DNA of 64,000 nucleotides from Rhizoclosmatium globosum. Its lineage: Eukaryota; Chytridiomycota; Chytridiomycetes; Chytridiales; Chytriomycetaceae. The DNA lies in contig MCGO01000055.1 of NCBI GenBank assembly GCA_002104985.1, positions 219,499-283,498 of the forward strand, written 5' to 3'. The notes under the pieces were generated by a model. It did no database searches. It was not told the origin of the DNA and saw nothing but the letters and a program-made list of their open reading frames with translations. A program made the translations under genes and the position numbers. Of the stretch, positions 1 to 64,000 are shown piece by piece. Every line of letters starts with the position of its first letter. Position 1 is the first letter of the stretch.

Positions 1-1
1 A

Positions 2-901
2 CGACTGCAAAAGTCATACAAGCAGGAAGTTCCACTGCAAACGAATCAGCAAAATTCTGTTTACGAATCATGTTTGGGCCAATGTGGAGACTGTTGCGGT
101 TTCTTGGGAATGTTTCCTTGTTTACCTTGCTTCCCAAACCCATATAAAGCGATTAGCCAAGGAACTGTGGGTCTTGTCACACGATTTGGAAGATACTATA
201 AGTGGTATATGATTTTACAATCCAAATATGATCACTTATCCTTTCAAATTAGTGTTGACCCTGGCCTTGTTAGAATAAATCCATACACAGAAAAGATTCG
301 CGCTGTTGATATCAAAGTCAACATTACACCTATTCCTAGTCAAGTCATAATGACAGGCGACAATGTATCCATCGTCATTGATTCTGTAATCTATTGGGAA
401 ATCGTGGACCCATTCATTGCCACTTTCCTCGTGTCAAACGTCAACAAAGCTTTAATGGAACGCACCCAAACCACACTTCGCCATGTTGTTGGCAGTCGCT
501 CTCTCCAGGAGTCAATTGAAAACCGTGATTCACTTGCAAAGGACATTTTAAGCCTTATTTCGGCTCCTGCAAAGAGTTGGGGTGTTCAAGTGGAGAGTAT
601 TCTGATTAAGGATATCAAGTTCACTCCCGAGTTGCAGGAAACTTTGGCAGCAGCAGCTAAACAACAGCGAATTGGAGAAAGCAAGATAATTACAGCACGA
701 TCTGAGTTAGAGAGTGCAAAACTTATGCGTGAAGCTAGCGATATTCTGAATACGAAAGGTGAGTCTATATTTTTTTTCTTTCTCACTCATCTTTTTCGAA
801 TATCAGCTGCGATGCAAATTCGATACTTGGAAACACTTACATCAATCAGTACGCATCCAGGAACAAAGATTGTATTCTTGCCGCCTGGAGCTGACAATTA
901 A
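2..901 (+). CDS. stomatin/prohibitin-like (SPFH/band 7) protein, 5' end outside window
   Basis: The reading frame is open from the left edge, so the true start lies upstream. Joining 2-201, 253-758 and 807-901 across two GT-AG introns (51 and 48 nt, both multiples of three) gives 266 residues in frame. A Cys-rich stretch (GQCGDCCGF, then PCLPC) suits the palmitoylated hairpin seen at the N-terminus of stomatins. It is followed by the SPFH core (GLVTRFGRYY, VDPGLVRINP, ERTQTTLRHVVG, AAAKQQRIGESK) and the usual C-terminal oligomerisation segment (MQIRYLETL). Family knowledge: SPFH proteins form cholesterol-associated membrane scaffolds that organise channels and proteases. A damaged paralogue follows on the opposite strand. 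The in-frame ATG nearest the edge would cut off the Cys-rich part, so an upstream start is preferred. Confidence 0.85.
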   Translation, partial: RLQKSYKQEVPLQTNQQNSVYESCLGQCGDCCGFLGMFPCLPCFPNPYKAISQGTVGLVTRFGRYYKWYMILQSKYDHLSFQISVDPGLVRINPYTEKIRAVDIKVNITPIPSQVIMTGDNVSIVIDSVIYWEIVDPFIATFLVSNVNKALMERTQTTLRHVVGSRSLQESIENRDSLAKDILSLISAPAKSWGVQVESILIKDIKFTPELQETLAAAAKQQRIGESKIITARSELESAKLMREASDILNTKGESIFFFFLTHLFRISAAMQIRYLETLTSISTHPGTKIVFLPPGADN

Positions 902-983
902 GATTTTATGCACTCTTCTTTACCATGAAAAAGATGATGCTTTGTAATTTAGAGGCAAAGATTTGATTTTATTAAAATGAGTA

Positions 984-1769
984 TTATTTTCCTCCTCCCA
1001 TATGTTCAAGCACGGCAGCCTTTGACATAGAAAGCCCAACTCCTCCATTTTGTGTCATAGGCATGAATACGGTTTTGTTTCCACTGTTTCGGGACATGGC
1101 CGTAAGTGTCTCGAGATATCTAATTTGCATCGCAGCCGGCGCGTTTAAAATATCAGCAGCCTATAAAAAACCAAACATGAGCCACGAATTCTAATGTCAC
1201 CCGTACCTCTCGCATCAATTTCGCACTCTCGACTTCCGCCTTCGCGAGAATAATTTTCGACTCGCCGATTCTTTTTTGTTTAGCACCAGCTGACAGAGTT
1301 TCTTGAAGCTCTTTGCTAAACTGCAAGTCCTTAATCAACATGCTTTCAATTTTGACTCCCCATGAGCGAGCTGGTCATCAATGATTGCTTGAATTTCGTG
1401 CGCAATTTCTTCTCGATGCTCTAAACTCTGTTGAAGCGTTTTGGTTCCCATAATATGTCTGAGGGTTGTTTGTGTTCGTTCAATTAATGCTGCTCGGACG
1501 TTTGAGACAAGGAACGTTGCGGTGTATGGATCAATGACTTCCCAGAAGATAACAGAATCGATAATGACATTAACGTTGTCTTTTGTCATAATGATTTGCT
1601 GGGGAATATCCTGCAAACATATTCAGTCCATATTCTGATAACGTGTCCAAACCTCAATTTGAATTTTGATGTCCACATTTCTTATTTCCTCAGTAACGAC
1701 GTTAATCTTCCATAAACCTGGGTCTACGCTGGGATGTTCGAAGTCATTTAGTTGGCAAACACTTTGTTG
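984..1769 (-). pseudogene. second stomatin-like gene, truncated by LTR insertion and frameshifted
   Basis: On the minus strand, exons encode the SPFH core (VDPGLWKINVV, IIMTKDNVNVIIDSV, ERTQTTLRHIMG, QKRIGESKIILAKAEVESAK) and, after an intron at about 1159-1205, the C-terminus MQIRYLETLTAMSRN, ending at a stop at 984-986. It is clearly a paralogue of the gene at 2-901 and converges with it. Two lesions are visible. Near 1370-1378 one base is missing (expected D-A-P-A-R-S-W; the frame shifts at the second residue), which leads to a stop after about 17 codons. Upstream, only 41 bp of the intron before VDPGL remains (acceptor at 1728/1729) before the retroelement LTR starts at 1770. The first exon is missing from this locus and is not found beyond the far LTR. 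Confidence 0.8.
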
Positions 1770-2807
1770 TGTAACGTGTGCAGGCGCACGTTCTGGGGTT
1801 TGGTTCGGACTTGGACTTGACACGTTTTCTTTATATATTTTTGGAATTTTAGTTTGGGGATTTAAGATTAGAACGGTGTCTATTATTGGAATAAAAAGTT
1901 GTTGCGAATTGAAAGGCGAGCGAGTCGATCAAGGTCGCCCAGAGCGAGACGGACCTCGAGCGAGCGACGGCGTCGACGTGTAACAGACGGGCGTGGCCGC
2001 TCTTAGGGAGACGCCACCATAGGCCGGTTTCACGGTAGACGCGCCGGAGCGAGTACTCTGGATCAGCGAGACACAAGTCACCTCGACCGAAGGGAAAGGC
2101 CGAGTTAGGGAGTCCGATGCCGGATTAGCGAACTACAGGTTAGCAAACCAAAGGAGGTAGCAGGGGACGAATCGAAGAGAGGAGTGGGCTACCTCTGGAC
2201 TGAACGAGTAGGCTGGATGTGTGGGGTACGTGTGCATGGCGGGGGCTGGGGCTAGCGTGTGTGGAGCACCCCAGGTTCCTCCGGCCACGGAGCACGTGCC
2301 TTGCCATGGGTTGTAGGCTTGAACGCTGACCCATGGATCTGTTGCACAGAGGAAGCGGTGGAAAGCCAGCGGCGACTGGAACTATCAGCGTAGACTCCAC
2401 ACTATGGACATAAGGGCTATAGTGGCGCACCGAGGCGTTCAGGGATGTTCGCGAAGTCGGGTCTCTCGGGGATAACGGATCTTGCCTCGGGAGTAACAAG
2501 CGGATGAGCGAAGTGGATGATGTAACGGTAACGGACTACTGGAACATTAGAAGGGAGTGGTAGAGCGTAGCGATGTATTATTTCTTTTATTGTTCTTTAT
2601 TTACTTCAGCCTGGAATTAGTGTCTTAGCGAGCGAAGACCTTGGGTCTTTCAGACAGTACCTGGAATCATTGGAGCCACGGAGGAGGGACCAGGGTACTG
2701 ATTCGTACCGTGCTTTTTGGCAAGTAAGCGTAGACCTATGAGCGAGTGTTGTATGATAGTAGCGAGGATTGAAACCTGGAAAGGGGAAGCAACCCTTACT
2801 TGTTACA
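1770..2807 (+). repeat. 5' LTR
   Basis: It begins with TGTAAC and ends with GTTACA, a perfect 6 bp terminal inverted repeat of the TG...CA type. A 20 bp stretch at 1773-1792 is an inverted repeat (AACGTG, 8 bp loop, CACGTT) that could form a hairpin at the very start of the LTR. A TATA-like run TTTATATATTT lies at about 1830-1840. The first ~370 bp are identical to the 3' LTR; all differences fall in the later two thirds. Confidence 0.93.
1830..1840 (+). promoter_or_regulatory. TATA-like element in the LTR
   Basis: The AT-rich run TTTATATATTT sits about 60 bp inside the LTR and is conserved in the 3' copy at about 14964-14974. It is the only obvious TATA-like sequence in the LTR. Its use as a promoter is inference. 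Confidence 0.35.
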
Positions 2808-2810
2808 GAA

Positions 2811-2828
2811 TGGGGGCCCAACGTAAAA
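2811..2828 (+). other. candidate primer-binding site
   Basis: Three bases after the LTR end the sequence reads TGGGGGCCCAACG and continues A-rich. A site starting with TGG a few bases past the 5' LTR is the usual position for tRNA-primed minus-strand synthesis. It would pair with a tRNA ending ...CGTTGGGCCCCCA. I cannot assign the tRNA; a C before the CCA tail would be compatible with a eukaryotic tRNA-Pro, but that is speculation. It does not look like the initiator-tRNA-Met type often used by Ty3-like elements. Confidence 0.4.
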
Positions 2829-3159
2829 GCGACAACCTAGAGTTGTGAGTGAGATTGACCACACGGGAATGTGTGTAGTACCATGTATTAGACATGAGAC
2901 TCCATGTAGTTTAAAACATGAGGCCTCTCTTAGTGAGAGCTGAACTAGTTTATTGGAGAAGCTATGAATAAATAAACAATTTAAAATCGAAGTAAAAAGG
3001 ATGTACTTCGTTTAAAGTCGAATTTATTTAGTTTGAATGGATTTTTGGGTTCAACGGCACGAACAAATAACAAAACATTTAGATGACTGCGTGGCCATAA
3101 GCGATGTGAAAATCGATTTCCGAATTTGGATTCGCGGATACATTCTGGAAACTTAGCGA

Positions 3160-3522
3160 ATGACAAAGACGTTGACCTTGTCATCCTTGACAGAGGCCGA
3201 GAAAGCAGTAGCTTGTCCGAGGGATTGTGACAAACAAACTGGAGTCGTCGATGAGTCCCTCACACCGGAACAACAGGAGCTGTTGGGAACACTACAATAC
3301 TTTCGTGGAACTCGGATTCAAGACGATTTGATCCTGTATCAAGTACAGAGTACAAGATATGGATTTCCTACTTCGCCAAGCGAGTTTCTACAGAATGCTT
3401 TAGCATTGTACTGTGAACTATCAACACCGGATTTGGCAACGTTGGACGATTTACCAGAACTTGTTGACATCTCTGATGATACATCAATGCCAGACTTAGT
3501 TTCGGATAATGAGGACGATTAA
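3160..3522 (+). CDS. small acidic-tailed ORF in the element leader, unrecognised
   Basis: This is a 120-codon ORF starting MTKTLTLSSL between the 5' LTR and the Gag-like ORF. It ends with a markedly acidic tail (DDLPELVDISDD, then VSDNEDD) directly before the stop. I recognise no domain, zinc motif or transmembrane segment. It sits upstream of the main ORFs, where Ty3/gypsy elements usually have only an untranslated leader. It may be a real accessory protein, the N-terminal end of a Gag precursor separated by later mutations, or chance coding. The codons run uninterrupted, and the protein composition resembles the acidic opening of the next ORF (MSQTEEELIDYDFDD at 3728). Confidence 0.4.
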   Translation: MTKTLTLSSLTEAEKAVACPRDCDKQTGVVDESLTPEQQELLGTLQYFRGTRIQDDLILYQVQSTRYGFPTSPSEFLQNALALYCELSTPDLATLDDLPELVDISDDTSMPDLVSDNEDD

Positions 3523-3727
3523 GAAGTCCAGAACCGTATTGACGAGTATACACGTGTTGTTTGACGTGAGATGTGAAGCTAATAAAAGAACATTGACATG
3601 TTTTTTGCAAACCAACCAATCACAATCAACCTAAAGAGCACGTCCTCAGAAACGCGTTCCTGATTTAGAAACTTTAAAAGACTTTCTTTCTTTTTGTTCA
3701 TTGCAAAACAAAAAACACCCGAAAAAC

Positions 3728-6700
3728 ATGAGCCAAACGGAAGAAGAGCTTATTGATTACGACTTTGACGACATTGAGGACAGTAGTGATCTCAAAACCA
3801 ATAGTTTGTATACTGTTGAGAAGGTACACGTTGAATAACTGTGATTAGAACTTGTCGAAACTCAAGGGAGCGCGTCCACTTTGGCATCTACGGCCGAGGA
3901 CGAGATTGTGGATGAACTCTCTCCCTTGCCAAGTGCGACCATGGTAATTGACGTTGACCAAGATAACTCTTTGGAAACGGCTGTCAAGAAACTTCACATG
4001 GGAGAACCGTTGGCAACGACTCCCGAAACCTACTTGCGTGCCAAGCTTACCGCTGTCCAAAACAATTTGATTGCGGTTCAAGACCAAGCGATTGAGACTG
4101 CGACTGAGCTTGAAACTGTCAAGAAAGATCGCGATTTGATTATGGAGCAACTTGACAAGACGGTTACCAAGTACACAGCTGCCAAGAATAAGGTTGTTGA
4201 ATTGGAACACCGTTGCAAGCATTTGACTGGTCGTCGCGACCATCACAAAAAGCAATGTGATACTTTTCAGTCGCGCTTGAAAGAAGCCGAGGCCAAACTA
4301 ACCGTGACTACAGGGTCGACTCCTCCCGAAGGAGCCGATGCTATGGTAAACAACGAGGAACAAGTTTTCAGACTTAAAGAACGAATCGATTCTCTCAATG
4401 AACAGCTGACTAACGCGTGGCGTAACGTCAATACTCTTCAAGAAGAATTGGATTATGCGAACCAAGCCAGTTGGATCCGTGCCCAAGGAAAGGACCAATC
4501 TGGAACACCACCGACGGATAGGGATGAAAGTAAGTTGACTTTATTTTGGGTTGAGTTGTGGAGCGTTGTTGTAGGAATTTCCAGATTTTTATATCTGCGT
4601 ACCCAAGTTTCGACTTGGAGGGGACTATATGATTATTCTAAGTCCTTCTTTCCTGTAGGAAAGACGTTCTTCTTGAAAAAGGCGAGAGAAGAAGAGCTCT
4701 CGAACCTTCAGAAAGTTGTGGCCGGAATTAATCTCCAATCGGGGATTACCGCATCTACGCCACTTACGAAAGACAATATCGGAATTGCGGCATTGACTGG
4801 AGCGCAGATCGGAGGTTATCTGGCCCAGCAAAAGGATTTCGGAAAAGCCAATCGAGCTCAAAAGAAAAATAACCGTAATAACCGTATGAGAGGTAATCGC
4901 TATGGACAGCGCGAATATGACGACCACAGAGGTGAGGTTGAAGGAAGAGGTGATCAAGAATTCATTCTCGAACAGGTGAATGGGATCCACGTCCCTCAAA
5001 CCGCGGACGTCCAAATTACTCATCCTCTGGAGGAAGATATTCTCGCGAAAGGAACTAGCGAAGCTGATCATACAAGCGTAACTGACTTTGTTACTTTCAT
5101 TATTTCTGAAGTAATCCTTTATTCTTTGAAGTGTGTTGTTGAATCTACATCATTTAATGAGTTTAATCGAGTTTATTTGAATAATAATTGCTTGAAAATG
5201 ACCCGAGATGAAGTTTTAAGAAGCGGTGGGAGGAGAGGTTGTATTTCAAAAAGATCCAAGAATCGGCTCCTCTTCAACTTGATAGTTGCTTCTATAATTA
5301 AACCGACGACCGGTATTTCGAGTATTGATGGCTGGTCCTCAACCTATCTTGTTCCCGTGAGTGTTATGATGTCCTTGTTATGGACACCCTTGATCGTTGG
5401 TGTCTTATGGATTTGGTTTAACAATACAACACCTAGAATCATGATTCAATTCAGTATTAACGGAGTATCTTACTCTTGGACTGAGACTTCGGGTACCCTC
5501 CGGATCCCAGATAACATTGAGGTTACCAGTGACGTAACCCTTCGCCAAATCTTCAAGGAAGTTAAAGAACACCTTGAAGCAAGGACTGGTACTCGAGTTA
5601 GAGCGTACAGCCATGATAACTATCGCAAACTGATGAATGAGTTGGGAAAAACATATCCCAATAATGCATTGACGCCGGTAGAAATTATCCCGGATGAACC
5701 TCAAGACCAGGAAGAGGAACCAGAACAAGAAGGTCCGAGAACTATGTTGGACGAGTTGGTTCATTCGAACAGAAAAGCTGAAGGTCATGCAAACTTGATT
5801 GCAAGACACAGTGAACGTCTAGCTACAGCGACGGAGTCAGTAAACCAAGAAGTTTCTGGAATTGGCTTACAAGTTAAGAGCCTCAATAATGCTGTTTCTG
5901 ACATTGGTTCGAATACCATGACAGGTTTCACTGATTTCGCCGATAAACTGACAGGTGTATTGTATGGAAACAATAACTTTGATACAAGAGTCAGGTCCTT
6001 CCATAATGAACCCTTGAACAAAGATACTCGTGAAACATGGAAGAGAGCCGTCGACGCCTTGAAAGCTGATTATGTGGGTCAAGACAAGAGGTACAAGACC
6101 GATGATGAGTTCATCAAGAATTTTGTTCAAACGTTGCCCATGGACTCTACTGATAGCGATATCATGACGTTCAAGGCTTCTTTGCGTCGAGACCCTACGT
6201 TTAATAACTTTAACTGGGCATGGGAGACTTTGGTTACCTCGTCGATTGTCCAATTTAAAGCGGCTCAAGCCTTGATTAACGGGGAATGGAGTTCGAACAA
6301 TGCGTTGAAGGAAAGCGAAATGCGTAAGAATGCGAATCACCTGTTGGGTGACAAAGCAGTTAGTGCACAAACGTTGAAGGATACATTCATTGCTAAAATT
6401 CCAGAATCGACACAAGACGGTATAATTCAACGTCTACATGACCACGACTTTGTAGTGGCGGGTTCGAAAGTCAAGTACACTGATTCACGTGTAACTATGG
6501 ACATGGTTGCTCAATTCTTGTACAAGAAAGGCTTTAACGGAGAAATACGTAACAAGAAGTCTAGTCGCGAAGATAGCAGACTTTCGTCTTTGGAAACCGC
6601 AGTACAACACGTGGCACTACAACAAGCGCAAACATCAGCGGATATTGGAAAGTTGACGCAGGTGCTCCTGGAAGAGCGTAAACGTGAACAGAGTCGTCAC

Positions 6701-6988
6701 CGGAATGATCGTGAAAGAGATCGTGACCGTGCGCCGTCGGAAGGACGCCGCTATGGTCAAGGAATCGGACCTAATACGAACATGGAAAAGGTTTTACACA
6801 CGGCTTTGATGCAGGTGAACCAGGAAACGAACCCTCAAAACTGGGACGAGAAGTTCGAATTGATTGCAAACACCTTCAATATGAGTACGGATCAACGTCA
6901 GAATTGGAGAGTCTCGAATCGCCCTATGCCACAGAAGTGTTTCACTTGTAAGGAAGAAGGCCATCGAGCCGCGACTGCCGTATGCTGA
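3728..6988 (+). CDS. gag: Gag-like polyprotein with N-terminal coiled coil, broken copy
   Basis: An ATG at 3728 opens MSQTEEELIDYDFDD; 36 codons on, two in-frame stops (TAA at 3836 and TGA shortly after) interrupt it, and the same frame then runs from about 3845 to 6988. Residues in the first third are predicted coiled coil (repeats of LEHRC, KERIDSLNEQL, VNTLQEELDYA). The middle holds hydrophobic stretches around 5080-5440. The last third (from about 5440) is Gag-like: a globular helical part (NNFNWAWETLV, GDKAVSAQTLKD), an RDRERDRDR-type basic stretch and a zinc knuckle CFTCKEEGH. The knuckle is frameshifted after its histidine by one missing base, so the final Cys spacing is lost. 4530-4658 has perfect intron borders (GTAAGT...CTGTAG, 129 nt) and may be spliced. 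At over 1000 residues it is unusually long for a Ty3/gypsy Gag. Confidence 0.75.
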
Positions 6989-7527
6989 CGTAGTGGAAAA
7001 AGCTATCCGTGCTGTAAAGCTGAACGAGCCGGCGACAGATGTGAGTCAGAACAGGAGGAGACTGTAAATGAAATTAACATTTCGACAGAAACAACAAACA
7101 ACAACGACAAACCTTTAAACTTAATTAATAATGTTTCTCAATTCGAAGTGCCTATTGAATTTACGTTTAATAATGATTCTGAACTTACTGTTGAAACCTC
7201 TAATAATGGAGAGTTAGCTTTTGAAAATAAAATCTTAATTAGTAGTGATGTGAGAATACATACTGAAAATTGACTCAAGAAGGAACGAAGTCGAATGAAG
7301 AAAGAGTGGAATGGAAATACCGTCGAAGGAGTCGATTGACCCTCTTTCAAAAGCATTCGACGCCCAGATTTCGCCATTCATAGGTACGAATGGAATGCTG
7401 TACCTATAAGTGAGTTAGAATCAAAGTTGGTACAAATCACCGAGAAGTTATACCCTCAAGGAATATCCTTAAAAACCCCATCTTCTGAATAAGAAAGGAC
7501 GTGAGAAAAGAATGAACTTGCACCTAA
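6989..7527 (+). other. degraded Gag-Pol junction of the retroelement
   Basis: Between the end of the Gag-like frame and the protease frame no long ORF survives. One open stretch (about 7070-7275) is rich in Asn and Thr (TTNNNDKPLN, FTFNNDSELT) and ends at TGA; several short frames follow. This probably is the linker between the zinc knuckle and protease, disrupted by small indels. No other gene is seen. Confidence 0.5.
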
Positions 7528-9057
7528 GAAAAAACGTTCTGTAAAACTCGAAAGAACGTTGAGTTCGAAGAAAAACTCACTGCTGTCTTTGAAGATGGAT
7601 CAATAGCTACGGCGAGAGTATCCGATGTCCCGGGAACCAATTACAAAGATATAAACGTGGAACTTGCGACCTATTCCATGTTGGATGGAGTTTTTCGAAT
7701 CACGACTATAAGTCTGTTCGTGGAGATGATTCACTTTTCAGATGCACTTGTAGATACCGGAGCGAACCATAATTCGGCCTCTTTGGAATTTTACAAGTCA
7801 TTTCGTGTACGGCCTCGACTATTCAAGTATGATTCGTTGAGAACAACGAAGGGGATAGCGGGATCAATGACCATGATAGGTTATTTTTATGCCGACGTTT
7901 GCATTGGTGAAAGAAACGGATACAAAAGACAAGTGAAGTTTTCGCTGGTTCCAGGATTGCCAAGACCAATAATACTGGGAACACCAGCCATTAAACTATT
8001 TGAAATGGACTTGTGCTTTTCAATCGATAGGCTATTCTATGGTCCCAGAATGAAAGCACGTTCGTTCTACACGAAAAATGGTGAACTAGTACACAATAAA
8101 GAACGATTGAGTGTACCATTAAAATATTATGAAGAGTATGTTCCAGAAGAGAAACCGACGATGGTTCTTAAAGAAAAAATACTCCTGAAACCAATGGAAG
8201 GAAGAATAGTTTTAGTAGAGTTGGATAGAAAGCTACCCAACAACCAAGAAAATTGCTTACTTCAAGGTTTCCCTGATATGGCTAGCAGAGGAATTCTTGT
8301 AGCAAATACGATATATCGGGTTGAAGATGTCAACTCGAAAGCAGTTAAAATGCAACTGACTTATGTGGGATCGGAGGAATTAAAATTAGATGAAGGAATA
8401 TGCTTAGCAACCGTCCAATGTGGGGACGTACCTGTATTAGATGTACCTAAAAGTATAGACGTGAACGATCAATCAATGATGATCGAAATGGCGTTACAGG
8501 CGAAAATGCATAATCCAGAGAATAACATCGCGTTTCTTAGCTGTTTAATGGAGGACAAACCACCCGAAACGCCTTTAGAAGAAGAGGTTAGGGTCCAACC
8601 TATACTGGTTGACGAACTCGACTTTGTCGACCCACCGAATAAAGAGGATTCCGACGAAGACTCAGAGAAGGAGTCAGACGAGGCCGACTACGAAACGGAA
8701 GGACGGATAGAACTTTACGTTTCATTAGATGAGGATTTCTTCGAGTCTGTGCTTGAACAGAAACCTACCTCAGTGAACAAACTGTTTAAAGAAAAGGACT
8801 TCCTCGACCCGATCTTACAATCAGTAGGAAGGAAGAAACCCCGTACTCATAAAGAGTTCAGAGCGGTGATGTTGCATATAGAGGACATCATCGATGAATT
8901 GTCAAAGAAGATTGACAAGAAATATGAATTAGAAGATGAAACTTCGCGTCGGAAGCGAAGAATACGTGAAAGACGCGCTGAATGGATAGATTCTATTCGC
9001 GATCCGAGATTTATTAAAGATTTAAAGACGCTGACCCTTATACCTACACGAAGATAG
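7528..9057 (+). CDS. pol: retropepsin-like protease segment of pol
   Basis: The frame is open from 7528 (no convincing ATG) to a TAG at 9055. The aspartic protease signature is VDTGANHNSAS, with the second conserved part IILGTPAIKLFEMD about 75 residues later, as in retropepsins where a single D-T/S-G is used by a homodimer. After the protease the chain becomes acidic (DEDSEKESDEADYETEG) and then basic (SRRKRRIRERRAEW). At about 9045 one missing base throws the frame; the reading continues in the next frame as KIVESELDPD. In an intact relative, protease and RT-IN would thus be one polyprotein. Function by family: cleavage of Gag-Pol into mature proteins in the virus-like particle. Confidence 0.8.
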   Translation, partial: EKTFCKTRKNVEFEEKLTAVFEDGSIATARVSDVPGTNYKDINVELATYSMLDGVFRITTISLFVEMIHFSDALVDTGANHNSASLEFYKSFRVRPRLFKYDSLRTTKGIAGSMTMIGYFYADVCIGERNGYKRQVKFSLVPGLPRPIILGTPAIKLFEMDLCFSIDRLFYGPRMKARSFYTKNGELVHNKERLSVPLKYYEEYVPEEKPTMVLKEKILLKPMEGRIVLVELDRKLPNNQENCLLQGFPDMASRGILVANTIYRVEDVNSKAVKMQLTYVGSEELKLDEGICLATVQCGDVPVLDVPKSIDVNDQSMMIEMALQAKMHNPENNIAFLSCLMEDKPPETPLEEEVRVQPILVDELDFVDPPNKEDSDEDSEKESDEADYETEGRIELYVSLDEDFFESVLEQKPTSVNKLFKEKDFLDPILQSVGRKKPRTHKEFRAVMLHIEDIIDELSKKIDKKYELEDETSRRKRRIRERRAEWIDSIRDPRFIKDLKTLTLIPTRR

Positions 9058-9456
9058 TAGAATCGGAATTGGATCCTGACCCAATCATGAATTCAACACC
9101 AGGACATGATATTACAAAAGAGGATAAAAGAGATTACATGCCTGAAGAGTATAAGTCGAACGAAGAAATCTTTAATAAGATTGACTTGAGTCATATGGAC
9201 TCCGACTTTTATGGCCCAGACACAAAAAGGAGGCTTCTGGACTTAATGGAAAATATATTGATGTCTTTAAAAGTGATGTAGTGACAGGAACGAAAAGAGT
9301 CCCTGCACATAAAATTGAGTTGAAACCAGGAGCTCGCATACCTCATTCACACCCATACCCGGAAGGGGCGGGTCGAACTCAGATATTGCGAGAACATATT
9401 GAGAAAATGTTGAAAGATGAGTAATTGAACCGTCAACGTCTCAATATGCCGCTCCA
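9058..9456 (+). other. N-terminal part of RT, split by frameshifts
   Basis: Three frames contribute in turn. 9060-9281 reads on from the protease linker to the start of RT. After a missing base near 9255, the next frame carries the typical Ty3 RT entry (VPAHKIELKPGARIPHSHPY). Near 9422 another base is missing just before VIEPSTSQYAAPV, after which the long pol frame is reached. The protein sequence is recognisable throughout, so the domain itself is present and only the frame is broken. Confidence 0.7.
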
Positions 9457-12400
9457 GTGGTTTTGGCGAAGAAAGCCGATGGTAATTGGAGATTCTGTGC
9501 TGATTTTCGGAAACTAAATCAGATAACGATACCTGACAGATACCCTCTACCAAGAATAGACGAGACCTTTGACATGGTTTCGGGAAAACATTATTTCTCA
9601 TCAGTGGATTTGATGAGTGGATTCTGGCAGATTCCTATGGACGAAGAGAGTAAAGAGAAGACTGCCTTTATCTCGTCACAAGGACTTTACCATTTTAAGG
9701 TTCTTCCGTTCGGGCTTACAAACTCACCACCAACATTCCAACGAATGATGGACGCAGTGTTAGCTGGGTATAAATTTGTTTTCGCGTTGGTATACGTGGA
9801 TGATATTATAATCTATTCGAAGACAGAGGAAGAACACTTTGAACACCTTGAGAAGGTTCTGGAGCGAATGTACTTGTATAATTTGAAAATAAAACCGTCG
9901 AAATGTGCACTCTTCCACCAAGAGTTACCATTTTTGGGACATGTTATTTCGAAGGACGGTTTAAGGAGAGATCCAGATAAGATTTCTAAATTGAGAAACT
10001 GGCCTGTACCAACGGGAATTAGACAATTGCAGTCTTTCTTAGGTTTTGGAAACTACTTCCGAAGATTCATTAAAGATTTCGCGTCTATTGCAGCGCCGTT
10101 GTACTCGCTCTTGAAAGGAGATAAATCGTGGGTTTGGACAGAAGCATGCGAAGCAGCGTTTAAGAAATTAATAGCAGCTTTGTGTGACGATAAAATATTA
10201 TACTTACCGGGAGATAACGAAGAATATATCATCGAATGTGATGCTTCTGGCACGGCTTTAGGCGGTGCACTCTACGCAAAAGGACCGAAAGGAACTCGAG
10301 CAGATAGAAAACCTGTTGCATTCATTTCGAGAACGCTGAACGAAGTGGAACAGAAGTACTCGAACACAGACCGAGAAGGTCTTGCGGTAGTATGGGCTTG
10401 TGGCTGCTTCGATAAGTATATCTTCGATCGACCAGTTACTATCGAAACTGATCATTCAGCTCTTGTACAATTGGTGAAAAGCGGTGCTTTGACAGGAAGA
10501 TTCGCGAGATGGGCTTACGCCCTTTCAGATTATGATTTGTCAATCATTCACGTACCAGGAAAAAACCAGGTTGTACCAGATACACTATCAAGAGTTGACT
10601 TCACAGGAGTGAAGCACGCGATTAAAAAAGAGGCTGATGGTCAAGAGACCGGGGATTCTGGAAGGGAGAACGAGAATACCCCTTTAAAAACTTTGTACCA
10701 AACATACATGTATAATAAATATGCTACGACTGACAAACAGAGAGAGTTCGCAAAGAGCGAACACCGTAGATTGTTCTTGGAAACATATACTTCGAATCAG
10801 GTTGCAGAAGCAGCTGAACCTGAGAGCACGAACGATCTTATGACCGACTTAGGAACGAGACTTATGAATAAGTCTAAAACAGATAAGCGCCTGAAAAGCT
10901 TGAGAGACGTGCAGAAAGTACCGAGACAGAAACCTGAGACAATGCCAATCTCGAAGAGTATAAACGTTTCAACATGGAATATCAACGGATTGCGGAGTTT
11001 ATTGAAGAAATACGACGAAGAACACGACCTTAAACTCTTACCTTTGACAGAAAGAGTCGAACATTTCTTAAATTCACAGAGATGTAGTATCGTTTGTCTA
11101 CAGGAAACACGAATGGGTACGAATAATAAAAGTAAGAAGTTATTCGCTGCTTTAAAGGAGCTTCCGAACTGGAACTGTTCGTTGAATGATTCAGAAACAG
11201 GATACGCAGGAGTCGCAATCTTGTGGAGGAAGGAACTCTACGGAAAAGTAGAAGCCAAGACCATCGAAGGAATGGAGACATCTAAGGGCGGAGAGACACT
11301 TGTCTACGATGGAGATAAAGGACGAGTGTTAACCCTGATCCTTGGAGATGTAGCAATAGTAAATACTTATGTACCGAGTGGAATGAGACACTCAGAGCGC
11401 CAAGAGTATAAATTGAAGTTTTTAGACGACCTCAAGACACACTGTGACAACTTGAGAGAAGATCACCTTGTAATCTTGTTGGGAGACATGAATATTGCGC
11501 CGACAATGAATGATGTTTCGCCGATAGTATTAGAAGACAAATTGGTGAACCGATTCCCCTCAACTATTAGTAAGGAAGAACAGGAATGGTTCAAGAGAAT
11601 GACTGAGAACTATCATGATGGTTTTCGAGTGAAACATCCTGATGACTTGGGAGCGACTTGGCTGTTGAAGGCTAAGAATAAGACGGAATATCCCTTTTGG
11701 AGAATCGACCATGTGTTAATAGATAAGCGAATCGAAGAGGAAGGATTCGACGTTCGAATCGATGCAGACATGAGTGGGAGTGACCACTTGAGAGTCGAAT
11801 TACACACGAGTTTGAAGGGATTCCCTAAAATAGGAGAAGAAATGTTAGTAGACACCACAGAGTGGCTGAATGGAAAGACAACGTCGGACTTTTCAACATT
11901 TGCGATGGAATCAATAAAACTCTGTGAGGAAGAATTGGAGATTAATTTAGGAGTTATGTCCTTCACTCAAGGAGAATCCTTGAAAACATGGCGTGAGAAG
12001 CAGTTGGAGGATCCTTATTTAGGACCCATTATTCGCTTCAAAGAGAAGTTCGAAATACCCGACGACTTGGATGCTGAAACTATGGCTACAAGATCAAAGC
12101 GAATGGTTTTGGACTTGAATGGCTTACTGTTCTTTGTTTCGGACTTAAACACAAATGTGGTTAGGAGGGCATCAGGAAGAATAGCTTTATGCGTACCTGA
12201 CTCTTTGAAGAGAACAATTCTTGAGAGGCACCACGACGATATCTACGCAGGGCATTTCGGCCATGCGAAGGTGTTACCCGTGTTGTTGGATAGATTCTGG
12301 TGGCCAGATATTGTTAAAGATCTGAGGAACCACGTGGAATCGTGTGAAACCTGTAATAAATCTAAGGACTTTCATACGAAAACTGGTTACTTACATCCAA

Positions 12401-14757
12401 TACCTTTGGGAGAGTTTGCAATGGAGCGAACGTTCCTAGATTTTATGGATACGGGAAAAGAGAACCCTAATGGAAACCGTTATATAATGGTGTGGGTAGA
12501 TAGCTTTACGAAGTGGGCTGAAGCCATCCCTATTCCTGACTTGACAGGGGAAACTGTTTGTAAAGCATTAGTGACTCAGATATTCTGTAGGTACGGAATA
12601 CCTGTCTTCTTACACACTGATGGAGGACCGCCGCTTGATAGTACATTGGTGCATCAACTGAGCCGATGGTTGGGATTCGAAAAGACCTTTACCGCGCCTT
12701 ATTGGCCGAGAGCAAATGGACCTGCCGAAAGGATGATCAAAACTCTATCACAGGAGATAAGAGCGTATATTGATAAATTTAAGTTTAACGATTGGGAAGA
12801 GATACTCCCTTTTGTAATGTTTGCGTATAGAACGCACCCACATGGAACCACTAACGAGACACCCTACTTTGCATGGCATGGTAGAGACGCGAGACTACCT
12901 ACGGATATGTTCGTTGGAATTAGTCCCAGGGACGTTAACCCTGATGACGCGGTTTACGAAGAAGAAGCTGCGGCTGTCGAAAGGATTGAAGCTGAAACGA
13001 ACATACATATCGAGGGAAACGCGGAAAGCAATAGGAAACGGGAAGGGCTTCCTAGGATTTCTGTTGCCCAGTTTGTTAGTGTTGAGCAGTTTAAAGATAA
13101 GTGTTGCAAACACCTGTACGGATACACCAAAGACGATCAACCTTTGTGGATGATGCTAAGAGACATCCTCGAAAGACACGACTTGGATGTGTTGTGTTTA
13201 GTGTACGATCCTAAAATGAAGTCAAAAGTTAGTCCTTTCCCAAATTGTATTTATTTGAGAGATGGATCGAGAGCTGACTTACGGGACGCGGTGTATCGTT
13301 TGAGCCCGGGGAAGGAGAACGGTTTTGACGAAAGAATGGGTAAGGTACCTGTTTCTCGACTTGTGGCCGTGTATAGCCGAACGAATAGTTTGGAGATTGG
13401 ACCTTCGCCTGAAGATCTTGAGTATAACGATGGCAGACCGGTTGTAACCTTAGGACGCGAACAAGGTGTCGGAGTCGTGAAGTGCACTTATCGTTCGTAC
13501 GAGAAAGAGGAATACTTAGACAAAACTGTTAGTCTTGTTGATCCTCGAAGGAGAGATTTACATTTATTTGGTGCTGAACCGCTTTGGGACAAGGCAGGAA
13601 AATTCTGGATAATAAACCCACCAGAATATTCAGTGGGAGTAAAGTCGACCGAGACCTTCGTATTCGAAGAGAGCCGAGGGAATATCTTTGAAGTTTTTGT
13701 CGATGAAGAAGCTGACGAGGAAGTTGAGTTAGAAGAGGCAGTTGATCGACCCGTAGTCGATACTAGAAAACTCAAGGATGAGGAGCGGCGTAAACTGTTT
13801 ATGAAGTACATCCTTAAAGGACTTCACGCAGCTCAAAGCGTTATAAAAGAAAAGGTGGCCAAGGCAAAAGAGGCCCTTAGGGAAAAATCGTTAGAAAACG
13901 ACCGCGCACCTCATACCTTTGAGATCGGCGACAGAGCTTGGTTAGCGGTACCTCTTGAAAGTGAGATGCAGAGATTGAAAGCTCCAAAGAAATTTATCTT
14001 TAGATGGGTTGGACCTGTAAGAATCATGGATCAGTCTAAAGGTGATTCAGGAACTTTATTTAGAGTGGTGGAAACTTTTCCGGGGGGAGAAGTTGTTCAA
14101 CGTGAAGCACATGTGAGTAGGTTAAGACCCTATGTTCATAGGAGACCAATAGAGTCAGCTGAAAGGGCAGTGCGACAAGTGTCAAAAGAAGAGGAGTTAA
14201 AAGCTGAAATAGCTGCGTGGAAGAAACAAGGGCGTATCCTAACGAGGAGACCTTTGTACTCTCACGAACCATTGTTTGCGACTCACCCTTCTTTGAGAAG
14301 AAAGATGGAAGAGTATGACCATACCGAGGACACAGATCCTTTACATAAAATTTTGGCCATTACTCATGTGGGACGAGAAGGAACAGGATTCTTTTATGTG
14401 GTAAAGTTGAAAGGTGTAAGAGAATTACAAATGCATACCGACGATACACTACCGGAGGAAACATTAAAGATTTTCTGGGGTTACCAGAAACAGATAAAAA
14501 GTAGGGCTTACACGGTGTATCGGAAATGGATTGATGATCGGTATAAAGGAGTGGATGACTTACCCAGAGACATTGTACCTGACGATGAGTTTCTGTTGGG
14601 ACCTGTGACTGTTGGCACTTATATAACTAAAGCTGCAGCAGAGCTTAAGAGAACAGAGAAAAGGCGGAAACAAGTGGAAGGACAAGGGGGAGGTCAGAAT
14701 CAAAGGCCTCGGAGAAGTAGTAGGTTAGGAGGTGAACAAACACAAGAGGAGGAATGA
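9457..14757 (+). CDS. pol: Pol: RT, RNase H, EEP endonuclease, integrase, GPY/F and chromodomain-like end
   Basis: A single uninterrupted frame of 1766 codons. RT: FCADFRKLNQ, LPFGLTNSPPTFQ and the catalytic YVDD (residues 113-116). RNase H about residues 255-385: ECDASGTALGGALY, DREGLAVVWA, ETDHSALV. EEP about 502-790 (see separate entry). Integrase: H2C2 zinc finger (RHHDDIYAGHFGH, then CETC), catalytic core with D in TFLDFM, D in HTDGGPP and E in GPAERMI; the last two are exactly 35 residues apart (DD35E). An unidentified stretch of about 250 residues follows (nt 13040-13790), then a GPY/F-like motif (FEIGDRAWLAVP, FRWVGPVRI). Near the C-terminus a chromodomain-like segment reads LHKILAITHV...FFYVVKLKGV. 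Typical Ty3 RT-RH-IN modules add up to about 1000-1200 residues, so the extra length is the EEP domain plus the post-core insert. The first codon is not a real start; the protein enters from the broken part upstream. Confidence 0.92.
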   Translation: MVLAKKADGNWRFCADFRKLNQITIPDRYPLPRIDETFDMVSGKHYFSSVDLMSGFWQIPMDEESKEKTAFISSQGLYHFKVLPFGLTNSPPTFQRMMDAVLAGYKFVFALVYVDDIIIYSKTEEEHFEHLEKVLERMYLYNLKIKPSKCALFHQELPFLGHVISKDGLRRDPDKISKLRNWPVPTGIRQLQSFLGFGNYFRRFIKDFASIAAPLYSLLKGDKSWVWTEACEAAFKKLIAALCDDKILYLPGDNEEYIIECDASGTALGGALYAKGPKGTRADRKPVAFISRTLNEVEQKYSNTDREGLAVVWACGCFDKYIFDRPVTIETDHSALVQLVKSGALTGRFARWAYALSDYDLSIIHVPGKNQVVPDTLSRVDFTGVKHAIKKEADGQETGDSGRENENTPLKTLYQTYMYNKYATTDKQREFAKSEHRRLFLETYTSNQVAEAAEPESTNDLMTDLGTRLMNKSKTDKRLKSLRDVQKVPRQKPETMPISKSINVSTWNINGLRSLLKKYDEEHDLKLLPLTERVEHFLNSQRCSIVCLQETRMGTNNKSKKLFAALKELPNWNCSLNDSETGYAGVAILWRKELYGKVEAKTIEGMETSKGGETLVYDGDKGRVLTLILGDVAIVNTYVPSGMRHSERQEYKLKFLDDLKTHCDNLREDHLVILLGDMNIAPTMNDVSPIVLEDKLVNRFPSTISKEEQEWFKRMTENYHDGFRVKHPDDLGATWLLKAKNKTEYPFWRIDHVLIDKRIEEEGFDVRIDADMSGSDHLRVELHTSLKGFPKIGEEMLVDTTEWLNGKTTSDFSTFAMESIKLCEEELEINLGVMSFTQGESLKTWREKQLEDPYLGPIIRFKEKFEIPDDLDAETMATRSKRMVLDLNGLLFFVSDLNTNVVRRASGRIALCVPDSLKRTILERHHDDIYAGHFGHAKVLPVLLDRFWWPDIVKDLRNHVESCETCNKSKDFHTKTGYLHPIPLGEFAMERTFLDFMDTGKENPNGNRYIMVWVDSFTKWAEAIPIPDLTGETVCKALVTQIFCRYGIPVFLHTDGGPPLDSTLVHQLSRWLGFEKTFTAPYWPRANGPAERMIKTLSQEIRAYIDKFKFNDWEEILPFVMFAYRTHPHGTTNETPYFAWHGRDARLPTDMFVGISPRDVNPDDAVYEEEAAAVERIEAETNIHIEGNAESNRKREGLPRISVAQFVSVEQFKDKCCKHLYGYTKDDQPLWMMLRDILERHDLDVLCLVYDPKMKSKVSPFPNCIYLRDGSRADLRDAVYRLSPGKENGFDERMGKVPVSRLVAVYSRTNSLEIGPSPEDLEYNDGRPVVTLGREQGVGVVKCTYRSYEKEEYLDKTVSLVDPRRRDLHLFGAEPLWDKAGKFWIINPPEYSVGVKSTETFVFEESRGNIFEVFVDEEADEEVELEEAVDRPVVDTRKLKDEERRKLFMKYILKGLHAAQSVIKEKVAKAKEALREKSLENDRAPHTFEIGDRAWLAVPLESEMQRLKAPKKFIFRWVGPVRIMDQSKGDSGTLFRVVETFPGGEVVQREAHVSRLRPYVHRRPIESAERAVRQVSKEEELKAEIAAWKKQGRILTRRPLYSHEPLFATHPSLRRKMEEYDHTEDTDPLHKILAITHVGREGTGFFYVVKLKGVRELQMHTDDTLPEETLKIFWGYQKQIKSRAYTVYRKWIDDRYKGVDDLPRDIVPDDEFLLGPVTVGTYITKAAAELKRTEKRRKQVEGQGGGQNQRPRRSSRLGGEQTQEEE
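10960..11825 (+). other. ExoIII/APE1-like EEP endonuclease domain inside pol
   Basis: Pol residues about 502-790, between the RNase H end (VVPDTLSRVDF) and the integrase zinc finger. All hallmark blocks of the endonuclease/exonuclease/phosphatase fold are present in order: STWNINGLRSLL (Asn), VCLQETRMG (metal-binding Glu), GYAGVAILWRK, VNTYVPSGMRHSE (Tyr), LLGDMNIAPTMNDV (Asp and Asn), FWRIDHVLID (Asp) and GSDHLRVEL (catalytic Asp-His). The GDMNIAP form and the GYAGVAIL block are closer to ExoIII/APE1 AP endonucleases than to sphingomyelinases or DNase I. The domain is in frame, with no stop and no sign of a LINE reverse transcriptase or poly(A) tail beside it. By family it would nick DNA at abasic sites or act as a 3'-end-cleaning nuclease; its role here is unknown. 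Confidence 0.9.
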
Positions 14758-14889
14758 GGTTTTTGATTGAGAATAGGAAGTTGTGACTTTTGGGCTAGAT
14801 AGTTTTCTTCAAGGTGGAGTTTTATACCCAGTTCAAGAAGTCAGGAAAAGTTGGAACCAGTTGTGTATCCAAGGGGCGGATACATAGTT

Positions 14890-14899
14890 AAAAAAGAGG
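14890..14899 (+). other. candidate polypurine tract
   Basis: A ten-base purine run (AAAAAAGAGG) ends four bases before the 3' LTR, the expected place for the plus-strand primer. Another purine-rich run (AAGGGGCGGA) lies about 20 bases earlier and is the alternative. Confidence 0.4.
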
Positions 14900-14903
14900 C
14901 TAC

Positions 14904-15941
14904 TGTAACGTGTGCAGGCGCACGTTCTGGGGTTTGGTTCGGACTTGGACTTGACACGTTTTCTTTATATATTTTTGGAATTTTAGTTTGGGGATTTAAG
15001 ATTAGAACGGTGTCTATTATTGGAATAAAAAGTTGTTGCGAATTGAAAGGCGAGCGAGTCGATCAAGGTCGCCCAGAGCGAGACGGACCTCGAGCGAGCG
15101 ACGGCGTCGACGTGTAACAGACGGGCGTGGCCGCTCTTAGGGAGACGCCACCATAGGCCGGTTTCACGGTAGACGCGCCGGAGCGAGTACTCTGGATCAG
15201 CGAGACACAAGTCACCTCGACCGAAGGGAAAGGCCGAGTTAGGGAGTCCGATGCCGGATTAGCGAACTACAGGTTAGCGAGCCAAAGGAGGTAGCAGGGG
15301 ACGAATCGAAGAGAGGAGTGGGCTACCTCTGGACTGAACGAGTAGGCTGGATGTGTGGGGTACGTGTGCATGGCGGGGGCTGGGGCTAGCGTGTGTGGAG
15401 CACCCCAGGTTCCTCCGGCCACGGAGCACGTGCCTTGCCATGGGTTGTAGGCTTGAACGCTGACCCATGGATCTGTTGCACAGAGGAAGCGGTGGAAAGC
15501 CAGCGGCGACTGGAACTATCAGCGTAGACTCCACACTATGGACATAAGGGCTATGGTGGCGCACCGAGGCGTTCAGGAATGTTAGCGAAGTCGGGTCTCT
15601 CGGGGGTAACGGATCTTGCCTCGGGAGTAACAAGCGGATGAGCGGAGTGGATGATGTAACGGTAACGGACTACTGGAACATTAGGAGGGAGTGGTAGAGC
15701 GTAGCGATGTGTTATTTCTTTTATTGTTCTTTATTTACGTCAGCCTGGGATTAGTGTCTTAGCGAGCGAAGACCTTGGGTCTTTCAGACAGTACCTGGAA
15801 TCATTGGAGCCACGGAGGAGGGACCAGGGTACTGATTCGTACCGTGCTTTTTGGCAAGTAAGCGTAGACCTAGGAGCGAGTGTTGTAGGATGGTAGCGAG
15901 GATTGAAACCTGGAAAGGGGAAGCAACCCTTACTTGTTACA
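14904..15941 (+). repeat. 3' LTR
   Basis: It is a direct copy of 1770-2807 with the same length (1038 bp) and termini. About 14 substitutions separate the two copies, none within the first ~370 bp. At 12 of the 14 sites this copy has G where the 5' LTR has A or T. The F-box-like gene at 15977 begins 36 bp after its end. Confidence 0.93.
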
Positions 15942-15976
15942 AACTAAATATACACTCCGGTATTTCTTTTGCGAAA

Positions 15977-17035
15977 ATGGCCCTCAACTGCTGTGCTCTT
16001 CTCTCATCCCTCCAAGCTAGAAACAGCGAACTGGAGCTTCTACTTGCTAATGCTCTAGCTGATATCAACACGCTGCGAAAATTGCTTCATGCAACTCCAA
16101 TCACAAAGACGCAGGATGCTGTGCTTCCCACTCCTACTACGGCCCCATTAAGACAATCTTATGGTCGAAAACTTAATTTGGCATCGGGTGTTTCTCTGGA
16201 ATCTCTGCCTGAAGTTATCCTTGATCGCATAGTATCCTTTGTGGATCCGGACTCTATCTTCCGTCTTTGTCATGCTGTTCCATACTACAAATACATTTCA
16301 AAAGCAATGTATGACATTGCATCGGAAGATGCCTTGGAGATGAATTCACTTTGGCCGACGTTCGAGTTTCCAATGAATTTGAGATCGTTCCGGAAGAATC
16401 CACTGCATTTTTTCAATTATACTCGAATATTGAAGAGACATGGTCTTTCGATATCCCTTGGTGTGCAAGATTTGGAATATTTGAATGAAGTTGGCCCATA
16501 CCTGACGCCTACAGTTTCAGTGTCCTGCTATACGAAAAGCCTTTTACATGTTTTCACGCTTTTGAAAAGTTCTGGTGTGAAGTGTGTGGATTTTTTGCAC
16601 TTAATGGGTGCCCCAAGAGATGCAACAACCACAGACTGGGGAATTCTGACAAAGCTCCAAATTAATGTAATAGATTTTGAAATGGGTGATTCTGCGCTCT
16701 TTATGAGTGGGTTAAAAAACATTTTTGGACTGAATGCTCTACATATTGACCGTGCAAGTGGCACTGATTTTGAGACACTCTTTGACTGCTCATCATTGAG
16801 GTCGATTCAATTCAACCACCTATCTTTGGAAAGTTTGCCCAGTATCATGCAGGGAATTAAAAAATCTATCACACTGGAGTGGGTTGAGTTTATTGGCAAC
16901 AATATACCCACAAGGAATGCTATGCGTGAAGGCATCATTAGAAGCAATTGCGGTTGGGAATTATTGACATGTCTGAATGATCTAAACAAACCAAATGGGT
17001 GGGCTTTGAAGCGGAAAGTTCGCTCAAATGAATAA
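15977..17035 (+). CDS. F-box-like protein, family copy A
   Basis: Uninterrupted 352-residue ORF without introns. The start MALNCCALLSSLQ is chosen because it matches the Cys-rich beginnings of three paralogues at 44107-47492. Residues 10-50 form a conserved leucine-rich helix (ELELLLANALADINTLRKLL). An F-box-like motif follows at about 75-115 (LESLPEVILDRIVSFVD, then CHAVPYYKYIS). The remainder is leucine-rich with regular LKxLxxL-like periodicity, resembling a degenerate LRR. By family an F-box would bind Skp1 in an SCF ubiquitin ligase, the C-terminal part selecting the target; neither is proven. It is the only member of its family here with an intact frame. Its start lies 36 bp from the LTR, so its own promoter is gone or lies in the LTR. 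Confidence 0.7.
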   Translation: MALNCCALLSSLQARNSELELLLANALADINTLRKLLHATPITKTQDAVLPTPTTAPLRQSYGRKLNLASGVSLESLPEVILDRIVSFVDPDSIFRLCHAVPYYKYISKAMYDIASEDALEMNSLWPTFEFPMNLRSFRKNPLHFFNYTRILKRHGLSISLGVQDLEYLNEVGPYLTPTVSVSCYTKSLLHVFTLLKSSGVKCVDFLHLMGAPRDATTTDWGILTKLQINVIDFEMGDSALFMSGLKNIFGLNALHIDRASGTDFETLFDCSSLRSIQFNHLSLESLPSIMQGIKKSITLEWVEFIGNNIPTRNAMREGIIRSNCGWELLTCLNDLNKPNGWALKRKVRSNE

Positions 17036-17134
17036 ATTGGAAAGAACAGGGTTGAAGAAACTGTGGATTTATTACTCAAGGAAGGGAATAAAGAAGAAAC
17101 ACGTTTGAGAAAATAGAAAATCAGTAATGGATAT

Positions 17135-19190
17135 CTATGACTTAACAGCAGGCTTTGATGATTTCTATTGCACAGTCGTTAATATACACAATTTGAATGA
17201 GCAACTTACGCTCTCAGCATCCGCAGCAACGCCACTACCACCGCTACTAGTTCTATCAGTAGCCGCTTTTTTCGCCTGCCCACCACTACTCTCTAACACG
17301 TAATTAGCGCCACTCTGGTTCGACTGATTTCTCGACCGAGCATCACTCGACAACGACCCTCGCTCCGAATGACTCGGCTCAACGTCTTCAGAATACGAGC
17401 TCGATCGATCAATCCCGTCCTCTCCAACAGGAGAAGGGCTTGGCGAACGGGAAGTCACGCTGTTCCCGCCGCTGCCGCCGTTGTCGAGGAACGACATTGC
17501 AGGAGTTGATGTGGCGGTGGTGGAGATTGTTGGAGGTGCGTTCTGGGCGGCGAGTTTTTGTTTGCGGACTGTTTCTGGGGATGCTGGTTCGTTTCGGAGG
17601 ATGAATTCTACTTCGACTGGTTCGCCGTCTTTTGTGGCGAGGATGTCGCGGATTTTCTCGTCTGGCGATCTGCGTGTTTCTTGGTCTGCGTTGAATGGTG
17701 TGTTGGATTAGGGGTGAAGAGATTTGTTGGAATAGAATTCGTTTACCTTCAGACTTCAGCTTGGTGGATAGGTAATACTTGAGGTTCACGTCGCTACCAA
17801 CCTTAAACTTTTCCTTCACAATCTCCGTGACTTCCTCCAACCCAGCATTTAACTTAACACCAATTGTCTTGTACGTCCTCGCCTTCCCAGTCTTATCCAA
17901 AGGATCCAACTGAAACACGCGAATCAAGTGAAAATCTTTCTCGAAAATGTTCATACGCTTGTTGATGATCACCTTGATGATGTTATCGTCGTTCATCATC
18001 AAGGATGTCTTTGCCTTTCCCTCAATTTTGTTGAAGTTGGCAACTCCGGGGAGGTTCTTGTTTTTGAGGGCTTCCAAGGCGTTGAAGACGATTGCGGAGG
18101 GTTCGAGGGGCTTTTCACCAGAGTCCATGAAGAGAACGGAGAGGAAGTAGGTTGATGCGTCGGCGTTGTCGACGCGGAATCGCTTAAGAGCTACTTCAAG
18201 GAGTTGGGTTGTCGTCATATCCGGAAGGAGGGCGACGGCTTTATATGTTGCTTTCAAATCAACGTTTCCGGTGTATATTCTCAGGACGTTGATGGATTGT
18301 TTCTTGAAGTTTACGATTTAGTTTGCGAGAGGTTTAATCCGGAATTGGACTTACCGGAGCTTCTGCTTTACTAGCTGCGGCGGGTGCAGTTTTCGCGTCT
18401 GGGGAGGTTGGAGAGGTTGGGGATTTAGCAGCTGCAGGAGCATTATTGAAAAGTTTCTAAGAGTTGTGTCAGTCTGATTTATGATTCCACCAAAAAACCA
18501 TCACTATTATAACTCGTACCTTGAATAAACCACCACCCAAAGAAACACTTGGGTTCCGCTTCTTTTCATCTTCCTTGTTCCCACTAGCTTGAGGAACCCC
18601 CGCAGCACCTCCAGCAGCAACACCTCCGCCCGCCTTCACCCCCGCATCACCTTGAGCAGCCGCAGCCGCAACTCCAGCCCCTGTACTCACAACCCCACCA
18701 CCACCACCACCACCAGCTGGAACATCCTCACCCCCATCCTCCTCCTCCTCATCATCATCATAATCAATATCATCATAATTCTCAAACACAATCGCAGAAT
18801 CCGCAAACACAAGGCGCGGTTTCGTAGGATCCACGGTGGCCGGGGGTTCCGCCTGGTCGACTGCGTTTGCGAGGGTTTCTTGCACGTTTTTGAACTTGTT
18901 GAGACGCGCGAGGCGTTCAGAGGGGGTTTCGATGTTTTCGGCGGGGATGTAGCCGATCTTGTTTTTTATTGGGGTGGAGTGGAAGGGATTAGATTGGAAG
19001 GGGTGGGGAAGTGTGCTTTTTTTACTTCTTCGGTTTTGACACATTTGACAAGCCACCAGTAATAGTTTGTGTCGTCGAGGAGTTTTAGGGAGTCGCCTTT
19101 TAGGACACAGACTTGGCCTTCTACGTTTGCGACAAAGGTGTGGAGGGCGTAGACTAGGGAGGGGTCGATTGCGTCTGTGGGGTCTTCCAT
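17135..19190 (-). CDS. SH3 plus two Ras-association domains, polarity-type adaptor
   Basis: Six exons (19026-19190, 18520-18957, 18355-18456, 17747-18302, 17210-17685, 17135-17164) join in frame to 588 residues with GT-AG introns of 45-68 nt. The SH3 domain lies at about 10-70 (YALHTFVANVEGQ, YYWWLVKCVKTEE, IGYIPAENIETP, ERLARLNKFKN); the last block is characteristic of the Bud14/Tea4 type of fungal SH3. An acidic stretch and a Gly/Ala-rich linker follow. Two ubiquitin-like Ras-association domains come next: one from LRIYTGNVDLKATYKAV to FHLIRVFQLDP, the other from TYKTIGVKLNAGLEEV to PVEVEFILRNEP. The tail is Ser-rich. Likely a cytoplasmic scaffold linking Ras/Rap-type GTPases to polarity or MAPK signalling; this is inference from domains. 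Confidence 0.75.
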
Positions 19191-19713
19191 TCTTTACGTT
19201 CTGAAGGTCAAGGTATTTCAGGGGGGAGTTTTGTTTGTTTCTGGTACGGACGTGGTTTTTAGTGATTGGTATTTGAGTGGTTATGTAGTTGTTGGGAGAT
19301 TTCCATCCTGTCAAAACGCGTTGCATATTCTATATCGGGTCTACTTACAGATTATGAGGCGCAATTTGATTCGTCAACTACCCAGGAACGGAGTATGGAG
19401 TTTGGAACCGAGCGAAACGCGAAAGCTGATTGTCCTTTTCTGGTTCAAAGAAAAATTGAAAGACTCACTCTGAGACGTCCCCACTTCGCCTTCCAATAGT
19501 TACTAATCAGTGAAGTTCCCTGCGCGTGAATCAAAAAATCGGACAGGAGTAGAATGTGAGATGTCATCTTGTTTGCCCATCACAAAATCCTCATAAACTA
19601 CATATAGAAACTAATAAAATGCCTTTCATTTCATTTTGTACCGATTATCAATTTAAATACACTGCTTCAACTCCTCCTCCTCACACAACAGAACCTCTTC
19701 AACACTCGACACA
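19191..19713. other. intergenic, no gene recognised
   Basis: This lies between the 5' end of the SH3/RA gene and the 3' end of the RFC gene. Short open frames are present but show no conserved motif or plausible splice structure. It should hold the promoter of the SH3/RA gene. Confidence 0.5.
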
Positions 19714-21347
19714 TCACACAACCAAATCACAAGCATTCTTAAACCCACCCACCAAACTCGCCAACTGCAGCTTCTCACTACACCCAACACTCAAGTTATA
19801 CTCCACCTCCGCCAGCTTCACCAACAACTTTACACGCACATGCGGCGGCAGTTCCATACCCTGAAGCACGGCATGTAATTCAAGAAGCATATCTGAGAGC
19901 GCGAGACCTTTTTCTTGTTTCAAGGATTTGATATCTATGTGGAAAAGGTGGGTTGGTTTGAGAAAATGATCGAGACAGAGAGGAAGGGGAAGGTACGAAA
20001 CTGGAATGCGCAACGTCAAACGACTCTCCAAACAACCAATCCGCCATCTTGACGATATCCCCAGGAACAGGTGCTCCTACACACGTGTATATCGAGACTT
20101 CATCCGCGACAGGGTACGCTGCGTGAACAGCTTGTAAAATGTTGAGCATGCGTCTCATATCGCCTTTCGACAGTTTGAGGAGCGCGGATCGGCCTGTCTC
20201 TGTGATGTTGATGGACTCGGCGGCGACAACGTGGTCTAGGCGGGTGCGGATGAAGGATTCGGGGATTGGAGCGAAACGGAAGCGCGTGCATCTGGATTGG
20301 AGGGCGGGGATGATTTTGGAGACGTAGTTGCAGATTATGCAGAAGCGGACGTTTTGGGTGTATTTTTCGACGACTGTTATTATTTTTAAGGGGTGGGAGG
20401 GTTAGTTATTTGGAGAGGAGAGAGTGGAGGGAAGGGGACGTACTTCGTCGAAGCGCGTTTTGGGCGACTTGGGTCATGGCGTCACATTCGTCAAGGATGA
20501 TAAGTTTGAAACCAGAGCTGAATTGATTTGTTAGTGTGGGAATTGGATTGAATCTCTTCGGTTTTCGGTGATATGTCGCCTTCAAACCTGAACCTCTCCC
20601 TGAATAACCACGTCCACTCTTTGTAGCTCTTCACACAACATCCCACACACTCTCTCTTCGCTTCACTTCTTAGTAATCAAAGTACCTGAATATCTTTTTC
20701 GTGCTGGCAAAGTTTTTGATCTGTTCTCGGACAACATCAATACCACGATCATCTGATGCATTGAGCTAAAAACACAAAGCATGGGTTACTTCCCACCGAA
20801 CACAGGCTACAGAAATAAAGCAGAAGGTACCTCTAGAATCATTGACTTGTACTTTGGCCCGTACAGCTTTCGCGCAACAGCAAGGATCATTGACGTCTTT
20901 CCGGTGCCCTGTTGATGGATGAGGTGAGTCTTTCGCAGTGCAAACGAGGGTTAACGCACAGGCGGCCCGTAAAAGAGAAGGTGAGGCAGTTTGTTCTGGT
21001 CGATAAACTTTGAGACAGACTGGATAATGTCTCCGTGCGAAATGAGTTCATCGAGCTGAGAGGGTCTGTACTTCTCGACCCTTTTGTTTGTTTGTTTGTT
21101 TGTTTGTGGTAGAGTAGGTGCGAGTAGATTGCGAGGACAGGTTAGTACTAGTGTGCATGAAGCAGGTAGTAGTAGTTGGTAGTTACCAAGGAAGCGAGTC
21201 TTCTTTGACGCCGCCTTCAAACGAGGGAAGAAGCGAAATCACTTGCTTTCCTTTCGCCTTGTCGCTTGGTTGTTGGTGCACTGGCATTGGCGCCAACGGT
21301 GCGTGGAAGTCGTCCATTTCAATGTCCTCGGATTCGGACCCCATCAT
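19714..21347 (-). CDS. RFC5: replication factor C subunit (human RFC5 / yeast Rfc3 type)
   Basis: Seven exons: 21187-21347, 20960-21080, 20831-20908, 20686-20765, 20444-20517, 19997-20373, 19714-19934. Start MMGSESEDIEMDD. AAA+ features are VEKYRPSQLDEL, Walker A LLFYGPPGTGKTS (split by an intron), RFC box LNASDDRGIDVVREQI, Walker B ILDECDAM with DECD rather than DEAD, the SRC motif IIPALQSRCTRFRF, and a C-terminal collar with LLVKLAEVEYNL. Role by family: subunit of the clamp loader that opens and loads PCNA at primer ends in the nucleus. At the last intron the frame needs one more base: exon 6 ends ...HSSF immediately before GTACCT, while exon 7 resumes as DIKSLKQEKG. A lost G at 19996/19997 would restore it. 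An essential gene with such a lesion suggests a consensus error. It is divergent, 137 bp apart, from the gene at 21485. Confidence 0.88.
21083..21107 (+). repeat. (TTTG)n microsatellite in an RFC intron
   Basis: Six tandem units of TTTG lie directly next to the acceptor site of intron 1 of the RFC gene. On the coding strand they supply a CAAA-rich tract before AAAAG. Confidence 0.8.
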
Positions 21348-21484
21348 TTGTTGGTCTTGTTTTTTAAATGGTTTTTATATTTATTAGGGGAGGTTACTCT
21401 GCCAATCCCAGTGGAAATCTTGTGCCCTTTCACATTCCTTCGAGAACATCCCTACCAGTACTCCTTGAGATAACTAAGTATATC

Positions 21485-23926
21485 ATGAGCTCGTTTTCCT
21501 TCTCTCTGCCTCCTATCCCTCTTCCTCACACTCCTCCTCTCTGGACATCGCGTCGTCTTCCAGGACACAGGTACATTTTCTTCTTCAGCTTGTTTCTTCC
21601 ACCCTTGTGAATACTCACGCTATTTTATTCCGCAGTATCCACTACTCCCAACTACGAACAGTCCAAGACCCAACTCTCTCACTCGGTGACTCGTTTCTCT
21701 ACAAACTGGATCCTCATCCTTCTGCTGGTTCTGGAGGGACGAACCAAAATAATGTTCAAGTTGTTGTCACGCGTGATAATTGCAGGGATCTCGTTTTCCC
21801 TCGTGTCAGAAGGGCGAGAGGGCGGGTTAGGGAGATTGAGGAGAGGGTTGAAGGGGAGTTGGTGAGTGTGTGGTTATTTTAAACGAGCGAGTAGTGATTA
21901 TGAGTTGGACGGAGTCACGGAGTCGAGAAATTATTATTGAGCGTGGCAAATATCAATTTGATGGGGTGACTGCATGGCGGAGTCGTTCAAGAGAAACAGT
22001 GTCAACTACCGATATACACTGAAACAATACAATCAAAATAATAACGGTTTTTCGTCTAGGCTACTCAATTCGAAGGCTTGACAGAAGACCAACGTGAAAG
22101 TGTGCTTCATTTGGTGAAACGAAACGCAAAACTCAGAGAAATGAATAGGAAATTAATTAACAAGGATGATAGTAGTGTGGAGGGAAGTCAAGATAAAATA
22201 TCGATGGATAACTCAAATTCAGAGGATGTGTTGAAGACTGCAGGCATTGACTTCGTTGTGTATGATTACATTTTGAAAGGTGGCGGGGATTTGAAGGAAG
22301 GAGAGCGCAAGTTTCGCAGTGATGTGGAGGAAGAGGAGAAGAATCAAAAGAAGGAGGCGAAGGAGGTTGGGTCTCGTGAATTAGGAAGTGACGGGGAACT
22401 TGTGACTGAGAAGGTATTTCCACTTCTTCTACACGTTTCAAACACTTACTCTTTTATGGTTATCGATAGAATGGATCAAATTCAACACTACCATCCCTTT
22501 CAACACTCATCCAAAAACCAGCTGTCCCTGCAATTCCACAAATTGAACTGACACCGCGCCAGAAATACGCCAAACTCGTGGCAAAACGCGACCTCTTCCC
22601 CAACACATCCACAACTCTCACATCCACATCTTCAACAACAACCGAAGAACAACTCCCAGCCGCAGCAGCCGGCCTCGAAGAAATGAAACGCGTCACAAAA
22701 GGTCTCCACGACTGGTCCCAAAACATGATCAACGCCCCCATAAACCTCTTTGACAACAAAAACCTCCCCAAAATAACACCAAGCCCCTGGACACTCACCA
22801 CCACCACAAACCAACGAACCGGAAGCCCACCCAAACAAGCCCTCTTCGACCTCACAGGCACCTCCCCCGCCGGAATCATCACCGGAAGCGGCGAACCCAT
22901 CCTCTTACAACCCTCCACCCAACCAGGACCCACCGGCCCCTCCCCAGACACAAACACCCTCACAGTCCCCGGCCTCCCCGGCGACGCCCACAAATCAACA
23001 CCCGGCCTCAAAGACGACCCCCTCTTCGTCGACTCCGCGTACGGCGAATTCGACGTCTTGCTAAACGCGTGTAAACCTACGGCAACGGAAAGTAAACTCA
23101 GTATTCGGTTGAACGTTGTGCAGGAGACCAATCCGCCTTGTGCATTGGTTGCGGCGTTGAAGGAGAACCTTGGGTATGAGATTCGGACAAGGGTTGAAGG
23201 GTTGAAGGTTGCGGAGGAGAGGGTTGCGAGGCGGGTTGTTCGAAGTGAGTTTTGCGTTTGTTTTTTTTTGAGAGAGAGGGGGGTGGGGGCTAACCTTTTT
23301 TTTTGGTGGGGGCAGAGGACTTTGTTGTTTCTACGCATCCTGTAAAGGAGGGGGGTGGACATAAACGGGTGAACTATGGTAACTGGTATATCAAGCCGGA
23401 CATGTGGAATGAGTACATGTTGAAAAGCGGGGCTGAGAAGAACCCGAAACCGAGGCCTAAAATGGGTGGACTTGTACAACAGAAGCTTGACCAGATTATG
23501 GTTGTTCGTGCGAAGGAGGAGGCTGCGTTTCAAGCGGCTTTGATGCAGAGTCTTGGCGGTGGGGGAGGGGCCCCGCCTGGTGTTCCTGTGCCGAGTGCGG
23601 GTGGTGGACAGGGGGAGAGGCATGAGAGGGGGAGGAATAGTAAAGCTGGGATTGCGGGGCATGATAAGAGTGCGCATACTTCGAAAACGCATTCTCGCGC
23701 TGTTTCGACGAATAACCTTGCGGCGAGTCGGGGTGGTGGTGTTGGAGCGAGTATTAACAATATTGCGGCTGTGGTGGCGATGAGGAGTATTAGTCGACAG
23801 GTTAGTATGAATAATATTGAAAACACTACGGGTGCTGCTGGAAGGGCTATTAGTGTACTGCGGAATGAAATGAGGGGAAGCGTGCCTAATATTAACAGTG
23901 CTGGCGTTCCAGAGGAAGTAGCTTAA
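21485..23926 (+). CDS. unrecognised 683-residue protein, low complexity at both ends
   Basis: Five exons (21485-21570, 21636-21861, 22060-22413, 22470-23244, 23316-23926) join in frame across GT-AG introns to 683 residues, start MSSFSFSLPPIPLP. A charged helical part (about 105-150: LTEDQRESVLHLVKRNAKL, REMNRKLINKD) and an acidic region come first, then a Pro/Thr-rich linker. A better conserved-looking core follows (SAYGEFDVLLNACKP, EIRTRVEGLKVAEERV, VNYGNWYIKPDMWNEYM). The C-terminus is Gly/Ser/Asn-rich (SRAVSTNNLAASRG). I do not recognise the family. The W-Y-I-K-P...W pattern vaguely recalls repeats of animal FAM47-like proteins, but I would not assign it. A 410-codon frame on the opposite strand at 22460-23692 is a GC-biased shadow. 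Confidence 0.7.
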
Positions 23927-24055
23927 TGTTTAAGTTCATTGAGAAGTAAAATAATAATAAAAGAGGATGAAGTGGTCTTGACGTTATCCCGGAACGGATC
24001 GGGACGCCACTTTTTGACTTTCCCCAAACTCTGCCCCAACAAAAAAAGCAGCGAA

Positions 24056-25782
24056 ATGATGTTTAGCGCTCTTGCTTCTGCACCAAAACGGGTTCTTGGA
24101 TTCCACTCGCGCTTTCTTGCGACCGCTGCTGCCCAGGCTGCGGCAAAGGTGGGTCCTAGTTGGTTATTGTTAGGTTATTGAGACCTGTCGAACTAACCCA
24201 AACTGGCTGGATGCAGCCAATGAACGCTTCGCTTGAAGCCACTGATCCAGAGATCTTTGATATTATTGAGAAGGAGAAGCAGCGCCAGAGAGAGAGTATT
24301 GTCCTGATCCCTTCAGAGGTTGGTCTCATAATGTCCTTGAAAGTAAGCTAAACCCACCCACAACTCAGAACTTTACCTCTGCAGCTGTAATGGGTGCCCT
24401 TGGATCGGTGATGCAGAACAAGTACTCGGAGGGTTACCCAAATGCCAGGTACTGTCCCTACAATAACCCTTCCTGCCATCCCAAAAAAACCTAAAAAACC
24501 GCAATCCAACCAGATACTACGGTGGAAACGAATTCATTGACCAAGCCGAACTTCTCTGCCAAAAACGTGCGCTCGAACTCTTCAACTTGGACCCTGCAAA
24601 ATGGGGTGTCAATGTCCAACCCCTTTCGGGTGCTCCGGCAAACTTGTACGTCTACAACGCTCTCATGAAACCGCATGAGCGTTTGATGGGGCTCGACTTG
24701 CCACATGGTGGTCACCTTTCTCATGGGTTCCAGACGGACACGAAAAAGATTTCGGCAGTTTCGATTTACTTTGAGTCTATGCCGTACAGAGTTCGTGAGG
24801 ATACTGGAGTTATTGACTTTGATATGTTGCAAAAGACTGCGGCTATTTATCGTCCTAAAGTGTGAGTATTTCCTGGTCCTGATCAGGGCGTTCACTCTCA
24901 ACAAAACTAAACATAAACAATAGCCTCGTCGCTGGAGCTTCCGCGTACCCAAGAAACTGGGACTTTGGTAAAATGAAGCAAATTGCCTCCAGCGTCGGCG
25001 CCTACCTCCTCGCCGACATTGCCCACACCTCCGGCCTCGTCGGCGCCGGCGTCCTCCCCCACCCCTTCGACCACGCCGACGTTGTCACAACAACAACCCA
25101 CAAATCCCTCCGCGGCCCCCGCGGTGCCATGATCTTCTACAGAAAGGGCGTCCGCTCCGTCGACAAGAAAGGCAAGGAAATCATGTACGACCTCGAAACC
25201 CCAATCAACGCGTCTGTCTTCCCGGGACACCAAGGCGGCCCGCACAACCACACCATCACGGCCCTTGCCGTCGCACTGAAGCAGGCAAAGACTCCTGAAT
25301 TCAAGGCGTACCAGACACAGGTTCTCAAAAATGCAAAGGCGATGGAGAAGACGTTCGCGGGGGCTGGGTATGATATGGTTTCTGGGGGTACTGATACGCA
25401 CCTTTTGCTTGTGGACTTGAGAAACAAGGGTGTGGATGGGGCTCGTGTGGAACGTATTCTTGAGCTTGTGAACATTGCGGCGAACAAGAATACTGTTCCG
25501 GGAGATAAGAGTGCGCTTGTTCCACATGGTTTGCGTATTGGTGCGCCAGCCATGACGACTCGTGGGCTTGTTGAGGCGGACTTTGAGAAGGTGTCCAAGT
25601 TTGTGATTCGGGCGGTTGAGATTGCTGTGGGGTTGAAGAGTAAGGTTGGGGGTACAAAGTTCAAGGACTTTAAAGAGTACGTTGCGGATGGAAGTGCTAT
25701 TCCAGAGATTGTTGCGCTCAAGAAGGAGGTTGTTGAGTTCAGCAAGGGTTCCCAACTATTGGAGTTGAGGAGTCTAGCTTGA
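24056..25782 (+). CDS. SHMT: serine hydroxymethyltransferase, mitochondrial-type N-terminus
   Basis: Five exons (24056-24148, 24217-24318, 24369-24448, 24514-24861, 24924-25782) give 493 residues. The N-terminus [20 protein letters not shown] is basic, free of acidic residues and amphipathic, as in mitochondrial presequences. Core landmarks: [34 protein letters not shown], the PLP-lysine motif [29 protein letters not shown] and [15 protein letters not shown]. Reaction: PLP-dependent interconversion of serine plus tetrahydrofolate with glycine plus 5,10-methylene-tetrahydrofolate, feeding one-carbon metabolism. The length fits the family (470-500). No lesion is seen. The last exon is notably GC-rich in its first half. 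A 244-codon antisense frame at 25137-25871 is a shadow. Confidence 0.95.
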
Positions 25783-25940
25783 GATACAAATAAGCGCGCT
25801 GTTTTAAGTTGTGGGGTCTTCGTTTGGATTCGGAGAATTAATTTTTCACTTTGACCCATTGGCAGTGACAAGGGTTTTTAATATAAAAGACATATTCAAA
25901 AATATATGTAAACCGAGAATGTAGAATGGGGGGCTCCTAT

Positions 25941-26941
25941 TGTGACAGGCCTCTCCGCTGGCTATGTCCTGAATCCCTGCTCCGATCCTAGGGTTCTGGT
26001 AATAGGCCTTTGGTAAATGCCTGCAAAAGTCCTTGCTGACTCCGAAAATGGTCCCTTGATAGGTTCGGAGGTTGAGGAACGGTATCCTTAAGTTCTAAGC
26101 TTAAGGTGGTTTAGAAACAAAATCAAGAACAACAAAACTAAACAACAACAGGGAGGAAAGGGATAATAATAATGACAAAAAGGAAATAAACGAACATAAA
26201 ATAAATTCCACATCTCGCTCGCACCTGGCCTTCATGCCTTACTACAACTACTACGAGAGTCTGCACCACACCACTCCCGGGTCCTCAATAAGATATAAGT
26301 ATTATGTGTTTCGCTATAAGCTCTGTTTCCAGTGCCTAAGTATACTACGCATACCGACGGAATAATAATAGCCTAATAGAGGGCAATTGACTATCCGCAG
26401 TAGGTTCTGCCGCCAGTTGAGATTCCAATACTACCTTCCACGGTCCTGCCCTGCCTGAAGTACTCGCTCAACGCGCCCCAACCTACTCGCCGTCTCCAGG
26501 CTCCACACATAATCACGAAAGGCCTCACTCGCCCCTTTGGTCTGCTCTCGCTCACTTTCGCTCTATACTTATCTACAACGCTGTAGCTAGATCCCTTTTC
26601 TTGGTTTGTTTATCGTTGCGGCTCAGGACTCGTCGCGCCCACTTCTTCAGCTCGTCGCCGTCGGTGTCCCTTTACAACGCGTCCTCCGCCCTCCCAGGGT
26701 AACTGGTGTCCACGGTGCCTACCCCGTTGTGGATCCCGAACTGGTCTCGCGTTATTAGAACGCGCTGCTGCCGTCACAGACTGGTGACTTTCAACTTATC
26801 AGCAACTTTTATTCCATTGTTCACTTGTCGCTCCCCAACAATCAAACAATAATCCAAAAATCCAGACCTAAAATAATAAATAAAGAAAACCCTCCCAATA
26901 GTAAGTACAACTCTCAACCCCATGTCGATTTGTACTCGACA
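25941..26941 (-). repeat. candidate solo LTR of a related element, reverse orientation
   Basis: The block is free of genes and has terminal TGT/ACA. On the minus strand it starts TGTCGAGTAC and ends CCTGTCACA. Like the LTRs at 1770 and 14904, its first bases form a small inverted repeat (GTCGA, 7 bases, TCGAC) followed by TGGGGTT. Further in, both share a TATA-like stretch (TTTCTTTAT) and a similar series (TGGAATAAAAGTTG-like, then GAAAG). Its length (1001 bp) is close to 1038 bp. A 4 bp direct repeat CTAT borders it (25937-25940 and 26942-26945); 5 bp would be more typical. No internal region adjoins it. An alternative right end at 26778 (GTCACA) would give a perfect 6 bp inverted repeat but would lose the similarity beyond. 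Confidence 0.5.
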
Positions 26942-26965
26942 CTATAACATGATAAATAAAGGGCT

Positions 26966-28992
26966 TCAAGCCTTTGGCTCCTCTGTTGGCTGTGAGGGAT
27001 TTGTGGAAGATGGAACAACTGATTCCTCAGTACTTTTTGCAACAGCTGAAGCAGCAGCTGTCGTTCCTCCTGTTGATGACGCTGGTGGAGGAATCGCGTA
27101 TAATGGAGCTGGCTGTTCTGAAGCATCAACCCCTTTTGACAATGGCGACGGCTTATCACCAGCCCCTTCCGGAAGCCCCGGAACTTTCGACGCCGAGTCC
27201 CCCGTACTCACTTCCTTCCCCTCCGGCCTCGTCGGCATATCCGGACTCAACTGCTCCAAACTCTTCTGACTCCCCCCACGACTCACAACACTCCCCGCTT
27301 TACTCCTCAGCGTTCCCAACTCCTCCTCCATATCAACATGCTCACTACGGTTATCCATGATATCCACAGCGCTAGACCGGTTCGACGCAAGCGACGCGCG
27401 CGACATGGACACGGAGCGTTGGATTTCGCCCATTTTGGCTTCCCAGACTTTCGACTTTTTGCGGTCCTTGGCGGGGGTCGGGAGCTTGGTGATGTCAAAG
27501 TTTGTGTATTGGGCTTCGATTTTGTCGTATTCTTTGGCGAGTTCGAGGGACTGGCGGGAGAGTTTTGAGGCGACGGAAGCTGTAGAAGTGTTTGTTGTTT
27601 TTGTTAGTGTTTGAGAGAGGAGTGGAATGGCAAACGAGGGTAGGGTGCTTACATCGTCCGTCCTTCTCCTTCTTTCGTGGCTTTGCTTTTAGTGGCGTGT
27701 CTTCATAGAAGATTTCATCCATGTCGTGTTTATCGTCAAAATTGAATTTCGATGCCTATAAGTAAAATACTCAGTCAGGCAACGGGAAATATAAAGAAGG
27801 TACTCACATCAGGCACGTAAGGTGGGGTAACCTCCAACGCATCCAATTTCTCCCAATCATAGTCAATGAACCACTCGTGTGTATTGATCCTTGTATCTCC
27901 TCCGCTCTCTTTCGAGCCGAGTCTGTTGACGGCAGGGCGCGTCAGGAATCCTTTGATGACGTCTTTACAGGGTTCAGAAATTTTGATTTCGTCGTCGGGT
28001 GGGAATTCGAGGGGTCCTGATATGATGAGCTTTTTGAGATCGTCATTTTTCTTCGCGCGGAAAGGTCTCTATAATAAGCAAGTGATTCAGTTTATGTTTC
28101 GAAATGATTAAAGGGTCCACCTTGCCACAAAGCATTTCATAGTGGATTACTCCGAGTGACCACCAATCGATTGTGTATGTGTATCCAGCTTTTTGCTCGA
28201 GAATTTCAGGAGCTGGTGAGATTTAAGATAAACAATTCACATCCTTCAACTGGGTGTGAATGAACGTACCCATATACACCAAGCTTCCTGCAACAGCATG
28301 TAGCGGCTTTCCTTCCTTCCAATACGTTGAAATGTTGAAGTCTGTGAGACACGCGTTTCCTCGTATATCCAACAAGACTATCGTCAAATAATAAGACCAA
28401 TTGAAAACACAAGCGAGCACACTCAACTGTTATCCGGTTTCAAATCTCGATGCACGACATGTTTCGAATGTAAATACATCAAACCCAACGCAATTTGTGC
28501 AACATAAAACTTGACCCATTCCTCGGGGAAGATGTTATTGTTGTTTGTGAGTAGGAACCGCAAGTCTCCTCCCAACTTCAGGTCCATCACCATGAACATG
28601 TGTTCATCATCTTGAAACGCGTATATCAAGTTACTGTGAATATTCGAAATCAGCAAAATAACGCGATCGCCACTTTCTTTGAGTGAAACTAACCATACAA
28701 AAGGACAGTTTACAATCTCCAGCAACTTTCGTTCTTGTATAATATTATCGACAGCCTTCATTTTAATACATTGCTCCTTGTTGATGTATTTCAACGCGTA
28801 TTTCTCCTTTGAGAGTTTATGTTGGACGATTTTGACTTTTCCAAAGGCTCCCTTTCCGATCGCTCGAAGGAGATCAAAGTGACCCAAGTTCACTGCGGTG
28901 AAGTATTATGTTTGATGAGTTATCATGTTTCTTTTGTTACCTTCTTGCTCAAAGTCTATCTGTTCCTCGACTTTGGAACAACAGATACCCAT
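26966..28992 (-). CDS. STK32/YANK-type AGC kinase, copy 1
   Basis: About eight exons on the minus strand. The start is MGICCSKVEEQIDFEQE: Gly-2 for myristoylation next to two Cys for palmitoylation. Kinase landmarks: LLRAIGKGAFGKVKIV (glycine loop), ALKYINKEQ (Lys), NLIYAFQDDEHMFMVMDL, VVHRDLKPDN (catalytic Asp), LTDFNIST in the DFG position, YTIDWWSLGV, and RPFRAKKNDDL, then RPAVNRLGSKESGGD at the end of the domain. DFN in place of DFG together with the YAFQDxxxMFMV block is typical of the STK32 (YANK) branch of AGC kinases. A tail follows with a conserved PLKAKPRKKEKDG segment and a Ser-rich end. Substrate and pathway are unknown. The stop at 26966 is only 25 bp from the solo LTR. Confidence 0.82.
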
Positions 28993-29176
28993 ATTGATTC
29001 CTTAAGAAAAAGTTGTCTTGGTGCTTAGAAAGATGGTTATATCAGGACTGGGACGATTGTTTCCAGTTGGAACGTGAGAGAGTTGAAAATTTCCGATTCC
29101 ATATCCCCTCCATTGTTCTCTTGGAACACAAGGAAAAGTAAAATAAATGTATTCTATTTATTATACACAGGACGAA

Positions 29177-32100
29177 TTACTTTCGCCTTTCGTCGAAACC
29201 TTTCTTCCCTTGTACTTTGTCAAGTCTTTCATGATAGATCAAATCGATTCGTTTACGAACATCGTCGAATTCGTCTAGGATGCTTTCGAATGCGCTTCTT
29301 GAAAGTTGATAGAGCATACAGGGAGTTGATGCTTGAATGGTCGCTGTGCGTGGGATATTCGCAAGAAGTGCAATCTCTGCAAGAAGTTAGTTTCTCTTTG
29401 ATGTACAAACAGTTAATCAATACCTCCGAAAAATGCCCCTTCTTTTAACGTAGCTACAATATTGTCCCCAATACGAACATCAACTCGCCCATTTTTGATA
29501 AAGTACTGTTTGGACTGTATGAGAATACGAAAGATAAAATTCGAGGAACACACCAATTCGTATCCGATTTCACCTTGCCTAAACACAATATCTCCTCCAA
29601 TAAAGAAACAAGCAACAAGAGAATTTGCGATTCGTAGAAGGAACTTATCGTCTCGTCCATCACACTCGGTTCTTTGCAGGAATGTTACTTTTGAGACAAG
29701 TTCTCTGGCTGCAGCAAGTTTCCTTTCCTCTTCTTCACTTTTTATCTTGTTCATTCTTTCTTTGTAAATTAATTGCACGTTTTCCATTACATCAGGGAAC
29801 TCGTCGGTGATTCTCTCGAAACATGGTCGAGTAAGTCTGTATAACATACAAGGAACCATGGCCTTGACAGTAGCTGTTCTCGGTAGATTGGCGATAAGCG
29901 CAACTTCTCCAAAGAATGCACCATCATGTAAGAATGCAACTTGTTTGCCATTTACAATAATTTCAACACGTCCGGATTTCATAAAATACTAAATTCTGTC
30001 AGTGGAGAAGTTGATATTCGTGAGAAACAACTCACCATATCATTACTAATCTGAAAAAGAAATTGCTGGTTAATATTGCACGAGATGAGGCAAACCACAT
30101 ACCTCTCCTTGATTAAATATAACATCATCGGCGCAATAAAATGCAGCGGTAAGTGAAGAAGCAATGCGAAGTAAGAAGACTTCGTTTCGCCCATCTTGAG
30201 CCTTCCTCTTTAAGAACTCCACTTTAGCAATCAACTCTTTGGCAGCACTCAGCTTCCTCGCTTCTTCCTCCACTCTTATTTTCTCCATGCGCTCTTTATA
30301 CACAATATCGACCTTGGCTCGCACATCATCGAACTCATTTAGGATAGTCTTGAAAGCAACTCGAGTCAAACGATATAAGATACAAGAAGTTTCGCATTGT
30401 ACTGTAGCTGTTCGAGGAATATTTCCCAAGATCGCTACTTCTCCAAAGAAACCGCCTTCCTTCAGTGACGCTACTTTGGTTCCTCCCACAAGAACGCTGA
30501 CAGATCCTTTCGCAATAAAAAACATGTCGTGGCCGGTCTCGCCTTGAATGAAGATTATGTCTCCAGGAACAAAGTAACAAGCGACCAGTGCTGTTGCAAT
30601 TTTACCGACAAAGAGCTCGTCCTTTCCATCATTCTGTGAAAAAAAGTTATTTTGTTGTTTCCAGATCAATTTTAAGCTACCTGTTCGCGATTCAAGAACG
30701 ACACCTTTGCGATTAATTCTCTACAGTTGTGTGCGGCTATCTCCATTCGCAGAGACTCGTTCATCTCTCCGAGCAATGTCGTCTTTAAAGAAACATATAA
30801 GCATTCGGTATCAATGAACCTCAACTGCACCTCTTCGAAGAACTTTCCACGATACTTCAGCTCATAATATTTAAGAATTTTCCGTCTTGTAGTGTTACTG
30901 AGATCTTTCCACTGTGAAGCGAGTGCTTTAGAGTGTGTTGCTTCAGTATTCGACACTCACTTTCATATACTCTTTCAACTCATCGATTTTTTGTTTGTAC
31001 AATCTATCGGAAGCGTTGGATCCCATCGCTACAGCTGAAATAACACCAACCACACTTGCATACTGAAAACTGTATCAGGTACACAATAGACAGGGCGAAG
31101 TCTTACTAAAACAGCCCCAAGGACCACGAAGCATAAGACAATCCATTGTTCAGCAGGATGAACAGGTTTATAAGCGAGTGGAAACGTATTTCCTATAGCC
31201 TTTTAAGATTCACGTGAGACAACGAATAGAAGTAAAAAAAGCTTACAAACAGTAAAGCCCAGCTGTATTGGTCAAATGGATCCGCATCTTTTACGCCAAC
31301 GATGTCGACATTGCTGTACCCAAAACAATGACCCGCCAAAAACATGGCACACGCTTGCAAGTGAAAGAAGACGCACACAATACAAATCAGAGGAAATGCT
31401 CCAGATAAGCTTGCACCAAACCCAAATAAGTTGTTAAAATATCGTTGAAACTGCAAGAATTGAGGCGATACTGAAACAAGACCAGGAAGCTTATACAGAC
31501 GCAACACTCTTATTATCCATAAATAATGTCCTTCGGATATTGGCAGTGCTTCGAGCGGAAATGTCGTTACCAAGTCACAAATAAATCCATTCTTGAAGTA
31601 ATGATTTTGCCACTCCTTGAGTGAAGGTTCCGATCCCGTGGTGCCGTATATTCGACGAGTAAATGCTTCGCGTAATGTGTCGAATGCGTATAATATCGTC
31701 AAAATGTAGGAATACGACATGTCAATCGGGAGTTGGAAGGAAATGCATATCGGAATTATCCAGAGTGAGGTTAAATAAATAACTGTGTTATGTCAGTAAA
31801 ATAGTATCATGGACTCAAGACCTCACATATCATGACAAAATCAAGCGTTGTTGTCAGAGTTGCAGTTGCTTTGATACCAATGGTGAAAATTTCGTGCATA
31901 ATACTCAGTCTATAAACTATTTGAGACGATGCTCTGGTATTTGGTGTCTGCTCAGGTGGCTCTGAAATAGTACCAGAGGATTCATTCAAGCCACTGGATT
32001 TGACTGCAGTCTTCATTAATCGTCGAAGAACAGAGTCTCTGCGAGTGGTACCCTCATCTTTCACCAAAGATGCAACTCGTGAATCAACACAACTTAATTG

Positions 32101-33135
32101 GGTGGGCTGACCAGCGACGGCTTCTTCTTCAGGAATATCATTCTCCTCAGCATCGTGATCAATAACATTCACGATATAATTGGAATGCCCAGTTTCAGAT
32201 TTTGGACCTCCGATTTCATTGACATCATCAGATGGCACGTCCTGCATACCAGCTTCAAAGCTTTCATTTGCCGTACTTAAGTGAGGTTTCTTTGTAGCAA
32301 AGGACATTTGATTCGCTGTCAATGGGCTTGGGTTTGAATTCTTCCTTGATGAATCAGAGCGATTTGGGCTATGAGGCAATTGCTGATGCTTTTGATGTCG
32401 AATAGAAGCAGGCGATTTAGTAATCGGTGATGTGCAGTCTTGTAATTTGGATTCTGTCCTCCCAAATTGTGTAAGCATGTTGAGGCTGCTCCCAGCGACG
32501 AGATTTGATGACGATTTTCCATTATTGACAAGCTTGCTGCTTTTGTTGAACACAGATTGAAACATACTCTTTGATTTGTTTTCTTCAGCTTCGTTGAAAA
32601 TTACGTCTCGGCTGACCGATAACACATTCTTTCGAAGCAAGAGTCTTGGAGACGCTGGGGCATCGCTATCAAGCTCGAAAGGTTGATTATTGACACGAAG
32701 AGACACTTTTCGGCTATTTTTACGTGACTGAGCTTTATGATCGCCGTTATTGCAACGAGGTGCCTCCATGGAAAGAGAAGTGCGAGACTGTTTGACAGAT
32801 TGAAGAGGTGGCGCGGTAAATCGTTCACCTGCAGGTGTCCAAGCGGTCGAAGAAGTTAACTCGCTTAATATCTGCTCAGTGCTTGAAGCCACAGAAGGCT
32901 TCTCATGTGATGAAATACTCGTCTGAACAAAAGAGAAGCTGCGAGTTGGCCCAAAATAGGATTCAACTGGAAGAGTTTCGGTACGTGTTGGTACAGCAGG
33001 TGATAGGCCCATATTTGTGGGGAGCTGGGAGAATAGACAAAACGCCAAAGGCCGCAGTATCGAAATCTGCTGCTCCAATAGCTCAAACTTCGCCCTAAAT
33101 TCAATCAGAAGGTCCATATCAAGTACGACTGTCAT
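29177..33135 (-). CDS. cyclic-nucleotide-gated-type channel with three CNB domains
   Basis: Ten exons (31827-33135, 31247-31782, 31107-31199, 30961-31062, 30681-30911, 30103-30633, 30036-30050, 29554-29988, 29424-29505, 29177-29376) join in frame to 1177 residues with no lesion. Residues 1-400 are polar and disordered. Membrane segments follow (TLDFVMIFIYLTSLWIIP, an S4-like WIIRVLRLYKLPG with spaced Arg/Lys, a pore helix SWALLFAIGNTFPLAYKP, and S6 VLGAVLYASVVGVISAVA). A C-linker (WKDLSNTTRRKILKYYELK) leads to three tandem CNB domains, each with a phosphate-binding cassette: FFGEVAILGNIPRTATV, FFGEVALIANLPRTATV and FFGEIALLANIPRTATI. Each keeps the Glu and Arg that bind cyclic nucleotide, and each has Thr after the Arg, the residue that favours cGMP. 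Animal CNG and HCN subunits have one such domain. Exon 7 is only 15 nt. Confidence 0.9.
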
Positions 33136-33202
33136 GCTGTAAGAAGATTTTCAATCAAGATTTGCATAATTTAGACAGAAAATAAATCCATCCATCACAT
33201 GT

Positions 33203-34879
<1,677 letters not shown>

Positions 34880-34997
34880 GGCAACAGTAGAGTCTTTTTA
34901 GCACTTCGCCTTGACTAGATACAAATGAAACACAGAATGATTTACATATGATATCCAAACCCGAAAAATTCTTCTCATATATCCTCATTAATAAAAA

Positions 34998-36860
34998 TTA
35001 AATAGCCGCTTCTCGTGACTTGAGTTGGTCGAACGACTTATTCATTTCTGACGTTGGCATACTTGCAACATCATTAAACTCTTGCTTGCTATTTGCCAAA
35101 TCCACAACACTCTGCTTGAACTTTTCCGGAATCGCAGGAACTTCGCCTCCGAAAGCCATACTATCGCCACCGACACTGTTGAGGTCCGATCTTGAACTCA
35201 TGGCGCTCTGGTGAGGGTGTCAGTTCATAAAACAGAAAAATAAGGGTCACCTTGATGGTCATAGTGTCTGGCTCGAAGAATATGAACTGAGATCTTGTTT
35301 CTCTGAGATCTGAGAAATTGCTTTCGAGAGAGGAAGCGCTTCGTTGGATCTCGCTCATCTTCTTGTCCCATTCTTGCGACCGTTTTCGCTCTGTCACTGG
35401 TACAGCCATCTTCGTGTGGTCAAACAATTTGAATTGGGTGTCAATCTTTTCGGCTTGTTTGGGGTGTTGGATTGATAGTTGAGAGCCTCCTATAGCAAGA
35501 ATTTAGTCGAAAAATAGACACGCAAAAGCTTGGACTCTTACTATGGCCATCTTTTTGAATCTTTCGCGGTTTTGCTTTCAGTTGGGTTTCTGAATAAAGG
35601 AGTTCTTCAAGCTCAATTGTTTCATCCACGTTGAGCGATTTCGACTATAATTAAATAGTCAGTAATATCATTCTTCTTCCCATTGACACGGCTTACATCA
35701 GGCACGAAGAGCGGCTTCCCTTCCAACTTCTCCATCTTGACCCAATCGTAGCCTTTGAACCATGCATGCGCCGTTACACGAGTATCTCCGCCTGTTTCTT
35801 TTGATCCAAGTCTGTCGATGTAAGGCCGTGTTAGGAAGCTTTTGATGATATCAGTCGCCTCGGCAGAAATACTGGGATTGTCAGGAATGACCACGTCCTT
35901 CGTTTTGATAGCTTCTTCGACTTCTTCATCTGTTTTACCACGAAATGGCCGCTTATTCCATCGTTTAGTTCTGAAATTCTTGGAGAGGAGTTGGGGTTCA
36001 CCTTGAAAACAGCATTTCATAGATTATGATTCCCATTGACCAGAAGTCTATTACTTGGTTGTATCCTTTTTTTTCCTTGTCGAGTATTTCTGGAGCTGTG
36101 AGGGCGATGATTAAGGTTTGATCGAAATGACTCAAAATTGACGAACCCATGTATGAGAGACTTCCAGCAATCGCATGCAAAAGTTTCGTTTCCTTAAAGT
36201 ATGTGGCAATGTTGAAGTCAGTGAGACAGCAATGTCCGTATTCGTCCAACAATACTGTTTAAGATAAGAATGAGCAACATTGCAACGAGTACATACTGTT
36301 CTCAGGTTTAAGATCTCTATGAACGACTTTTTTCGAGTGTAAATAAAGTATTCCGAGAAGAATCTCAGCCGTCATAAACTTCACTGTCGCTTCAGGAAGC
36401 TTTCCTTGCTTTGACATAACATATCGCAAGTCCCCACCCGTTTTCAAATCAATTACCATAAACATATTGTCGTCGTCTTGGAACGAGTATCGAAGGTTGC
36501 TTTGTTGGACGTTGTGAGATAAAAGAATAAGGAAGTTGAGGGGACAAACCACACGAATGGGCAGTGGATATCTTCCAGGAGATTCCGTTCTTGGATTATA
36601 TAGTCGACAGCTTTCTGTGCTATACACTGCTTCTTGTCGATGTATTTCAAGGCGTATTGGATCTTTGTGTCCTTATGACGAACGAGTTTGACTTTTCCGT
36701 AGGCTCCCTTTCCGATTGCGCGGAGAAGCTCGAAATGAGTGAGGTTTACTAAGGATAGTTTTTGTGATTAGACTTAGAAGATAAGCCAAGTTTGGAAGGG
36801 ATTCTGATTACCCTCTTCGGTAAAATCGATTGGGTCTTCCTTTGTGTTACAACAGCCCAT
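34998..36860 (-). CDS. STK32/YANK-type AGC kinase, copy 3
   Basis: The start is MGCCNTKEDPIDFTEEG (Gly-2, Cys-3, Cys-4). Kinase motifs are intact: LLRAIGKGAYGKVKLV, ALKYIDKKQ, NLRYSFQDDDNMFMVIDL, VVHRDLKPEN, LTDFNIATYF, VIDFWSMGIIIYEML, RPFRGKTDEEVEEA and RLGSKETGGDTRV. The tail has the family segment QLKAKPRKIQKDG and ends SFDQLKSREAAI. At the intron after YEMLF the splice phase fails by one base (TCAAG|GTGAAC at about 36002); one more G, as in a GGG run, would restore it. Introns are placed as in the other copies, which supports tandem duplication. Membrane-attached Ser/Thr kinase by inference. Confidence 0.8.
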
Positions 36861-37177
36861 GTTGAAAGAGAGGTCTTTGGTAACGGTCGGGAATAAGCAC
36901 TAATGGTACGTTTCGTTCAATGGTCTGTGACAGGAAAGTGACAAAGTTCTTTGTCGATATTCCCATTGTTGGGCCGCTCAACGAGCTCTCCATTATTGAG
37001 ACGAAACACCGCTTGGAATAAAGAGGAAAGATATTGTAAAAAGGCCGTAATTAAGTTTGAATAGCTATTGGAAAGAGGAGAGGAGATTTAGTTCAAGTCC
37101 GATAAACTCTACACACTAAGACGACTATCTTACCATTTATTCTCATTTCCAACTCATGTTCTCTCATTCCCGGCCAG
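36861..37177. other. intergenic, no gene recognised
   Basis: A 317 bp spacer between the start of kinase copy 3 and the stop of the signal-peptidase subunit gene. AT-rich, no coding signal seen. Confidence 0.5.
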
Positions 37178-37747
37178 CTAAAATAGTTTCTGCCACCAGC
37201 TCTTCTTTGCCATTAATCCATCCAACATCTTCTCCTTCTTTTCTTGCCATTTCACAGGATTCGCTCGAAACATTGGCCATGGAGGAACGACAAGCTGTAG
37301 TATAATTAAATGAATGGATTCTAAAGCACTGAAGCAGAGGTTTACCACTAAAGTGATCAAGAGGCCAACAACGTTGATTGCAACAAGAAGCTGAAGAGAC
37401 TTTGTGGCATATCCGACAATGAATGAAATGACCTTGAGTAAGTTGAAGCGTTTGTAGTGAATAGAGTAGGTTATAGGTGGGGTTAACGTTGTTAGTTTAA
37501 GTTCCATGACAGAGACAGAGCTTTACCCCAAACACAATCAAAGTAACTTGGAAGATTCGTTCAACGAGGATTTGTCCTTTGAAGTCCTGGTTGAAGTGAA
37601 GGAGAGTTAGTTAGTGCACGGTAAGGATGCTTCAGCTTCAAACACTTCTATCCCTCATTAACCCGTCTATTCATGCCTGTTCTAGCTAGCATAGTACTTA
37701 AGATATCGATGCAGGGAACTCACCACTAAAGCCTCTTTCTTGCCCAT
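37178..37747 (-). CDS. SPC1: signal peptidase complex subunit 1 (SPC12 family)
   Basis: Four exons (37724-37747, 37527-37586, 37346-37432, 37178-37294) give 95 residues, the normal size for the family. The start MGKKEALV leads into DFKGQILVERIFQVTLIVFG, a first membrane segment (VISFIVGYATKSLQLLVAI), a second (NVVGLLITLVLVV) and the family signature VPPWPMFRANPVKWQEK. Role by family: a small two-span ER membrane subunit that accompanies the catalytic Sec11 subunit and helps distinguish signal peptides from membrane anchors. It lies inside the kinase array without relation to it. The annotation depends on very small exons, the first of only 24 nt, but all phases fit. Confidence 0.85.
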
Positions 37748-38012
37748 CCTGTTTGTGACTGTCTTGTGGAACAAACAATAATTAACTTCTACTCGAACTT
37801 TACAACAAACAATCTTATTCTCCACGAGTACTCCTGCCCCAGCCCAAATCCTCATTCTCCCATTCCGTCCAAATCGTGTAGGAAATGAGCGTCAAAGCTT
37901 TTCGACAAATTAAATTCATTTTAACTCCAAACAGAACATAAGAAAGAAAGGAAAAGAATGACTATATGACCAATTGTAATCGAATAACGACGCAGAATAA
38001 GAACGCCCAGAT

Positions 38013-39803
38013 TTAAGAAGTAACAGATGGATTATGGCTTTCTGATGGTTTATGTGTCGGAGATTCTGACTCTCTTGCTTGAGGTCCACCTTGCTCAGAT
38101 TCTCTCGCTTGGGGACCGTCATGTGTGATTTGTGATGTAAGTGCAGCACTTGGTCTGGGTAAATCGGGAACGTCGTCACCCGTTCCCAAAGGTAACTCCG
38201 AAGTGGATGTCTTGGCACTCTTGATCGTTTGCTGATCTGGGTCAATCAATACGCATTCAGAACGGTTCTCCATGATATCGATCTTGGACTCGCGGTTCAA
38301 AGATGATGCGGACCGTTGAATTTCTCCTACTTTGTTTTCCCACGCTGCCGACTTTTTGCGCATCTCAAACGGTGGTAGTTTTGTGTAGTCGAAGAGAAGA
38401 TATTTGGTTTCCATCTTTTCAGCCTCTTTTGGATCAAGCTTTGATGCAGCTCCACCTGATGGGGAACAGAGTTGAGATTGGTGACAAAACCTAGATATCT
38501 TACCAGTGCCATCCTTCTTTCGTGGCTTTGCTTGCAGTGGATTATCCTCCAACAACATTTCTTCTAATTCGTGCGTTGCATCAAAGTTGGCCTTCTTGGA
38601 CTAGAAAGAGAAAAGACATTAATGAACCTTCATCGTCAGTCAAATTACATACGTCAGGTACAAACGGCGGAGTAATTAATTGTTTCTCCATCTCACTCCA
38701 ATCATACTCCTTAAAGAACGGATGATTTGTAATTTTCGTGTCCCCGCCTGTTTCTTTACTCCCCAGCCTTTCCGATGCTGGTCGCGTACACCATCCTCGA
38801 ATCATTTCCATCCCGTCGTTCGAAATCTTTTTGTCGGCGTTTGAGGGGAACTCTAGTTTCCCTTTCGTGATGGACGCTGTGAGTTCTTCGTTTGTGGATC
38901 CTCGGAACGGGCGTTTTCCGAGGAGGAGTTCGAACATAATCACGCCGAGAGACCACCAGTCGATTGTGTATGTGTATCCGTTGCGCTCTAAGATCTCTGG
39001 TGCTGTGTTTCGAATGTATGGTGAGCTAGCTTGCAGGAGAGGCGCAAGGATTCTTACCCATGTACGCCATACTTCCAGCTACGGCGTGTAACTGCTTATC
39101 GTCTTTCCAGTACGTTGCAATATTAAAGTCCGTCAAACATGCGTGCCCGTTCTCGTCCAACAATACTATTCCAACGTTTAATCTTCACCCATTCAAAAGA
39201 CTTACTCAACTATTATCAGGCTTCAAGTCTCGATGCACCACATGCTTCGAATGCAAATACATGAGCCCCAGTGCGCATTCCGCCATATAAAATCGCACAA
39301 CGTCTTCCGGTATTGTTCCCATCTTGTTCAAATGGAATCGCAGGTCTCCCCCGAGTTTTAGATCAATCACCATGAACATGTTTTCATCGTCTTGGAAGGC
39401 ATATCGTAAGTTACTGTACATTTCCTTATCAGTCACATTGACGCATGCGAGGGAAAGGATGAGGGGCGAAGAATACAGTACCAAACAAACGGACAGTGAA
39501 TCTCTTCAAGCAGTTTCCGCTCTTGTATGATATTATCCACCGCTTTCATCTTTATACACGCCTCCTTGTTGATGTACTTCAGGGCATATGTATTTTTTGT
39601 ATTTTTATGTTTAACGACTTTGACTTTCCCGAACGCGCCTTTTCCGATTGACCGAAGGAGCTCAAAGTGATTTAGTTCGACTGTTTTTGGTTGATGGGTG
39701 GTGGAGGGTTTAGAGGGTTAGTCTGTTTGATTCTTTGTCGAGAAGCAAGAGAACCTTCTTGGGTGAAATCAATTTCTTCGGGTTTGCAACAGTTTGCTCC
39801 CAT
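38013..39803 (-). CDS. STK32/YANK-type AGC kinase, copy 4
   Basis: The start is MGANCCKPEEIDFTQEG (Gly-2 with Cys-5/6). Landmarks: [115 protein letters not shown] and RLGSKETGGDTKI. Here the last two lobes are in one exon, whereas other copies have an intron after the LLxGK block. The C-terminal tail keeps PLQAKPRKKDGTG and FDYTKLPPF, and then has a short internal repeat (GPQARESE twice). It is arranged head to head with copy 5 over a 686 bp spacer. Confidence 0.82.
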
Positions 39804-40489
39804 TTTATATGTGTTGGCTGATGGTGTGGGTCTATCGAGGTTGAGTTGTAATTGGTTTGACAGGATTGGTCAAGTTGAGAACGACAGATGTAATCAGATC
39901 TTCAAAGTGACTGTCGAAGAGTGATTGAAGACTGTTGATTTGTTTACGCTGGCAAGGTTCGTAGAAGCAGATCAAAGGAAGGGAGAGAGGTTGGTTTCGG
40001 AATTTTTCAGTGTTGGACGCGACCAGCTTTTCATTGTTCACAAAATGAAGTGGGAAGCTCGAGAGAGGTAGTCAGCACCAAATAAACGGCCTTGCCGTTG
40101 ATTTTTCTTTCAACATATATCGGGCGTTCATTCTTGCGTGCTTTTTTGAAATAGAGTTTAAAGTTATGTGATCTAGTTGAGCATCGCCTTATATACGTAT
40201 AATAAAATGCAAAAACGCGTTAAATTTGATTTATATATGAGGTGACGGCGGTGATGAGTGTCGATGTTGAAATTCCCTTTGTTATTCTGCCAATTGTTTC
40301 CACCACTTTTCTGGCGTTGTAAGAGCTCTCTCTCAACTCCAACACGATATCGGTGTGTTATACATCTTCTTTAGACTCGGAATAACCTGGTTTGCACATC
40401 AACTAGACGTTTTGTAAATCAGGGAACATCTTTTAGCTGCACAAGACCATATTTCTTCAACACTTGATTCCTGCAACTTCTACCACACA
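39804..40489. promoter_or_regulatory. shared 5' region of two divergent kinase genes
   Basis: A 686 bp gene-free spacer separates the starts of copy 4 (minus) and copy 5 (plus), so it should contain both promoters. No convincing specific site was identified; AT-rich runs such as TTTATATATGA occur at about 40230. Confidence 0.4.
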
Positions 40490-42169
40490 TGGGCGGAGTC
40501 TGTTGTAAATCAGAGCCGATCGATTTCACTCAAGATGGTGCGGCTTCTTCGTTTCATCCAACTGATGTCATTACGTGTCACCTAACTCATTTCCCAATCT
40601 CTCACTTCAGTTGAACTCAAGCATTTTGACCTGCAAACGGCCATTGGAAAAGGAGCTTTCGGAAAAGTTAAACTCGTCCAACATAAACTGACGAAGCAAA
40701 AGTACGCGTTGAAGTATATCGACAAGAAAATGTGCGTGGAGATGAAGGCTGTGGATTGTATCATACAGGAGCGATTTTTGTTGGAAGAGATTCAAAGTCC
40801 ATTTACTTGGTTTGTAGTTGTGTTTGATGTTTTGGTTGATGTCGCGTTACTAATAATGGCTGTGGCTTGCAGTAACTTGAGATATGCATTTCAAGACGAT
40901 GAAAACATGTTCATGGTTATTGATTTGATGTTGGGTGGAGACTTAAGGTATTTGTTAAATACCAAGGGGAACTTATCGGAGGACTTGATCAAGTTTTATA
41001 TGGCTGAATGTGTTCTTGGAATCGCATATCTACATTCCAAGAATATCGTGCACAGAGATCTCAAGCCTGATAATAGTTGAGTTCTAGTTTGTTTTCGTGC
41101 GTTAAAGTTTGGCTAATGTCTTTTACCCTCAGTTTTGATCAGTGAAACTGGCCACGCGACACTGACTGACTTCAACATTGCAACTAAATACAATCCCGAT
41201 AAATTGATGAAAAGTGAAGCTGGAAGTCCTGCTTATATGGGTAAGTCTCAAAATCTAAGGCACATGATTTCTGAAACGCCAACCATAGCTCCCGAAATGT
41301 TCATTCGGAAAGGGTACAACAATATGATTGATTATTGGAGTCTTGGAGTCATTATGTACGAGCTTTTGTACGGAAAGGTGGGATTGAATATTGTTTACTC
41401 TCCCGACTCTAATCTTCCCCCAAAAGCGACCATTTGAGGCGAATACCAGTGAGGGCCTCAAAAAAGCAATCATAAGCGACGAGGTCGCATGGAAATCCAC
41501 ACGCGAACTCTCCGCAGATTGCAAGTCAGCCATTACAGAGTTCTTACAAAAGGAATGGAATGTTAGGATGGGTGGAGACGAAAAAGTTTCGAAACACGCT
41601 TTCTTCAAAGACTTGGATTGGGACAAGTTGAAGAGACACGAGGGTGTTCCGCCATTTATCCCTGACGTGAGTGGATTCATTGAACTATCCGACGTCTTAC
41701 CAACTTTATCGTAGACCAAAAACATCAACTGCGATTTTACTCACGAGCTTGAAGAAATCTTGGTGAATGACAACCCTCTTGTAGCAAAGGCAAGGAAGCC
41801 TGGAGAGAAAAGTGATACACCGACTCGCCTTAACAAAACCAACTAATTAATGCTTTGACAGAGTATGCACACCTCGGAGAAGAAATCGCCAAGGAGTACG
41901 AAAAAATGGAAGCCCAGTTCCTCAACTTTGACTTTACAAAACCGGAAATGAAGAAACATGAGAAGGAGCAAATCATGCGGTCAGTTGCGAAACTCGTTCC
42001 TGCCGATGAGCACGACATTTCTGCTGATGGGGGTGAATCACCCACGAGTGGAGAAACTGAGAAAACTGCAGGGCAAGATGGTGAAGGTGAAAAACCAATT
42101 GCTCATGATCTACCTCCTATCATGGTCACAGAAGCTTCTGTGATTGACACACCCAACCCAGATCAATAA
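40490..42169 (+). CDS. STK32/YANK-type AGC kinase, copy 5
   Basis: The start is MGGVCCKSEPIDFTQD (Gly-2, Cys-5/6). Motifs: LQTAIGKGAFGKVKLV, ALKYIDKKM, NLRYAFQDDENMFMVIDL, IVHRDLKPDN, LTDFNIATKYN, MIDYWSLGVIMYELLYGK and RPFEANTSEGL. The block that reads RLGSKESGGDT in copies 1, 3 and 4 is changed to VRMGGDEKVSKHAFF, so the end of the C-lobe is diverged. The tail has the family segment PLVAKARKPGEKS and then FLNFDFTKPEMKKHEKEQ. The gene is on the opposite strand from the other four copies. Introns occupy the same positions. Intact as far as I can follow it. Confidence 0.82.
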
Positions 42170-42455
42170 CTTGTATTTTGTTTGATTTCACAGTTCTCTT
42201 TATTTCATTGTGTTTAAATGACGGCGTAGTATTATTTTTTATCACATCTTCTTATTGATATCTTGTTCTGTCCTTTATTGTTGCTTTGGTTTTTGTTTGT
42301 GAGTGGCTTTTGATAAACTCAGTACATCGAATTTATACAATATCCGCATTTAATAATAAGTCTGAAGAGTTTACTGTCTATATATCGAAAAACATTAAAG
42401 AAAATATGCGAGACTAGAGAAGCGGAACCCAAAGTAAGAGAAAAGCAAACAATAA

Positions 42456-43852
42456 TTAGGAAGAACTTGGGTTCAATGGTGCAGCACTCGGCGTCCGACT
42501 CCGATCAACATTCTCCATCTCCAAAACAACTTCTACTCCGGCGGATTTTTTAATAAGAGGCGGTGCAACCACAGCTTTATCAGCCTTCTTTGTCATCGAG
42601 AACCGGGAATCCATGGAGTCCAAGTCCAACTCACTCTGCCCAATAGAACCCATTACCAACCCAGCACCTTCACTGTCTCCCTCCGCTCGCGCCTGGAGAC
42701 GCAACAATCTTCTCGCCATTTTATCGTTGTAATCAAACAACAACGCGACACCAGCCACAATCGCCAGGAACCCCATAATCAACGTGATCCCTTCAACAGT
42801 ATCATGCACCGTGAACCCGCGGAACAAAACTGCAGATGAGATAAGCGTGCATGTTGTGAACGTCACGTAGTATACTGGCGTTACGATCGCGGTTGAGAAT
42901 GTGTTCAACGCTTTGTTCAGGAAATGGATTTGCGCTGTCACGGTGAACGCGATGAACGCATTAGCGGGTAAATTGGCCATTGTAGGAATTGGTTGTCTTC
43001 GTTCCAGTGGGAGAATGTGTAGGCCAGGGAGGATCCGAGGCCTTGGCAAGAGAGGACGAGGAATGACCCGATTAACGAGCAAGTAGTAATGTAAACCATT
43101 GGGTTTGTTTCGCCGTGTAGTGGGGCGATTATATCTTTTGTGAATGGTAGGGGTTAAGTTCGTTTGGAGTAAGAAGGGATACACACAGACAAGGTACGCG
43201 ATTCCAGCTCCACACAGGACGGCATACATAATAAATGCTACAAAGACAGAAATTTAGAAGCTAAAATATTCTCTGACTCTTGTAATTACATGGCGCCGTC
43301 ACATATCCGAAAAACTCTGGAATTGTGTCACTCCCATTCGACTCTGGTGCGTGCAATACTATGATAACAGCGCCAATAATACACTGTGCACATCCAACCT
43401 TCCCCGTAAAGTTTAACCGCTCTTTCAGAAAGATTTCTGATAGGATTGCGCTGATTTGAGTATGGCATTAAAACAAAACCATAATACTTTTATAAGCGAA
43501 GTTTACCTAATGACCACACTTATCGCTCCTAACGGCGTCACCAAAATAGCAGGAGAGAAAGCATACGCCACAAAATTCAAGACTTCGCCCAACGCCACTA
43601 TATGGCCAAGTTGTTCAATATATAATCTCTTCCAATAAGACGGCGGGACTCACTTAATATCATTCCAGTCCACCACATAGGACTCTTCAAATACGCGTGT
43701 CCATCTCCTAGCTCCCCGTGTTTCGCTTTAGTGTCGAGGAGTCCACGCTTTTTGAATATAAAAGATGATCCGATAAAGAGGCCGGACGTCAGAGCTAGAG
43801 TTATTCCCACGTACTTGTACCACGTTGGTTCCGCGTCGTGTGGGGTTGACAT
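42456..43852 (-). CDS. NIPA-like magnesium transporter
   Basis: The start is MSTPHDAEPTWYKYVGI. A multi-span membrane protein of the NIPA/DUF803 family: GITLALTSGLFIGSSFIFKK, MALGEVLNFVAYAFSPAILV, TPLGAISVVI, LNFTGKVGCAQCIIGAVIIV, ITTCSLIGSFLVLSCQGLG, FLNKALNTFSTAIVTPVYYV and GITLIMGFLAIVAGVALL. The soluble C-terminus is Ser-rich. Family role: magnesium transport across the plasma or endosomal membrane. Several introns of 45-65 nt are spliced on the minus strand. Near 42965 one base is missing (WPIYPL, then AFIAFTVTAQ in the next frame), so the frame is broken unless this is a consensus error. Confidence 0.8.
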
Positions 43853-44106
43853 TCTGGAAGGGCTGGATGATTGGTCACTCTCTTAGTTATTTTTCGAGAG
43901 CTGGATCAGAGGTTTACAGAATGAAAACCGTTGATGTAATTAAGGAAGTACGGTAGTAGAGAGGGTGATGACTGTCGGGTTTTGTTGAATGGGATTTACA
44001 CTTGAGTGCAAAACACAAGAGTTCGTTTTTTTCATTTGAAAACGCTGTATTTCTGCATTCAAAGAGGAATTTAATTTATTGAGATTTTAAGAACGAGGAT
44101 CTATCT

Positions 44107-45236
44107 TCAACCTAAGTTTGCTTTTCGTCTCTTCAACCCAAACATTTCACGTGTGCCTCCATTGTTTTTCATATCGTTTTTTGTGAAGTATTCCCATCCA
44201 TCTTCACATTTAGAAATTATATCTTGGATAGCAATCCGGTTCTGTATACGGTACACATCAAACTCGATTTCCGACAGGTTTGAATTTGAAGACCTCATAA
44301 TGCACTCCAATAAGAGGATTGCACAGTCTCTATCTAGATCTGTGAAACAAATAGTCTCCAAATGCTGGACAATCAAAGAGAAAGTCAAAGGATTTCCCTT
44401 TCGCAAAGAAAATATTAATCTCTTTCAATCCGACTACATGTTTGAGGTTACGCATGAAGGGAGTTACAGAATCGTACATGACAAATTCGATCTTTTTGAT
44501 TTTAATATCTGATAGAATATTATAGTTGTAGATTGCAGATGAATCTGAGTCAACAGCATTTTCATCAAAGTCAAGAAAGTCAACGCAACCAATACCATAC
44601 TTTTTAAGCGTTTGAAGTATTTCGAGCATTTTAAACGAGCTAAGGGATAGTTTGCACGAAACAGAAACTGAAGGGGTAAGGAATGGCCCTACTTCGTTCA
44701 AGTATTCCAGCTCATGTACTTCGAGAGATATCGTAAGACTATGTTTCTTCAATAATCGCACATAGTTCAAGAAATACAGTTGGGAATTTCGAAGCGCAGC
44801 TAAATCACTGGGGAACTCAAAAGTAGGCCAAAGTGACTCGACATACAACTCTTCATCGTCAATTGTTGCTAACCCGAGATCGCATATTGATTTCGATATG
44901 TATTTGTAGTATGGGACTGCGTGGCAGAGGGAGATGATTGAGTCAGCATCCACGAAAGATGCTATGCGATCGAGGATGACCTCAGGCAGTGACTCAAGCG
45001 ATAAACCAGATAATATATGTAACGGTCTATGAGTACCATATCTTGATGGTGTTGGTGTAGTTGGAGTTGGAAGTAAGGCATCTTGTATCTTTGTGATTGG
45101 AGGTCCGTGGAGCAAGTATCGCAGTGTATTGATGTCAGACAGGGCATTGGCGAGAAGAAGCTCAAGTTCGTTGTTTCGGAGTTTGGAGGGACGGAACAAG
45201 GGAGCAACAGTCACACTGGCAGTTGCAAAAAGACAT
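44107..45236 (-). pseudogene. F-box-like family copy B, two frameshifts
   Basis: An ATG at 45236 opens MSFCNCQCDCCSLVPSLQT, matching the Cys-rich starts of its paralogues. At about 45187 an extra C moves the frame; the sequence continues as RNNELELLLANALSDI and holds the F-box-like block LESLPEVILDRIASFVD, CHAVPYYKYIS and the leucine-rich part. At about 44370 a second extra C breaks the frame again within D-C-Q-H-L-E-T-I, and the end reads on to MFGLKRRKANLG with a stop at 44107. Both lesions are one-base gains in CC runs. Otherwise the copy is well preserved, so either young pseudogene or consensus error. Confidence 0.6.
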
Positions 45237-45324
45237 ACTTTCTCTGTTTATTTATTATTCAAAGAGTCGTTCCACTTATGATCAATTCTGTTGCAATCAA
45301 ATGTAATTTGATACTCCCATCCGT

Positions 45325-46372
45325 TTATCTCGGGTAACTTGATCCCAGCTTCCCCATGATATTGAACAACTGGAATAATTTCAGAGACGATTGCGCTTTT
45401 CGGAGAAGACTTGAGAGAGCGCGTTCTATCTCAGATGGCGGCCTGATTTCCACAAATTTGATGGATTGAAGCCACTGACAATCAGTTAAAAAATCAAACC
45501 AAAGATTACTTGGGTGCAGGATTTCCATATGGTGGAGACGCGAAACCGTTTGAAATTGGTTATTAATGGTGTCACAACTTCCCCATCGTCAGTCTTATCA
45601 TCCCAACTGATGTTTCATGCAGAATCGACCAATCGTGGTCATCCGTGAGTCAGAGAGCCTCTTATCAAACTCAAGCCTCTGTATGCACGAGACGCCCGTA
45701 AAACTTCAATAGCCTCAACGCATCAAGAAATTCCAATGTACTTGTGTTCCAGTGGAAAATTAATACGACTTTTGATGTCAGGCATGGGCCAACTTGATGA
45801 ATGGAGTCCAAATTATGAGCTTCAACGTACACCGGAAGTCCATGTCGTTGAAGTACACGAGTATATCCCAATAAAGATAGCCTTAGTTTTGTGAATGCTA
45901 CTGATTTTGGGGGGTATATTTCAGGGATGTGGAGCATGGCCACATGGTTTCAGTTTTTTCTTCATATGTGTCAAAGTCGTCGAGGTCTACCCTTGATCCG
46001 AGGTTGTACATTGCAGTTGATATGTATTTGAAGTATGGGACTGGCATGGCACAAGTTCAATATTGATTCGGTGTTTACGAAGGATGCAATGTGATCAAGG
46101 ACGACCCCGGGCAGTGACTCCAAACAGGTTCCGTTCTGTCTAATGACTGGATTGTGGTTTCTCTGTGCTGCCGGAGTTGAAGTTGGACCAGTGGGACTCA
46201 ATGCATCTTGTATTGATTTGATGGATGGGGCATACAGAAGGGATCTCAGTGTGTTGATATCAGCCAAAGCATTTGCAAGAAGAAGCTGAAGTTGGCTGTT
46301 TCGAGTTTGGAGGGACGAGACGAGGGAACAGCAAGTAACACGAGATCCGCAAGCGCAACCAACATTCAGCAT
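45325..46372 (-). pseudogene. F-box-like family copy C, heavily frameshifted
   Basis: It starts MLNVGCACGSRVTCCSLVSSL and keeps the helix LQLLLANALADINTLRSLL and the F-box-like block LESLPGVVLDHIASFVN. After NLCHA the frame is lost, and pieces of the C-terminal half are found in at least two other frames (SVAFTKLRLSLLGYTRVLQ at 45671-45943, and a segment at 45325-45528). The damage is much greater than in copies B and D and is unlikely to be only sequencing error. Confidence 0.65.
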
Positions 46373-46418
46373 TTTTCGTTGATTTATTAATATTGAAAGT
46401 CAACCTTCTTTTGTTGCC

Positions 46419-47492
46419 TCAACCCAAAGTATTCGCGTTTCTTTGAGTTAAAAACACACGATATGCTGTATAAGATTCCCATCCTTCAGTATCATAGGTA
46501 CAAACTAAATTTCGCATTGCATCAAGTTCATTCCCTGCAATAATACCATCAACCTCGATCCTCGACAAGTTTGGATTCAAATTCTTTTTGGTGAAATCAA
46601 GGAGTTGCTGGACACTCTCGATGGCTGGTTGGAAGAATCGAATAGTTTCCAGTGATTTACAGTCATGGAGAAGTTCCAACGCCGTTCCTTTCACAGTTGA
46701 TATTGCCACGGATTTCAGGTTGCGAATATGCTTGAGTTGACGCATAAATGGCGGCACGGAATCATACATCTTCAATTCAAGCTTGTTGATACGAATTTCT
46801 GAAAGAACGTTCCAGTCCCGCACCACAGAATCATCATAGTTGTTTTCGTCGACGTCCAAGTAATCCACACATTCCACTCCATACTTTCGTAATAACTGTA
46901 ATAGGTGGGCTACTTCTTCCGATCGTAACGATACTCTGACAGACACTGAAACAGTCGGTGTCAGGTACGGCCCGATCTCATTCACAAACTCAAAGTCATG
47001 CATGTCGAAAGATATCATGAGACCGTGTTTTTTAAGCACTCGCGAATAATTGAATAGGTTAAGTTGTGTTTTGTAGAGCGTGCTGAAATCAGGGTCTAGC
47101 TCGAACGTTGGCCATAGTAAATTGACGTATAACGAATTGTTTTCGGATGCCATGTCGTACATGGCTTTTGAGATGTATTTGTAAGGTATGGGACTGCGTG
47201 GCAAAGGGGGATGATTGATTTGCTGTCTGTGAAGGATGCGATGCGTCGAGGATGACATCTGGCAGTGATTCAAGTGAGATGATGATGGAATACTATGTTG
47301 GGTGTGGATAGTACGTCTTGATTGAGTTGATGTGGTTGGCGGGGAGGGCACTAGAGCATTTTGAATGTCTGTGATTGGCGGTGCGTAAAGCAGAGACCGA
47401 AGTGTGTTGATGTCTGCCAAAGCATTTGAAAGAAGAAGTTCAAGTTCGCCGGGGAAACAGCAGTTCACTTGAGTGTTGCAATCGCATCCCAT
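46419..47492 (-). CDS. F-box-like family copy D, open frame but F-box region out of frame
   Basis: The start MGCDCNTQVNCC (47492) is preferred over an upstream non-ATG codon. The ORF runs to the stop at 46419 and keeps the helix ELELLLSNALADINTLRSLL and the leucine-rich half (VNEIGPYLTPTVSVS, MYDSVPPFMRQLKHI, DCKSLETIRFFQ). Between about 47180 and 47270 the reading frame in use gives unrelated sequence. The F-box block (LESLPDVILD, then ASFTD and CHAVPY) lies in another frame, entered by a one-base loss and left by a second change. The pair of shifts keeps the ORF open but destroys the F-box. Confidence 0.55.
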   Translation of the reverse strand: MGCDCNTQVNCCFPGELELLLSNALADINTLRSLLYAPPITDIQNALVPSPPTTSTQSRRTIHTQHSIPSSSHLNHCQMSSSTHRILHRQQINHPPLPRSPIPYKYISKAMYDMASENNSLYVNLLWPTFELDPDFSTLYKTQLNLFNYSRVLKKHGLMISFDMHDFEFVNEIGPYLTPTVSVSVRVSLRSEEVAHLLQLLRKYGVECVDYLDVDENNYDDSVVRDWNVLSEIRINKLELKMYDSVPPFMRQLKHIRNLKSVAISTVKGTALELLHDCKSLETIRFFQPAIESVQQLLDFTKKNLNPNLSRIEVDGIIAGNELDAMRNLVCTYDTEGWESYTAYRVFLTQRNANTLG

Positions 47493-47775
47493 TTTCAACT
47501 TGTTTTTCTTGGCAACCAAACCTTTATCCCTTTTGTGAAATCACATATTATGGATGTTACTATGGATGAATGGAACTGTGAAACGAAGCTTCAAGGATTC
47601 GGGTTGGAAGAAATATCTATCAACATCATCAACAAAGCACAGTCTCTATATGTATAACATGTATTTTATAGTAATCAGTACAACGGATTATAGAAATGAA
47701 GAACAACCAAAAAAACCAAATCATCCTTTTAAAATGAACTTCCCCCCTTCGAACCATGAATATAGATTCGCAACT

Positions 47776-49662
47776 TCACATAAGCTTCACCCACTTCCAA
47801 CCGTCTTCCGCAACCCACTTGAAACTCTTTGTGTCGTTGAGCGTGGCGGGGTTGTTGTCGATGGTGGAGGCGAGTTCCTTCCAACTGTACTAAACACGCG
47901 TCGTTCAGCAGCTACAGCGCCTGGACTCGCACTCAACAACGGCCGTGTCGATGTCGTTGTCGTGCGTTTTCGGTGGCGGCGGTGGTGGTGAAGGGTCTGG
48001 TTTCACTGTCCATTGCGCAAGGACTTCTTGTTGAGGCTCGGCAAGTGGTTTCGCGGGGGTGGGTTTCGTGGTGGAAGTAGGTGGGGGTGGGTCTTTCACG
48101 GGTGATGAGCGGCCGCTGGTTCCTCCTACGAGAACAGGTTTTCGAGTTGGGTTTGTTGGTATACCGATTGTGAAGCCGCCAGGTTCTATTGTGTGTGATG
48201 GTGGTGGTGGTGAGGGTGGGGTTATGTCGGCGCCGATTAGGTCTTCGTGTACGCCTTCTACGAGTTCTTTGAGGGCTTCGTAGAGGGGGGTTGGGATTTC
48301 TATTGTTTCGGAGGTGAAGGGGGATAAGGGGAGGGTTGTTGAAGTGGAGGTTGTGTTTGTGTATTTTCGGCGGGAGGAGAGGAGGAGTTGGGCTTTTTTG
48401 TACAGGGTTACTGTTTGGGCTGGGAGAGGGGTATTGGGGATGTGGATGGAGATGTTTGTACGGGTAAGGGGAAAGTCGATGGAGGAAGGGGTGTGAGTGT
48501 TGATTTTGCAGTGATTTGTTTTGTTGGGGATGAGGAGAGGGTTATTGTTGGGGCTGGTGAAGTGGACGAAAGTAGAGATGGTGGATCCAGAATCGTTCGG
48601 GTATCAGGGGTATTATTTTCTTTTGATTCGGAGAGCAGACGTGTCGTAGGTGTCGGTTTGGTGAGAGCGCGTGTTCCGTCGTGAATCAGTTGAGCGATTG
48701 TTGCACAGACTCGGTTGAACTGTATTTCGACTTCTTTTTGATCTTCTGCTGAGTCTCTTTCGCCGATTTCTTCGATCAGGGTATTGTTGAATGGCTAAGC
48801 AGGGTGATTTTAGATTGATGCTATCTTTCTCATGACACTTTCTTCAAATCTCGAGCTTTCTGATACTTTTCTACCCATTTTGTCGCTTAATTTCAATAAA
48901 ATCGCTCGCCTCACTCGCTCATTTCCTTCAAAACCTGTTCTCTCTCTGCAGTCTTTTTCCAGAGTACTCACATCCACAAACGTTTTTGACCGTTTCCCAC
49001 CAGCCGGACTGCCAAAAGCGAAGTATTGCAGTATCCGTCGCACCGCTGACAGAAAGATCATCATCCATAGAATCCACAGAATCCAAATCTTGGTCTATGA
49101 CAGAGTCAGGGAGCTTCCTTTTGAGCACACCGACGAGTTTCCGCATTTGTTCCAGATTAAGAGCCTGCTCTCTGATTGTATTTTCGAGGGTTGTGTTTAC
49201 GGCTAAGAGGGAATCATTTGCAATTTCGAGGTCCATGATCTGCGAAATAGATGTTAGGGGGGGATGTGAGAGGGTTAAAAGAGAGTAGTAACCTTTCGCA
49301 CGGCCCGATCGTTTACTTGAGCTTTTGCAGTCTGCGCATCAAAGGGGATTTGTGTCTGAGATTGAGATTGTTGTTGTGTTGTTGTTGAAGTTGAGGTTTT
49401 GACGGCGTTTGAGGGACGAGGGTCGGCCGTCGAAGTGGATTTGCGACGTCGACGAAAGCGAAGAAGAGGATGACGAATTCGAAGTTTGGCGATTTGACTT
49501 TGGCGAAGGACGGCGGCAGTTTGACCTGGTTGACAGCGTCTTATTAATAGGACGGGCGTATTAATAATGAAGTACTTTGATTGGTCGGCTGGGACCAGTT
49601 GCACTCGGACTAGTGGTACTGTCAGTGTGGAAGGGGGGTGGTGGTGGGCGTAGTGAGGACAT
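47776..49662 (-). CDS. unrecognised coiled-coil and proline-rich protein
   Basis: Open reading on the minus strand from MSSLRPPPPPFHTDST (49662) to a stop at 47776-47778, with several introns that I could only partly place. A clear coiled coil spans about 49230-48990 (IANDSLLAVNTTLENTIRE, LNLEQMRKLVGVLKRKLP) followed by acidic DLDSVDSMDDDLS. Later parts include IEEIGERDSAEDQKEVEIQF, ATIAQLIHDGTRAL and a long Pro/Thr/Ser region (SPPPPPPKTHDND). A possible last exon has a Trp-rich end (YSWKELAS, FKWVAEDGWKWVKLM); an alternative overlapping frame is Ser/Pro-rich and cannot be excluded. I do not recognise the family. Start, exon borders and end are approximate. Confidence 0.4.
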
Positions 49663-50063
49663 CGTCGAGAGCATCAAGGCGGGTTGTTCAAAGGACCCTG
49701 TCTGTGCGTGCGTGCTTTGATCAAACAATGAAGTAGCCACAGGTCGCCAGAGGGACTAGATAAGGTGAGTGACAAGTAGTGGTGTCAAAGGTGTTGGTGC
49801 TCTTTGAAGGCTCAAAAATTGTGGACGCCGCCCCCAAAAGACTCAAATTCAAATGTATCTGCTGAATTAAGGAGTCGTGGCACTAAAAGAAAGCACAAAA
49901 GAGGGAGGGAACGGCTAAGCATTGGTAATCTTGGCGATATTAGATATTCGCAAATCGCGATGGCTTTAAAGACTTGGTACTTAAATATGGGTATATTCTT
50001 ACTTTTCAATATACATCATCTGACAGCATATCATTGCAGTTCCTCCTTGGCTGGTCCCCGTAA

Positions 50064-51305
50064 CTACTGCATAACCTCGATATCCGCTGACACCACGCTC
50101 CAAATCCGACCAAAACCATGTGAGATAAAAACTCCAGAATTCCATAGTCCACTACTTGCGAAACAAACTGCGACCCAAAGTGTGAGCCAACCTGGCACAC
50201 CGTCAGGATGCACCATGTCCCACACCCTTGCGACTGATGGTGGAATCCAAGTTATCAAGAATCCAACAGTTATCATTGATGCTCTTAGAATAAGCTTGAA
50301 GTGGACCAATCCTTTCTTTTGAATTGCGACAATAGTTCCTCGTCGTTCTGGTCTTGATTTGATTGATGTTGGAAAGAGCACACTGAAAGTACTGAATCTT
50401 CGGGATTTCGTTCTGGGTAACGGTAATGCTGGCACTGCCGGAATAATATCGCTCTGATCAACAATATCTGGTTTCCCGTCCTGACTCTGGAATTCTGTGC
50501 AACTTCCAGTTCGACTCATGCGACTATTCCGAGACATACTTCCAGCGCGGCTGTGCGTAAAACTCTCAATCCGACTACTTGTTCGCGTTGCAGTCTGGCT
50601 TTCAGTTCCACCCACCTTTGCAACTCTTCTCCTGCCACCGTCTTCCGTATCCCCAAGATTCCCACCATCTATCCTCACATCCGCCTCGACTTGCACGCCT
50701 TCCTCTACCTTCGGCACAACTCCCGTCATAACCCCTCCCATCTCCTTCCGTATCCGTCTCACTTTCAAAAACATTCCCCAAAACATAACAACAAACCCAA
50801 CAAAATACGCCCACAACTCCACATAAAACAACCACACCCTCAAATCCCTCCTCTCCTTACTAATCCAACACTCAAACACGCATCCCCAACAACCCCAGCC
50901 CCACCCCCAACCCAAAACATAATCCCAACCATAAACCCAGACAACCCCCACGCATACACATGGTAAAACCACCACCACCGATTCGCCACCCCGGGTGATA
51001 CATCACCGTCAAATAACAGTAAAAACTAATACAAAAACTCCAAAACGTGATCGCGTTGAACACAAACTGTTTCAAGCCCCCGATTACCGTGCATACCAGT
51101 GGGTGTGTCGTGTCCGGCCCGATTAGGTAGATGAGGCATTGGAGGATCTCGCAGAGGGCCAGGTTGTTTGTAGGTATGAGATTGGTTTATGGAAACGGGG
51201 GAGGAAGGCGACGCAGAAGAGGAGGAGGAGGTTTGAGGTTAGGGAGAGGGGGATTAGGGTTATGAAGATTTGGCGGAGGAGGGTTGGAGAGGGTTGGTAG
51301 CTCAT
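50064..51305 (-). pseudogene. cAMP-receptor-like 7TM protein A, frame broken
   Basis: The chain starts MSYQPSPTLLRQIFITL with a membrane segment (SLTSNLLLLFCVAFL) and goes on with VFNAITFWSFCISFYCYLTV, DLRVWLFYVELWAYFVGFVV, a long Ser/Arg-rich third loop (SRNSRMSRTGS), LRASMITVGFLITWIPPSV and VAVCFASSGLWNSGVF. The last two blocks match the end of Dictyostelium-type cAMP receptors (class E), including the WxPP and ASSGxWNS patterns. At least three missing bases are needed for continuity: near 51157, in a G run near 50993 and in a T run near 50867. Likely a plasma-membrane receptor if the frame is intact in the genome. A large third cytoplasmic loop suggests regulation by phosphorylation. Confidence 0.65.
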
Positions 51306-51607
51306 TTTCTATTGGGGGGTCTGGGTTGTGTTGTGTGGCGTGGGGTTAGCGTTGGAATTCTTGGAGGGGATGTGTTGGTTTTGTGGGGTTCTGAAGGGGA
51401 TGTTTGGCGGTATCGGCTTATGGTTGTTTTGTAGCAAAGATGGCGAGCTTGGTTATAGTAAGGGCGGGTGTAAGGTGAGCAGGGAGAGATTTTCTTGGAG
51501 TGGTCCGGCCCCTTTTTTTTCAAACAACCCCGCGGGCATAAAAAATTGATGATTTCAGGTATCAAAAAGAGATTGGATAGTTTGAAAGCTGAGGATTTTA
51601 GTCACTT

Positions 51608-52764
51608 TTATTTATTGCTTTTGTGATGATCGCGAGGAGGTAATGAAAAGAAGGATGTTATTTCTTCCCAATACCAAGTTAAGAAAAATACTCCTGCGTT
51701 CCAAAGTCCGCTGCTTGCGAAACAACTGCTACCCATATGATAAGCCAATCTGGGACGGGGGATGTTCCAATCATGTCCCATATTCTTGCAACGGTCGGCG
51801 GCGTCCAGCTAACAAGGAAGCCGATTGCGATCAATGACGAACGGAGAATTAACTTGAAGTGCAGTACGCGTTTTTTCCCGATTGTTGTATTGTTGCGCGA
51901 TGCGATGGTGGGAAGAGGATGCTTTGACCACTGATGCGCCGGCTTCTAGGAGTTCCTGATGTTTCTGCTGTTGCGGTTGGAGTATTTATGTCGAGGACTT
52001 TAGAATCAACCACGCTTCCGACTCGGCTGTTGCTTCTGGTTACGGTTGTGCTTTCTGGTAGGAGGAGCACCAGCGACTTTCCATTACTGACTGTATCGCG
52101 TCGACCCTCATTGCCGATTTCCAAAGTTATTGGACTGGGACTTTCTTCAAGAAATTCATCAGCTTTAGGAAGAATTCGGGACTCAAGACCAGCAGCCTGA
52201 ACAGCCCTGATTTTACAATAGATTCCCCAGAAAGTCAAGAGTATCAAAAAGAAATGGAACCATAATTCAACGTAAAACAACCATATCCGAAATTCCTTCT
52301 TCTCAGAGGAGATCCAACATTCATACGTCGCATCGCCAAATACTGTGGGGCCATCACCAACCCATAACAAAATTGCAACCGAGAGAGCGGACAATCCCCA
52401 CGAGTACGCGTGATAAAGCCCCAATACCGGTTCGCGACTGTTGGCCGGTATTCCACTGTTATATAGCAGTATAAACTGACGCAAAAGCTCCAGAACGTCA
52501 CAGCGTTGAAAGCAAACTGCGCGACTGCACCGATTACTGTACACAGCATCGGGTTATTCGGGAGCGGACCGATGAGACAGACGAGGGACTGGATGATGTC
52601 GCACCAGGCTAGACATGTTTGGAGGTAGGATATGGGTTTGTGGAACCGTTTGTTGAAGGTTACGCAGAGGACTAAGGAGAAGTTTAGGGCTAGGGAGAGG
52701 GATCCGAGGGTTTGAAGATTGTTTGGATTGGGAGTAAGTTTTCTGGAGGGGCTGTTGGAGGCAT
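51608..52764 (-). pseudogene. cAMP-receptor-like 7TM protein B, frame broken
   Basis: Paralogue of the gene at 50064. It starts MPPTAPPENLLPIQTIF; conserved blocks are FHKPISYLQTCLAWCDII, VTFWSFCVSLYCYITVEY, YSWGLSALSVAILLWVGD, FRIWLFYVELWFHFFLILL, LILRSSLIAIGFLVSWTPP and, in another frame, ASSGLWNAGVFFL. One-base losses are seen near 52705, 52422 (TTTAT for TTTTAT) and 51690, and the downstream part after KNAYC needs another shift. The third loop is again Ser-rich and carries different sequence from copy A. Confidence 0.6.
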
Positions 52765-52935
52765 TTTAGGCTGGGATTTACGTATGGGATTTCGGGCGTT
52801 GAAAATTGTTTGGACTCTTATCCGGAGATTTAACGATATTTGAGGAATAGTTTTTTTGGTAAAAGGTTTATTTTGAGGTGGATAGAGTTTTTGGAGGAGT
52901 GATTGGAAAAAGATATGATATTTCCCAATACCATG

Positions 52936-54030
52936 TCAAATAAAAGACTCCAGAGTTCCAAAGGCCACTGGTTGCAAACAAACTGCTGTCCAGATGAGAA
53001 GCCAGTGTGGTACTTTACTGTGTCCGGTCAAATCCCAGACACGTAGTATTGTTGGGGGAATCCAGGTCACGAGAAACCAAATCCAATCATGGTTGCACGA
53101 AGAATCAGTTTGAAATGAACAACGCGCTTTTTGCCGATTGTTGTGATGGTCGTGCGTCGAGAGAGTGGAAAGAGGACGCTGAGACCGCTTCCACGTCGAG
53201 ATGAAGTGCTTCCCTGAGCAGGTTTCTGGGTTTCTCCAGTAAGTTGTAGGTCTTGCGATATGTCGAGAACTTTGAAATCGACACACTTCCCATTCTGCTG
53301 TTGTTTCTTGTTGCAGCGGTGCTGTCATTGAGCTGAACGACAGTTTTTTCCATGGCTTAACGTATTACGTCTGCTTCACAGGCTTTAATTCTTCAATGTC
53401 TGGAATTTCCTTTTCCTCCAATTCAGACTTTGGGGCGATTCGCGTCTCGATTCCGGCTTCTCGGACTCTTTGGATTTTACGAAAGATTCCGATAAGAGGA
53501 GCATCAGTAGAAAGAAATGGATCCAAAGTTGGACATAGAACAGCCAACGCGGAGGTCTTTTCTCTCTGATGATATCCACATTCGAAAGTTGCGTCTCCCA
53601 ATATTCCAACCACCAACCAAAACATGATTATAACTGAGAGTGCAGCTAAACCCCACGAATACAGATGAAAAAACACCCAATATCGATTTGCGACCATTGG
53701 ACGATAGTGGACGGTATGTAGCAGTAAAACTGATGCAAAAGCTCCAAAACGTGACTGCGTTGAAAGTGAACTGGGCTACCCCTCCACAATTGTGCACAGA
53801 AGCGGGTCGTTTGGTGATGGACCGATCAAATAGATTATCGATTGAACAATCTCGCACCAGGCCAAGCAAGTTTGGAGGTATGATATCGGCTTGTGGAATC
53901 TCTTGTTGAATGTGACGCAGAACACGAGACCGAGGTTGGAGGCTAAGGATATGGAGCCAAGTGTTCGGAATATTGTTTGGATCGTTTGCCTGTGTTTGGA
54001 GTCAGGGACATTGGTTCGGCGGTTTGGGCT
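52936..54030 (-). pseudogene. cAMP-receptor-like 7TM protein C, heavily broken
   Basis: Recognisable pieces in several frames: FRTLGSISLASNLGLVFCV, TFNKRFHKPISYLQTCLAW, FTFNAVTFWSFCIS, YSWGLAALSVIIMFWL, FLVTWIPPTILRVWDL. The number of frame changes (five or more) is greater than in copies A and B. The start is uncertain and placed by comparison with the neighbours; the right limit is approximate. Confidence 0.6.
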
Positions 54031-54233
54031 TTGTGTGGGATTTGCAAAAGTGGATTGTCACACGGATACGAAGGAACAAAGAGAGAAAACGGGAGGTATC
54101 ATGATTTATTTTGGTTTACTTTATGGTATATTAAATGGCACAGTGCAAATGTTCTACTAAATGTGGTATGGGTTCTTCAGGAGGGATGCTTGGGTTTCTA
54201 CGAACTTCTCCACATCTTTGTGGTGCTGCAGCT

Positions 54234-54430
54234 TCATTCCAGGCGCTTTCGGCGGTCTCTTAGTGAAGTGTAGGCAAATGCAACGGATAGGAGACACATG
54301 AGTATGGCGCAGCAGATCAGTCCGAGGGTCACTGCCACAGTTGATTCAGAGTCCGCTGATGCATTTGAAGAGATCGGACTTGGGCGGAGAGTGTCATTGG
54401 AAGTACTTGGATCAGGCTAGATGGTTTTCT
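54234..54430 (-). CDS. possible last exon of a single-span membrane protein
   Basis: After a plausible acceptor (CATCTAG) an open stretch of about 62 codons reads a Ser/Thr/Pro part (DPSTSNDTLRPSPISS), then one membrane span (VAVTLGLICCAILMCLLSVA) and a basic end (SLRDRRKRLE) with stop at 54234. No convincing upstream exon was found in the next 300 bp. It may be the remains of a larger gene or chance. Confidence 0.3.
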
Positions 54431-54706
54431 GGTCGTGAGTGCTTGCTATGGCTAAGAGGCGGGTTCCGGCAAGGGGGCTCCTTGTGGCGGATTTGGATCT
54501 TCTTTTCTTTTTGAATTTGTGACAAACGATTTGTGATGTTTGATTTATGACAAATAGACACAAGACAAAGTTATCATTGTTAAGAAAGCCAGGCTCTCAC
54601 TGTTTTCATTTGTACTTAGACCTTTTTGAACCTGAGGAAACAAGTATTTGAACCATCAGTATGGAAACAAAATTCTGAAACATTACAAATCATAGAGAAT
54701 TACAAA

Positions 54707-55689
54707 TCAATAACCTGACTTGTTTATTCTTTCGCTTCCAGGAAGTCTAATTAGATTGTCGGGTTTTACTGACATAATTGTCACGAGAATTAAATTTGTA
54801 GCTTCAGGCCTTGGGTCTTTGTTATCGGGAATTTCATCCAAGGATTGTATACTTGCTTTTATAGCCTTTTCCAAACGTTTTGAATTCTCATTGGCTTTCT
54901 TCAAATTCAGCAATACTACCTTCATTCTCACTTGTGAACCAACGACTAACGTCACAAACAGGTAAACTCCAGTGACGAGCAAGTTACTGTTCGCAGGTTT
55001 AATTCTAGGTACAGTGCTATTTGCCACATACAAAGCGGTGGCGCAAAAGCAAAGCAGTGAGCTCACACACCCATACCAAGCGATTACTTTAAATTTTGAG
55101 TTTGGTTCAGATTCCGTTTCAAATAGGCCACAAAACAAGAAATCATCAAGGCTTCCCAAAGCGTCACCAATAAACCTGAGAAAATACTTGTTGTTGAGTA
55201 AAGCCAACCTGTATCCATTTGGTGTCTGGGGCAAGAATTTGAACCATCCATGGAATCAGTTGCAAGAAAAGGACAAGTGGGGAGTATTTTGAAAACTTGG
55301 CAAGATAGTTAAATCGACACGGGAAATGCATTTTGATCAAGTGGAACGACCGGTTCCGTGCAAAAAAGATATAGAATTGTTCTGAGAGGCATAGGAAGAA
55401 TATTTCAGAAATCTTTGTTGGGTTGAAGAATTTGTATTCCATTGTGTAATAGCAGTTGACGGCTTTGGACACACACAGGAAGATGGGGATGTGCAGGCAA
55501 GGATGAGGAATAGGTTCAAGCGGCTTAACTTTGTGGGTTGTTTGGTTGTATCATTGCGATTTCGGGACTCGAGGATGAATATTGCATGTAGACATACAAG
55601 AGTTGGAATGTTGCCAGAAGTGAAGTTGCAAGGATATGTAGACTGAGCCATGTAGTGGTAGAATGGCAATCATCGACGGAGTTGTACAT
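54707..55689 (-). pseudogene. 7TM-type membrane protein D, frame broken
   Basis: It starts MYNSVDDCHSTTTWLSLHI and, in changing frames, reads LVCLHAIFILESRNRN, LSRLNLFLILAC, EIFFLCLSEQFYIFFARNRS, YSPLVLFLQLIPWMVQIL, IAWYGCVSSLLCFCATALYV and LLVTGVYLFVTLVVGSQV. It ends with a helical, charged tail. Clearly a paralogue of the plus-strand gene at 55878, with which it is arranged head to head over about 190 bp. It is of a different type from the cAMP-receptor-like genes to the left. Two or more one-base changes are needed for one continuous chain. Ligand and function unknown. Confidence 0.55.
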
Positions 55690-55877
55690 CTTAGAATATT
55701 CAAAACGTGCTGAATTGAGTCACATTGTCTCGGAGGTTAGATTGTTCGAAGGCGATCAAATACCGAGACCCTTGATGCAACACAATATTGTAGCTTTTTT
55801 TCTCCAATTTTTGGGTTGATTGTTTGGCTTCAGTTTTCGAATGTTCCATTGTTTTGGAGAGTCGATGCATTGGAACA

Positions 55878-56874
55878 ATGCCTCTTCTCACGAACCTGAA
55901 ACCCTTGAGCCCCGCACCTCTCGAGATCGCAGAAGCAGAGCATACAGTTTATTTGGCTGCAGCGGGTATTTCTGGAGCTGCTACCGTGTTAGGGGTTGTT
56001 CAACTCGTTTGTTGTGTGTATGCGATCTTCGCCTTGAGAGGCGTAGTGAGCTTAAAACGACTGCACAGAGATCCCAATTATCGAGTATTAATGTGGCGCT
56101 TTTGTTGGCTTGTTTATCTGCCATAGGCCTGTCACTGTGCAAAATGTTGAATGTTTATTCGCGGATGGAGGAAGGACGGAAAGTGTTGCTCGTATTGCAG
56201 AAATCTTCTTTCTATGTATGTCGGAGCAATGTTATTTGTTCTTTGCTTGGAAGAGGTCGTATCCTTTGATCAAAATGACTTCGGCGTTCATCTTTAAATA
56301 CCTTCGAATGACGATCAAGGTTACTCCGATTATCACTTTTTCGCAGCTGATACCTTATATTGTGTATTATATGATGTCTGAAAAGTCTCCTGCTGTATCG
56401 ATTGTGTATGATAGTTTGATGGCTCTTACTGGCGCGTTTGTTACATCCATGGACATTATTATGGTCACTTGCTTCATCAAATATTTGAGAAAAGTCGAGG
56501 ATAGGTTGCCGGATCCTTCGTTTGTAATTATTGCAAAATATGGATGTATAAGCGTGCTTATAAGCTTTGGCGCCACTGTTCTATTCGTCGTTCATGCATC
56601 TTCAAACTATAGTTACGACATTGAAATGGTGTTGACGGCGTTGGTGTATCTCCTCATTTCTACAATCACTGGACTACAAGTGGCAATGAAAATTGCGTTG
56701 TTGAGAGTAAAGGTCGACAATTTGAGAGGATTGGACTACGCAGTTAAATCTAGTTTGGACGCTTTGGATGAAGCTCAGGGGATGAGCACAGGTTTGAGCA
56801 CAACGGCACAGAAGCAAACTTTGAAAGTTGAAGGCCAAGTTTTAGCTTCGACCATAAAGAGCAGGGCTGAATAA
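55878..56874 (+). pseudogene. 7TM-type membrane protein E, frame broken
   Basis: The start is MPLLTNLKPLSPAPLEI. Membrane blocks: YLAAAGISGAATVLGVVQLV, then in another frame VALLLACLSAIGLSLCKML, then back in the third frame EIFFLCMSEQCYLFFAWKRS, VTPIITFSQLIPYIVYYM, AFVTSMDIIMVTCFIKYL, YGCISVLISFGATVLFVV and ALVYLLISTITGLQVAM. The motif EIFFLCxSEQxYxFFAxxRSxxLIKM is shared with the minus-strand neighbour D. Frame changes are near 56085 and 56170; a 41 bp intron could replace the first only with loss of a good membrane segment. The C-terminal third is open to the stop at 56872. Confidence 0.55.
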
Positions 56875-56930
56875 AGAAGAACTCTATGGTTTAATAACAA
56901 CATTCTTTATTCTACATGTATCTGACCTCA

Positions 56931-57755
56931 TTACTTCTTTGTAAACTGAACTGCTTCCTTAGTACGTTGTGCAGCCACTTTGGCACTTCCTCTCTTCAAT
57001 TCCATAAAAATAAACGCAAGGCCAACTAAAACCACCCATACAATGTAAATAGTTTGCAAAGCCGGATTGACACTCATATCATCTGGGAGACCGGCAATGT
57101 ACAGATTGATGCCAAGTGGAATGTTCACGATAGAAACAACAAACAAGATACGACCCACCAATGATGGAAATGTCCCACCAAGGAGTAGACTCCCTGTCTG
57201 GCTTGTACAAGTGGTTGATGAGAACACCCAGCGCCATCTGAACAAAGACGGCAATCCAAACAAAGAGTCCAATGCCCTGTTATTAAATTGGTTGGTGGCG
57301 CACAGCGGTGGCGATGGAAAATCAAGCACTTACCACGTGAGCACCGTTTGCTGCAACATCAAAGTGGTCTGATCCTGTGACCATGTAAATGAGAACCAAC
57401 GCAACAACGTTCAGGAGGAAGCGAGCGTGAAAAGGATGTAATGGAGACGGAACCAAGTCCATGTTGCGAAAGATTGCTTGGACGTTTCGGCGCTTGTGTG
57501 AGTGGAATCTTTCAAGTAGCGAGCAACTGCATTCCTGCTGGAGCGAGAAAGCCCCACGCAACTGCCATAAGGGCTCCATGGATAACAGTCTATCAATAGT
57601 TGGGTATGTGTTATTATCGAACAGGGAGCAGGAACATGTTACCAAGTGATCGGCGTTGAGATCGTAATCTGAGGACCCATCATCTGTGCCATTGTTGCTG
57701 CCTGCATATCATCGAGATTTCCAACTTGTGCAATCCAAGCGTCCCAAGACGACAT
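56931..57755 (-). pseudogene. cytochrome b561 family, damaged tandem copy
   Basis: It starts MSSWDAWIAQVGNLDDMQ and parallels the intact neighbour at 57899 exon by exon: TVIHGALMAVAWGFLAP, TWTWFRLHYILF, LLNVVALVLIYMVTGSDHFD, GIGLFVWIAVFVQMALG, GRILFVVSIVNIPLGINLY. Continuity needs about four extra bases: near 57540 (before AVARYLK), near 57432 (after HYILF), and two around 57160 (the H-x-H-H block and GRILF). All are missing bases. Either one of two tandem copies has decayed, or this stretch is poorly polished. Confidence 0.65.
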
Positions 57756-57898
57756 TTTTTTTTCTGTTTTTGTTGATTCTTGGCGTTGAGAAACAGTGGC
57801 GTTTTTATTGCCCTAAATGGATCACCACCATAGCTTGGTCATAATATCACACGTGAGACAAACTGATTTTATTTCATTTCGTTTATCGATAACCAAAA

Positions 57899-58695
57899 TT
57901 AACTGTCCTTGTTTAGGAGGCCGCGGGCCTTCAAGTTGTGTCTTCTTATTTCCATAAACCCAAAGCCAAATGCGACAGCCACAACCCACACAATGTAAAT
58001 GGCCTTCAATGAAGGATGGACGGTCATGCCTTCTGGTAAGCCCTGGGAGTAAAGATTGATTCCGAGAGGAATGTTCACGATACAAAGAATGAAAAGGATA
58101 CGTCCAAACCAGTGGTGAATGTGATCCCACCATGGAGTTGATGCACGATTCGGCTTGTACAAGTAACTGATAAGAGCACCAAGAGCCATTTGGACAAAGA
58201 TTGCGATCCAAATAAAAAGACCGATACCCTAGAAGGTAGTTGGTACGAGTATAAGATGCTATTTATGTTCATTGATCTAATAAGTCTCACCACATGAGCT
58301 CCGTTTTGATTGACATCAAAATGGTCTGAATCAGTAACTTTGTAGATGAGTCCAAATGCGATCATGTTCAAGATGAAGACAAGACCAAAGAGAATGTAGT
58401 GCAGGCGGAACCAAGTCCAAGTCGCCAAAGACATCTTGGAAACATCGTCATTGGAGTGAGCCACACCTTTCAAGTAGCGAGCAACTGCAATTGCGGCCGG
58501 AGCAAGAAAGACCCATGCAATACCCATAAGGGCTCCATGGATCACGGTCTAGTGTGTTCAAAATCAATTTAAGATTGAATCAGATAAGTGCCTTACCAAG
58601 CGGTCATTGTTCATATCGTAATCGCCTTCATCAGTACCATCTTCGTAAGGCATTGTTTCGTTCATTGCATCGCGCACACTGTTCCAAACAGACAT
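57899..58695 (-). CDS. cytochrome b561 family membrane protein
   Basis: The start is MSVWNSVRDAMNETMPYE; then TVIHGALMGIAWVFLAPAAI, SLATWTWFRLHYILFGLVFI, NQNGAHVV, GIGLFIWIAIFVQMALGALI, DHIHHWFGRILFILCIVNIP and IYIVWVVAVAFGFGFMEIR. The conserved His residues that ligate the two haems (IHGALMG, RLHYILF, NGAHVV, HIHHWFGR) are all present. Family role: transmembrane electron transfer, often from cytosolic ascorbate or a similar donor to ferric iron or monodehydroascorbate. There is no DOMON domain, so it is a plain b561 module. Three exons on the minus strand. It is divergent, 170 bp apart, from the helicase gene, so the spacer should hold both promoters. Confidence 0.8.
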
Positions 58696-58865
58696 GTCTC
58701 TCAGTCTTTCAGTGTTTGGATTTGGCCAAGCTGATTTTCACAAACTCAAATTGAACGCTGCCGCATTTAAAAGTAATTGACAATATTTAATTGAAAGGAA
58801 CGCTCAATCATTCGCGGCTCTATTTGACAGTTACTGTTTTCTTCTTCGCCAAGCCATTGTTGACG

Positions 58866-61800
58866 AATGCCGCCCAAAAAGAAGGCTGAACCAGCGCCCG
58901 CACCAGTGAAGGGATCTGGTGGAAAAGGAGGAAAAGGAAAAGAAGTTGCCCCGCCTGGTAGATATGAATAGTGTAGTGAAATGATGGTGGTGTGCTAAGG
59001 ACCACACCAGAACCCGCTCTCTTTGTCCCTACTCCTGGAGTTAAGCTTACCAAGGAACAGCATGCCATCTTGAGAGCCCAACGAGCAAAGGCGATGGAGA
59101 AGAAAAGAAGGCGCTCTTTGGCTCTTGGACTGGTCAGTCAAACAATTACCCTGTCAAGATTACTTACTTACTCTTCCTCACCAGGAAAGACCCCTCTCAG
59201 TGTCCTGTACGAACACTGCCAACGAATGGAATGGGACAAACCTGGCGTGACACCAAACAAGAAAGGAACAAAAGGCTTTGTGACAACAATCACCTCTCAA
59301 AAATGGATCCAAAGACCCGCTCGAAAGTCGAATTCACGTATACGGACCCTGATTATTCCATGGTATCCTACGGAACAGGAAGCAAAACATTGGGCGGCTA
59401 CGTATTGTTTGCATCGTGTTGCTAGTCACCTTTCACTGCATCGTCTCTTACCTCCAACGCATCAGACGTTTTGGAATGAATTGGAAGCGATTCGGAAAGC
59501 TGAAAGCGCCGATGTGCAGAAATATGATTATGCACCGGATCCGTTTTCTGTTGAGGAGCAGAGAGCAAAGGACTTGAAGGAACGGGAACGGGAAGTGAAA
59601 GTTGAGTTGGAACGGGTGCCAAAGAGTCGGAGAAAATGGCGAAGCCGTGGGAAGCGTATCAGAAAGTTCAATTGTCTTCGGATATGCGGGCTATGGTGGA
59701 GGAACTAATTCGAAAGGAAGATGCGGGTGAAGATGTTGCGCGAGTTGTGCCTGGATGAAACTAGACGTGGAGAGATTGTGGATTCGTTGGTTGCAAAAGG
59801 GTTCCGAAAAGTTCATGTTGAAGAGGCTTTGGAGTATTCGTCGGATGTTTCGAGCGCGATTCATTGGCTTTGTATCTACGTTCCTGAAGACGACTTACCG
59901 GCTGCGTTCCATGCGAAACCCACGAATGCTGTCACAGTGGGACAGTCTACTACAGATGCTTTGTTCGAGAACGCGCGGCGCAGTACCTTATTCATTCTGG
60001 ATTCAATAAGGAGACTTGCGAGCGGGAATATGACTCATGCGGAGGCTCGGAGTTGAAAGCACTAGCTTCTCTGTGTTCAAAACTGGCTGACAATGGTGAA
60101 TCAAAGCCAGTGCCCGCTGGAGTTGAGGTTTCGGAGCTGAACGCACTTTGGACTGAAGAGCTTGAAGCTGTCGAGTCTATTCTTGGGACAGATTCTGTTT
60201 CAATCAATTCGCAAATGGTATGGTTGAAATACGGATTGACTTTTCAACGTCTGCGAGTATCGTTGAGATGTTGTTGAATTGCACGTTGGTCGTTTTGATG
60301 GATGCTTGTATCCATATGAGTTGCCACCTGTTATGGTTGTTTGTTCCACCGTACCATCGTATATTCGATTGGCGCTGTTACGAGGACTGGTACGGGAAGC
60401 AAAGGAGAAATGGTTGGGATCAGGAATGATTTTTGAGATGGTTCAGTGGATTCAGGAACGATTCATGCAAGTATTGGAGAATCCGGGAGTGTCGCTTGTG
60501 GAGTTGAAAAGGGTTTCAGATGGAAGAAGTTGAAAAGCGTTAAAGTGCCGGAACAGTTGCATCACCGATTGTGAAAAAGAAGGGACGAGCTGTGGTTGCT
60601 GAGACTGAAGAAGATATTCGAGCCAAGGGGCAGGAGTTGAAGGAAAAGTACGACGCCAAGGTCTTGACCGAGGAGTATAAGAGAATGTTGCGTGGAAGAC
60701 AGAACTTGCCGTCGTACAAATTCAGAGACCAAATTATTGATGCAGTAGAGAAAAATCAAGTTGTGATTATTTGCGGAGAAACTGGATGTGGAAAGGTTCG
60801 TGCTTACTTTTCTTGTTCCGGATGTTGACAGAACCTTGACAGTCAACGCAAACGGGACAATTCTTGCTTGAGCATTTAGTTTCTACTGGGCGTGGAGGTC
60901 GCTGCAACATGATTTGTACTCAACCGCGCCGAATCAGTGCCATATCCCTCGCCGAACGAGTTGCGGCTGAGCGTGCCGAGGCTGTCGGCGAGTCTATTGG
61001 ATACAGCATTCGCGGAGAAAATGTCCGGAGTCCTTCAACGCGTCTTATTTTCGCAACGACGGGTATTCTTTTGCGGATGCTGCAGGGAGACCCGTCGTTG
61101 GCGAAAGTTACGCATGTGATTGTTGATGAAGTTCATGAACGAAGTGGTTTGTATTTATTTGGAGGTGCGAATCAACAAATGCTGATTTGAACGTGATAGT
61201 TGATAGCGACTTCTTATTGGTCATTCTGAGGGATCTTGTTGCGAAACGACCAGACTTCCGATTGGTACTTATGAGTGCAACAATTGATTCAGAAACTTTC
61301 TCGGGATACTTTGGAGGTGCACCGGTGTTGCAGATTCCCGGTTTCACTCACCCTGTCACTGATTTGTGAGTTTGTTGAGGTATTATACAGAATTGAAGTA
61401 TTGACTTTCTGTATAGGTACTTGGAAGATGTATTGCGTCTCACAAAATATGTTCCTGAAACCCGTCGAGCGAGGATTGTGCAGAAATCGGACTCTTCCAA
61501 TACAAAAGAAGAAATTGAAGCATTACGAACAAGTTATGAGTCTATGGCGTTAGAGCCAAAGGCTGTTACCTGGCTTTTGAAAGAATCCGCTTTCGATGCT
61601 GTTGATTATAGCCTCGTCGCTGCAACTGTTAAGTACATTCATGAAACAATCAGGGCGACGATGGAGCTGTGCTTGTGTTTTTACAGGGTGCAATGGAGAT
61701 TAAGCGATGCATTGATGCAATTCGAGAGGCTGTTGATGGCGTTGAGTGTCTGCCATTGCATGCTCAGTTGAGTCCGAAGGAACAAGGATTGGTGTTCCGT

Positions 61801-63330
61801 CGTGTGAAGAAGGGACTGAGAAAGGTTGTTGTGGCCACAAATGTTGCCGAGACTAGTATCACGATTGATGATTGTGTGTTTGTTATTGACGCTGGGCATG
61901 TGAAAGGTGTGCATGGTATTTGAGGGTTTTAAAACTGATTTGGGGTTTAGAAATGCGATACGAAAACTCGACGCTGTGTCTTGTTGATACGTTGGCGTCT
62001 CGGGCGAGTTGTAAACAGCGACGTGGACGTGCGGGTCGTGTTCGACCGGGAACTTGTTATAAGTTGTTTACGAGGAACTTGGAGCAAACTCATATGGCAT
62101 CGCATGCTGTTCCTGAGATTCTTCGGGTTCCGTTGGAGCAGCTTTGCTTGAGTTTGAAGGCTATGGGTGTGGATGATGTCCAGACATTCCTTGGGGAAAG
62201 CAATTTCAGCACCAAGCGAGCAAAACGTCGATGGCGCCGTTCGAGTTTTGAGGGACTTGCGGGCTGTTGATACAGTCACGGATAAATTGACACCGCTTGG
62301 AAAGCATATGGCGAGTTTGCCTGTTGATTTACGAATTGGAAAGATGTTGGTATATGGAGCGATTTTCGGTTGTCTGGGAAGTGTTTTGACTGTTGCTGCG
62401 ATTCTGAGCAATAAGAGTCCATTCATGGCTCCGTCTGATCGAAGAGATGAAGCAAAGGAACGGCGAAAGACGTTTATGTGGGATAAAAGTGATTATTGAC
62501 AGACTGTCGGGCTTATGACGGTTGGGTAGAAGCGAGTGGGAAAGGAAAGCGGGCTGAGGCTGAATTCTGCGAAACGGTAAGACGTGCGAAGTATCATTTG
62601 CGAAACTAACTGACCTACAGAACTTTTTGTCAATGGCCACACTTACTGCGATATCTGATTCCAGAAAACAATATCTGGATACACTCGTTGATATTGGTTT
62701 CGTTAATGGAGAGGAAGCGAAACTGACTCTGTCTGGAGGCGGAAAGTACAACCTGTACTCCAAGGACTCAAGAATCGTAAAGGCTGCCATCGCCAGCAGG
62801 ATTATACCCCCAAATTGTTTCCATCAAGCATCCTGACGTTACGTAAGTCATAATTACATTTCCTCCTGCACACGCTGAATTCATTTACGGCAGTTACGTC
62901 GAAACAGCACATGGTGCAGTTGAAAGGGAGCCGCTTCCCCACGAACTCGAATTTACGACTGGAAAAACGATGGCCGTGTTTCCTTACATCCCAAGCTCCG
63001 TCCTTGCAAGAAATCGGAAAGTTTGAAGACCTCCTCTTGGTGTATCATCAAAAAATGCAGACAAGCAAAGTATTTGTCGGGACGGAACATGATATCGCCA
63101 TGGCCTGTGTTAATGTTTGGTGGGGACTTGGAAGTGGATCATGAAGCGAGGACTGTGGGTGTTGAAGGAGGTGCACGGTTCCAGGCTTTCCTAGAGTTGC
63201 GGTTCTTGTCGGAGGGTTGAGAAGGTTGTTGGATCGCGTTTTGGAGAAGAAGATTCGCGAGCCTGGATTGGATGTTTGGCGACAGATGTGGGGGCAGTGT
63301 TGGTGCGTCTGTTTTGTGAAAAGTAGATAA
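58866..63330 (+). CDS. DEAH-box RNA helicase, DHX57/Ucp12 type (UBA and RWD domains)
   Basis: The start [16 protein letters not shown] is Lys-rich. Order: a dsRBD-like block ([35 protein letters not shown]), a UBA domain ([20 protein letters not shown]), an RWD-like region ([17 protein letters not shown]), then the helicase core: Walker [34 protein letters not shown] motif as [13 protein letters not shown] motif [47 protein letters not shown] and [18 protein letters not shown]. The HA2 and OB-fold parts follow ([18 protein letters not shown]). Many introns of 45-60 nt. Frame breaks that introns do not explain occur near 59635, 59750, 60520, 62200 and 63105. Since this is a single-copy gene, they may be consensus errors. 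Family role: ATP-dependent RNA remodelling. Confidence 0.8.
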
Positions 63331-63422
63331 ACGAGAAGAGGAGAAGTAAAGAAACAAATTCGGATTCTAAATTGCGATCGATCGAAGATATTTAAAGTGC
63401 GTTTGAAAAAAAAGAGCAAAGA

Positions 63423-64000
63423 ATGGATGACACTATGGGACTCTCATTTTCCACTCCGACTGCCACTGAAGAAGGGACTGTCACTGTTCTTAAACGCGGG
63501 GAATTAATCCAGGCTGATTCCGCGCTGGAACTGAGCCACCACTGCGAAGAAGACCGTCTTTCCAACCAACCAACTGAACTTGTCACGCGAATTCTGAGTT
63601 TTCTCGATGCCAAGAGCCTTGCGCTTGTTGGAGCTACTAACACGCGCATGCATTGTTTGGCTGGTCAGGAACTTCTTTGGAAAGACTTGTGGTGAGTGAA
63701 AATGACAGGGGGTGTGTGCCACCGAATCACATAACTAATTTGGCAGTAAGAACAGATGGGCGGATAAGAAACACCACGGATACATGTTGCATCCATTCGT
63801 GGAGTACAAAGAAATCTTGGGCCGTTTGAGTACTGAGGAAAAGCGGGATGTTTTGAGAAGGAGATTTCAAACTCGGAGGTTGATGACGATGTATTGGATC
63901 AAGAGCTCTTGGATACTGTACCGTATAGATGGATGGAGTTAGAATCTTTGAACGCGAATGTGTGGAAAGTGGCAGGTTTTGTTTCGATTTCGAAGTTGGT
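63423..64000 (+). CDS. F-box protein, 3' end outside window
   Basis: ATG at 63423 opens MDDTMGLSFSTPTATEEG. Exon 1 (63423-63691) ends in a canonical F-box: LSNQPTELVTRILSFLDAKS, then LALVGATNTRMHCLAGQEL and LWKDL. After a 55 nt intron, exon 2 (from 63747) reads CKNRWADKKHHGYMLHPFVE. Near 63865 the frame shifts by one base; the next frame continues SEVDDDVLDQELLDTVPYRW to the window edge. Unrelated to the F-box-like family at 16 kb and 44-47 kb, which has a different F-box and a Cys-rich start. Probably an SCF substrate adaptor; the substrate domain is not visible. Confidence 0.7.

What the first reader, a model, noticed from the sequence alone, without database searches (positions are those of the whole stretch)
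10960..11825. AP-endonuclease-like (EEP) domain inside a Ty3/gypsy Pol, between RNase H and integrase
Sequence: one uninterrupted 1766-codon frame reads RT, RNase H, a complete EEP domain, then DD35E integrase. The EEP blocks WNINGLR, LQET, TYVPSG, GDMNIAP, RIDHVL and GSDH are all present, so the catalytic set appears intact even though the element has frame breaks elsewhere. Known: LINE-type (non-LTR) elements use an APE endonuclease and no integrase; LTR elements use integrase and normally carry no APE domain. Known parallel: some non-primate lentiviruses carry a dUTPase at exactly this RNase H/integrase junction, an enzyme that keeps uracil out of cDNA. Inference: a captured base-excision-repair nuclease could repair abasic sites or 3' ends of cDNA, or make nicks at targets. 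I know of no described Ty3/gypsy lineage with this architecture, but cannot search.
Basis: partly seen in the sequence, partly recalled or inferred. Interest (0 to 1): 0.93.

Follow-up and report, generated by a model that had tools for sequence, protein, structure and literature searches.

The report
ExoIII-type nuclease inside LTR retrotransposon Pol
Ty3/gypsy jumping genes in this genome, probably a chytrid fungus, carry a DNA-repair-type nuclease of the ExoIII/APE1 family fused into the polyprotein that copies and inserts them; its catalytic residues are intact in the copies examined, and it is predicted to clean or proofread the ends of their DNA copies.

Summary
The window element (LTRs 1770-2807 and 14904-15941) encodes RT, RNase H, an ExoIII/APE1-family nuclease (EEP) and integrase in one open frame. 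In the same genome 48 of 60 integrase zinc-finger matches have an ExoIII-type piece within 5 kb on the same strand, and 34 of 34 ExoIII pieces over the curated cut-off lie beside an integrase. Two orders occur: RT-RH-EEP-IN and EEP-RT-RH-IN. They fall in two Ty3/gypsy lineages that RT and IN trees keep apart (AU p 0.0008, 0.0004), yet their nucleases form one clade beside prokaryote-type ExoIII (97/92). The catalytic set is kept in 12 of 12 domains; change is mostly synonymous; two copies have identical LTRs with 4-bp target duplications. The aromatic F266 position of the abasic pocket is lost in 13 of 13, which predicts a 3'-to-5' exonuclease bias. Best reading, untested: a cDNA 3'-end cleaning or proofreading enzyme. 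A 64% relative is annotated in Obelidium mucronatum. Eight paper searches on the architecture listed no description.

The parts
1770..2807 (+). 5' LTR, 1038 bp, TGTAAC...GTTACA
   Evidence: 98.65% identical to the 3' LTR, 14 mismatches, no gap
3881..6988 (+). gag-like ORF, 1035 codons; ends in a CCHC-like run read by eye
   Evidence: no Pfam family over its cut-off; relatives L014 and L026 carry zf-CCHC
7657..9057 (+). protease-region ORF (DTGA motif read by eye), same frame as Pol but stopped before RT in this copy
   Evidence: no Pfam match
9421..14757 (+). open Pol frame: RT, RNase H, EEP, integrase, long C-terminal tail
9469..9948 (+). reverse transcriptase (YVDD)
   Evidence: PF00078 127.8 bits
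10216..10533 (+). RNase H
   Evidence: PF17917 93.5 bits
10966..11802 (+). ExoIII/APE1-family EEP nuclease domain
12193..12366 (+). integrase HHCC zinc finger
   Evidence: PF17921 65.4 bits
12436..12705 (+). integrase core, DD35E spacing
   Evidence: PF00665 38.8 bits
12961..13860 (+). post-integrase region of about 300 residues, shared by lineage A members, no Pfam match
   Evidence: 62% identity in L012/L013, 29-32% in more distant members
14904..15941 (+). 3' LTR

Best explanation
Ty3/gypsy retrotransposons of this genome carry an ExoIII/APE1-family nuclease with a complete catalytic set fused into Pol, and it likely works inside the replication particle on the newly made cDNA, trimming or clearing its 3' ends (mismatched, extended or blocked ends, and abasic sites where they occur) before integrase inserts it. 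Shown: the fusion, its presence in two unrelated lineages and two Pol positions, the full catalytic set in 12 domains, mostly synonymous change, and two EEP-bearing copies with identical LTRs and 4-bp duplications. Inferred: one nuclease clade, nearest to prokaryote-type ExoIII, was shared between the two lineages by exchange (or captured twice from similar sources). Inferred: loss of the aromatic residue equivalent to APE1 F266 tilts the enzyme toward 3'-to-5' exonuclease work. Untested: any enzymatic activity, its presence in particles, and any benefit to the element.
Against: No activity was measured. The 266 position in lineages B and C lies beside a gap, so its equivalence is sure only in lineage A. 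Single-origin evidence is mixed: HMMs of A and of BC each score cellular ExoIII (medians 83 and 117 bits) above the other retroelement group (36-62 and 67-89); both branches are long; one long cellular row (P0138) joins the retroelement clade; A alone and BC alone join the same eight-row clade with only 69 and 70% bootstrap. When LINE EEPs are added, their place beside A and BC is unresolved (43/23). 12 of 60 IN matches have no EEP, so Ty3/gypsy elements there can do without it. EEP evolves somewhat faster than RT and IN, and W280 is replaced in the B and C rows. The window and C43 copies show no flanking duplication.
Confidence: 0.45

Rival explanations
1. Abasic-site repair of cDNA: the domain acts as a true AP endonuclease, the downstream counterpart of the dUTPase that some lentiviruses carry at the same RNase H/integrase junction (parallel recalled, and named by the first reader).
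For: Same enzyme family as APE1 and ExoIII; all catalytic residues kept, W280 kept in lineage A 6 of 6; the top structure matches include the uridine endonuclease Mth0212, tied with others.
Against: The F266-equivalent aromatic is lost in 13 of 13, and W280 in the B and C rows. No glycosylase family was matched by Pfam in the Pols scanned.
Confidence: 0.25
2. Target-site nickase: the EEP nicks chromosomal DNA to help or replace integrase, as in LINEs.
For: LINEs in the same genome carry an EEP before RT, and lineage C has EEP before RT. EEP and IN are neighbours in lineages A and B. The place of LINE EEPs in the tree is unresolved.
Against: HHCC finger present in 11 of 11 Pols and the DD35E pattern found in 4 of 5 lineage A Pols (the pattern missed the other 7 of 11). 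Paired LTRs and 4-bp duplications fit integrase. LINE-like EEP pieces score under the xth cut-off (0 of 11 over it).
Confidence: 0.12
3. RNase H-like or primer-removal role: the ExoIII-type domain removes the tRNA primer, polypurine remnants or RNA/DNA hybrids (ExoIII has such activity, recalled).
For: Follows RNase H in lineages A and B.
Against: The elements keep their own RNase H, and lineage C has EEP far from RNase H.
Confidence: 0.1
4. Passenger domain: captured and carried along with no function in replication.
For: 12 of 60 IN matches lack it.
Against: Catalytic set kept over deep divergence, saturated synonymous but low nonsynonymous change, two lineages and two positions.
Confidence: 0.08

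Closest known systems
DEDDy (DnaQ-like) exonuclease ORF3 of bdelloid Juno/Vesta LTR retrotransposons and Athena elements (PMC5408684, passages read)
   Same: An accessory nuclease captured by LTR elements and shared between unrelated retroelements
   Different: Different nuclease fold; a separate ORF3, not inside Pol; its authors saw no significant departure from neutrality, here the catalytic set is kept in 12 of 12
APE domain of LINE (non-LTR) retrotransposons
   Same: Same EEP superfamily, fused to an RT
   Different: LINEs lack LTRs and integrase; LINE-like EEP pieces of this genome score under the xth cut-off and form a clade of their own whose place is unresolved
Cellular ExoIII/APE1 (TIGR00633 xth)
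   Same: Sequence family, fold and catalytic residues
   Different: Fused in Pol; F266-equivalent aromatic lost; long branch
dUTPase of some non-primate lentiviruses between RNase H and integrase (recalled)
   Same: Extra uracil/repair-related enzyme at the same junction
   Different: Unrelated enzyme; it prevents uracil incorporation, it does not cut DNA
Ty3/gypsy elements with other captured domains: additional RNase H and chromodomain in oomycetes (PMC5348765, passages), m6A demethylase in orchids (PMC9289625, search listing only)
   Same: Domain capture into Ty3/gypsy elements
   Different: No ExoIII-type nuclease mentioned in what was seen

Membership tests
Ty3/gypsy LTR retrotransposons (Metaviridae) | Pol order RT-RNase H-integrase with HHCC finger and DDE core | tested here: met
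   window Pol:
Ty3/gypsy LTR retrotransposons (Metaviridae) | paired LTRs with TG...CA ends | tested here: met
   also C416 and C43 and C90
Ty3/gypsy LTR retrotransposons (Metaviridae) | short fixed target-site duplication | tested here: inconclusive
   4 bp in C416 and C90; none in the window copy or C43
Chromovirus branch of Ty3/gypsy | chromodomain at the integrase C-terminus | tested here: not met
   no PF00385 in the window's complete Pol nor in the other 9 LTR Pols scanned, some of them cut short; window lineage branches apart from chromodomain elements
ExoIII/APE1 (xth, TIGR00633) | profile score over curated cut-off | tested here: met
   10 of 10 representatives
ExoIII/APE1 (xth, TIGR00633) | catalytic residues N68 E96 Y171 D210 N212 D283 D308 H309 | tested here: met
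   12 of 12 from this genome
AP endonuclease with APE1-type abasic pocket | aromatic at 266 and at 280 | tested here: not met
   266 is T in 13 of 13 (beside a gap in B and C); 280 is W in lineage A 6 of 6, F in B, M or A in C
AP endonuclease with APE1-type abasic pocket | cleavage of abasic DNA | not testable with these tools
   needs an assay
LINE (non-LTR) retrotransposon | APE plus RT, no integrase, no LTR | tested here: not met
   integrase and LTRs present

The most novel reading that the evidence does not exclude
A proofreading LTR retroelement: an ExoIII-type 3'-to-5' exonuclease, swapped as a module between two unrelated Ty3/gypsy lineages and set into Pol at two different places, corrects reverse transcription or repairs cDNA ends inside the particle, an activity that reverse-transcribing elements are generally held to lack (recalled).
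Probability: 0.3. Interest if true: 0.93.

Novelty: new variant of a known kind. Interest (0 to 1): 0.82.

Why it matters
LINEs use an EEP nuclease and no integrase, LTR elements use integrase and no EEP; here both sit in one Pol, and 48 of 60 integrase matches in one genome have such a nuclease beside them. It makes a concrete question testable: whether a retroelement can proofread or repair its own cDNA. It also points to an accessory enzyme spreading between retrotransposon lineages whose RT and integrase stay apart, and warns that an EEP hit next to an RT is not enough to call an element a LINE.

Tried and rejected
Private insertion or assembly join: rejected by copies at four sites and by divergent families. 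LINE inserted into a Ty3 element: not supported, the EEP is in frame with RT and IN and scores as xth type, while LINE-like pieces stay under that cut-off; the tree alone does not settle it, as the LINE rows are long and their place is unresolved. Capture of the host's own APE1: not supported, retroelement EEPs join prokaryote-type ExoIII and not human or plant APE1; host APE genes were seen only as fragments (L034 looks like an APE2-type exon by eye and was in no tree; L033 gave no PDB match and was dropped). Relatives elsewhere: the 5.8-billion protein set gave no long Pol with EEP in two region searches (19 hits; 1 hit, only the 7992 best candidates scored; no PF03372 listed for any) and one chytrid EEP, P0021 of Obelidium, in the third (421 hits, best 120 listed, lengths limited to those near 288 aa). 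Two viral-contig scans gave nothing useful (none; one, L044, which falls among the cellular rows on a long branch). A published description: eight searches on the architecture and two on mechanism and precedent; of the longer listings only the top was seen (for example 25 of 422). Only CC0/CC BY/CC BY-SA papers are held; subscription papers and Repbase were not searched. The fungal LTR survey mentions complex elements with additional domains in a figure that was not seen. Rows left out of trees: L033 from all; LINE rows and L044; C3_L035, row P0138 and three PDB rows; X_P0004 (half an RT); A4b_L031 has no integrase match and is not; cellular EEPs were thinned from 119 to 36. In one search the coordinates were copied by hand, with 12 RT rows added; counts are of pieces, some contigs are duplicates, and the genome search scores only best candidates. 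A 35th piece (C411) passes the xth cut-off only with its neighbours and is also beside an IN. One search's DD35E pattern missed 7 of 11 Pols, so absence there means nothing. C1 (C368) gave no LTR pair in the stretch read.

Full report

How common. The ExoIII profile finds 67 pieces in the genome. By position 43 pieces lie as RT-EEP-IN, 7 as EEP-RT-IN, 2 beside IN only, 11 beside an RT without IN (LINE-like) and 4 alone. The 34 pieces over the cut-off on their own score are all in the IN-linked classes. Seen from the other side, 48 of 60 integrase zinc-finger matches have an EEP piece and 12 do not. These are lower bounds and include redundant contigs. Pfam on representatives confirms the orders: RT-RH-EEP-IN in L013, L026, L014, L032 and L020, L024, L030; EEP before RT-RH-IN in L029 and L017. 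In L020, L024, L030 and L029 the integrase shows by its zinc finger only, rve not being listed at E 0.001, and L017 has rve below its cut-off and no RVT_1 match; profiles built from the window's own RT-RH and IN cover all of these. L022 is a LINE.

Two lineages. RT-RNase H trees put the window lineage A (100/100) and lineages B plus C (97/94) apart; holding them together is rejected (AU p 0.0008). Integrase trees agree (p 0.0004). Outgroups were few, so this says 'not sisters among the rows used'. The EEP domains behave otherwise: with 40 cellular rows, A and BC form one clade (97/92), next to a long cellular row (P0138) and an eight-row prokaryote-type clade, and away from human APE1 and a plant AP endonuclease. 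Alone, A and BC each join the same eight rows, with 69 and 70% bootstrap. Against this, profile cross-scores place each group nearer to cellular ExoIII than to the other, which two long branches could also cause. I lean to exchange of one captured module, as described for DEDDy exonucleases in rotifers (PMC5408684, passages), and leave two captures open. Within lineage A the EEP and RT trees do not conflict on starred branches. Within BC the domain has changed place.

Still in use. Between window and L013 the EEP differs at 10% of nonsynonymous and 79% of synonymous sites; between L025 and L026 dN/dS is 0.05. Most other pairs are saturated at synonymous sites, so no ratio is given for them. 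C416 (100% identical LTRs, CGCT on both sides) and C90 (lineage B, 100% identical LTRs, CTAC on both sides, read by eye) look like recent, integrase-made insertions with open EEP-bearing Pols. L017 (lineage C) has identical direct repeats of at least 602 bp at both ends of the stretch read.

How it likely works. Being inside Pol, the nuclease should be made in fixed ratio with RT and IN and be packaged with them (inference). Integrase, LTRs and 4-bp duplications argue that it does not replace integrase at the target. The catalytic set is complete in 12 of 12, but the position of APE1 F266 is T in 13 of 13 retroelement domains and aromatic in the 15 cellular rows of that alignment (sure in lineage A, beside a gap in B and C). 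In APE1, F266A speeds 3'-to-5' exonuclease 20- to 50-fold and does not do the same to abasic cleavage; APE2, without the pocket, prefers exonuclease substrates (PMC5785985 passages; PMC9458457 passages). So the prediction is 3'-end trimming, clearing or proofreading of cDNA, with abasic repair as the main rival. No activity was tested.

Other organisms. P0021, annotated as a partial EEP protein of Obelidium mucronatum (Chytriomycetaceae), is 64% identical to the EEP of C368/C412, its best match in this genome; its genomic context could not be read. No other long Pol with EEP was found.

Print. Eight searches on the architecture, two on mechanism and precedent, and passages of seven papers show captured RNase H, chromodomain and DEDDy domains in LTR elements but, in what was seen, no ExoIII-type domain in an LTR Pol. 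Listings were seen only in part. The fungal LTR survey (PMC3248453, passages) covers a single chytrid and mentions complex elements with additional domains in a figure not seen. Subscription journals and Repbase were not searched.

Noticed in passing
L017 4565-5374 (-), L029 1167-2000 (+), L035 (C301): Second Pol order, EEP upstream of RT-RH-IN, in elements related to lineage B; a misleading LINE-like start on an LTR element.
   Followed up: partly
C416 copy (L045, L011): Copy with 100% identical LTRs and a 4-bp duplication that lacks about 4.5 kb covering gag and the start of the protease region relative to the window (window about 3597-8097), so it probably moved in trans.
   Followed up: partly
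C184 copy (L016): Same 3' flank as the window copy but many small gaps; probably a redundant, poorly polished contig, so some frame breaks in this assembly may be sequencing errors.
   Followed up: partly
window 12961-13860: About 300 residues after integrase with no Pfam match, conserved within lineage A (62% in L013).
   Followed up: no
window 1755-1769 and 15942-15956: No matching duplication at the two ends of this copy, and none at C43; inter-element recombination or later change is possible.
   Followed up: partly
window 15851-17035: 394-codon ORF that starts inside the 3' LTR and looks F-box-like by eye; the LTR abuts what may be a host gene.
   Followed up: no
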